Shown: piece after piece, positions 1 through 32,565 of the stretch
Layout of the letters: each line of letters starts with the position of its first letter
Position numbering within the stretch: the first letter of the stretch is position 1
Virus record (IMG/VR): IMGVR_UViG_3300020056_000095
Location: 1-32,565 of that record
Reading direction: 5' to 3' (one strand)
Source: a virus
Length of the DNA stretch: 32,565 nt
Translations under genes and position numbers: made by a program
The notes under the pieces: generated by a model
Told to the model about the DNA's origin: nothing
Seen by the model: the letters and a program-made list of their open reading frames with translations, nothing else
Databases searched by the model: none

Positions 1-2
1 CT

Positions 3-914
3 CTTGCAAGTATTAAGCCGTCCAAGAAAAAACCAACGCTTCCTCAAGCGCCTTGGGATAAAAAGAAAAACGAAGCATATAATGAACCTCAAGGTCAAGC
101 GAAAAGAATGATGTCTCCATTGCAAAAAATGAGAATGGATAAAGAAAAAGCTGATCGTGATCGTGATGGTAAACTTAAGCCAGGTGTAGTTAAAAAAGAA
201 GCTACATCAGTTGATGAAATTTCAAGAACAAAATTATCTAAGTATGCTAGCGCAGCTAAGCAAGACATTGAAAGAAAAAGAAATAAAGTCAAAGCAGCAT
301 TAGATCAGCCAGCAAGTGTTAAGCATGCAAAAGCAGGGCTTAAAGCAATGTCAGGCTTAACTAAAAGATCAAGAGGATCTGATATGTATGTAAATAAAAT
401 GACTGGTCGTTCAAAAGTTAAACCAACTAATGAAGCGGCGGTTGATGAAGTTTCAAAGGGAATGGTTGGTAGATATTTGAAAAAAGTACCAGCTTCTGCT
501 GCACATGCAGGAGATCGTGCTGGAACTGGTGGAATGGGTCAAGCAGGTGCTTCAGCTGATGTCAAAAAAGGCTATGAAAAACAACGTAAAAAAGGCATTG
601 CTCAATTTGTGAGACGCCAGAAAGGCACAAATATGGCCGTTAATAAACTTACAGGTAAAGCAAAGGTTCCAGCTAGAGAAGCATATGAAAATATTCCTGC
701 TGCTGATAAGAATCGTAAAGGATATCAAGATCCTATGGGTAAGGGCTTGGCACCAAATGCAAAAGCTCAAGCAGCAAAGAAAATGCCAACTCCTGAGCCA
801 ATTGATGAACCAAAAGTTGATGCGAAAAACTTTAAAGATTTCCGTAAAGGCTTAAAAGCATCACCAAAAAGAAAAGGTGATAATCCAGCAGGAGATAAGG
901 CTCCTGTAAAATAA
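3..914 (+). CDS. Lys-rich repeat protein, 5' end outside window
   Basis: The reading frame is open from the first bases of the window, so the true start lies upstream; 303 residues are visible. The protein is very basic, rich in Lys, Ala and Gly, with no hydrophobic segment. It has two kinds of repeated module. One is a DE(V/I)S motif followed by a short helix-like stretch (around nt 211-255 and 448-492). The other reads roughly RxxGxxMxVNKxTGxxKV (nt 363-419 and 612-668). I recall similar modular basic proteins from T4-like marine phages, where they are possibly virion-associated, but the role is not established. The next gene starts right after its stop codon. Confidence 0.75.
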   Translation, partial: LASIKPSKKKPTLPQAPWDKKKNEAYNEPQGQAKRMMSPLQKMRMDKEKADRDRDGKLKPGVVKKEATSVDEISRTKLSKYASAAKQDIERKRNKVKAALDQPASVKHAKAGLKAMSGLTKRSRGSDMYVNKMTGRSKVKPTNEAAVDEVSKGMVGRYLKKVPASAAHAGDRAGTGGMGQAGASADVKKGYEKQRKKGIAQFVRRQKGTNMAVNKLTGKAKVPAREAYENIPAADKNRKGYQDPMGKGLAPNAKAQAAKKMPTPEPIDEPKVDAKNFKDFRKGLKASPKRKGDNPAGDKAPVK

Positions 915-1283
915 ATGAAAATACTTGATAATGTAACTGATGAAAATTTTCAGTTCTTTGCAGCAAGGCATTATTATAATCCTCGCTGTATTGATATAGA
1001 AGAATTTCACGAAGATTTGAATAGATTTAAGTATGTTAAAAGGCTGGTGAATAAGTACCTAGAAACAGGAAAATTATCAGAACGATTAATACTAAATCAT
1101 TTGATTGTTATATTCAATGCTTTTGATATAGAACCTTCTTTGAAAATGTTAGATTATAAATTGGATAAGAAACAATGGGAAGTTATTAAACCTTTTCTAG
1201 TATTCTTAAAACATATTAAAAATAATCAATATGTGAATGTGGAAATGGATAAGAAGGTGATTGAAGCTTTAAGGAAAATTTAA
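915..1283 (+). CDS. Conserved T4-like phage protein (DUF7207-like)
   Basis: This 122-residue soluble protein starts directly after the previous stop codon and ends in a TAATG overlap with the next gene. The N-terminal pattern (LxxVTDENFxxFAARHYYNP, then EEFxEDLxRFKYxKRL and RLILNHLIVIFNAFD) resembles a family conserved among T4-like marine phages that is annotated only as a domain of unknown function. It looks all-helical and has no catalytic motif I can recognise. Family assignment is from memory of the motif; function is unknown. Confidence 0.75.
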   Translation: MKILDNVTDENFQFFAARHYYNPRCIDIEEFHEDLNRFKYVKRLVNKYLETGKLSERLILNHLIVIFNAFDIEPSLKMLDYKLDKKQWEVIKPFLVFLKHIKNNQYVNVEMDKKVIEALRKI

Positions 1284-1855
1284 TGGGAATAGTTAAAAGA
1301 GCTGCCGACCTTGCATTTACGTTTAGATTTCTTCGCATGCTTGTCATGGATTGGAAGAAGTGGGATGCGTATAAGCTAGGTATTATTGATGAAAATGGAA
1401 AAAGAAAAAAAGAAGTCAAGCTTGATACAAATGAGAAAAAGTCTGCTTTTACTCCGTTCATAAGACTTGCCGCAAATGTAAAAAGAACAGTTGGCTTTAA
1501 TAAATTAACATCGATCGCAGCAGCTCTCTATCTTATTAAAGAGCATAATCAACTAAGTGATAAAGACATTGATAAAATACTAGATGGACTCGATATAGAT
1601 CCAACAGATCTTATTAAAGAACAAAATGAATGGTTTGTATTAGAAGATAATAGATTATCACCAGGAATTTATAAAGTAAAGTACCCTAAAGTTATAAATA
1701 CTACATATGAGGAGGTAGTCTCTGCTAAAGATAAGATTAAGGTAGACAACACCGCTTATCCTATAGGTCAGATCTACGGTTTAGATATTTACGAAGCAGT
1801 CCACCTTCTCTCAAATCAAAAGGTGTATATTACACCAGGAGAACTAATAAAATGA
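1283..1855 (+). CDS. Hypothetical phage protein, 190 aa
   Basis: The gene is coupled to its neighbours by a one-base overlap upstream (TAATG) and an ATGA overlap downstream. The N-terminus has a short run of aromatic and hydrophobic residues (AFTFRFLRMLVMDW). The middle is basic (KRKKEVKLD), followed by a helical segment with alternating acidic residues around residues 90-115. The C-terminal third looks like a small beta domain. No signal peptide or active-site motif is visible. Position next to the repeat protein and the conserved 122-aa protein suggests a virion or assembly role, but this is only context. Confidence 0.7.
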   Translation: MGIVKRAADLAFTFRFLRMLVMDWKKWDAYKLGIIDENGKRKKEVKLDTNEKKSAFTPFIRLAANVKRTVGFNKLTSIAAALYLIKEHNQLSDKDIDKILDGLDIDPTDLIKEQNEWFVLEDNRLSPGIYKVKYPKVINTTYEEVVSAKDKIKVDNTAYPIGQIYGLDIYEAVHLLSNQKVYITPGELIK

Positions 1856-2094
1856 GTTTATGGGATAACATTCGAAAACGAAGAGCGGCGGGTAAGCCTA
1901 AATTAAAACCAGGTGATAAAAATTATCCAAAAACCTTGAATATTGAAGAAGTTCCAGGTGGTGCTAACACTGCATCAATTCCTAATCCAGCTACTACCTC
2001 TCAAGGACAGATTGCTGTTGACCGTAGAAGAAGAAAAGACAAGCATCCTAAACTCTTAAAGAGATTTAGAAGGTATGTAGAGGATGGCAAGTAA
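1852..2094 (+). CDS. Small basic hypothetical protein, 80 aa
   Basis: The start overlaps the previous stop as ATGA. The protein begins MSLWDNIRKRRAAGK, has a Pro/Asn/Thr-rich centre that is probably disordered, and ends in a cluster of Arg and Lys (DRRRRKDKHPKLLKRFRRY). It overlaps the next gene by 11 bases. I do not recognise a family. The charge pattern fits a nucleic-acid-binding or scaffold-like phage peptide, which is inference. Confidence 0.65.
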   Translation: MSLWDNIRKRRAAGKPKLKPGDKNYPKTLNIEEVPGGANTASIPNPATTSQGQIAVDRRRRKDKHPKLLKRFRRYVEDGK

Positions 2095-2530
2095 AATTTC
2101 AGAAAATACTGAAGTTGCTTTACCACTTAGAAATATTTTATCTTTAGTTGTAGGAGCAAGTATTGCCACGTGGGCATACTTTGGTATTGTAGAACGATTA
2201 AATAATATTGAAACATCACAAACCATGATGCATAATGATGTACAGATGAATACTGAGTTTCGTATTAAATGGCCTCGTGGTGAAATGGGAAGTTTACCAG
2301 CAGATAGCGAACAATTTATGCTAATAGAACATCTTGCTGGTGAATTAGATAAATTAACAAATGAAATAGAAAGTGGGCAAGCTCCGTTTGATCAACAACA
2401 ACAATTAACTCTAAACTTTTATAAAGATCGAATTGAACAATTAGAAAAAGCTCATGAAAAAATTCGTAATGATATAATGGATTTAGTTCATGATTTAAAT
2501 GGAATAAAACGTGTAAATGGGGGTCACTAA
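2084..2530 (+). CDS. Membrane-anchored coiled-coil protein, possible lysis gene
   Basis: 148 residues. A single transmembrane segment lies at about residues 17-36 (LRNILSLVVGASIATWAYFG), followed by a long helical region with heptad-like spacing (residues 40-140). The topology is an N-terminal anchor with a long extramembrane helix. It is the first of four consecutive genes with a membrane or signal segment, ending in the spanins. It may therefore belong to the lysis module (holin, antiholin or accessory), though no holin family motif is certain. The last base of its stop codon is the first base of the next ATG. Confidence 0.7.
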   Translation: MASKISENTEVALPLRNILSLVVGASIATWAYFGIVERLNNIETSQTMMHNDVQMNTEFRIKWPRGEMGSLPADSEQFMLIEHLAGELDKLTNEIESGQAPFDQQQQLTLNFYKDRIEQLEKAHEKIRNDIMDLVHDLNGIKRVNGGH

Positions 2531-2742
2531 TGATAGAGACTTTATTTGTTTTATTTCTTTATATGAACAACAAAGTGATAGAGTATACACCAAAGGACAG
2601 CTTAGTTGATTGTTTAGGAACTAAGCGCCAAATTGAACGAAATCTTGGTGATAGTAGCAGATATTCTTGTGAGAAGCATACTGTTAAAACTATGGAAAAG
2701 ACAAATGGCAAGAAAGAAATATTAGAATTTATTGAGGATTGA
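2530..2742 (+). CDS. Small signal-anchored protein, 70 aa
   Basis: The start overlaps the previous stop by one base. A short hydrophobic N-terminus (IETLFVLFLYM) is followed by a hydrophilic domain with two cysteines (DCLGTK and YSCEKH) that could form a disulfide in the periplasm. I recall similar short proteins in other marine T4-like phages, without known function. It lies between a membrane coiled-coil gene and the spanins, so an envelope or lysis-related role is plausible but unproven. Confidence 0.6.
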   Translation: MIETLFVLFLYMNNKVIEYTPKDSLVDCLGTKRQIERNLGDSSRYSCEKHTVKTMEKTNGKKEILEFIED

Positions 2743-2743
2743 T

Positions 2744-3193
2744 ATGGCTAGACTTTATTTAATATTACTAATTTTAGGATTAATGTCTTCTATTGGATAT
2801 GCTGGATATTCTTATTATATGTGGTCACAAGAAACAATTGGAACACTAAGAGAAAATAACGTGAAATTAAAATCTGCTGCAGAAACTTTACAAGTGACAG
2901 TAGATAAAATGGCAGAAGATGCACAAAGAAATGAAGAATTAAATCGTAATTTAACTAAACAATTACAAAAATCACAAGAGCACCTTGATAAACTCAGAGG
3001 TGTATTTGCAGAAATTGACTTGACTATGGAGGCATTAACAAATGCACAAGGACTCGAAGACAGGGTTAATGCAGCAGTTGAAAAGCTCATTAACAGAATA
3101 CAAAATGAAACTACTCCTCCTTCTGACGATCCCATTCCTACTGACAGCGTGCGGAATGAGGACACCGGAACCGGAAGTAGTGGTCCAAACTGA
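2744..3193 (+). CDS. Inner-membrane spanin subunit (Rz-like)
   Basis: 149 residues. The ATG at 2744 is preferred over an in-frame TTG at 2732 because GAGG at 2734-2737 sits six bases upstream of it. Residues 4-23 form one N-terminal membrane segment, followed by a long coiled coil (about residues 28-120) and a Pro/Ser/Thr-rich tail. This is the classic i-spanin design: an inner-membrane anchor with a periplasmic coiled coil. The next gene, a lipoprotein, starts inside this one in another frame, the arrangement known for Rz/Rz1 pairs. Spanins join inner and outer membranes in the last step of lysis of Gram-negative hosts. Confidence 0.8.
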   Translation: MARLYLILLILGLMSSIGYAGYSYYMWSQETIGTLRENNVKLKSAAETLQVTVDKMAEDAQRNEELNRNLTKQLQKSQEHLDKLRGVFAEIDLTMEALTNAQGLEDRVNAAVEKLINRIQNETTPPSDDPIPTDSVRNEDTGTGSSGPN

Positions 3194-3455
3194 ATATCAA
3201 GAACAACTTGTTCCTATTCAAGAAAGACCTAAAGCAGTAACTATGCCATCAGTTGATTGGTTTGTTATTACTGAAGAAAACCTAGAAGAAAAGCTAGCTG
3301 AAATCGATACTAAGACAGGCGATGTAGTTTTATTTGCTATAACTCCTAAAGGATACGAAAACCTAGCTCTTGGTATAGGTGACTTACGTAGATATATAAA
3401 GGATCAACAGGCTATCATAGGTTACTATGAAGAAGCTTTAACCTCAGAAAAATAA
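3105..3455 (+). CDS. Outer-membrane spanin lipoprotein (Rz1-like)
   Basis: 116 residues, in a different frame from the i-spanin and overlapping its last 89 bases. The ATG at 3105 gives a textbook lipoprotein signal: MKLLLLL, a hydrophobic core, then the lipobox L-T-A-C with Cys16 as the acylated residue. Earlier in-frame starts would bury this signal. After Cys16 comes a Pro/Glu-rich linker (MRTPEPEVVV), as in other o-spanins. The mature part is longer than lambda Rz1 and has a folded-looking C-terminus. No clear Shine-Dalgarno precedes it, so translation may be coupled to the i-spanin. Confidence 0.82.
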   Translation: MKLLLLLTIPFLLTACGMRTPEPEVVVQTEYQEQLVPIQERPKAVTMPSVDWFVITEENLEEKLAEIDTKTGDVVLFAITPKGYENLALGIGDLRRYIKDQQAIIGYYEEALTSEK

Positions 3456-3482
3456 ATCAATAAAAATTAAAAAAATATGGGA

Positions 3483-3502
3483 ATATACCATATATGGTAT
3501 AT
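3483..3502. promoter_or_regulatory. 20-bp perfect palindrome, candidate operator
   Basis: Bases 3483-3502 read identically on both strands (ATATACCATATATGGTATAT) and the last base is the first base of the TGTACA -35 element of the RNR promoter. A perfect 20-bp inverted repeat touching a -35 box is the usual place for a dimeric repressor or activator site. It is AT-rich, so some symmetry is expected by chance, but the ACC/GGT cores break up the AT run. No factor can be named. Confidence 0.5.
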
Positions 3503-3529
3503 GTACAAACTCGTGTTTTAATATATAAT
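3502..3529 (+). promoter_or_regulatory. Promoter of the RNR gene (TGTACA-16-TATAAT)
   Basis: The -35 is TGTACA (3502-3507), followed by a 16-bp spacer and a consensus -10 TATAAT (3524-3529). The predicted start is near 3536, giving a leader of about 70 bases to the ATG at 3607. Its -35 matches the phage promoter family repeated through the window, but it lacks the conserved ATGG before the -10. Confidence 0.55.
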
Positions 3530-3557
3530 ACTATCAAGAAAACAATCCTACTTATGC

Positions 3558-3589
3558 AGCATGCCATCCAGGTGTGCTTGATCTTTTTT
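3558..3589 (+). terminator. Leader hairpin plus T-run upstream of RNR (possible attenuator)
   Basis: Bases 3558-3565 can pair with 3571-3578 (an 8-bp stem with two G-U pairs and loop ATCCA). TGATC and six T residues (3584-3589) follow. It lies between the predicted transcription start and the RNR start codon, where a terminator-like hairpin would act as an attenuator. The five-base gap before the T-run makes it atypical. Confidence 0.3.
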
Positions 3590-3606
3590 ACGCAAAGGAA
3601 AAACTC

Positions 3607-5835
3607 ATGTTAAAAATAGTTCCAAACAATTCAGAAGTTAATACCCGTCAACTTCTGTCTCAGACTAAATTTTATGAAGGGTACTCTCGTTGGAGTGAAG
3701 AATTAAATCGTTATGAAACTTGGGAAGAAGCTGTGACTCGTGTCATGGATATGCATAGAGAGTATTATTCAGAAAAAATGTCACCGGAACTAGAACAACT
3801 TATAGATGAAGCAGAGTCCTTATATAAACTACAATACGCTTTAGGTGCTCAGAGAGCGCTCCAGTTTGGCGGTGAACAGCTCAAGAAGCATCAAATGCGG
3901 ATGTACAATTGCACGTCTAGTTACGCAGATAGAGCAGAATTTTTTGGTGAATTGTTTTACATCCTCTTGTGTGGTGCTGGTGCTGGATTTTCTGTTCAAA
4001 AGCATCATGTAGATAAAATGCCAGATATTACAGAACGTAAAAAACAGGCAAAGGGTTTTGTTGTTGAGGATTCAATTGAAGGTTGGGCTGATTCTTTATC
4101 AGTTCTTATGTCTTCTTATTTTGTTGGCGGTGGAACTCATCCAGATTTTGAAGGACGTAAAATTTATTTTGACTTACAAAATGTAAGACCGAAAGGCGCA
4201 AAGATTTCAGGTGGATTCAAAGCCCCTGGACCAGAACCACTTCGTCGTGCTCTCGATAAAATTGAACATATGTTACAAGGTGTTGTTTTATCTGGTCGTA
4301 AAAGGCTTAAGCCAATTGAAGTATATGATATCGCAATGCACGCCGCAGACGCAGTTTTAGCAGGTGGTGTACGTAGGTCTGCTACTATTTGCTTATTTTC
4401 ACCAGACGATGAGGAGATGATGAATGCAAAAACAGGAAATTGGTTCAACGATAACCCTCAACGGGGCAGAAGCAATAATTCAGCTGTTATCGTCAGATCC
4501 GAAATTACTAAAGAAGATTTTAAAAAAATCATGGAACCAATCAAACAATTTGGAGAACCAGGATTTTACTTTGTCGAAGACAGAGATTTCACGACTAATC
4601 CGTGTGTTGAGATTGGTATGTATCCGCAAATTGATGGAGAATCAGGTTGGCAAGGATGTAACTTAACTGAAATCAACGGTGGGAAATGTACAACTGAAAA
4701 AGAATTTTATAAAGCATGTCGTGCTGCTTCAATTATGGGTACACTTCAAGCAGGATACACTGATTTTAAATATATAGGGGAAATTTCCAAAAAGATCTAT
4801 GAAAGAGAAGCACTATTAGGTGTTTCAATTACAGGTTGGATGAATAATCCAGATGTTTTATTAAATGAAACTATTCAAGAAAAGGGTGCTGAAATTGTCA
4901 AACAAGTCAACCGAGAAGTTGCAGGACTTATTGGAATCAATCCAGCGGCTAGAACAACGTGTGTCAAGCCATCAGGAAACGCTTCGGTTTTATTGCAAAC
5001 TGCTAGTGGTATTCACGCTGAGCATTCCCCTCGTTATTTACGCCATATACAACTAAATAAGGAGACTGAAGTTGCTCAGCTTATTGCTTCTGAAAACCCT
5101 TACATGGTTGAGGAGTCGGTATGGTCTAGCAATAACACTGATTATTGTATTGCTTTTCCTGTTATTTCCCCTCAAAACTCTCTCTATAGAGAAGACCTGT
5201 ATGGAACCGAATTGCTCGAAAAAGTCAAGCTCGTTCAATCCAGCTGGGTTGAAAGTGGTACCAATAAAGAGCTGTGTGCTGATGAAAGAATCAGGCACAA
5301 TGTGTCAAACACCGTTACAGTGATGCCACATATGTGGTCACAAATTGAAGATTATGTATATGAAAATCGTAATTATTTTGCAGGTATTAGTTTCTTAGCT
5401 GGTTCCGGTGATAAAGATTTTGCTCAAGCTCCTATGAGTGAAGTCATGACTGAAGATCAGATTGTTGATAAATACGGTAAAGCTGCATTGTTTGCATCTG
5501 GTCTGATTGTCGATACACGTAAATCAGGATTTAGAGATCTTTGGGATGCTACCTTTATAGCACAGCAACCTGAAGAATATAGAGGAGAAGTAAGCGACTT
5601 GAATAAAGAATGGATCCGCCGCTTTAATAAGTTTGCTGATAACTATTTTATGGGTGATACAAAGGAAACTGAGTATTGTCTAAAGGATGTTTTCCTTCTT
5701 CATAAATGGACTAAGATTCAACAGAATTATACTGCAGTGGATTTTGTAACACAACTAACAGAAAAAAGATTTACAGATATCGATACAATGGGTGCAATGG
5801 CGTGTCATGGTGGAGCGTGCGAAATTACTTTCTAG
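3607..5835 (+). CDS. nrdJ: Adenosylcobalamin-dependent ribonucleotide reductase (class II)
   Basis: This enzyme reduces ribonucleoside triphosphates to deoxynucleotides using coenzyme B12, supplying DNA precursors for phage replication. From the ATG at 3607 (AAGGA about eight bases upstream) it has 742 residues, close to the monomeric Lactobacillus-type enzyme (739). Visible marks are the first redox Cys in YNCTSS (about C102), the thiyl-radical finger loop NPCVEI (about C333), the partner Cys in GCNLTEI (about C351), the glycine-rich CGAGAGFSVQ segment, and a C-terminal CHGGAC pair that shuttles electrons. A GTG 33 bases upstream is in frame but less likely. No small subunit is needed. Glutaredoxin encoded at 11890 could be a reductant. 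Confidence 0.95.
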   Translation: MLKIVPNNSEVNTRQLLSQTKFYEGYSRWSEELNRYETWEEAVTRVMDMHREYYSEKMSPELEQLIDEAESLYKLQYALGAQRALQFGGEQLKKHQMRMYNCTSSYADRAEFFGELFYILLCGAGAGFSVQKHHVDKMPDITERKKQAKGFVVEDSIEGWADSLSVLMSSYFVGGGTHPDFEGRKIYFDLQNVRPKGAKISGGFKAPGPEPLRRALDKIEHMLQGVVLSGRKRLKPIEVYDIAMHAADAVLAGGVRRSATICLFSPDDEEMMNAKTGNWFNDNPQRGRSNNSAVIVRSEITKEDFKKIMEPIKQFGEPGFYFVEDRDFTTNPCVEIGMYPQIDGESGWQGCNLTEINGGKCTTEKEFYKACRAASIMGTLQAGYTDFKYIGEISKKIYEREALLGVSITGWMNNPDVLLNETIQEKGAEIVKQVNREVAGLIGINPAARTTCVKPSGNASVLLQTASGIHAEHSPRYLRHIQLNKETEVAQLIASENPYMVEESVWSSNNTDYCIAFPVISPQNSLYREDLYGTELLEKVKLVQSSWVESGTNKELCADERIRHNVSNTVTVMPHMWSQIEDYVYENRNYFAGISFLAGSGDKDFAQAPMSEVMTEDQIVDKYGKAALFASGLIVDTRKSGFRDLWDATFIAQQPEEYRGEVSDLNKEWIRRFNKFADNYFMGDTKETEYCLKDVFLLHKWTKIQQNYTAVDFVTQLTEKRFTDIDTMGAMACHGGACEITF

Positions 5836-5847
5836 GAGCATAAGGGA

Positions 5848-5991
5848 TTGAAACATTACTACATCGAGTGTCAATACTGTGAAGAAGAAACCACAGTTTC
5901 AACACTACAAGAAGAGCCAGATTTTTGTCCTATGTGTGGCACACAAGTAAATGCTGTTTATTTAGATCAAATGGATGATTCAAACGAGTAA
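5848..5991 (+). CDS. Zinc-ribbon microprotein, 47 aa, TTG start
   Basis: An open frame begins with TTG at 5848 (no ATG is available before the in-frame stop at 5833) and encodes two Cys pairs, CQYC near the start and CPMCG near residue 27-31, spaced like a small zinc ribbon. The rest is acidic. It lies 12 bases after the RNR stop and overlaps no other convincing gene. GGAG at 5834-5837 is a little far and AAGGG at 5842-5846 a little near, so initiation is uncertain. It may be a nucleic-acid- or protein-binding accessory; no partner is known. Confidence 0.55.
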   Translation: MKHYYIECQYCEEETTVSTLQEEPDFCPMCGTQVNAVYLDQMDDSNE

Positions 5992-5995
5992 TAAA

Positions 5996-6247
5996 ATGGA
6001 ATTTAATTCAGTAGCTACTAATATACAAAACGCTATGATGATGCAAGGCATAAGTAAAAATATGCCTATGAATATTCCTAATAAAGCTCAATCTCTAAAA
6101 GGTGTAAGTGAAAATATGCCTTTTAACCATGAACATAAAAATACAGATCGTGAATATATTCGTGAAACATATTACAATTATAATGCTAAAGGTGAGCGAG
6201 TAATGATTAGACAAATAGGACATATGGTTGATATTACTGTACTATAA
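5996..6247 (+). CDS. Small hypothetical protein with short internal repeat
   Basis: 83 residues from the ATG at 5996, just after the zinc-ribbon stop; an alternative ATG at 5975 would add seven residues and overlap that gene. Two near-identical blocks, GISKNMPMN and GVSENMPFN, lie about 20 residues apart, followed by a hydrophilic tail with Arg and Tyr (REYIRETYYNYNAKGERV). No membrane segment or known motif. The downstream gene begins nine bases later. Function unknown. Confidence 0.55.
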   Translation: MEFNSVATNIQNAMMMQGISKNMPMNIPNKAQSLKGVSENMPFNHEHKNTDREYIRETYYNYNAKGERVMIRQIGHMVDITVL

Positions 6248-6255
6248 ATAAACAT

Positions 6256-6708
6256 ATGTGGTATTATAATGAAAAAGAATTTGAACCAGCTGAATTTTCT
6301 TATGAAGATTTGGCTGGTTTTGTTTACATAATTACTGATTTAAATAACGGTAAAAAATATGTAGGAAAAAAATTATTTTGGGGAACAAGAAAATTAAAAC
6401 CTCTTAAAGGAAAGACTCGTAAAAGAATAACAAAAATAGAGTCTGATTGGAGAGAATATTTCGGATCTAACGAAGAAGTAAAAATGTTAGTCGAAAATGA
6501 GGGACAAAAAAGATTTAAAAGGAACATCCTCCACCTATGTAAATCAAAAGGTGAAATGACTTATTTAGAAATGAAAGAACAAATTGATCGTGAAGTACTA
6601 TTCCGTGATGATTATTATAATGAATTTATTGGAGGCAAAATTCATAGTAAACATTTAAAGGAATATAAAAATGTACGAATACAAAGCAAAAATTCTCCGA
6701 GTAGTTGA
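6256..6708 (+). CDS. GIY-YIG-type nuclease-like protein
   Basis: 150 residues. The segment GFVYIITDLNNGKKYVGKK (residues 21-39) matches the start of the GIY-YIG nuclease fold, with FVYII in place of GIY and YVG in place of YIG. A basic stretch and WREYFGS follow, where the family carries its catalytic Arg and Tyr. Such stand-alone proteins are common in T4-like phages, either as homing endonucleases or as resident nucleases. It overlaps the next, also nuclease-like, gene by 38 bases. No DNA-binding module beyond the catalytic domain is obvious, so a free-standing homing enzyme is less certain than the fold. Confidence 0.7.
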   Translation: MWYYNEKEFEPAEFSYEDLAGFVYIITDLNNGKKYVGKKLFWGTRKLKPLKGKTRKRITKIESDWREYFGSNEEVKMLVENEGQKRFKRNILHLCKSKGEMTYLEMKEQIDREVLFRDDYYNEFIGGKIHSKHLKEYKNVRIQSKNSPSS

Positions 6709-7126
6709 TGGAGATACTGTAGACGTAGACATCGATTTAGGATTTGGAATTGTATTGACTGATGAAAGAGTTAGAATTATGGGTATCGATACACCTGAAA
6801 CTAGAACAAGCGATAAGGTTGAAAAACTTTTTGGTTTAGCAGCAAAAGAAAGAGCAAAAGAACTTTTATCTAAAGGCGCAACTTTAAAAACCTTTGCAGC
6901 AAAAGATGGAGAGGATATGAAAGGAAAATTTGGTCGTATCCTTGGTGATTTTATTTTAAAAGATGATCGTATGTTCACTGAAGTTTTGATAGAAGAAGGG
7001 CATGCTGTAAAATATCATGGCCAGAACAAAGCAGAAATAGAAAAAAGTCATTTAGCTAATAGAAATAAATTAATGACTGAAGGTACAATAGATCCAGCGG
7101 AAGTTCAAAAAGTTTCAGAAAAATAA
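6671..7126 (+). CDS. Staphylococcal-nuclease-like (SNase) protein
   Basis: 151 residues with the SNase core in order: VVDGDTVDVDID (residues 11-22), RVRIMGIDTPETR (33-45) and FGRILGDF (87-94). The expected catalytic positions are present: Asp15, Arg35, Asp40, Glu43 and an Arg near 89. The late segment EEGHAVKYHG is also typical. The family hydrolyses DNA and RNA with calcium. There is no signal peptide, so it probably acts in the host cytoplasm, for example degrading host nucleic acid. It overlaps the upstream GIY-YIG gene, and a strong promoter follows its stop codon. Confidence 0.88.
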   Translation: MYEYKAKILRVVDGDTVDVDIDLGFGIVLTDERVRIMGIDTPETRTSDKVEKLFGLAAKERAKELLSKGATLKTFAAKDGEDMKGKFGRILGDFILKDDRMFTEVLIEEGHAVKYHGQNKAEIEKSHLANRNKLMTEGTIDPAEVQKVSEK

Positions 7127-7135
7127 AAAAAATGG

Positions 7136-7164
7136 TTTACATTTGATAAGAACTATGGTAGAAT
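7136..7164 (+). promoter_or_regulatory. Family promoter upstream of RNase H
   Basis: The -35 is TTTACA (7136-7141), the spacer is 17 bp and ends AACTATGG, and the -10 is TAGAAT (7159-7164). The predicted start near 7171 leaves a short leader with AGGAG at 7179-7183 before the ATG at 7190. This is one of the clearest members of the promoter family. Confidence 0.8.
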
Positions 7165-7189
7165 GGTTACATAATGATAGGAGTAAACT

Positions 7190-8041
7190 ATGATCTTAAT
7201 AGATTATAATGGTATTGCCATCGGCAATGTAGTAGTACAAAAACTTGCAGCGGATGAGAATCTTATTCGACATATGATTCTAAATTCAATCCGTATGTAT
7301 CGCCAAAAATTCTTAAAAGAATATGGTGAAGTTGTAATTATTGCCGATGGTACAAATAATTGGAGGAAAGAAGTATTTCCTCAATATAAAGCTAGTCGTA
7401 AAAAATCACGCGATGAGTCATCTATTGATTGGAATGAAGTGTTTCGTATTATCAATATGGTTCGTGATGAAATACGAGATAATTTTCCTTATAAAGTTAT
7501 GCACCAACAAGGTTGTGAAGCCGATGATGTAATTGCTCAAATCGCATTACAAACTCAAGAGTTTGGCAAACATGAGCCTGTCATGATCGTTTCAGCCGAT
7601 AAAGATTTTATTCAATTACAAAAACATAAGAACATTCGTCAGTTTTCCCCTATGACTAAAAAATATGTTTCTGATCCTAATCCTCATAAATATATGATGG
7701 AACATATTTTCCGCGGAGATGGTGGCGACGGAGTCCCTAATGTGCTCTCTGATGACAATGTTTTTGTAGAAGGACGTAGACAATCTCCTGTAACAAAGAA
7801 AAAGATTGAGCAATGGTTATCATCTGATAATTTACAAGCTGCTATGGGAGATGATATATATCGTAACTACCAACGTAATCAACGTATGATTGACTTAACT
7901 ATGACACCTGATAATATTAAACAGGAAATTATTGAAACCTATGAAGGCCAAGATCCTTGGTCAAACAAAGGAAAAGTTTTTCCTTATTTAATTGCTAAAC
8001 GCTGCAAATTACTTATGGAAAATGTTCAAGAATTTATATGA
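7190..8041 (+). CDS. rnh: T4-type RNase H / 5'-3' exonuclease
   Basis: 283 residues, similar to T4 RNase H (305). It removes RNA primers from lagging-strand fragments. Acidic metal-binding residues of the FEN/5'-nuclease fold are visible: Asp5 in LIDYNG, Asp in IIADGTNNWRK, the pair in CEADDVIAQ, SADKDF, and GDGGDGVPN in the helix-hairpin-helix region. The basic YKASRKK motif lies where the helical arch begins. It is expressed from its own family promoter with an AGGAG ribosome site. The next gene is the DUF6433-like partner that commonly follows rnh in T4-like phages. Confidence 0.93.
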   Translation: MILIDYNGIAIGNVVVQKLAADENLIRHMILNSIRMYRQKFLKEYGEVVIIADGTNNWRKEVFPQYKASRKKSRDESSIDWNEVFRIINMVRDEIRDNFPYKVMHQQGCEADDVIAQIALQTQEFGKHEPVMIVSADKDFIQLQKHKNIRQFSPMTKKYVSDPNPHKYMMEHIFRGDGGDGVPNVLSDDNVFVEGRRQSPVTKKKIEQWLSSDNLQAAMGDDIYRNYQRNQRMIDLTMTPDNIKQEIIETYEGQDPWSNKGKVFPYLIAKRCKLLMENVQEFI

Positions 8042-8078
8042 TGATTATATATAAAATTAAGATGAATAGGAGTTTATA

Positions 8079-8498
8079 ATGGTAATGCTAGTTCATGAAG
8101 TTCTTGACGAAGCTAGAAAAAAACGAAAAAAAGACGAACGAATTCAAGTGCTAAAAAATAATGAGTCATGGGCACTTAAAGATATTCTCAGAGGTTCAAT
8201 GGATCCTACCATTGAATGGAATCTGCCAACAGGGGAGGATGTTCCTTACACCCCTAATCAACCGCATTCAGCACCAGGTAATCTATTACGTGAAAACACA
8301 AAGTTTAAGTTCTTTGTGAAAGGTGGACCTGGTGACAAAATGATGAAGGCAAAGCGAGAACAGATATTCATTGGGATTCTAGAAGGTATAGATCCTAATG
8401 ATGCATTGTTAGTCATCGATATGATTAACAAAAAACCGCCTTCGGGCATAACTAAACAAGTAGTAGAGGAGGCTTTCCCTGGCTTACTTAAGGGTTAA
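8079..8498 (+). CDS. DUF6433-like conserved T4-like phage protein
   Basis: 139 residues beginning ATG GTA ATG, with AGGAG upstream. The conserved features are an N-terminal helical region, LRGSMDPTIEWNLPTG, then KREQIFIGILEGIDPNDALLVIDMINKKPP and a C-terminal EEAFPGLL. I recall proteins of this pattern next to RNase H and DNA-metabolism genes in many T4-like marine phages, with no known activity. A hairpin follows the stop codon. The family name is from memory. Confidence 0.75.
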   Translation: MVMLVHEVLDEARKKRKKDERIQVLKNNESWALKDILRGSMDPTIEWNLPTGEDVPYTPNQPHSAPGNLLRENTKFKFFVKGGPGDKMMKAKREQIFIGILEGIDPNDALLVIDMINKKPPSGITKQVVEEAFPGLLKG

Positions 8499-8527
8499 AA
8501 ACAATAAAAATAGAAACTCAAACTACT

Positions 8528-8558
8528 AAGGTCGCTGCGCTTCTGTGCTAGCGGCCTT
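8528..8558 (+). terminator. Hairpin after the DUF6433-like gene
   Basis: AAGGTCGCT (8528-8536) pairs with AGCGGCCTT (8550-8558), a 9-bp stem with one G-U pair and a 13-base loop. No long T-run follows, so it may be a weak terminator or an RNA-processing or stability element between two genes. Confidence 0.5.
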
Positions 8559-8579
8559 ATACACTTCAAAGGAGGACAA

Positions 8580-8735
8580 ATGTCCAAGTTAGAAAGACTG
8601 CAACAAGATTCAAAAGAGCTGAAAAAATTTGTAGAAAAACTAACAAAGGAGGGTAATGATTCATTAGCATCTAAAGTTCTACTTAAAAAGAGATTTTTAG
8701 ATAGACGGATCGATGAATTATATTCTACAGCATAA
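8580..8735 (+). CDS. Small helical protein, 51 aa
   Basis: A strong ribosome site AAAGGAGG (8568-8575) stands in front of the ATG. The 51-residue product is highly charged and predicted helical (repeated Leu with Lys/Glu: KLERLQQDSKELKKFVEKL), probably a short coiled coil. It lies between the hairpin at 8528 and a promoter at 8741. Not recognised; function unknown. Confidence 0.6.
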   Translation: MSKLERLQQDSKELKKFVEKLTKEGNDSLASKVLLKKRFLDRRIDELYSTA

Positions 8736-8740
8736 AAAGG

Positions 8741-8768
8741 TGTACATTTTTGAAATATTTGGTATAAT
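8741..8768 (+). promoter_or_regulatory. Family promoter with consensus -10, no gene directly downstream
   Basis: TGTACA (8741-8746), 16-bp spacer, extended TGG and TATAAT (8763-8768). The predicted start is near 8775. The next gene begins 127 bases later and has its own promoter at 8854, so the first transcript product may be the hairpin RNA at 8784-8822. Confidence 0.65.
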
Positions 8769-8774
8769 AGATTA

Positions 8775-8826
8775 GGGAGCTTTAAGGTGGATGGATAAAT
8801 AGTTATGTTATTCATCCATCTTTCGT
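8775..8826 (+). ncRNA. Candidate short structured RNA or leader terminator
   Basis: Bases 8784-8798 pair with 8808-8822 in a 15-bp stem (two G-U pairs) around a nine-base loop, then a short T-rich tail. The region starts at the predicted start of the 8741 promoter and holds no ORF of note (ATG GAT AAA TAG). It may be a tiny noncoding RNA ending at this hairpin or an attenuated leader. Evidence is structural only. Confidence 0.35.
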
Positions 8827-8853
8827 TAAAATGAATTATTTACAATTTTATGG

Positions 8854-8882
8854 TTTACTTTTGGTTTCATATATGGTAAGAT
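8854..8882 (+). promoter_or_regulatory. Family promoter of the 185-aa gene
   Basis: TTTACT (8854-8859), 17-bp spacer ending ATATGG, and TAAGAT (8877-8882). The predicted start is near 8889, just before GGAGG (8891-8895) and the ATG at 8902. Confidence 0.65.
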
Positions 8883-8901
8883 TTTATAATGGAGGTTACA
8901 T

Positions 8902-9459
8902 ATGAATATTTTTATCTTAGATCGTGATCCTATTATTGCTGCACAATTACAGTGTGACAAACATGTGGTCAAAATGATTGTCGAATCAGCTCAAATGCTA
9001 TCCACAGCACATCGTATGCTCGATGGTTATGTTGAAAAACGTCCATCAAAATCAGGTAAACGTATGATCAATTATTGGGTACATCCAACACCACATAAAG
9101 AAGAACGTCTATACAAAGCTGTGCATCATGGTCATCCATCAACAGTATGGACTATGGAATCGGATCGTAATTATAAATGGCATTACGATCATTTTGTTGC
9201 TTTGCTTCACGAATATACTCATCGGTATGGTAAAGAACATGGTACATCAAAATTACAGGATATACTTACTTTGCCTCCACGTAATATCAAAAAGCGAGGC
9301 CTAACACCTTTTAAGTTAGCTATGGCTGACTATCCCGAATGCATTGCTCTTGGCGATCCAGTCGAGGCGTACCGTGCATTCTATCAAACCAAGCAATCAA
9401 GATTTAAAATGGCTTGGACAAACCGCAACGTACCTGAATGGTTCAAGGAGGTAGCATGA
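8902..9459 (+). CDS. Conserved phage protein, 185 aa, His-rich
   Basis: It begins MNIFILDRDPIIAAQLQCDKHVVKMIVESAQMLS, a pattern I have seen in many T4-like and other phage genomes under the label hypothetical. There are many His residues (CDKHVVK, STAHRM, HPTPHKEE, HHGHPS, WHYDHF), which could bind a metal, and Trp/Tyr-rich segments near the C-terminus (FKMAWTNRNVPEWF). It is well expressed by appearance: own promoter and GGAGG ribosome site. The next gene overlaps its stop as ATGA. Enzyme activity is possible but not assigned. Confidence 0.7.
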   Translation: MNIFILDRDPIIAAQLQCDKHVVKMIVESAQMLSTAHRMLDGYVEKRPSKSGKRMINYWVHPTPHKEERLYKAVHHGHPSTVWTMESDRNYKWHYDHFVALLHEYTHRYGKEHGTSKLQDILTLPPRNIKKRGLTPFKLAMADYPECIALGDPVEAYRAFYQTKQSRFKMAWTNRNVPEWFKEVA

Positions 9460-9599
9460 CTAAAGACAAAACACGCGCGTCAAGAATGATGAGATCTAAA
9501 GCAGCTAGATTACGTAGAAAAGCTCGTAAGACTATGATTGAAGATCGAACACTGCGTTTGTTTGCTCGACTCCGAAGAAAAAGGAAACAAGCAGCATAA
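9456..9599 (+). CDS. Very basic small protein, 47 aa
   Basis: ATGA overlap with the previous stop, with AAGGAGG just upstream. About a third of the residues are Arg or Lys (for example MMRSKAARLRRKARK and RLFARLRRKRKQAA), giving an amphipathic basic helix. It probably binds nucleic acid or ribosomes. A family promoter begins five bases after its stop. Not recognised. Confidence 0.6.
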   Translation: MTKDKTRASRMMRSKAARLRRKARKTMIEDRTLRLFARLRRKRKQAA

Positions 9600-9604
9600 A
9601 GTTG

Positions 9605-9633
9605 TTTACTTTTGGTTTAAATTGTGGTAGATT
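9605..9633 (+). promoter_or_regulatory. Family promoter at the start of the zinc peptidase gene
   Basis: TTTACT (9605-9610), 17-bp spacer ending TTGTGG, TAGATT (9628-9633). The predicted start (about 9640) falls in the ATG at 9639, so the transcript would be leaderless if this start codon is right. Confidence 0.6.
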
Positions 9634-9638
9634 AAATT

Positions 9639-10151
9639 ATGGATATAAAATTTTCTGGATATAAAATGTCATCTAAACAGCAAGCGATCATATGCGAAGC
9701 CTGTGATCTCGTGCTTAGCCAACTCGTGTCTAAAAGATTAAAGGACTCTTTATTCTTAAATATTCATGTTGTTAAAGACTTACATGTGACACATGGTATA
9801 TGGGGCGATGTAGATGTTGAAGACTGCTACGAAAAGTCACCAAAAGAATACACAATTCGAGTAAATTACTCTGGTATAAAATCCTTTATTAAAATGCTAG
9901 AAGTATTGAGTCATGAGTTAGTTCATGTGGCTCAATACGCTACTCGTAGAATGAGGATTTTATCAGAATCATTTAAAGTAGCTTATGGTAAAGAACACTT
10001 TAACAGTCATCGTATGCCATATTCTGAAAGACCATGGGAGATTGAAGCACACGAAAAAGAATACATATTATTTAGTAAAGCAGTAAATTCTTCTGATAAC
10101 ATACAAAAATACATAGAAAAATCTAGTTATCACTATGGGTTAGGAATGTAA
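9639..10151 (+). CDS. Putative zinc metallopeptidase (HExxH)
   Basis: 170 residues. HELVH at residues 92-96 gives the zinc-binding HExxH helix, followed about 40 residues later by WEIEAHE (Glu136, His138), a likely third ligand as in SprT/gluzincin-like small peptidases. The N-terminal part looks like an alpha/beta lead-in. No signal peptide, so it acts inside the cell. The ATG at 9639 sits on the predicted transcription start; an in-frame ATG at 9666 is an alternative but has no ribosome site. The downstream gene follows with a one-base overlap. Confidence 0.72.
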   Translation: MDIKFSGYKMSSKQQAIICEACDLVLSQLVSKRLKDSLFLNIHVVKDLHVTHGIWGDVDVEDCYEKSPKEYTIRVNYSGIKSFIKMLEVLSHELVHVAQYATRRMRILSESFKVAYGKEHFNSHRMPYSERPWEIEAHEKEYILFSKAVNSSDNIQKYIEKSSYHYGLGM

Positions 10152-10378
10152 TGTTTGGTGAAATAGAATATAAAGTAATAGATGAAGTTAAGTTTGGTCC
10201 TGAGGATAATCCTGGCACTTGGCTTCGTTTAGAAGAGTCACCAAAAGGTAAGAGAGTCATTAGATCTTGGTCTGGTGCTGGTAGAGATAAGTATTGGAAA
10301 GTAATGTATAGATATGATGTAGACAAAAATTGGGAAAGCTGGAAAAAGATATGCCAACGTATACGCTTAGGGACATAA
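10151..10378 (+). CDS. Small hypothetical protein, 75 aa
   Basis: Begins on the last base of the peptidase stop codon. It is compact and rich in Trp, Lys and Arg (TWLRLEE, RSWSGAGRDKYWKV, NWESWKK), with a likely beta-rich fold. It overlaps the next gene by 28 bases. No family recognised. Confidence 0.6.
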   Translation: MFGEIEYKVIDEVKFGPEDNPGTWLRLEESPKGKRVIRSWSGAGRDKYWKVMYRYDVDKNWESWKKICQRIRLGT

Positions 10379-10590
10379 AAAATAATCATGAATGGGAAGT
10401 TATTTGTTCATGGGATGAGTTACAGACAACATTAGACGAACTACCCAATGTAATTCAAGTACCATCAGCTCCAAAAATTGTAAGTGGAGTCAAAGGTTTG
10501 AACTCTCATATTCCATCAGGTTTTAAAGATGTGTTGGATAGAGTAAAAAGTGGTGCAGCAAAAGACAATAAAATTAATACACATCGATGA
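10351..10590 (+). CDS. FmdB-like small phage protein lacking zinc cysteines
   Basis: 79 residues from the ATG at 10351, preferred over an in-frame TTG at 10330 because homologues I recall begin MPTY. The pattern MPTYTLRDIKNNHEWE, then an alpha helix, PNVIQVPSAPKIVSGVKG and a basic C-terminus resembles a family found beside PhoH or DNA-metabolism genes in marine T4-like phages. That family is related to FmdB zinc ribbons, but no Cys pair is present here. Function unknown. It overlaps phoH as ATGA. Confidence 0.65.
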   Translation: MPTYTLRDIKNNHEWEVICSWDELQTTLDELPNVIQVPSAPKIVSGVKGLNSHIPSGFKDVLDRVKSGAAKDNKINTHR

Positions 10591-11270
10591 AAAAATCAAA
10601 CTCAATGAACGTCTTACCAGACGAATTAGAATTTTTTGAACCAATAACTGATACACAAGAAGAAGTTTGGGAAGCTTGGAAAGAAGGTTACAATTTAGTT
10701 TTAACAGGATCTGCAGGTACTGGTAAAACTTTTATTGCTATATACTTAGCATTAAGAGAATTTTTATTATCATCTTCATATAGAAAAATTATTGTAGTAA
10801 GATCAGTTGTTCCTACACGTGAAATTGGCTTTTTGCCTGGAGATGAGAAAGCTAAAAAGGAATCTTATACAGTTCCATACAAAGCAATATTCAGTGAAAT
10901 GTTTGGATATGATGGTGCTTGGGGTAAAATGCTTTCAGCAAACAAAGTAGATTTCGAGTCTACATCTTTTATTAGAGGAACTACATTTGATAATGCCATT
11001 GTTATAGTTGATGAAATGCAGAATTGTAATTTCCATGAACTTGACTCTATTATTACAAGAATTGGATTAGATACTAGAATTATTTTTTGTGGAGATTATT
11101 ATCAATCAGATTTTAAAAAGGAAGATGAAAGAGAAGGCCTTATAAAATTTCTTACTATCTTAGAACAAATGAGGCACTTTAAGCAATTTACTTTTGGATG
11201 GGATGATATTGTTAGATCTGATTTAGTTAGAGATTACATTATGACAAAAGAAATGTTAAAAATAAGGTAA
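10587..11270 (+). CDS. phoH: PhoH-like P-loop ATPase
   Basis: 227 residues. Walker A GSAGTGKT (41-48), an Arg-rich strand (VVRSVVPTREIGFLPG, 70-85) typical of PhoH, and Walker B IVIVDEMQN (138-146) are all present, followed by the sensor-like segment TRIIFCGDYYQSD. PhoH is an RNA/DNA helicase-like ATPase very common in marine phages; its role in infection is not settled and it should not be read as proof of phosphate control. It is coupled to the FmdB-like gene upstream and followed after five bases by the nitroreductase-like gene. Confidence 0.95.
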   Translation: MKKSNSMNVLPDELEFFEPITDTQEEVWEAWKEGYNLVLTGSAGTGKTFIAIYLALREFLLSSSYRKIIVVRSVVPTREIGFLPGDEKAKKESYTVPYKAIFSEMFGYDGAWGKMLSANKVDFESTSFIRGTTFDNAIVIVDEMQNCNFHELDSIITRIGLDTRIIFCGDYYQSDFKKEDEREGLIKFLTILEQMRHFKQFTFGWDDIVRSDLVRDYIMTKEMLKIR

Positions 11271-11275
11271 AGGAC

Positions 11276-11893
11276 ATGTTTTACGAAACTATAAAAGATA
11301 GAAAACAAGTTAGATGGTATGATCAGGAAAAAATTCCTGAAAAGTCTTTTATTGACGAATGTTTAAAGAAAACATATGAAGCTGTAGCATCTAAACAAAA
11401 TTTAATGCCATACAAAGTGTGGGCAATTGGACCGGCTAATAAAGAATTAAACCAAGGTTTATATGAAATATCTCAACACTCTGGTGTAAGAGATAATTAT
11501 AATTTATTGACAGCACCATATCAATTTATTTACACTGTAAGGTTAGCTGAAGGTAATGCTAAAGTTGAAAGTGACTTAGCAGGAGGACATCAACAGCCTC
11601 CAATGGATCCTAAAAAATATAAAGATAGAATTATAATTAAAAGTACTAATATAGAAGTAGGAATGCATGCTACTATATTAAGTAAGCTTTTAATTGAAAA
11701 TGGATTAGATGTTGCTTACACTCTATGCTTTGAAGATTTTGAATATAATCCTGATTATTGGATAGATCGCGGGTTTGATTTTATTGATGATGAAGTACAA
11801 TTTATAATGTCTGCTGGATATCCTGATCCTGAAAAATATATAGAATCGTGGGAAGATAAACCAGATTATTCTAAAGTAGTTGAGTGGATATGA
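11276..11893 (+). CDS. Nitroreductase-like flavoprotein
   Basis: 205 residues. It begins with the nitroreductase pattern TIKDRKQVRWYDQEKIP, followed by helix KTYEAVASKQNLMPYKVWAI and, in the second half, NIEVGMHATILSKLLIENGLDVAYTLCF, the helix that frames the FMN site in this superfamily. Such proteins reduce nitro groups or quinones with NAD(P)H. Related genes occur in T4-like cyanophages. It has an AAAGGAC ribosome site and overlaps the glutaredoxin gene by four bases, so the two form a small redox unit. The substrate is unknown. Confidence 0.75.
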   Translation: MFYETIKDRKQVRWYDQEKIPEKSFIDECLKKTYEAVASKQNLMPYKVWAIGPANKELNQGLYEISQHSGVRDNYNLLTAPYQFIYTVRLAEGNAKVESDLAGGHQQPPMDPKKYKDRIIIKSTNIEVGMHATILSKLLIENGLDVAYTLCFEDFEYNPDYWIDRGFDFIDDEVQFIMSAGYPDPEKYIESWEDKPDYSKVVEWI

Positions 11894-12135
11894 TAAAGAT
11901 TTATGGTACTCCTTCATGTGGGTGGTGCAGGAAAGCAGTAAATGCTTGTGAACAGTATAACTTAAGATATGAATATATAAGTTTAGATACACCAGAAAAA
12001 CAAGAACAATTTAAAAAAGATTTTCCAAACGCTAAAACCGTTCCACAAATTACTTGGTATGGTAATTATGTTGGTGGGTATGAAGCGTTAATGACAGAAA
12101 TTGAGAATACACGTAATTACGGTGATGGACCATGA
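11890..12135 (+). CDS. grx: Glutaredoxin
   Basis: 81 residues from the ATG at 11890, which overlaps the previous stop as ATGA; a GTG two codons earlier is possible. It has the dithiol active site CGWC at residues 10-13 after the first strand MIKIYGTPS, the cis-Pro motif TVPQIT and the glutathione-binding end GGYEAL. Glutaredoxins reduce disulfides and commonly recharge ribonucleotide reductase. With a class II RNR at 3.6 kb carrying a C-terminal Cys pair, this is a likely electron donor. Confidence 0.93.
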   Translation: MIKIYGTPSCGWCRKAVNACEQYNLRYEYISLDTPEKQEQFKKDFPNAKTVPQITWYGNYVGGYEALMTEIENTRNYGDGP

Positions 12136-12854
12136 TTGAACCTCCAAAATATCAAAAGGATGCTGTTCCTACTTTAAAAGGTTGGAAACATCCAAAACGT
12201 AGAGAAATTTTAGTATCTAAAAAATTTACTCAAGAAGAAATTGATGAATATTTAAATGCCCAGAAAAAGCCAAAGGCTAAGCCTAAGCCTAAGCCAAAGG
12301 TAGAAAAGCCTAAAGTAGAAGTTAAAGAAAAGCCAAAGGCTAAGCCTAAGCCGAAAATCGCTGCAGATGTTTTAATAGAATTAGAAGGTGTTAAAATATT
12401 AGCAGGTGATGGAAAAATCATTTCTAAAAAAGCATTGGTTAAACGCGCTAAAGATAGAGTTGTAAAACAACCAAAGCCAAAGCCTTTGCCACCTGAAGTT
12501 AAGGTACAAAAGCCTAAAGAAGTTCAAAAGAACCGAAAAGAATTAATTGAAAAGCAAATAGAAAAACAAAAAGAAAAACCTGAAGTTAAGGTAGACGATA
12601 GATCAGAATTTATAAAAAAACAAAAAGAAAAAGTTGAAGCTGATGCAAAAAATTATGACTATACACATATCCTTATAAAAGGTTCTATGGGTCGAGGTGT
12701 TTTAAGATTATCAGAAAAGCTAGGTGTTGATCCTACTGAATACTTTTCTCAAGACTTAGAATGGAAATTAAGAGATTATCAAGCAATGAAAGGGTTAGTT
12801 GAGGATGGAATTTTTGGTCCAAAAACTCAAGCTAAATTATATGGAAATGAATAA
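12132..12854 (+). CDS. Lys/Pro-rich protein with C-terminal peptidoglycan-binding-like domain
   Basis: 240 residues. The N-terminal 40 residues are followed by a long Lys-Pro tract (about 44-75) made of a repeated KPKAKPKPK unit; the DNA shows the same 25-base sequence twice, 63 bases apart and in frame. A charged helical middle follows, then a C-terminal region (about 205-240) with LRDYQAMKGLVEDGIFGPKT, matching PG_binding_1 domains that hold cell-wall amidases and virion proteins to peptidoglycan. There is no signal peptide, so it may be a virion part or be released by lysis. No catalytic motif is visible. Confidence 0.7.
   Translation: MIEPPKYQKDAVPTLKGWKHPKRREILVSKKFTQEEIDEYLNAQKKPKAKPKPKPKVEKPKVEVKEKPKAKPKPKIAADVLIELEGVKILAGDGKIISKKALVKRAKDRVVKQPKPKPLPPEVKVQKPKEVQKNRKELIEKQIEKQKEKPEVKVDDRSEFIKKQKEKVEADAKNYDYTHILIKGSMGRGVLRLSEKLGVDPTEYFSQDLEWKLRDYQAMKGLVEDGIFGPKTQAKLYGNE
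12265..12352 (+). repeat. In-frame 25-bp direct repeat in the Lys/Pro tract
   Basis: The same 25 bases occur at 12265-12289 and 12328-12352, offset by 63 bases (21 codons). Together with nearby AAGCC/AAGCCT runs they encode the Lys-Pro repeats and could recombine to change the linker length. Confidence 0.8.
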
Positions 12855-13018
12855 TGGCTAAATTTAGTCGATTCGATACCCGCAATAAAAAGAAAAATCG
12901 AAACAAACAAATGTCAAAAGAAAAAGATTTCAGAATAAAGCGAATTCTGAAAAAAAATGGTTTACATTTAAGAAAAACTATGGTAGAATACTCCTATAAT
13001 GTAAAGGAGGATCTATAA
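12854..13018 (+). CDS. Basic small protein, 54 aa, reading through a promoter
   Basis: TAATG overlap upstream, and its stop codon TAA overlaps the next ATG by one base, so it is fitted exactly between two genes. The first 35 residues are very basic (MAKFSRFDTRNKKKNRNKQ). The last part (KNGLHLRKTMVEYSYNVKEDL) is encoded by the promoter of the next gene. That could mean a real protein whose tail tolerates the promoter, or a chance open frame after a shorter real one. Confidence 0.5.
   Translation: MAKFSRFDTRNKKKNRNKQMSKEKDFRIKRILKKNGLHLRKTMVEYSYNVKEDL
12961..12989 (+). promoter_or_regulatory. Family promoter of the HAD phosphatase gene
   Basis: TTTACA (12961-12966), 17-bp spacer ending AACTATGG, TAGAAT (12984-12989). 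Predicted start about 12996; AAGGAGG lies shortly before the ATG at 13018. The whole promoter lies inside the 54-aa ORF. Confidence 0.8.
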
Positions 13019-13602
13019 TGAAAGATGTAAACAAAGTAATTTTAACTGATTGTGATGGCGTTCTCATGAATTGGGAATATGCATTTAATGTTTGGATGCA
13101 ATCTCAAGGTTATGAAATGACTGATAAAGGTATGACTCATTATGACATGGGTGATCGTTATGGTTTAACAAATCGCGAAAAACGTCGTCTTGTTCGTCAA
13201 TTTAATGAATCAGCTGCAATTGGTTTTTTACCTCCTTTACGAGATGCTATGTATTATGTAGACTTATTACATCGTAAACATGGTTATGTATTTCATATGA
13301 TTACAGCATTATCCAAAGATGAGTCTGCACAAAAGCTTCGTATAATGAATACTAAAAAACTTTTTGGTGAAACAGCTTTTGAAAAATTTATTTTTGTAGA
13401 TACTGGTGCTGATAAAGATGAAGTTCTAAATGAATATTATGACAGTGGCTATATATGGATTGAAGACAAATTTGATAACGCTGAGCTAGGCGATGAAATG
13501 GGTTTAGAGTCTATTTTAGTTGAACATGGTCATAACATGCATAATGAAATGTTTCCTACCTTTGCAACATGGAAAGAAATTTATGACTATATTACCAATT
13601 GA
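13018..13602 (+). CDS. HAD-superfamily phosphatase (5'-nucleotidase-like)
   Basis: 194 residues. Motif I is TDCDGVLMNWEYAF (Asp11 nucleophile, Asp13), followed by a cap-like helical insert (residues 20-75), motif II near MITALSKDE, and the acidic motif WIEDKFDNAELG. The layout matches small soluble HAD phosphatases related to 5'-nucleotidases, which hydrolyse nucleoside or sugar phosphates. It is driven by its own family promoter and an AAGGAGG site. The substrate is not predictable; a role in nucleotide salvage or in the nearby sugar pathway would both fit. Confidence 0.82.
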   Translation: MKDVNKVILTDCDGVLMNWEYAFNVWMQSQGYEMTDKGMTHYDMGDRYGLTNREKRRLVRQFNESAAIGFLPPLRDAMYYVDLLHRKHGYVFHMITALSKDESAQKLRIMNTKKLFGETAFEKFIFVDTGADKDEVLNEYYDSGYIWIEDKFDNAELGDEMGLESILVEHGHNMHNEMFPTFATWKEIYDYITN

Positions 13603-14137
13603 AAAATCTTATATTAAGATGAATACTAATGTTATCACTTGCCATTTTCCTTGGCAAGATGAGCTATCTGAAAAATGGATAGAAGACATTAAAAAGCGTG
13701 GTGATGAAATGAATCATAAGACTAATGTCAAAGCTGATATGACACAATTTGAAGCTTTGGTTTATGATGATTTGTATATTCCACTTAAAGAGTTTATAAT
13801 TAGTTTAACTAAATTTCATGATAATTATTCTGATCAAAGACAACTAAGTATTACTGATATGTGGGGAGCAGTTTATCATAAAGGTGAAAGTGCAGATATG
13901 CATGAGCATCATCCTGCCGCTTTTAGTTTCGTATACTACTTAAAAGCATCAGAACATAGCTCTCCATTAATTTTTCCTACATGTGAAGCTGGATTTAATG
14001 TCAGGCCTATACCAGGATTAATTACTTTATTTCCTGGTTATCTCTATCATGCAGTTCCACCACAGCAAATTGAAGAAGAAAGAATTGTAATAGCTGGCAA
14101 CTTGTCTATGATTAATAAGGAAGGTATTTTTGAGTGA
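13583..14137 (+). CDS. 2OG-Fe(II) oxygenase-like protein (copy 1)
   Basis: About 184 residues. The ATG at 13583, with GGAAAG upstream, is favoured; an ATG at 13619 has no ribosome site. The double-stranded beta-helix pattern is visible in MHEHHPAAFSFVYYL (metal-binding His cluster) and LFPGYLYHAVPPQ (distal His), followed by an Arg-containing strand that would bind 2-oxoglutarate. This resembles the small phage 2OG-FeII_Oxy_5 group. It would hydroxylate an unknown target. A second, diverged copy lies at 21582. Confidence 0.78.
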   Translation: MTILPIEKSYIKMNTNVITCHFPWQDELSEKWIEDIKKRGDEMNHKTNVKADMTQFEALVYDDLYIPLKEFIISLTKFHDNYSDQRQLSITDMWGAVYHKGESADMHEHHPAAFSFVYYLKASEHSSPLIFPTCEAGFNVRPIPGLITLFPGYLYHAVPPQQIEEERIVIAGNLSMINKEGIFE

Positions 14138-14340
14138 CGATTTTTGATTTTTTAAATAAACGTAGTCAATGGGAATGGATCGTTTGTGATTTTAAATTGC
14201 CTCAAGAAAAATATCAAGGCACTATAAATAATCTTCAGTGGTTCATAAGATATGGACATAGAAGCAATAGTTTGAGAAAAGGTTTTGAAGAAGCAAAAAA
14301 TCTTGCTCAAGAAATAGTAGATGAAATGAATTTTAAATAA
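14134..14340 (+). CDS. Small hypothetical protein, GTG start
   Basis: GTG at 14134 overlaps the previous stop (GTGA), which together with the open frame fixes this start. 68 residues, rich in aromatics at the N-terminus (FDFLNKRSQWEWIVCDFKLP) and helical at the C-terminus (EEAKNLAQEIVDEM). No known family. It ends 30 bases before a small membrane protein. Confidence 0.55.
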   Translation: MTIFDFLNKRSQWEWIVCDFKLPQEKYQGTINNLQWFIRYGHRSNSLRKGFEEAKNLAQEIVDEMNFK

Positions 14341-14370
14341 TGCTTTTGTTATGTTTCAGGGAGAGAAACA

Positions 14371-14583
14371 ATGGCAGAAGACCGAAAAAACGATATCGTT
14401 GATTTACCTGAAGGTAGATTAGAATTATCACTTAGAGTTCTTGGTAATGAGCTTATAGGTGTAAAAATGATAGTTGACGATATGAAAATAAAATGGGTTG
14501 TTGTAGGAAGTATAGCACTTGCAGTTTTATTATGGGCAGCAGCAGGATTTGCTCCAGTGTTAAATTCTGTTTTTGGCGCATGA
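14371..14583 (+). CDS. Small single-pass membrane protein, 70 aa
   Basis: GGGAGAG stands ahead of the ATG. The first 40 residues are charged and amphipathic (LPEGRLELSLRVLGNELIG). A single membrane helix follows at residues 42-64 (KWVVVGSIALAVLLWAAAGF). It is two bases from the EF-hand membrane gene. The size and topology fit an antiholin or holin-accessory protein, but no family motif supports that. Confidence 0.6.
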   Translation: MAEDRKNDIVDLPEGRLELSLRVLGNELIGVKMIVDDMKIKWVVVGSIALAVLLWAAAGFAPVLNSVFGA

Positions 14584-14584
14584 T

Positions 14585-14992
14585 ATGGCTGAGAAAAACG
14601 CTTTTGGCGTAGAACAAAAAGTAAAACCTCCAGCAAAAACTTTGCAACCCGATTCTATCTTTGCACACTTAGATGCGGATGGTGATGGAGTTGTTACTGA
14701 TGAAGAAATGGCAAGGGCAAAAGAAATAGCTGAGTTTGAACATCGCGAAAGAATGCGTGAGAATGAAGATAAGAAAGAAGATCAAATTAGATCAATGGCG
14801 TGGTTTGCATTGTGGGGTATGTTATTATATCCGATTACAATAATAGCAACGTCATTTTTTGGACAAGAAACGGCAGCAAAACTAGTAAGCGATATAGCTC
14901 CGACTTATTTTGTCGCAATTGCTGGTTTAGTAGCAGCATTCTTTGGTGCTCAAGCTTATACAAAAGGGAAAAGCGACCCTCCTAAAAAATGA
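14585..14992 (+). CDS. EF-hand membrane protein, holin candidate
   Basis: 135 residues from the ATG at 14585 (a TTG at 14573 would overlap the upstream gene). A canonical 12-residue EF-hand loop, DADGDGVVTDEE (residues 30-41, with acidic ligands at positions 1, 3, 5 and 12), precedes a charged helix. Two membrane segments follow (MAWFALWGMLLYPITIIATSFF and APTYFVAIAGLVAAFFGAQAY) with a basic tail. Two closely spaced transmembrane helices with a charged C-terminus are typical of class II holins. A calcium-binding loop on such a protein is unusual. Function is inferred from topology only. Confidence 0.65.
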   Translation: MAEKNAFGVEQKVKPPAKTLQPDSIFAHLDADGDGVVTDEEMARAKEIAEFEHRERMRENEDKKEDQIRSMAWFALWGMLLYPITIIATSFFGQETAAKLVSDIAPTYFVAIAGLVAAFFGAQAYTKGKSDPPKK

Positions 14993-15001
14993 GAAATTAT
15001 T

Positions 15002-15784
15002 ATGAAACGTTTAATATATCAAGTATATGTTGGAAAAAAATCTAAGCTGTACAATCACTGTACAGATTCAGTAAAAGAATACGCCGCAAGGATTGGTGCT
15101 GATTATATTAGACAAAAAACACCAATCCTTCTTATTCGCCCTGATCCTTTTACTACAAATAGAAGTAAAGAAGCGGTAGACAGATTAGGGTATTTACCTA
15201 TTTATGAGAAAGAAAATGCATTCACATATCTTAAAACTTATGACCAAGTTGCAATCATTGACAGCGATGTTTGGGTCAGACCAGATAGCCCTAATGTTTT
15301 CGACGCTGTTGATCCTTCTGTTGACTTCGCTGGCGTAGTAGAACGTGAAATGCCAATTTTAGATTGGTATTCTAAAAAGATTGCTAATTATTCCAAAATG
15401 CAATATAGTAACATCCGTTCCGTTGATTGGAAATGGGACAAAAGAGGTGGTGAATTTTTTAACATGGGAGTTATGCTTTTAAATAAATCTATTGATAGAT
15501 TTTTAAATGATGAAACACCTCAACAATTTCTGCGTAGGCCTAGATTTAAAGCCTTTATTGATGGTCAAGGAGCATGGAAATGGTCCACTGATCAAACACT
15601 GCTAAATACTTGGATTAAAGAAGAGCCTATGAAATTGCAACATCTAGACTATCAATGGAATGCTTTATATACAGCTGTAAAACCTGATGCTGTTAAAAAA
15701 TCTCATTTTGTACATTTTTTCCTAAAGGATAAACTTCCTCAACGCGGAGAAAACGTAGAGGAATTAATGAAAAATGTTAATTAG
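15002..15784 (+). CDS. GT-A fold glycosyltransferase (GT8-like)
   Basis: 260 residues. The nucleotide-sugar site DxD is Asp87-Ser-Asp89 in VAIIDSDVWV, followed by FFNMGVMLLNKS and STDQTLLN, which are GT-A/GT8-like acceptor and metal-binding regions. The C-terminal strand ends VHFFLKDK. It should transfer a sugar from a nucleotide-sugar donor. This gene opens a coupled run of at least eight modification genes; each start overlaps or nearly touches the previous stop, and no internal promoter was seen. The acceptor is unknown. Confidence 0.8.
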   Translation: MKRLIYQVYVGKKSKLYNHCTDSVKEYAARIGADYIRQKTPILLIRPDPFTTNRSKEAVDRLGYLPIYEKENAFTYLKTYDQVAIIDSDVWVRPDSPNVFDAVDPSVDFAGVVEREMPILDWYSKKIANYSKMQYSNIRSVDWKWDKRGGEFFNMGVMLLNKSIDRFLNDETPQQFLRRPRFKAFIDGQGAWKWSTDQTLLNTWIKEEPMKLQHLDYQWNALYTAVKPDAVKKSHFVHFFLKDKLPQRGENVEELMKNVN

Positions 15785-16466
15785 TAAAAATTTATTCATA
15801 CACATACCAAAAAATGCTGGTATGACAATAAGACATAGCCCAATGCTAAAAGAAAAAATTCTTGTAGCTGGAAGTAATATTCATAAATCGCCACAATATT
15901 CACAAGCAGTTTTAAACAAAATGAAATCCTTAGGAGATCATCATGGTTTCGAACATGCGCGATGGAGAGATATACATCCTTCAGTACGTGAACGAAATCA
16001 AGCTTTTGCTGTTATACGTAATCCTTGGGATCGTGTTGTAAGTCGTTATTTCTTTGCAAAGAAAGTAATAGAAGTAGAAAAGAAAGTAGATCCAAGTTAT
16101 GCTGATGTTAGTTCGTTTGAAGCTTTTTTGGAAGAACGTCATAAATGGGGATCCGAAGACTATATGTGGCATAGAGCAGTTCGTGGATGGTATCCTGCTT
16201 TTGATCACGTTATTGACGATGATAGGAATGTTAGGTGCGATATTATACGCTTTGAACATTTAGATGATGATTTGTGTTCATATTTTAATTTACCTATGAT
16301 GTCACGGAAAAGAAATGTCACTGCACTTAATAAAGGATCTTACAAAGACATATATACAAAAGAAACAATTCAAATAGTAGCAGATTGGTATAAAGCTGAT
16401 ATTGATTATTGGAAATTTGATTTTGATACATCTGCAAATCAAAATTACTGGAAACAAGAACAATGA
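15774..16466 (+). CDS. Sulfotransferase (copy 1)
   Basis: 230 residues. The PAPS-binding P-loop-like motif is IHIPKNAGMT (9-18) and the 3'-phosphate motif is IRNPWDRVVSRYF (81-93), both in the order and spacing of the Sulfotransfer_2 group of cytosolic-type enzymes acting on glycans. No membrane anchor. It would move a sulfate from PAPS to a sugar hydroxyl, which fits its place between glycosyltransferase and methyltransferase genes. It overlaps its upstream neighbour by 11 bases and the next gene by 4. Confidence 0.83.
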   Translation: MLISKNLFIHIPKNAGMTIRHSPMLKEKILVAGSNIHKSPQYSQAVLNKMKSLGDHHGFEHARWRDIHPSVRERNQAFAVIRNPWDRVVSRYFFAKKVIEVEKKVDPSYADVSSFEAFLEERHKWGSEDYMWHRAVRGWYPAFDHVIDDDRNVRCDIIRFEHLDDDLCSYFNLPMMSRKRNVTALNKGSYKDIYTKETIQIVADWYKADIDYWKFDFDTSANQNYWKQEQ

Positions 16467-17062
16467 TGGGAAATCCTGTAAATAAAGATGCAGATAGCAT
16501 TATTAAAGCAATACCTAAAGATACGATTGGATGTGAAATTGGTGTATGGGAAGCTAATACTTCAATGAAATTTTGGAAGCAAGGATTACAGCATTTATAT
16601 TTAGTTGACGCTTGGAGTCCTATTGCATATAAAGATCAACCAGAAAATGAACATGGATCCTATGAAGATTATTTGAAAAAATATAAAAAATTAACTGGAG
16701 AAGCTACTGAAGAAGCATTCCATAGATATTATGATAAAGTCTATAAGCGGGTTGTCGATAAATTTAAAGATACAAATAATGTTACAATCTATCGTATGAC
16801 GTCAAAAGAGTTTTTTGAAAGCTTTACTGAAAAATTAGATTGGGTCTATGTAGATGGTGCGCATGATTATATTGGATGTTTGTATGATTTAGAAGAATCT
16901 AGAAAAATAGTTAAACCTGGCGGTAAAATTTTTGGGGATGATTATCGGTGGACTAACAAACATGGAAAGCATGGAGTTACACAAGCTGTAAATGAATTCA
17001 TTAATAAGTATGGATATAATATAAAACGTTATGGGCTATTACAGTTTGAAATAGGAATTTAA
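16463..17062 (+). CDS. SAM-dependent methyltransferase (copy 1)
   Basis: 199 residues, class I Rossmann methyltransferase. Motif I is IGCEIGVWEANTS (22-34), the acidic end of strand 2 is LYLVDAW, and LDWVYVDGAHDY is the post-motif seen in the Methyltransf_24 group, which often contains O-methyltransferases acting on sugars. KPGGKIFGDDY marks the later strand. Coupled by ATGA to the sulfotransferase. A sugar O-methylation role is inferred from context. Confidence 0.83.
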   Translation: MMGNPVNKDADSIIKAIPKDTIGCEIGVWEANTSMKFWKQGLQHLYLVDAWSPIAYKDQPENEHGSYEDYLKKYKKLTGEATEEAFHRYYDKVYKRVVDKFKDTNNVTIYRMTSKEFFESFTEKLDWVYVDGAHDYIGCLYDLEESRKIVKPGGKIFGDDYRWTNKHGKHGVTQAVNEFINKYGYNIKRYGLLQFEIGI

Positions 17063-17063
17063 T

Positions 17064-17678
17064 ATGTTAGCAGAATTATTTAATAAGTATGGTTGCGATA
17101 AAGCAAGTAAACATTCTTATGATGTAGTGTATGAAGCAGAGTTTCAAGGTATGAGAAATCTGCCAATTAATTTTTTAGAAATTGGAATTTTTAAAGGAAA
17201 TAGTATTCAAGCTTGGCTAGACTTTTTTCCTAGAGCAACAATTTATGGCATCGATACTTTTCAACGAATTGATCCTAAAAATATTCCAGTACTTAAACAC
17301 GAAAGAGTTAAATGGTTAAGGGCTGATTCTACCAAAGAAGCAACACGTGACTTAGTAGACACAGTTTGGAATGATGTTAAATTTGATATTATTCTAGATG
17401 ATGGAATGCACACTCCACGCGCAAATGGACAAACGTTTTTACACTTTTACAATTTTTTAAAAGATGATGGAATGTATTTGATTGAAGATGCATGGCCACT
17501 TCATATCATGTCAAAGGAAGAAAAAAAGCATCCATGGATTAGAAAATATCCTGAAAGATATAACGCCGATGAAATGTATTTTTTTCAAAAGCACTTACCA
17601 CCTACCAAAGTAGAAGAATTTGATTTAAGGAAAAACTCAGGTGAACCTGATAGTTACATATTTAAGATTACAAAATGA
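17064..17678 (+). CDS. SAM-dependent methyltransferase (copy 2)
   Basis: 204 residues. It begins MLAELFNKYGCDKASKHSY, an opening shared by bacterial and phage methyltransferases that modify sugar chains. FLEIGIFKGNS (37-47) is motif I, YGIDTF is motif II, and FDIILDDGMH plus GMYLIEDAW complete the fold. It is only distantly similar to the methyltransferase just upstream, so the two probably act at different positions. The start is one base after the previous stop. Confidence 0.83.
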   Translation: MLAELFNKYGCDKASKHSYDVVYEAEFQGMRNLPINFLEIGIFKGNSIQAWLDFFPRATIYGIDTFQRIDPKNIPVLKHERVKWLRADSTKEATRDLVDTVWNDVKFDIILDDGMHTPRANGQTFLHFYNFLKDDGMYLIEDAWPLHIMSKEEKKHPWIRKYPERYNADEMYFFQKHLPPTKVEEFDLRKNSGEPDSYIFKITK

Positions 17679-18370
17679 AACACTTTGCAATAGTTGTCAA
17701 AGACAACGACATATCTGAAAAAGGATATGAATTTTTAGTTAAAAGCTCAAAGTCTGTTGATAATAAATTTACAATAGAAAAATTTGATGCCGTTACTCCA
17801 GAAAACGTTGAAAGGCTTATGTTTGAGTCAGATGTCACTTGGAACTATCCTTGGGAAGGTGAAGTTATTGACATCGCAAGTGGAATGAAAAAACGTGCTT
17901 ATCAAACAAAAAATAAGTATGCACGCATGGCTGCAGCAATGAGTCATTTTCAATTATGGCAAGCTTGCTTTGAAAAACAAGAACCTTTTATGATACTTGA
18001 ACACGATGCTATGTTTATGTTAAGATGTGACGTAGATATTACTAAAACAAAGTTTGATATTTTAGGTATTAACAACCCATTAATGGCTACTAGATTAGCT
18101 CAGAAATACTATGATTTAGTAGTAGGTAATTTTGATCAATATCAACCAGTGCCTTATGTTGATAATGATATTACTGTTCCTCAAGGATTAGCAGGAAATT
18201 CAGCATATATAATTTCACCAGCTGGCGCTGAGCAAATGATATCATTAGTTTATAATTATGGATTATGGCCAAATGATGCTTTAATGTGTAAGCAATTAGT
18301 AAATAAACTCGGTGTCACTAGAAAATTTTATACAAGGGTTCAAGGGTTACGGAGCACTACAACACAATGA
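17675..18370 (+). CDS. GT25-like glycosyltransferase (copy 1)
   Basis: 231 residues. Features typical of GT25 LPS glycosyltransferases are visible: an N-terminal FAIVVKDND strand, then FDAVTPEN, ARMAAAMSHFQLWQACFEKQEPFMILEHDAMF (the conserved helix and EHDA acidic site), and GNSAYIISPAGAEQMI. The enzymes add sugars such as galactose to LPS or glycan chains. It overlaps both neighbours by four bases. The next gene is a paralogue. Confidence 0.82.
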   Translation: MKHFAIVVKDNDISEKGYEFLVKSSKSVDNKFTIEKFDAVTPENVERLMFESDVTWNYPWEGEVIDIASGMKKRAYQTKNKYARMAAAMSHFQLWQACFEKQEPFMILEHDAMFMLRCDVDITKTKFDILGINNPLMATRLAQKYYDLVVGNFDQYQPVPYVDNDITVPQGLAGNSAYIISPAGAEQMISLVYNYGLWPNDALMCKQLVNKLGVTRKFYTRVQGLRSTTTQ

Positions 18371-19011
18371 ATTATGTAATACAAATTGATGATATTGAAG
18401 AATCAGTACAAGCTGCTAAAAGAGCTATTAGAACAGCATCTTCTCATGGCGCTAGTGTAAAAGTATTTCATGCAATTACTCCACGTAATACAGATGTTTT
18501 TAAGAAGTGTGAAGAAGAAGGTATTAATCCTGAAGGATTTAAAGAAATATATTCACGTTTTGAAAATTGTATTGCAGCATTTTTATCACATTATACATTA
18601 TGGAAGAAGTGTGTTGAGGAAGATTCCAGAATTGGTATTCTTGAGCATGATGCAGTTATCACAAATCAATGGAACAGTGATATACCATTTGATAAAGTAT
18701 GCAATATAGGTAAACCTTCGTATGGAAATTTTAACCATCCAGCTCACCTTGGTGTTGGTCCACTTGTTTCAAAACCTTATTTCGGTGGAGCTCACGCTTA
18801 TTTAGTGAACCCAGCAGGAGCCAAAGAATTAATTAAACAAGCTAAAATAGCAGCTAAGCCAACAGATGTATTTTTACATAGAGATACATTCCCTTGGCTA
18901 CAAGAAAAAAATCCATATGTTGCTGAAGTCAAAGATTCGTTTACTACAATACAAAAGGAAAGAGGATGCCAAGCCAAACATAATTATGGAGAAGGATATG
19001 CGTTACTCTAA
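18367..19011 (+). CDS. GT25-like glycosyltransferase (copy 2)
   Basis: 214 residues, same layout as the gene before: YVIQIDD, FHAITPRN, CIAAFLSHYTLWKKCVEEDSR, GILEHDAVI (acidic site) and GGAHAYLVNPAGAKELI. The pair probably arose by duplication and then diverged; a different sugar or linkage is likely. Start overlaps the previous stop as ATGA. The 3' end overlaps the next gene by 14 bases. Confidence 0.82.
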   Translation: MNYVIQIDDIEESVQAAKRAIRTASSHGASVKVFHAITPRNTDVFKKCEEEGINPEGFKEIYSRFENCIAAFLSHYTLWKKCVEEDSRIGILEHDAVITNQWNSDIPFDKVCNIGKPSYGNFNHPAHLGVGPLVSKPYFGGAHAYLVNPAGAKELIKQAKIAAKPTDVFLHRDTFPWLQEKNPYVAEVKDSFTTIQKERGCQAKHNYGEGYALL

Positions 19012-19603
19012 TCTTTTTATCACTGGATATGATAAAAATAATAAATGGATGTTAGACTGGTTTTTAAAAAATTTTAATGAACACTGTTCTACACCTATCC
19101 TTCCATATGATTTTGATGATTTTAAAACACCTGTTGACGGTCAAAAGAATTGGTTTAAAAAACCATTTGCTATGATAGATGCTTCTAAGAAAGCCGAAAA
19201 GGTTTGTTGGATTGATTTAGATTGTCATGTACTAGGTTCAATAGATAATATTTTCGATCACACATCTCCAAATAAACTTTCAATGGTAGAAGATGTACCT
19301 TGGTCAAAACGAAGAGGAGAAACGTGGCACAATTCAGGAGTGGTTTTATTTGAAAATAGACCTAATATTTTAGATGAATGGGCAGCGGCTGTTTCTTTAA
19401 ACCCTCAAGTAGGAGATCAAGAAGTATTACATTCTTTAGTGAGAGAAGGAATGAGAAGATTAATACATATAGAAAGTATATCACGTAAATATAATACTTT
19501 AAGACTAGACAAATTAGATAACTCTGAACCTAAAAAAGTTTTAGTTATGCATTGGACTGGAAAAAAAGGTAAAGAAGAAATAAGGAAATTAATTAATGAG
19601 TAA
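18998..19603 (+). CDS. GT-A fold glycosyltransferase (GT8-like, second)
   Basis: 201 residues from the ATG at 18998, chosen because GGAG (18988-18991) lies six bases upstream; the frame is open further upstream inside the previous gene. Motifs: CWIDLDCHVLG (Asp73, Asp75 metal/nucleotide site), NSGVVLFE, GDQEVLHSL and LVMHWTGKKGK. These match the first enzyme of this run in order, though sequence identity looks low. It is a glycosyltransferase of unknown donor and acceptor. Confidence 0.76.
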   Translation: MRYSNLFITGYDKNNKWMLDWFLKNFNEHCSTPILPYDFDDFKTPVDGQKNWFKKPFAMIDASKKAEKVCWIDLDCHVLGSIDNIFDHTSPNKLSMVEDVPWSKRRGETWHNSGVVLFENRPNILDEWAAAVSLNPQVGDQEVLHSLVREGMRRLIHIESISRKYNTLRLDKLDNSEPKKVLVMHWTGKKGKEEIRKLINE

Positions 19604-20207
19604 AGTGGCTCATCTTATTGGCAACGGGAAATCATCTGCACTTTATAACCCTTCAAAAGGATTGAAAATTACTTGTAATGTTCCTCCATTTGAAGTTGCT
19701 AATTGCTACACTACTGTAATGGTAGATTTTAAAATGATGAAAGCAATTAATGAGGGAAGTGTACAAGTTGCGGGTGATTGGGTTTTAGGTGCTAGACCTA
19801 AAAAATGGATGGAAATGAAGCCACATTTTTACATGAAATATGCACAACAAATTAAAAAATTTTACACAGTTCTGCCGCCATATTGTCCAAATTATACAGA
19901 TTTTAATTGTGGTCACATGGCAACACACTACATTGTAAATCCAAAAGCTGGCGGCTTAGGATGTGATGAAATCCATATGTATGGATTTGATTCATTATTT
20001 TCATTTGACACAACAAGTATGTCAGATATGTTTTTACAATCTGATAGAGGAAACAACCAAACGGAAAAACTAACTCGTCGGTGGAGACCAGTATGGATGG
20101 GAATATTTAGAGAATTTTCTAATACTCAGTTTGTTGTATATAATCATAAAGGCGATACCGGTGTAATGAATTTTCCTAAAAATGTAGAGGTAAGAGATGG
20201 AAAATGA
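19596..20207 (+). CDS. Putative Rossmann protein of the sugar cassette (MAF/DUF115-like)
   Basis: 203 residues. The start VAHLIGNGKSSALYNPS and the segment GCDEIHMYGFDSLFSFD recall phage and bacterial proteins related to the MAF/DUF115 group that modify flagellin or glycans with nonulosonic acids. I cannot assign the family with certainty. It has no membrane segment. It closes the long coupled run that began at 15002 and overlaps both neighbours, so it very likely serves the same pathway. Confidence 0.6.
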   Translation: MSKVAHLIGNGKSSALYNPSKGLKITCNVPPFEVANCYTTVMVDFKMMKAINEGSVQVAGDWVLGARPKKWMEMKPHFYMKYAQQIKKFYTVLPPYCPNYTDFNCGHMATHYIVNPKAGGLGCDEIHMYGFDSLFSFDTTSMSDMFLQSDRGNNQTEKLTRRWRPVWMGIFREFSNTQFVVYNHKGDTGVMNFPKNVEVRDGK

Positions 20208-20313
20208 AGCATTATCGGAGGGCGATAGTGATGACCCATGCGATGATTGTACGGATTTTGAACAATTGTGGAAGTGGTATGAACCACAGAAAGTAGATAA
20301 TGATGACACATAG
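20197..20313 (+). CDS. Acidic microprotein, 38 aa
   Basis: GAGG (20187-20190) six bases before the ATG supports translation. The product is strongly acidic with many Asp residues and one CDDC pair near the middle (DDPCDDCTDFEQLW), which could bind metal. It overlaps both the previous gene (11 bases) and the next (14 bases). Not recognised. Confidence 0.5.
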   Translation: MENEALSEGDSDDPCDDCTDFEQLWKWYEPQKVDNDDT

Positions 20314-20506
20314 TGTAGAAGATTTTTATAATAAAATTAAAGTTATGCATGATAAAGGTATTGAACTCCACCGCGAACGATATAGAGTTCAAGGATGGTA
20401 TGATAAAGCACGATGTCAATATATGGTAGACGATATTAAAGCTTTAGCACGAGATATTGAACACGGGCTTATTGACTTAAATATTGACTTTGGAAAAAAA
20501 ACGTAA
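20300..20506 (+). CDS. Small hypothetical protein, 68 aa
   Basis: Starts ATGATG, so the second ATG is an alternative. Helical, with Arg/Lys and Asp-rich segments (RERYRVQGWYDKARCQY, then DIKALARDIEHGLIDL). The final Lys-Lys-Thr codons lie in the A-rich block that begins the 70-base element repeated at 30909, so that element borrows coding sequence. Function unknown. Confidence 0.55.
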   Translation: MMTHSVEDFYNKIKVMHDKGIELHRERYRVQGWYDKARCQYMVDDIKALARDIEHGLIDLNIDFGKKT

Positions 20507-20563
20507 GTAGTTGATTTCTAAAGAAACAAAAAGGTGTACAATCGGTTTAAACTATGGTAGATT
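20494..20563 (+). repeat. 70-bp regulatory repeat, copy A
   Basis: This 70-base stretch (eight A residues, CGTAAGT, then TTGATTT, GAAACAAAAAGG and the promoter TGTACAATCGGTTTAAACTATGGTAGATT) is nearly identical to 30909-30978, with two substitutions and two compensating indels. A shorter, diverged version of its first part begins at 29391. Each copy starts in or just after the end of a small gene and ends in a promoter for the next. Confidence 0.85.
20535..20563 (+). promoter_or_regulatory. Family promoter of the 20594 gene group
   Basis: TGTACA (20535-20540), 17-bp spacer ending AACTATGG, TAGATT (20558-20563). Predicted start about 20570; AAGGA precedes the ATG at 20594. The sequence from AACAAAAAGG through TAGATT is identical to the promoter at 30950. 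Confidence 0.82.
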
Positions 20564-20593
20564 AGTACTATAAGGTAAACAAAGGAAAATCAA

Positions 20594-20824
20594 ATGTCAA
20601 GAATTACACATCTTCCAAACGGTTCAATGATTAAAGCTGACGTAGTTGCAAGCTTCGACAAAGCAATTCGCGATGACTTTAACCTTCGCCCTGGTTTTGG
20701 TTCAACAGATTTTTGGAATTTTGTTGAGTCTGATATGTATATGGACTTATCTGGCATTTATGCTTCATCTTATATTGATGAATGCTTTGAAACTTTAGCC
20801 GATCTTGAAATGGAGACAGTATAA
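20594..20824 (+). CDS. Small hypothetical protein, 76 aa
   Basis: Begins MSRITHLPNGSMIKADVVASFDKAI and includes RPGFGSTDFWNFVESD. Acidic overall (DMYMDLSGIYASSYIDECFE). First gene after a clear family promoter with an AAGGA site, which fits an early host-takeover gene. It ends in a TAATG overlap with the next gene. Family not recognised. Confidence 0.6.
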   Translation: MSRITHLPNGSMIKADVVASFDKAIRDDFNLRPGFGSTDFWNFVESDMYMDLSGIYASSYIDECFETLADLEMETV

Positions 20825-21225
20825 TGGAATTCACTTACTCAGACGATTGCTTCTCAGACCTTCATAAAGATGTTTATGGGTTTCGTCCTCGTGGTATTAT
20901 AATGGACGATTGGAATGATCGTACTCCTCGCCAAAAACAAGAGCTATGGAATGCTCTTTGTGACCAGCTTGAGGAGAATACTGCTCGTGAAAAAAAGATG
21001 GAAGCAATGAAAGTTGATGAATTCAAAGAGCGTATTCATCAAGCTCAAACCTGGGGTGCCAGAGATTATTGGGACGCTCTTCGCTGGATCACCGGCTGTG
21101 AAACTTTTTATCACATTCAAGACGTTGAACACTATGTGTGGGAGCAAGGTATCTTGTTTACACAGTATGGTAAACAGCTTGTCGAAGATCTTGCCAAAGT
21201 GGTAGAATATAAAGAGTTTGCATAA
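20824..21225 (+). CDS. Conserved small phage protein, 133 aa
   Basis: Opens FTYSDDCFSDLHKDVYGFRPRG, a signature I recall from many marine T4-like phage genomes, always hypothetical. It is acidic, helical and rich in Trp (DDWNDR, QTWGARDYWDALRWITG). Codons are somewhat richer in C and G than the sugar cassette. Both ends overlap neighbours by one base (TAATG). Confidence 0.65.
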   Translation: MEFTYSDDCFSDLHKDVYGFRPRGIIMDDWNDRTPRQKQELWNALCDQLEENTAREKKMEAMKVDEFKERIHQAQTWGARDYWDALRWITGCETFYHIQDVEHYVWEQGILFTQYGKQLVEDLAKVVEYKEFA

Positions 21226-21428
21226 TGCATTGGGTCCTAGTATACATCGTAATTTCTGGTCATTCAATTTATGCTGTTAATGCTATGGGCCCAAAAACTT
21301 ATTTTGCAACTATTAATGATTGCTTTTTTGCTCGAGAAAGATTGTCAGTGACAGTAGGTGGAGATGTAGAAGGTTACTTTCCTACTAATAGTCAAGCAAT
21401 TTGCGTACAAGCCTCCGTGGTGGAATAG
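21225..21428 (+). CDS. Small protein with N-terminal hydrophobic segment; 3' end overlaps tRNA-Leu
   Basis: 67 residues. The N-terminus (HWVLVYIVISGHSIYAVNAMG) could be a signal or membrane anchor; two Cys residues (NDCFFARERLS and AICVQ) lie in the exported part. The pattern NAMGPKTYF plus VEGYFPTNSQAICV is conserved in other phages by memory. The last five sense codons and the stop lie in the first 18 bases of tRNA-Leu, so processing of the tRNA would cut the mRNA before its stop codon. Confidence 0.65.
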   Translation: MHWVLVYIVISGHSIYAVNAMGPKTYFATINDCFFARERLSVTVGGDVEGYFPTNSQAICVQASVVE

Positions 21429-21495
21429 GTAGACACAAGAGACTTAAAATCTCTCGCCTAGAGGCGTACCGGTTCGAGTCCGGTCGGAGGTACCA
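21411..21495 (+). tRNA. tRNA-Leu(UAA)
   Basis: Acceptor GCCTCCG pairs with CGGAGGT (G-U at the end), followed by A and an encoded CCA. Anticodon stem AGAGA/TCTCT carries loop CTTAAAA, anticodon TAA. A long variable arm (CGCCTAGAGGCG region) identifies the class II leucine type; T-loop GGTTCGAGTCC is standard. 85 bases. Confidence 0.96.
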
Positions 21496-21497
21496 AT

Positions 21498-21574
21498 GGT
21501 CACGTAGCTCAACTGGATAGAGCAGCTGACTTCTAATCAGCAGGTTGAGGGTTCGAGTCCTTCCGTGATCGCCA
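21498..21574 (+). tRNA. tRNA-Arg(UCU)
   Basis: Acceptor GGTCACG pairs with CGTGATC (one G-U), discriminator G and encoded CCA. Anticodon stem GCTGA/TCAGC with loop CTTCTAA, anticodon TCT. T-loop GGTTCGAGTCC is intact. It starts two bases after tRNA-Leu. It reads AGA, a codon common in the AT-rich genes here. Confidence 0.96.
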
Positions 21575-21581
21575 AAAACAA

Positions 21582-22127
21582 ATGAAAAATAATATGATTC
21601 TAACAATTAAATTTAAACGACATTTGGAAGTAAAAGACACTTTACTTGAAATGATAGCTAGTACTCCATCAGGAAATATTCTTGAAGGACAAGATAAAAT
21701 TCAAAATACTGATTGGCATCACTCAGGTGGGCAGCCACAAGCATATTGGAATTTTGTAGGACCAATTATCTTTCAAGAGCTTGAACCTATTATTACTGAA
21801 AAGCTTTTACCTGATAGTTGGAGTATTAAAAATGCTTGGTTTCAACAATATGAAACTAAAGATACTCATTCTTGGCACGTTCATCCAGGAAGTTTTTGGA
21901 ATGCTGTATATTATATTGAATTACCAGAAGATGGGCCTTCTACTCAAATGCAAATGCCTATCACACGTGAAGTAATAACACCACAAGTTACAGAAGGTGA
22001 TATAATTATATTTCCTGCTGTATATCGTCATAGATCAGCACCAAATGAATCGAAGAAAAGAAAAACAATTATCTCATTTAATATCAATGCAAATGAGGTA
22101 GTATCTCGGAGTAGCGCAGGCTGGTAG
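21582..22127 (+). CDS. 2OG-Fe(II) oxygenase-like protein (copy 2); 3' end overlaps tRNA-Pro
   Basis: 181 residues. SWHVHPGSFWNAVYYIELP holds the metal-binding His-x-His, and GDIIIFPAVYRHRSAPNE the distal His with a downstream Arg/Lys-containing strand. This is the same small phage group as the gene at 13583 but is clearly diverged. It begins eight bases after tRNA-Arg without a visible ribosome site; an ATG at 21594 is an alternative start. The last codons and stop (TAG at 22125) lie inside tRNA-Pro. Confidence 0.78.
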   Translation: MKNNMILTIKFKRHLEVKDTLLEMIASTPSGNILEGQDKIQNTDWHHSGGQPQAYWNFVGPIIFQELEPIITEKLLPDSWSIKNAWFQQYETKDTHSWHVHPGSFWNAVYYIELPEDGPSTQMQMPITREVITPQVTEGDIIIFPAVYRHRSAPNESKKRKTIISFNINANEVVSRSSAGW

Positions 22128-22181
22128 CGCATTTGGTTTGGGACCAAAGGGTCGGGAGTTCAAATCTCTCCTCCGAGACCA
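22105..22181 (+). tRNA. tRNA-Pro(UGG)
   Basis: Acceptor CTCGGAG pairs with CTCCGAG, then A and an encoded CCA. D-stem GCGC, anticodon stem TTTGG/CCAAA with loop TTTGGGA, anticodon TGG. T-arm sequence GGGAGTTCAAATCTCTC is regular. 77 bases. Its first 23 bases are also the end of the upstream coding region. Confidence 0.96.
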
Positions 22182-22202
22182 AATTTAACGAAAGGATATA
22201 TA

Positions 22203-22319
22203 ATGGCAAAAGGCTTTACAAACGCTAAGAAAACATCAATTGGTAGAAGAAATGTAAAAACGTCTTCTATGAATAAAAGTAAAAAACGTAGTTTTAAAAA
22301 ATACAGGGGACAAGGGTGA
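22203..22319 (+). CDS. Basic microprotein, 38 aa
   Basis: GAAAGGA upstream of the ATG. The protein is strongly basic (MAKGFTNAKKTSIGRRNVK, then KSKKRSFKKYRGQG) with no acidic residue. Its stop overlaps the GTG start of the next gene (GTGA). Probably binds nucleic acid; not recognised. Confidence 0.5.
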   Translation: MAKGFTNAKKTSIGRRNVKTSSMNKSKKRSFKKYRGQG

Positions 22320-22918
22320 ACTACTACTTATTTGGGTTACAGAGATCAGGAACAAATTTAGTCCACAATTTAATTAAAGATAATTATGGATTGGAACCAG
22401 CAAATTCTGGACATGAAGAGTGGAAACACTCTATGAAACCTGATTTAAAAAATGATTATCCAATTTTTAAAGTAATCAAAAATCCATACACTTGGGTTGA
22501 ATCTATAGTTTATAGAGAACGTGCAGATTTTTATGAAAAACATGATTATGATTTTTTCCAACCAGGACCATTTATGGTGGAAGATGTTAATTTAAATATG
22601 TTGATGTACGTTTATAAAACTTGGTATGATCAATGGAAAGATAAAGGCATACTCATTAAATATGAGGATATTTTATATCCAGAACAACAAAGAGAATATT
22701 TTGCAAAACACTTTGGAGATTTAGGTGATTGGAAAACAGTTGCACCTGGATCTATGTTTATGTGTGAAGATTTTAAAGAAGAGCACTTAGAATATTATGA
22801 AAAGCAAAGACCAACGAAACTAACTGGTATGCATGTGAAAATAATTAATAAAGTGATGACTAAATATTTCTTTATTGAAACTGGATTTAAAATGTTAAGA
22901 GTAAAAGGATTAATCTAA
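22316..22918 (+). CDS. Sulfotransferase-like protein (copy 2), GTG start
   Basis: 200 residues; GTG at 22316 overlaps the previous stop. LFGLQRSGTNLVHNLI (5-20) is the PAPS phosphate-binding loop in the RSGTN form, and FKVIKNPYTWVESIVYRE is the 3'-phosphate motif, where Lys replaces the usual Arg in RNP. The fold looks complete. It runs into the minus-strand peptidoglycan hydrolase, overlapping its 3' end by nine bases. Substrate unknown. Confidence 0.72.
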   Translation: MNYYLFGLQRSGTNLVHNLIKDNYGLEPANSGHEEWKHSMKPDLKNDYPIFKVIKNPYTWVESIVYRERADFYEKHDYDFFQPGPFMVEDVNLNMLMYVYKTWYDQWKDKGILIKYEDILYPEQQREYFAKHFGDLGDWKTVAPGSMFMCEDFKEEHLEYYEKQRPTKLTGMHVKIINKVMTKYFFIETGFKMLRVKGLI

Positions 22919-23413
22919 AACCATAAATCTGCGAAATCCAATTGCAGTAGATAAAGGTCTTTCTCCAATTGTTACTTGGTTTTTATCATTTCCACTTATA
23001 ATAACAACATATTCTTTATTATCTCTTTTTCTCATTTCTAAGAAAAACCCAACATGACCTTGCCAGTCTTCACCATCTTCTCTTGGGAAAACTATAATAT
23101 CTCCTTGAGTTAAATCTTGAGGAAGAATTTGTTGGCCATATTGTAAAAAGCTTCTTGCAAGTAAAGATGTTTCAGGATCAATAATTTCAGTACCCCAATA
23201 TCCTGATTGTTGTAAAACTGAATTCATAAATGCTGCACACCAAGGTGTAACAAATGGATCGACATTAAGAAATTTTTTTAGTTCTTTTCTATGCGTTTTT
23301 TCATTATATCCAATATACATATAACTATTCGAAATAAAAGGATGAACGTAATCAGCCGCGGCTGAAGTACTTAGTGCTAGTGCACCTACTGTAAAAAAAG
23401 TAATTTTTTTCAT
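22910..23413 (-). CDS. Secreted peptidoglycan hydrolase (TIGR02594/NlpC-P60-like)
   Basis: 167 residues, the only convincing minus-strand gene. The first 20 residues form a signal peptide (MKKITFFTVGALALSTSAAA, cleavage before DY). The hydrolase core follows: TPWCAAFMNSVLQQSGY with nucleophile Cys59, LLARSFLQYG, GDIIVFPR, then QGHVGFFLE with His120 and SGNDKNQV with Asn142. This layout matches the TIGR02594 family of cysteine peptidases or amidases. A sec signal lets a phage endolysin cross the membrane without a holin. It is far from the spanins. No Shine-Dalgarno is obvious. It could also be an envelope-remodelling enzyme. Confidence 0.82.
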   Translation of the reverse strand: MKKITFFTVGALALSTSAAADYVHPFISNSYMYIGYNEKTHRKELKKFLNVDPFVTPWCAAFMNSVLQQSGYWGTEIIDPETSLLARSFLQYGQQILPQDLTQGDIIVFPREDGEDWQGHVGFFLEMRKRDNKEYVVIISGNDKNQVTIGERPLSTAIGFRRFMVLD

Positions 23414-23420
23414 TTTATGG

Positions 23421-23449
23421 TGTACATTTGAATAGAACTATGGTAGTAT
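23421..23449 (+). promoter_or_regulatory. Family promoter of the glycine-zipper gene
   Basis: TGTACA (23421-23426), 17-bp spacer ending AACTATGG, TAGTAT (23444-23449). Predicted start about 23456. It stands between divergent genes; the hydrolase on the other strand begins eight bases upstream. Confidence 0.75.
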
Positions 23450-23475
23450 ATATAAAATCTTTAAGGAGTCAGACT

Positions 23476-23946
23476 ATGAAAAAACTTATTCTCGCAATTG
23501 CATTGATTGGCATTGGTAGCACAACATTTGCTACATGCGCTCAAGCTGCAACTCGTCCAGCAAAAGTTGTGTTTGTTGAAACAGAAAGAGTTTACGAAAA
23601 TGTTTATGTTGAAAAAGAAGTTTGTACACGTGAAAGAATTGAATATACTACACCAAGCGGCGATGTTCTTGGAGGCCTAATTATTGGTGGAATCCTTGGT
23701 AAAATCATCACAGGTGATGATGGAGGTGCTGCTGTAGGTGCTGTACTTGGTGCAGGTATTGAAGGTAATAAAAGAAAACATGTAGGTCATGGGTACGAAA
23801 CTAAATGTGAAATTGTAGTTGAACCTGTTAAACGTGAAATCAATATGTATGTCGTCCATTGGAAATATAAAGGAAAGCGTGGATATTTCTTTACAGAAAA
23901 GAAACACTACGTAGGCCATACTATTCACGTTGATGTAGGCCACTAA
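23476..23946 (+). CDS. Exported glycine-zipper protein (17 kDa antigen-like)
   Basis: 156 residues from the ATG at 23476, backed by AAGGAG at 23463-23468. A signal peptide spans residues 1-25 (MKKLILAIALIGIG ... CAQAA). A glycine zipper follows (GGLIIGGILGKIITG, then GGAAVGAVLGAGIEG), as in outer-membrane 17 kDa surface antigens, flanked by Cys residues (KEVCTRE and TKCEIVV) and a basic Tyr-rich tail. It probably sits in or under the host outer membrane. It has its own strong promoter and is followed directly by a sulfotransferase. It may have been acquired from a host. Confidence 0.78.
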   Translation: MKKLILAIALIGIGSTTFATCAQAATRPAKVVFVETERVYENVYVEKEVCTRERIEYTTPSGDVLGGLIIGGILGKIITGDDGGAAVGAVLGAGIEGNKRKHVGHGYETKCEIVVEPVKREINMYVVHWKYKGKRGYFFTEKKHYVGHTIHVDVGH

Positions 23947-24587
23947 TGGTATTTAAATTAAGTGGTGATTTAAATAGATGGGGCATAGGAAAAATCGGGA
24001 ATGGTTTAGTTCATCCAGACAAAACTAGATTTTGGTTAGATATTCCAAAAAATGCATCACAAACTACAATTCATGGATTAACTAATCGTCATAAAAATGA
24101 TGGAAAATGGCAACCAATTAATTCATCAAACTTTAATGTTAATAAAACTCACAAATATTTAATTGTTAGAGATCCGATCCAGAGATGGGTTGGATCTTCA
24201 GTAGAATTAGCATGGCATTTTCATAAACATAAATCAGAGGGAGATTTTTTTGCACAAAAAAATTTAAGAGAATGGTATGATATGCACGCACAGCCTGATC
24301 TTCACCACTTACCGCAATGGGTATGGGCAAGATATTTAGACTTATATAATGGTACAACTTTTATTATAATGGACGATAAAGATATTAAATTAAAATTAAA
24401 AAAAGCATTTCCAGATTATGATTTTGATATAAATGTAAATTATACTGAAGATAGTGAATTTAAGAAGAAAATGAAATATCGTATTATGGATGAGTTCATG
24501 ACTGATCCTATATTTGTAGATAAGTTAAAAGATTATTACGCTGAAGACTACGATTTACTTGAACTAGCACATAAAAATCAGTTATAG
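23946..24587 (+). CDS. Sulfotransferase (copy 3)
   Basis: 213 residues. WLDIPKNASQTT (30-41) is the PAPS 5'-phosphate loop and LIVRDPIQRWVGSS the 3'-phosphate motif, in the order of the Sulfotransfer_2 group. It is closer in pattern to the copy at 15774 than to the one at 22316. It begins on the last base of the glycine-zipper stop codon. Likely sulfates a glycan or small acceptor; no anchor. Confidence 0.78.
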   Translation: MVFKLSGDLNRWGIGKIGNGLVHPDKTRFWLDIPKNASQTTIHGLTNRHKNDGKWQPINSSNFNVNKTHKYLIVRDPIQRWVGSSVELAWHFHKHKSEGDFFAQKNLREWYDMHAQPDLHHLPQWVWARYLDLYNGTTFIIMDDKDIKLKLKKAFPDYDFDINVNYTEDSEFKKKMKYRIMDEFMTDPIFVDKLKDYYAEDYDLLELAHKNQL

Positions 24588-24602
24588 ATATAGAGGTAAC
24601 AT

Positions 24603-24698
24603 ATGGTTGATAGTAACGATGAAGATCCAGAACCAATACGGTATTATGAATGGATGCTTTGGAAATTGAGACAAGAGCGGAAAGAAAATGACAAATAA
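24603..24698 (+). CDS. Microprotein, 31 aa
   Basis: The ATG at 24603 follows AGAGG. The acidic start (VDSNDEDPEP) turns into an aromatic and basic helix (YYEWMLWKLRQERKEN). It overlaps the radical SAM gene by 11 bases and may serve mainly to couple its translation. Not recognised. Confidence 0.45.
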   Translation: MVDSNDEDPEPIRYYEWMLWKLRQERKENDK

Positions 24699-25536
24699 AA
24701 GATATAAAGATTTCTATGACGACAATAATTTGTGGATGTGGTTAGATATATGTACAAACTGTAATGCAGGATGTCCCGAATGTCACAGAACAGATTGGGA
24801 AGGTGGAGGCCTAGGAAAGCAAGAATGGCTTCCTCTTGTTAGTTGGACCTTTGCACAATTTAAAAAGGTTTATCCTCCTGAGTTTATTAAAAGAGTAAAA
24901 GAGTGGGATATTTGTGGAACGTGGGGAGACCCTGCAATGTGTAAAGATCTATATGAAATTGCAGAATATATTATTACACATCGTCCTAATGTTAAATTAA
25001 GCATTGATACAAATGGTAGTATTAGGTCTAAAGCCTGGTGGAGAAAACTTGGTGAATTATCTAAACTTATGCCAATAGATGAAGGTGTAAGACCTATTAG
25101 AGTTGATTGGGCAATCGAAGGCATCAATCAAGAAATGCATCAAGCGTATCGTAGAAAAACTCACTTAAATAAAGTGCTAGGAAATATGCAAGCTTTTGTT
25201 GAAGGTGGTGGTTATGCAACAGCTATGGTGGTTGTTCATAAACATAATCAAAACTATTTGCAAGAAATTAAAGATTTAGCAATGTCTTATGGTGCAACCG
25301 AAGCCTGGTTTACAGAATCAAATCGTTTTTATAATGGTCCTATTTTCCATTTTAAAGATGAACATGGTAATGATGCTACATTAGAACAAGCTGGTGGTGA
25401 CTATTATAAACCTAATCCTGTTAGACCACCTCAAGCGGATTGGAAAACAAGAGTAGAAAAACAAGCCTGGTTTAAAGAAGCACAAGAGGGCGTAGATGAA
25501 ATAGAGGAATTTGAAGATGAAGACAACTTGTATTGA
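24688..25536 (+). CDS. Radical SAM enzyme
   Basis: 282 residues. CNAGCPEC (Cys25, Cys29, Cys32) is the CX3CX2C cluster that binds [4Fe-4S] and SAM, preceded by LDICTN. GTWGDPAM fits the glycine-rich GGE-like strand and KLSIDTNGS the next SAM-contact strand, in a partial TIM barrel. It ends before any extra cluster domain. The next gene, overlapping by 20 bases, carries the Cys pattern that radical SAM/SPASM proteins have at their C-terminus. The pair looks like a split enzyme acting on a peptide or sugar. Confidence 0.88.
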   Translation: MTNKRYKDFYDDNNLWMWLDICTNCNAGCPECHRTDWEGGGLGKQEWLPLVSWTFAQFKKVYPPEFIKRVKEWDICGTWGDPAMCKDLYEIAEYIITHRPNVKLSIDTNGSIRSKAWWRKLGELSKLMPIDEGVRPIRVDWAIEGINQEMHQAYRRKTHLNKVLGNMQAFVEGGGYATAMVVVHKHNQNYLQEIKDLAMSYGATEAWFTESNRFYNGPIFHFKDEHGNDATLEQAGGDYYKPNPVRPPQADWKTRVEKQAWFKEAQEGVDEIEEFEDEDNLY

Positions 25537-25924
25537 ATGTAGTTGGCAAAATGAAGGAAAAATTTTAATTAATCCTGATGGCCAAGTTTTTCCTTGCTGT
25601 TATCTTGCCAATAAGACATATAAAGCTGATCAGCATGGTGCAGCATTTGCTACTATGGAAGAAAAATCTGAAGAATGGGGCAATTGGTTTTGGAAAGAAA
25701 AGTCTGATGCGATTATGAGAAAATACATAGAGCATAAAGACGATTTAAACGTATTTAATAAACCAATGGAAGAAATTGTAAATCACCCTTGGTTTACAGA
25801 ATGGCTGCCTGAGTCATGGGAAGAAGAAGAAACACGTAATGAAATTTGTGTTACGTTTTGTGAAGTTCCTGTAGATGAAGAAGAGAAAAAAGAATTCTTT
25901 GAAAAGTATACAAATTCATCATGA
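25517..25924 (+). CDS. Stand-alone SPASM-like iron-sulfur domain
   Basis: 135 residues from the ATG at 25517, with AGAGGA about 10 bases upstream. CIECSWQNEGKILINPDG-VFPCCY gives Cys5, Cys8, Cys27 and Cys28 around a short hairpin, and NEICVTFCEV adds two near the C-terminus. This matches the auxiliary [4Fe-4S] ligand pattern of SPASM domains, normally fused behind a radical SAM barrel. Here it is a separate gene translated by overlap with the barrel gene. A ribosomal frameshift making a fusion cannot be excluded. Confidence 0.75.
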   Translation: MKTTCIECSWQNEGKILINPDGQVFPCCYLANKTYKADQHGAAFATMEEKSEEWGNWFWKEKSDAIMRKYIEHKDDLNVFNKPMEEIVNHPWFTEWLPESWEEEETRNEICVTFCEVPVDEEEKKEFFEKYTNSS

Positions 25925-27282
25925 CATTAATTGTTGGCATAAGTGAGGGATTTCACGATGCCGGCCATTGCGTGATTAAAAATGGAAGAATTATTAAGGC
26001 TGAGCATTCTGAAAGATTTACTCGTAAAAAAAATGATAGATGGTTATCTGATAACTCTGCAACAGATATTTGCAGAGCAGACTTAGTTGCTTTTTATGAA
26101 AAACCTTGGCTAAAAAAGACTCGGCAGTTTTATGCTGGACAAGGCTGGAAGAAAACTCATACAAAATATGATATTTGTTTTCCTCATCATATGTCTCATG
26201 CCGCAGCTGGATTCTATACATCGACATTTGATGAATGCGATATTTTAGTAGTTGATGCCATTGGTGAATGGGATACTATTTCTATCTGGAAAGCCTGGAT
26301 GGATGGCGATATACCAAAAATGAAAAAGACCAAGAGTTGGAAGTATCCATATTCTCTTGGTCTTTTTTATTCTGCGGTAACACAAAGAATTGGACTTAAA
26401 CCGCAAGAAGATGAATATATTACAATGGGTATGGCAGCTTATGGTTCTCCTAAACATGTCACAGCCTTGCAACCTTATATGGAATCTAACTGCCATAAAG
26501 GTATTGGCAATGCAATTCCAGAAGCAAAAGATGAAGATCTTGCAGCCTCTGCCCAATTTTGCATTGAAAGAGAAATATTACATATAATAGACAAATATTG
26601 TTCTCATAAAAATTTAGTGTTTATGGGAGGTGTGGCTCTTAATTGTGTTTTAAATACTAAGATAGCTGAACGTGGAAAAAATATGTGGATTATGCCTAAT
26701 CCTGGTGACTGTGGATCCTCTCTTGGCGCTGCAGCATTAGCATATGGTAAAAAATTAAAATGGAGGCACCCATATCTTGGTACAGACATACGAAGAGAAA
26801 TCAATCCTACAGAAGTTGTTGAACATTTGCTTAAGCATTCTTATTGCGGTGTTGCAAACGGTCGTGCAGAGTTTGGCCCTCGCGCTCTTGGCAATCGTAG
26901 CTTGCTTGCTGATCCTAGACGAGATATTAAAGACACAGTTAACCAAATTAAACGTCGACAAAAGTTTCGACCCTTTGCACCCGCAATCATGGAAGAATAT
27001 GCTGACGAATATTTTGAAGGACCGATGAATGAGTATATGCAGTTTGTAGCAAAAGCTAAACATGATTATTCTTCAGTAACACATGTAGACGGTACAGCAA
27101 GAGTACAAATTGTAAGAAAGAATTGTATGTCACCACTAAGAATTATTTTAGAAGAATGGATGGATAAAACAGGTGTTCCTATGTTATTAAATACAAGTCT
27201 TAATATTAAAGGACAGCCTATGGTAGATACATGGGAACACGCGAAACAATTCGAGGAGCATTATAATGTTAAAGTCTTCTAA
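25921..27282 (+). CDS. Carbamoyltransferase (NodU/CmcH family)
   Basis: 453 residues. The N-terminal Kae1/YrdC-like half has GISEGFHDAGHCVIKNGR, AEHSERFTRKK, FPHHMSHAAAGFYTS (His cluster that binds metal) and VDAIGEWDTISIW. The C-terminal half has GRAEFGPRALGNRSLLADPR, FRPFAPAIMEEYADEYF and LLNTSLNIKGQPMV, all hallmarks of O-carbamoyltransferases such as NodU and TobZ (about 560 aa). These use carbamoyl phosphate and ATP to carbamoylate a sugar or antibiotic hydroxyl. It follows the radical SAM pair as ATGA and overlaps the first SGNH gene by 17 bases. Confidence 0.93.
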   Translation: MTLIVGISEGFHDAGHCVIKNGRIIKAEHSERFTRKKNDRWLSDNSATDICRADLVAFYEKPWLKKTRQFYAGQGWKKTHTKYDICFPHHMSHAAAGFYTSTFDECDILVVDAIGEWDTISIWKAWMDGDIPKMKKTKSWKYPYSLGLFYSAVTQRIGLKPQEDEYITMGMAAYGSPKHVTALQPYMESNCHKGIGNAIPEAKDEDLAASAQFCIEREILHIIDKYCSHKNLVFMGGVALNCVLNTKIAERGKNMWIMPNPGDCGSSLGAAALAYGKKLKWRHPYLGTDIRREINPTEVVEHLLKHSYCGVANGRAEFGPRALGNRSLLADPRRDIKDTVNQIKRRQKFRPFAPAIMEEYADEYFEGPMNEYMQFVAKAKHDYSSVTHVDGTARVQIVRKNCMSPLRIILEEWMDKTGVPMLLNTSLNIKGQPMVDTWEHAKQFEEHYNVKVF

Positions 27283-28099
27283 AATATTATTTGCTTCTGG
27301 TTGTAGTTTTACACAAGAAGGTTGGACAATTACAGAAGCAAATTATATGAAAGATTATCCAACAGGACCACATCCAATGTGGCCTGAAATCTTAGGAAAT
27401 AAAATGAATTTAAAGGTTGTCAATCACGGTCGTGGTGGGCATGGTAATGATTACATTATGCAAGACAGCATAAAATTTATTCTTGACAATTATAAGAATA
27501 TAGAATTAGTTTGTATTCAATGGTCACAATTAACTAGAATGTGGGTTTATGATATGAATTATTTTAATCCTTCAGTCTGGTTAAATGAAGAATATCGTAA
27601 ATATGGAAGACCTGAATGGGAAGAAGATGATTTTAATGGCTTTCCAAATATTTTTGGTGATAGATTTAAAGCTTCTACAAAATTAATGAAATTTGTTATA
27701 AGAGATCCGTATACTGTTGTAGATTTATTTAAAAAGTATCTTAGAGAAATATACACACTTCAAAAATTATGTGAAGAATTAAATGTGAAATATATTATGG
27801 GTCAAGGGTTTACTTCTCATCAGTTAGATCAATGGAAATTAGTTAATCCTGATTTGGATTGGAAAGAAGTTTTAAGTTGCTTAGTTGGACAACCAGAGTT
27901 TCATTTAATTAATAAGAAAACATTTATGGGTTGGCCTTGTCTTCCTGAGCTTGGTGGTATAACAATGACAGATCATCATCCAGAATTTTCGCCTATTCCA
28001 AAAAATAGAATAAATCCTATAGATCCACATCCAAGCGCTTATGGCCAAAAACTTTTAGCTGAGCAATTTCATAGCAAATATGTAGAGTTATACGGATGA
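27266..28099 (+). CDS. SGNH/GDSL-type hydrolase-like (copy 1)
   Basis: 277 residues. FASGCSFT (Ser14 in a G-x-S block I) opens the chain, followed by NHGRGGHGND (block II-like Gly) and, near the end, DPHPSAYGQK with Asp253 and His255, the block V Asp-x-x-His form adjusted to D-x-H. Such enzymes remove or transfer acyl groups on sugars. GAGGAG lies before the ATG. Block III, with the Asn, is not clear, so activity is not certain. The next gene is a paralogue. Confidence 0.72.
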   Translation: MLKSSKILFASGCSFTQEGWTITEANYMKDYPTGPHPMWPEILGNKMNLKVVNHGRGGHGNDYIMQDSIKFILDNYKNIELVCIQWSQLTRMWVYDMNYFNPSVWLNEEYRKYGRPEWEEDDFNGFPNIFGDRFKASTKLMKFVIRDPYTVVDLFKKYLREIYTLQKLCEELNVKYIMGQGFTSHQLDQWKLVNPDLDWKEVLSCLVGQPEFHLINKKTFMGWPCLPELGGITMTDHHPEFSPIPKNRINPIDPHPSAYGQKLLAEQFHSKYVELYG

Positions 28100-29046
28100 C
28101 TTATGTTTTATTTAGTGGTTGTAGTTTCACCGCAGAATCATATTACTGGCACCAATTTATAAGAACGCCTGAAGAAAATTTATTACATGATTATCACAGA
28201 GGTTTAAACCTCTTTCCAGCCTGGCCTGAAATTTTAACAAATCAGCTTAATAAAAAGACAGGCAGTAATCATGAATGTGTTAATGTTGCTGTGTCTGGAG
28301 ATAGCAATCAACAAGCTATTAGAAATATATTTACTTATCTTGAAACTCATGAAAAACCAGAAGCAATAGTCATAGGTCTTACTGAATGGACAAGATTTGT
28401 AGATTATTATGGTAATGCTATAACTTGTTCGCTTGTTAGCCATTTAAGTCAACGAGGATTTTATGATGATCCAGAATCATTTGATGAGCTTGAAGAAATT
28501 ATCATTGACTATCAACAATCAAGATATCAAGGGCATAAACTAAAATCCGCCACTGCGTCTACTATTTTTGGATTTATGGAAGGAAAGCAAGCAAGAAAAT
28601 ACTATCGAGGAGCAATAGAACTGAATTTAGATTATTTAGAATATTTAATTCTTTATTGCCGTGTAAATGAAATAAAACTTCTTCTTTGTCAAGTTCTATC
28701 TCCTTGGTGGGGTGGTAGTCTAAATCCAGAAGATTATGAAGAATCCAAAAAGCACATAGGTTATGAGTGTAATAACTTAAAAAATAGAATAAATACTATT
28801 GAAAGTTATTTTGATGCAAACTGTAAATTTCATACTGAAAAGGAAATAGGATTAGAAAATTCATTAAGATGGAATTCGAATTGTCTGACTAGGAAATGGA
28901 AACACTGTCATTCTTTTCATTGTTCTAATGTTGTGATCCCATCTACTGGTAAACCTGATCCTGGAGATCAACACCCAAATAAAGAAGGACATGAGTATAT
29001 TGCGAGCCTTATATTTAAAGATTTTAATGCATTATTCAATCATTAA
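28096..29046 (+). CDS. SGNH/GDSL-type hydrolase-like (copy 2)
   Basis: 316 residues. LFSGCSFT (Ser10), VAVSGDSNQQ (Gly/Asn region) and DQHPNKEGHEYIA (Asp291, His293) parallel the copy before it, with a longer middle and several extra Cys residues (YECNN, ANCKFH, NSNCLTRKWKHCHSFHC). The two probably act at different positions on the same product. ATGA overlap upstream. Function inferred from blocks I and V only. Confidence 0.7.
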   Translation: MTYVLFSGCSFTAESYYWHQFIRTPEENLLHDYHRGLNLFPAWPEILTNQLNKKTGSNHECVNVAVSGDSNQQAIRNIFTYLETHEKPEAIVIGLTEWTRFVDYYGNAITCSLVSHLSQRGFYDDPESFDELEEIIIDYQQSRYQGHKLKSATASTIFGFMEGKQARKYYRGAIELNLDYLEYLILYCRVNEIKLLLCQVLSPWWGGSLNPEDYEESKKHIGYECNNLKNRINTIESYFDANCKFHTEKEIGLENSLRWNSNCLTRKWKHCHSFHCSNVVIPSTGKPDPGDQHPNKEGHEYIASLIFKDFNALFNH

Positions 29047-29059
29047 ATACAAAATTAGA

Positions 29060-29125
29060 ATGAAATTTTTCAAGCCGAAACACGAAGAAAAAACTCACGT
29101 GTTTATTTACGAACAGGACGAGTAA
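29060..29125 (+). CDS. Possible 21-aa microprotein
   Basis: A short ATG frame (MKFFKPKHEEKTHVFIYEQDE) ends one base before the next gene. There is no ribosome site to speak of, so it may only be a spacer that happens to be open. Confidence 0.25.
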   Translation: MKFFKPKHEEKTHVFIYEQDE

Positions 29126-29126
29126 A

Positions 29127-29390
29127 ATGGAAGACATATTTGATTTTGGTTTCACCGCTGTTGATGAAACAGAATTAGAAGCAGTTCAAAAAGCAACAAC
29201 AGCTGCTACAGAAACTGCAGCTACTGCCACATCTTATCAAGATAGACTTGATAAATTATACAATGCTGTTACACCTCTTCTTAATAACCTAAAAAAGAAT
29301 CCAGAAAAAGAATACATTTTATGGCCGAATCGGTTAGCAAAAGTAGAAGAATTTGAGACACATTTGCAAAAAATTTATAGCGGCAGCTGA
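29127..29390 (+). CDS. Conserved T4-like small protein, 87 aa
   Basis: Opens MEDIFDFGFTAVDETELEAVQKA, followed by an Ala/Thr-rich helix (ATTAATETAATATSYQDRL) and a C-terminal segment LLNNLKKNPEKEYILWPNRLAKVEEF. I recall this pattern in many marine T4-like phages without an assigned function. Its stop lies beside the A-rich beginning of a regulatory block. Confidence 0.7.
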   Translation: MEDIFDFGFTAVDETELEAVQKATTAATETAATATSYQDRLDKLYNAVTPLLNNLKKNPEKEYILWPNRLAKVEEFETHLQKIYSGS

Positions 29391-29441
29391 AAAAAAAACG
29401 TAAGCGATTGATTTCTATCAGTTTTTAATTGCACTTTTTCC

Positions 29442-29470
29442 TTTACATTACTGTGAAAATAGTGTAGATT
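29442..29470 (+). promoter_or_regulatory. Family promoter of the 29504 gene
   Basis: TTTACA (29442-29447), 17-bp spacer and TAGATT (29465-29470). The base order before the -10 is AGTG, not ATGG. Predicted start about 29477; CTGGAG precedes the ATG at 29504. The sequence 29391-29417 repeats the first part of the 70-bp element. Confidence 0.65.
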
Positions 29471-29503
29471 AGTTATATAAGGTAAAAAAAACTGGAGAAA
29501 AAA

Positions 29504-29821
29504 ATGCAAATCTTAGTTCAACATCAAGAATTCGACAACGATACTGGCGAAGTGATTGGTTTCACTGACGTTGCTAAAGTTGATGTCACTGATTTCATTA
29601 ACCACGGTGTTAATGAACAGCTTGAATATGCATGGCGTTATACAAATAACGTAATGGGTAGCTGGTCTAAAAAAATTGGCGGTGACGCAAATGACGATGT
29701 TGAAGTTTTGGTTGAGCGTGAAGATGGTTTAGGTCTTCGTTCTTCAATGATGGGTGATCGTATGATCGTTGATGGTGTAACTTACAAAGTTGCAATCGCT
29801 GGTTTTAAGGAGGTAGCGTAA
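29504..29821 (+). CDS. Small hypothetical protein, 105 aa
   Basis: First gene of a unit with its own promoter and a GGAG site. Mostly beta-like strands with acidic turns (QHQEFDNDTGEVIGFTDVAKVDVTDF) and a Met-rich middle (LRSSMMGDRMIVDG). Ends in a TAATG overlap with the next gene, which has an AAGGAGG site just upstream. Family not recognised; an early phage function is likely from position. Confidence 0.6.
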   Translation: MQILVQHQEFDNDTGEVIGFTDVAKVDVTDFINHGVNEQLEYAWRYTNNVMGSWSKKIGGDANDDVEVLVEREDGLGLRSSMMGDRMIVDGVTYKVAIAGFKEVA

Positions 29822-30177
29822 TGTACAAAGGTTATCAAGAAAAATTGTTTAGTAACTCATGGGGTGTAAACTCTGGTTTCGAAACTCTTAGAGATCAACT
29901 TAACGAGTTGATTCCATTGTCTGGTGCTTGTGAAAATCCACGGACCAAGAACAAGGCACTTGACAAGTTCCGTAGAGCTCAAAATGCAGCTTACGATCTT
30001 TTTAACAATGGTCTTTGCAATAAGCGTGGTCTCTTCAACCAGATCTATGGATTTGCTCCGACTCAGCGCTGCACTAACTATGCTAGTCGATCCCAGTGGG
30101 GTCACTGGGAAGACCGAGTCGAGGAGGTCCTGACTCCGATCATTATCGCTGCGGCTCGTGAACAGGGGATAAAGTAA
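29821..30177 (+). CDS. Small hypothetical protein, 118 aa
   Basis: Helical and rich in Arg and Asn, with several Cys residues (SGACENPRTK, NGLCNKRG, TQRCTNY). GC content in its second half is visibly higher than the surroundings. It contains FRRAQNAAYDLFNNG and SQWGHWEDRVEEVL. Not recognised. One-base overlaps on both sides. Confidence 0.6.
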   Translation: MYKGYQEKLFSNSWGVNSGFETLRDQLNELIPLSGACENPRTKNKALDKFRRAQNAAYDLFNNGLCNKRGLFNQIYGFAPTQRCTNYASRSQWGHWEDRVEEVLTPIIIAAAREQGIK

Positions 30178-30398
30178 TGGAATGGGAAGGAGTAACTTAT
30201 GATGACCGCCATGGAGGCCCTTTTGATCGCGGATCGGCTGATTCGTATTATCGTCGTGGTCCTGATCCTCACTTTTATATTGGGTCAACTTATCAAAGTG
30301 ATCGCGTAGATGAAGGTGAAATGAGTGTAGATGAAATTAAAGCATATTATGCTGGCTACATGTATAATGAAAAAGAAGGTGATAAAAAGGAATATTAA
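30177..30398 (+). CDS. Conserved small phage protein (DDRHGGPFDRG motif)
   Basis: 73 residues. YDDRHGGPFDRGSADSYYRRGPDPH followed by TYQSDRV and an acidic end with DEIKAYYAGY is a pattern I recall from many phages of marine bacteria, mostly unannotated. The Gly/Asp/Arg-rich start may form a loop-rich nucleic-acid- or protein-contact surface. GGAATGGG and coupling to the previous stop support the start. Confidence 0.7.
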   Translation: MEWEGVTYDDRHGGPFDRGSADSYYRRGPDPHFYIGSTYQSDRVDEGEMSVDEIKAYYAGYMYNEKEGDKKEY

Positions 30399-30566
30399 AT
30401 GTATGATCTTCAAGATGAGATTGAAAAAGATTTCAATCAATGGGTGAAAGATAACAATTTGTTTGACATCCAAAAGCAAGCTCTACTAAATGCTTATGCC
30501 TATGAAAAAGGCTGGGCCCAATCCTCTGACTCTGGAATGGAAATTGTAGATGAGTTGGACAACTAA
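30399..30566 (+). CDS. Small acidic protein, 55 aa
   Basis: ATG immediately after the previous stop, with AAAAAGGA upstream. Acidic, helical (LQDEIEKDFNQWVKD, then QALLNAYAYEKGW). The next gene overlaps it by 17 bases. Not recognised. Confidence 0.55.
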   Translation: MYDLQDEIEKDFNQWVKDNNLFDIQKQALLNAYAYEKGWAQSSDSGMEIVDELDN

Positions 30567-30690
30567 ACTATATGAAAAAGCAGCAGCTTTTCATAGCATT
30601 TCCGTTGAAGAATTGCAAGAGCGATTAGTAAACGGAGAAGCACTCATCCATAAATATTATGTAGGTATTTATGGAAAGGACTTTATCTAA
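30550..30690 (+). CDS. Small protein, 46 aa
   Basis: The ATG at 30550 lies in the end of the previous gene, and the stop TAA shares its last base with the next ATG (TAATG). Contains LYEKAAAFHSISVEELQERL and ends with a Tyr-rich strand (HKYYVGIYGKDF). An SVEELQERL-like helix is common in small regulatory folds, but no family is claimed. Confidence 0.5.
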   Translation: MSWTTKLYEKAAAFHSISVEELQERLVNGEALIHKYYVGIYGKDFI

Positions 30691-30929
30691 TGTTTACTAT
30701 TGAAACTGACATGGATGAAACTGCTATCACAATTATGGATGATACAGGAGAGCTTGAAGATGTTCAGGCTCTTTTGTACGATGACTATTGTCATATCAGA
30801 CAATGGAATGAAAAGACTAAACTATTTGATGTAGTTACCTTAAAAGCTGAGATGTATTTAAAGCTAATGGAAGCTTGGAAGCTTGGTGATGGCACATATG
30901 TCTTAGAGAAAAAAAACGTAAGTGTTTGA
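30690..30929 (+). CDS. Small acidic phage protein, 79 aa
   Basis: Acidic, Asp/Glu-rich (ETDMDETAITIMDDTGELED), followed by a strand-rich middle and a Tyr/Lys-rich C-terminus. I recall similar sequences in other T4-like phages. The final codons form the start of the 70-base regulatory repeat (copy B). Confidence 0.6.
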   Translation: MFTIETDMDETAITIMDDTGELEDVQALLYDDYCHIRQWNEKTKLFDVVTLKAEMYLKLMEAWKLGDGTYVLEKKNVSV

Positions 30930-30978
30930 TTTTAAACGAAACAAAAAGGTGTACAATCGGTTTAAACTATGGTAGATT
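30909..30978 (+). repeat. 70-bp regulatory repeat, copy B
   Basis: Matches 20494-20563 almost base for base. The first 20 bases are also the last codons of the gene upstream; the final 29 bases are the promoter of the next gene. Confidence 0.85.
30950..30978 (+). promoter_or_regulatory. Family promoter of the 31004 gene
   Basis: TGTACA (30950-30955), 17-bp spacer ending AACTATGG, TAGATT (30973-30978), identical over this span to the promoter at 20535. Predicted start about 30985; GGAGG stands at 30994-30998. Confidence 0.82.
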
Positions 30979-31003
30979 GGTTCTAGAAATTATGGAGGTC
31001 TAC

Positions 31004-31207
31004 ATGGATTTAATTACTACACTGACTATCAGCGAACGTTTAGCTAACATTCAATTACAAGCCAACAATATGGCTTGGTCTAAGGAACGCTTGCTTCTTG
31101 AAATCGGTCAGCTTAAACTTGACCTTGAGGCGGAGGCTGAAAAAGCCGAAGCCGAATTTATCCGTGAAAATGCTGTCGAAATCTGCGCAGCAATCAACGC
31201 CGCTTAA
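31004..31207 (+). CDS. Small helical protein, 67 aa
   Basis: The ATG at 31004 is fixed by GGAGG and by the promoter; the open frame continues upstream through the promoter and cannot be used. One long amphipathic helix (TTLTISERLANIQLQAN, then KERLLLEIGQLKLDLEAEAEKAEAEF), acidic, a possible coiled coil. Function unknown. Confidence 0.65.
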   Translation: MDLITTLTISERLANIQLQANNMAWSKERLLLEIGQLKLDLEAEAEKAEAEFIRENAVEICAAINAA

Positions 31208-31218
31208 GGAGATATATT

Positions 31219-31464
31219 ATGGAATATGCAACTACTCAATCAGAACGTCTTGCTTTGATCAAGAAAGTCGCTAACCGCCGCAAAAAACTTGCAGCGGTCA
31301 AATCTAAAACTCGCAAGATACGAGCTCCTAAAGTTGATCGTTCTTTTATGGACATCCCTAAAGAGTCTAACATGTATCAGTGGACTGATGCATCTAAATA
31401 CGCCAAAGAATATTATGGCGAAACCATGTATGAAACTACAAGGTTTGACAATGACTGGGATTAA
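31219..31464 (+). CDS. Small basic-acidic hypothetical protein, 81 aa
   Basis: AAGGAG upstream. Basic N-terminal half (KKVANRRKKLAAVKSKTRKIRAP), then an aromatic, acidic second half ending in DWD. The layout suggests a nucleic-acid-binding part joined to an acidic arm. Overlaps the next gene by 14 bases. Confidence 0.55.
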   Translation: MEYATTQSERLALIKKVANRRKKLAAVKSKTRKIRAPKVDRSFMDIPKESNMYQWTDASKYAKEYYGETMYETTRFDNDWD

Positions 31465-31729
31465 TCCAGAAATTCGTAATAGGATTCGTCTTTCCGTTGC
31501 AGCTTATGCTTATGAAATGGAAGACAATCCTATTATGGGCGATCATGAGTTTGATGAATTATCCAAGACTATTAATCCTGCTGAAAAAACTGGCAATAGA
31601 AAAATGGATAATTTTTTCAGAAAACATTTTAATCCTGACACCGGTATGTGGATCCGCCTTCATCCTGAAAGGCAAAAAATAAAATGGATTTATGATACAT
31701 ACTACAAAAATAATGGTGTACAATCTTAA
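31451..31729 (+). CDS. Small phage protein with LigA-Ia-like pattern
   Basis: 92 residues from the ATG at 31451. The segment AAYAYEMEDNPIMGDHEFDELSK resembles the N-terminal Ia subdomain of NAD-dependent DNA ligase (pattern D/NP-x-x-x-D-x-E-F/Y-D-x-L). That subdomain holds NMN, but no ligase core follows. The rest is DNFFRKHFNPDTGMWIRLHPER. It may be a phage-specific domain with only local likeness. Its last codons (NNGVQS) encode the -35 region of the next promoter. Confidence 0.55.
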   Translation: MTGINPEIRNRIRLSVAAYAYEMEDNPIMGDHEFDELSKTINPAEKTGNRKMDNFFRKHFNPDTGMWIRLHPERQKIKWIYDTYYKNNGVQS

Positions 31730-31745
31730 CGCACTGTGGTAGAAT
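31717..31745 (+). promoter_or_regulatory. Family promoter of the 31747 gene
   Basis: TGTACA (31717-31722), 17-bp spacer ending CTGTGG, TAGAAT (31740-31745). The predicted start (about 31752) lies between ATG 31747 and ATG 31753, leaving no room for a leader. Confidence 0.7.
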
Positions 31746-31746
31746 A

Positions 31747-31959
31747 ATGGTTATGAAAACTATACACTATGTAGGAATGGATTACGATACTTATCAGCGT
31801 GCTAGACGTGTATTCGGTGGTCCAGCCTATTACCACAGGTGGATGGATGATCGTGTCTGGACTGAGGTTGCAGATAGCGACACTGTTGTAATTGGTGATC
31901 CAACTCATAGACAATATGTATGGGATGCCTCTGCCGTACCAAGAGAGTACACAGAATGA
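31747..31959 (+). CDS. Small hypothetical protein, 70 aa
   Basis: Begins ATG GTT ATG; the second ATG at 31753 fits the predicted transcription start better. Acidic and aromatic-rich (IHYVGMDYDTYQRARRVFGGPAYYHRWMDDRVW), followed by an Asp/Thr-rich strand region. No Shine-Dalgarno visible. Overlaps the next gene as ATGA. Confidence 0.55.
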   Translation: MVMKTIHYVGMDYDTYQRARRVFGGPAYYHRWMDDRVWTEVADSDTVVIGDPTHRQYVWDASAVPREYTE

Positions 31960-32048
31960 GGCATGATCTTCTTTGGCGATATGTCCACATTGGACTACTC
32001 GTTGCAATAGTAGTAATCCCTTTAGTTCTAATAGGAGTTATGTTATGA
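31956..32048 (+). CDS. Single-helix membrane microprotein, 30 aa
   Basis: ATGA overlaps at both ends leave no free base. A short charged start (MRHDLLWRYVH) precedes a continuous membrane helix (IGLLVAIVVIPLVLIGVML). Such peptides in phages often target membrane complexes of the host. Real translation is supported only by the tight coupling. Confidence 0.5.
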   Translation: MRHDLLWRYVHIGLLVAIVVIPLVLIGVML

Positions 32049-32233
32049 ATATTTTCCCTGCTAGTCTTATCAACACTCAAAATCATTGGATGGTTGGTAC
32101 TGAATGGCCTTTTGCTAAAGGCACTGTTACTATGCATGACGAAGGCTTTAGTTGTACATGTCAAAAGAAACCACGTAAAGCATGTAGTCACATTAGAAAT
32201 GTAAAGCTAAGAATATATGGAGTGTACCAATGA
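32045..32233 (+). CDS. SWIM-type zinc-finger microprotein, 62 aa
   Basis: The ATG at 32045 overlaps the membrane microprotein stop, with AGGAG at 32034-32038. FSCTCQKKPRKACSHIRNVK shows CxC, seven residues, then CxH, the SWIM zinc-finger pattern, which binds nucleic acid or protein. The N-terminal half contains HWMVGTEWPFAKGTVTMHD, the strand that precedes the motif in SWIM folds. Usual SWIM domains are fused to larger proteins, so a stand-alone form is unusual. Confidence 0.6.
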   Translation: MNIFPASLINTQNHWMVGTEWPFAKGTVTMHDEGFSCTCQKKPRKACSHIRNVKLRIYGVYQ

Positions 32234-32565
32234 GTATGCATATGATTCGTGGTGTGCAAGTCCACGGTAAATCAAAAATTAAACGTAAACCTGGTTGGAA
32301 AAAAGCTCAACAAGAGCATGAAGAATTTCTAAAGAAAATGGGTGTGACTGGCAAAAAATCTAATTATCGAGCTCCTATGCCTGATTATAGTTCAAATCGT
32401 CAGTCACTTCCAACTTCAGATGTTATATGCGGCAACGGCACAAAACGTGACGCTCAAAAATATACAGGTGATGAGATTGCTGGTATTGTTGTTACACACA
32501 AATCTAATCTTATGCCTGTTCGTAAAGACAATAAAAAAGCATTTGTTGATGCTGCTCAAATGCGG
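32230..32565 (+). CDS. Conserved phage protein, 3' end outside window
   Basis: 112 residues are visible. The start (MSMHMIRGVQVHGKSK) and the segment NYRAPMPDYSSNRQSLPTSD, then NGTKRDAQKY, GIVVTHKSNLMPV and AFVDAAQMR match a phage family I recall from T4-like and other marine phages, without known function. Overlaps the previous stop as ATGA. Confidence 0.65.
   Translation, partial: MSMHMIRGVQVHGKSKIKRKPGWKKAQQEHEEFLKKMGVTGKKSNYRAPMPDYSSNRQSLPTSDVICGNGTKRDAQKYTGDEIAGIVVTHKSNLMPVRKDNKKAFVDAAQMR

Follow-up and report, generated by a model that had tools for sequence, protein, structure and literature searches.

The window analysed here, the whole of an IMG/VR virus record of 32,565 bases, probably represents a fragment of a marine T4-like phage; it carries ribonucleotide reductase, PhoH-like, glutaredoxin-like and glycosyltransferase-like genes, recognized by eye, and three tRNAs. 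Positions 14585-14992 of its plus strand encode a protein of 135 aa that combines an EF-hand with two transmembrane (TM) segments and is a candidate holin or lysis regulator, the ATG at 14585 being a likelier start than the TTG at 14573 given in the open reading frame (ORF) listing. The EF-hand loop DADGDGVVTDEE occupies residues 30-41 (D30-E41; 14672-14707, plus strand), and hydropathy places behind it the predicted segments TM1 (residues 74-92; 14804-14860, plus strand) and TM2 (residues 104-122; 14894-14950, plus strand). Sequence and hydropathy thus confirm the canonical loop ahead of two predicted membrane helices that the sequence-only reading had described. The loop follows the canonical pattern D-x-[DN]-x-[DN]-G-x-[ILV]-x3-E, and the strict EF-loop pattern was matched once in the 62 plus-strand ORFs of the window (10,285 aa), against a chance level of 0.019 per window in shuffled proteins. 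With one loop match, paired EF-hands were not found in this protein. A separate EF-loop-like stretch, DRDRDGKLKPGV, devoid of the final acidic residue, lies within positions 3-914.

Upstream, positions 14371-14583 (plus strand) encode a 70-aa single-pass protein with a C-terminal TM segment (residues 43-61, by hydropathy), preceded by the SD-like sequence AGGGAGAG, identified by reading. The EF-hand gene does follow right behind it, as previously noted, starting one base past the partner's stop without an evident ribosome site before it; the two genes are therefore likely to be translated in a coupled manner. The partner found no match in Pfam, PHROGs or the phages collection. A search with the partner alone returned eight loci, with the EF-hand gene directly next in seven; the remaining contig breaks off within the partner gene. 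Six of the seven are closely related and encode an EF-hand protein of 109 aa that is nearer to that of CRP-207; their neighbours are unlike those of the window, and the two genes thus appear to act as a unit in two settings. Across six sets of loci (window, HTVC, CRP-1, DC31, SAR116 and CRP-345 types), the partner was present in 33/80 window-type loci, in 24 of them at most 150 bp from the EF-hand gene, and in 0/368 loci of the other five sets. The proposed pairing with a single-pass protein therefore stands as a two-gene unit, restricted to part of the family.

Two overlapping spanin-like genes, an Rz-like i-spanin candidate (2732-3193, plus strand; phrog_739, E 1.6e-8) and, in another frame, an o-spanin candidate (3042-3455, plus strand; phrog_812, E 4e-12), adjoin the ribonucleotide reductase gene 10.9 kb from the EF-hand gene. 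The candidate endolysin, a CHAP/TIGR02594-type hydrolase with a signal-like N-terminus (22910-23413, minus strand), lies 7.9 kb from it, so that the earlier placement of spanins 11 kb off and a secreted hydrolase elsewhere was broadly right. This hydrolase matched TIGR02594 (E 4.1e-18; 66 bits, under the 70.55 cut-off), CHAP (E 3.8e-5; 24.5 bits, under the cut-off of 26) and the tail lysozyme family phrog_1259 (E 7e-18). PHROGs also matched a TM and coiled-coil protein (phrog_20984; 2084-2530, plus strand); in 7/80 HTVC-type loci, a homologue is encoded no more than 150 bp from the EF-hand gene. A lysine/proline-rich protein encoded at 12132-12854, 1.7 kb upstream of the EF-hand gene, bears PG_binding_1 at its C-terminus (E 4.2e-7), with weak matches to endolysin PHROGs (best 8.7e-4) and none to catalytic domains. 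The EF-hand gene itself is flanked by small genes and glycosyltransferase-like genes, and the neighbourhood in the window alone was uninformative as a clue to function.

The family to which the protein belongs is without a name in the libraries and literature searched. The window protein stayed below the curated cut-off of Pfam EF-hand_1 (E 5e-4, 19.9 bits versus 25.4), as did the members from HTVC008M and DC31, while a family profile compared with solved structures matched EF-hands over the loop region only (best E 1.3e-6). The best PHROGs match of the window protein was to a family of unknown function (E 0.023), NCBIfam returned only the EF-hand stretch of XopAW (21 bits versus 120), and GTA_holin_3TM (PF11351) gave no match at E up to 1. 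An EF loop and two TMs are shared with phrog_27150, a family of unknown function of the Sinorhizobium phage phiN3 gp119 type, which matched phiN3 gp119 at E 1.2e-95 and the CRP-1 member at E 9.2e-12, and the window protein only at E 0.45. IMG/VR scans with one query each yielded at least 590, at least 582 and at least 591 relatives, and those with three other members 193, 325 and 48, with possible overlap among the six. The phages collection held 11 records for the window protein, one more via CRP-9 and seven Sinorhizobium records via phiN3, with the relatives in phage records named "hypothetical protein"; in the case of CRP-345, the match overlaps the following gene as well, which is annotated as spanin2 family. 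A scan of genome contigs added eight loci, in MAGs and one SAR116 contig. Exactly one family match was found in each of 23 distinct records (15 + 13, five common to both; picked for carrying the gene, and several perhaps fragments), at differing addresses. Median lengths of the sets range from 101 to 129 aa, compared with 135 aa for the window protein.

Alignment of the window protein with those of seven isolates, 29-50% identical to it, left D30, G33, G35, E41 and E59 as the only invariant columns, all but E59 falling within the loop. The loop was kept in 177/180 unique relatives, in 237/240 loci of the first three sets and in 445/448 loci over all six, the latter comprising 357 distinct EF gene sequences, none common to two sets. 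In two of the three loci scored without it (L059 and L250), an open frame at the edge of the contig does contain the loop, and the third (L134) is truncated within it, giving 447/448 loci once contig-edge frames are counted. Since all 240 loci also hold the search pattern outside the loop, its presence was not forced by retrieval. Judged from these sequences, loop conservation is far beyond chance and points to strong constraint; calcium binding is a putative property of the loop.

Charge distribution in the relatives (mean K+R of 2.51 before TM1, 0.73 between the TMs and 2.6 after TM2) predicted an N-in topology for 60/63 proteins and a C-in topology for 57/63, placing both ends and the loop in the cytoplasm. 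The AlphaFold model (mean pLDDT 74.1, pTM 0.41) contains a single helix spanning residues 39-91, from the loop into TM1, and a second at 95-129; the continuous helix suggests a mechanical link from calcium binding to TM1, in a model that is weak around the loop (blocks of 56-66). The model found no PDB counterpart at E ≤ 0.001; a single viral match, unnamed and at 49% identity, was returned. Class II holins of the S21 type have two TMs with both termini inside and measure roughly 65-95 aa. The EF-hand protein resembles them in its two predicted TMs (hydropathy and model helices), predicted N-in/C-in topology and positive C-terminus. Its gene adjoins endolysin and spanin-like genes in several lineages, but placement in a lysis cassette is uneven across the family, with enrichment in the CRP-1, DC31, SAR116 and CRP-345 types and none in the window, the window's subfamily or the HTVC type. 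The protein differs from class II holins in being longer, in its N-terminal canonical EF-hand and in showing no sequence match to them. The canonical 12-residue loop is shared with calmodulin and Kv-channel-interacting proteins, whereas here a single unpaired EF-hand is fused to two TMs.

The association with lysis genes was quantified with seeds comprising endolysins, spanin-like proteins, one 3-TM holin, and the spanins and hydrolase of the window, chosen from the loci by Pfam/PHROG matches, annotation or resemblance and then searched in all loci; because some seeds originated in the very loci that were searched, and the members of a set are related to each other, the resulting counts are not independent. 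A lysis gene was found within 3 kb of the EF-hand gene in 80/80 CRP-1-type, 80/80 DC31-type, 57/80 SAR116-type, 42/48 CRP-345-type, 35/80 window-type and 1/80 HTVC-type (T4-like) loci, and within 100 bp in 55, 72, 28, 20, 3 and 0 of these, respectively; leaving out the 3-TM holin seed reduced the SAR116 and CRP-345 counts within 100 bp to 12 loci each. As a control, we compared the EF-hand gene with the remaining genes of its loci, restricted to those of at least 8 kb, for proximity to a lysis gene within 100 bp. The EF-hand gene scored 22/33 versus 59/576 for other genes in the CRP-1 type, 38/42 versus 49/475 in DC31, 9/31 versus 36/329 in SAR116 and 4/10 versus 16/136 in CRP-345, and no enrichment was seen in the window type (2/52 versus 42/951) or the HTVC type (0/14 versus 2/157). 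Two sets thus show a strong association, two a moderate one and two none, and the previously suggested holin-type role gains from the neighbourhood in several lineages and the predicted topology while finding no lysis enrichment in the window's own subfamily or in the T4-like type.

The lysis enzymes near the EF-hand gene are of several unrelated kinds (phrog_465, M15_3, GH24 and GH108) and come with spanin-like partners, the endolysin seeds resting on matches to these four and to Hydrolase_2. In CRP-345 and CRP-1 the EF-hand gene adjoins putative endolysin and lipoprotein genes; the CRP-1-type lipoprotein seed matched only PHROGs of unknown function, and its CRP-345 homologue is annotated as spanin2, with an Rz-like PHROG at 1.7e-4. 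The DC31 gene sits between a protein with a C-terminal TM and an Rz-like protein (phrog_2466, E 3.9e-7), with an L-alanyl-D-glutamate peptidase one gene off; one Rz seed was barely above the Pfam cut-off. The EF-hand gene abuts a GH24 lysozyme gene in L261 and L262, and adjoins GTA_holin_3TM and GH108 in CRP-810. Within the window type, a Hydrolase_2 wall hydrolase lies near it in 27/80 loci, and spanin-like genes lie a few genes upstream in seven (L028, L037, L040, L042, L043, L045 and L047). In L028, whose protein is 84% identical to that of the window over the best segment, the order is a PG-binding GH19-like gene (GH19 match under, PG-binding domain above cut-off), overlapping spanins (phrog_739 and phrog_812), then the EF-hand gene, followed by one for a TM coiled-coil protein (phrog_937); ribonucleotide reductase is encoded a few genes further along. 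The CRP-207 gene adjoins a "lysozyme"-annotated gene whose product resembles a TM coiled-coil protein. Two products annotated as lysozyme, MZ892987.1 gp73 and OR671924.1 gp51, look like TM and coiled-coil proteins (gp51 by eye), and gp73 has no lysozyme match in PHROGs. A protein of ~155 aa with one C-terminal TM (phrog_32327; L122:1466-1927 type) occurs in 142/448 EF-hand loci of all six sets and is a possible candidate lysis partner. In six loci, a small hydrophobic protein (phrog_10198; L037:5375-5602) directly follows the EF-hand gene, with which it could possibly form a holin/antiholin-like pair.

These neighbourhoods indicate that the EF-hand protein is probably part of lysis, a role to which we give good credence; as the pore itself it is a tentative candidate, and the T4-like placement, the lack of enrichment in the window's subfamily and the GTA_holin_3TM neighbours keep regulator and tail roles alive. 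As a regulator, the protein would be a calcium-sensing antiholin or trigger of another pore, such as GTA_holin_3TM or a single-pass protein, which we regard as a serious though unlikely alternative. The EF-hand gene has a GTA_holin_3TM-type gene no further than 150 bp away in 16/80 SAR116-type and 8/48 CRP-345-type loci (24/128), and likewise in CRP-810 and L259, and several single-TM proteins accompany the gene. GTA_holin_3TM is a separate family that shares the cassettes in some phages, sometimes adjacently, and that the EF-hand protein does not match. According to a review (PMC6209664), release of RcGTA requires holin- and endolysin-like proteins, and this neighbour family may therefore well be a pore former. 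A second predicted holin, which goes part of the way towards the clear holin elsewhere that was named beforehand as speaking against the holin reading, occurs in some relatives, whereas PF11351 had no match in 12/13 records carrying the EF-hand gene, some of them fragments. The T4 holin (PF11031) had no match in 13/13 such records, with T4 detected as a positive control. Against the regulator also stands that, by hydropathy, the EF-hand protein is the only two-TM protein scored inside the DC31 and CRP-1 cassettes, as it is the only credible one in the window by simple hydropathy. The CRP-345 cassette also holds a two-segment spanin-like protein, other two-TM ORFs occur elsewhere in DC31, CRP-1, CRP-345, CRP-207 and Melnitz, and HTVC008M has another credible one of 67 aa (by eye); eliminating other two-TM proteins is thus suggestive only.

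It is improbable that the protein anchors the T4-like tail or baseplate in the membrane or helps to assemble it, or that it is part of the virion and acts when the genome enters. In HTVC008M, Melnitz, phiN3 and phiM12 the gene does have gp51 on one side and a tape-measure-like gene on the other, with gp51 directly upstream in 46/79 HTVC-type loci, but other lineages place it in lysis cassettes, the corresponding slot of cyanophages S-SM2 and S-RIM2 is without a separately annotated gene, and in 182-kb and 201-kb contigs its single copy adjoins what we take, by eye, to be large topoisomerase-subunit-like genes and not tail genes. Least probable is an unrelated small membrane protein travelling with late genes (e.g. 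in superinfection exclusion or ion balance), which would suit the small and glycosyltransferase-like neighbours, the distant endolysin and spanin candidates and the unenriched subfamily of the window, but not the repeated placement beside differing lysis enzymes in four other sets.

Our preferred reading, held tentatively, is an inner-membrane holin-type lysis protein with class-II-like topology and a cytosolic calcium sensor joined to TM1. The link to calcium-rich seawater drawn in the sequence-only reading is rejected, as the loop is kept in the freshwater Limnohabitans phage DC31 and in Sinorhizobium phages, phiN3 among them, and is predicted to be cytosolic. Free calcium is low in the cytoplasm, and any signal would therefore be calcium entering. 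Before lysis, the loop would be mostly empty; a first leak would admit calcium and fill it, and the model predicts that the helix behind the loop continues without a break as TM1. Lone EF-hands frequently form pairs, and those crowded side by side in a membrane raft could do so, whereupon calcium would hasten the opening of the pore and lysis would become abrupt, with the 70-aa partner as a modulator, possibly a putative antiholin. Such gating by the putative sensor is somewhat doubtful, and slightly more so the extension to a family of calcium-gated holins of marine, freshwater and soil phages that includes the candidate holin of SAR11 and OM43 myophages. Lysis timing is otherwise attributed to the accumulation of holin and to membrane potential; a calcium-sensing holin, if real, would add a chemical trigger and give a name to many hundreds of aquatic virome proteins.

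The protein also offers a testable pore candidate for pelagimyophages. Melnitz and HTVC008M both encode it, annotated as hypothetical, together with spanin-like genes. For Melnitz, PMC9004378 proposes a CsgGF curli pore as a pinholin analogue; that pore belongs to the outer membrane, whereas the EF-hand protein, encoded in the same genome, is a two-TM candidate for the inner membrane, and both are proposed answers to the question of the pelagimyophage lysis pore. Titles and abstract openings retrieved for EF-hand, holin and phage dealt mainly with endolysins or phage genomes, and a search for pelagiphage and EF-hand found nothing. In the sections seen, PMC5795418 mentions an EF-hand protein predicted for phage phiAC-1 and draws no connection to lysis, and in those of PMC5107563 the matching term stands in a reference title only; the terms holin and EF-hand are absent from PMC9038755, PMC7029224, PMC6918029 and PMC3037559.

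According to the Melnitz paper (PMC9004378), the phage has no lysin-like genes apart from gp67. An annotated cell wall hydrolase is, however, encoded in that genome at MZ577097.1 42214-42741 (L486), with a Hydrolase_2 match at E 1.1e-21. Spanin-like ORFs lie beside a DUF1353 gene both in HTVC008M (NC_020484.1 116428-117276; phrog_739, E 4.4e-6) and in Melnitz (MZ577097.1 24483-25514; phrog_812, E 5.3e-15), and in L257 a DUF1353 gene follows the EF-hand gene.
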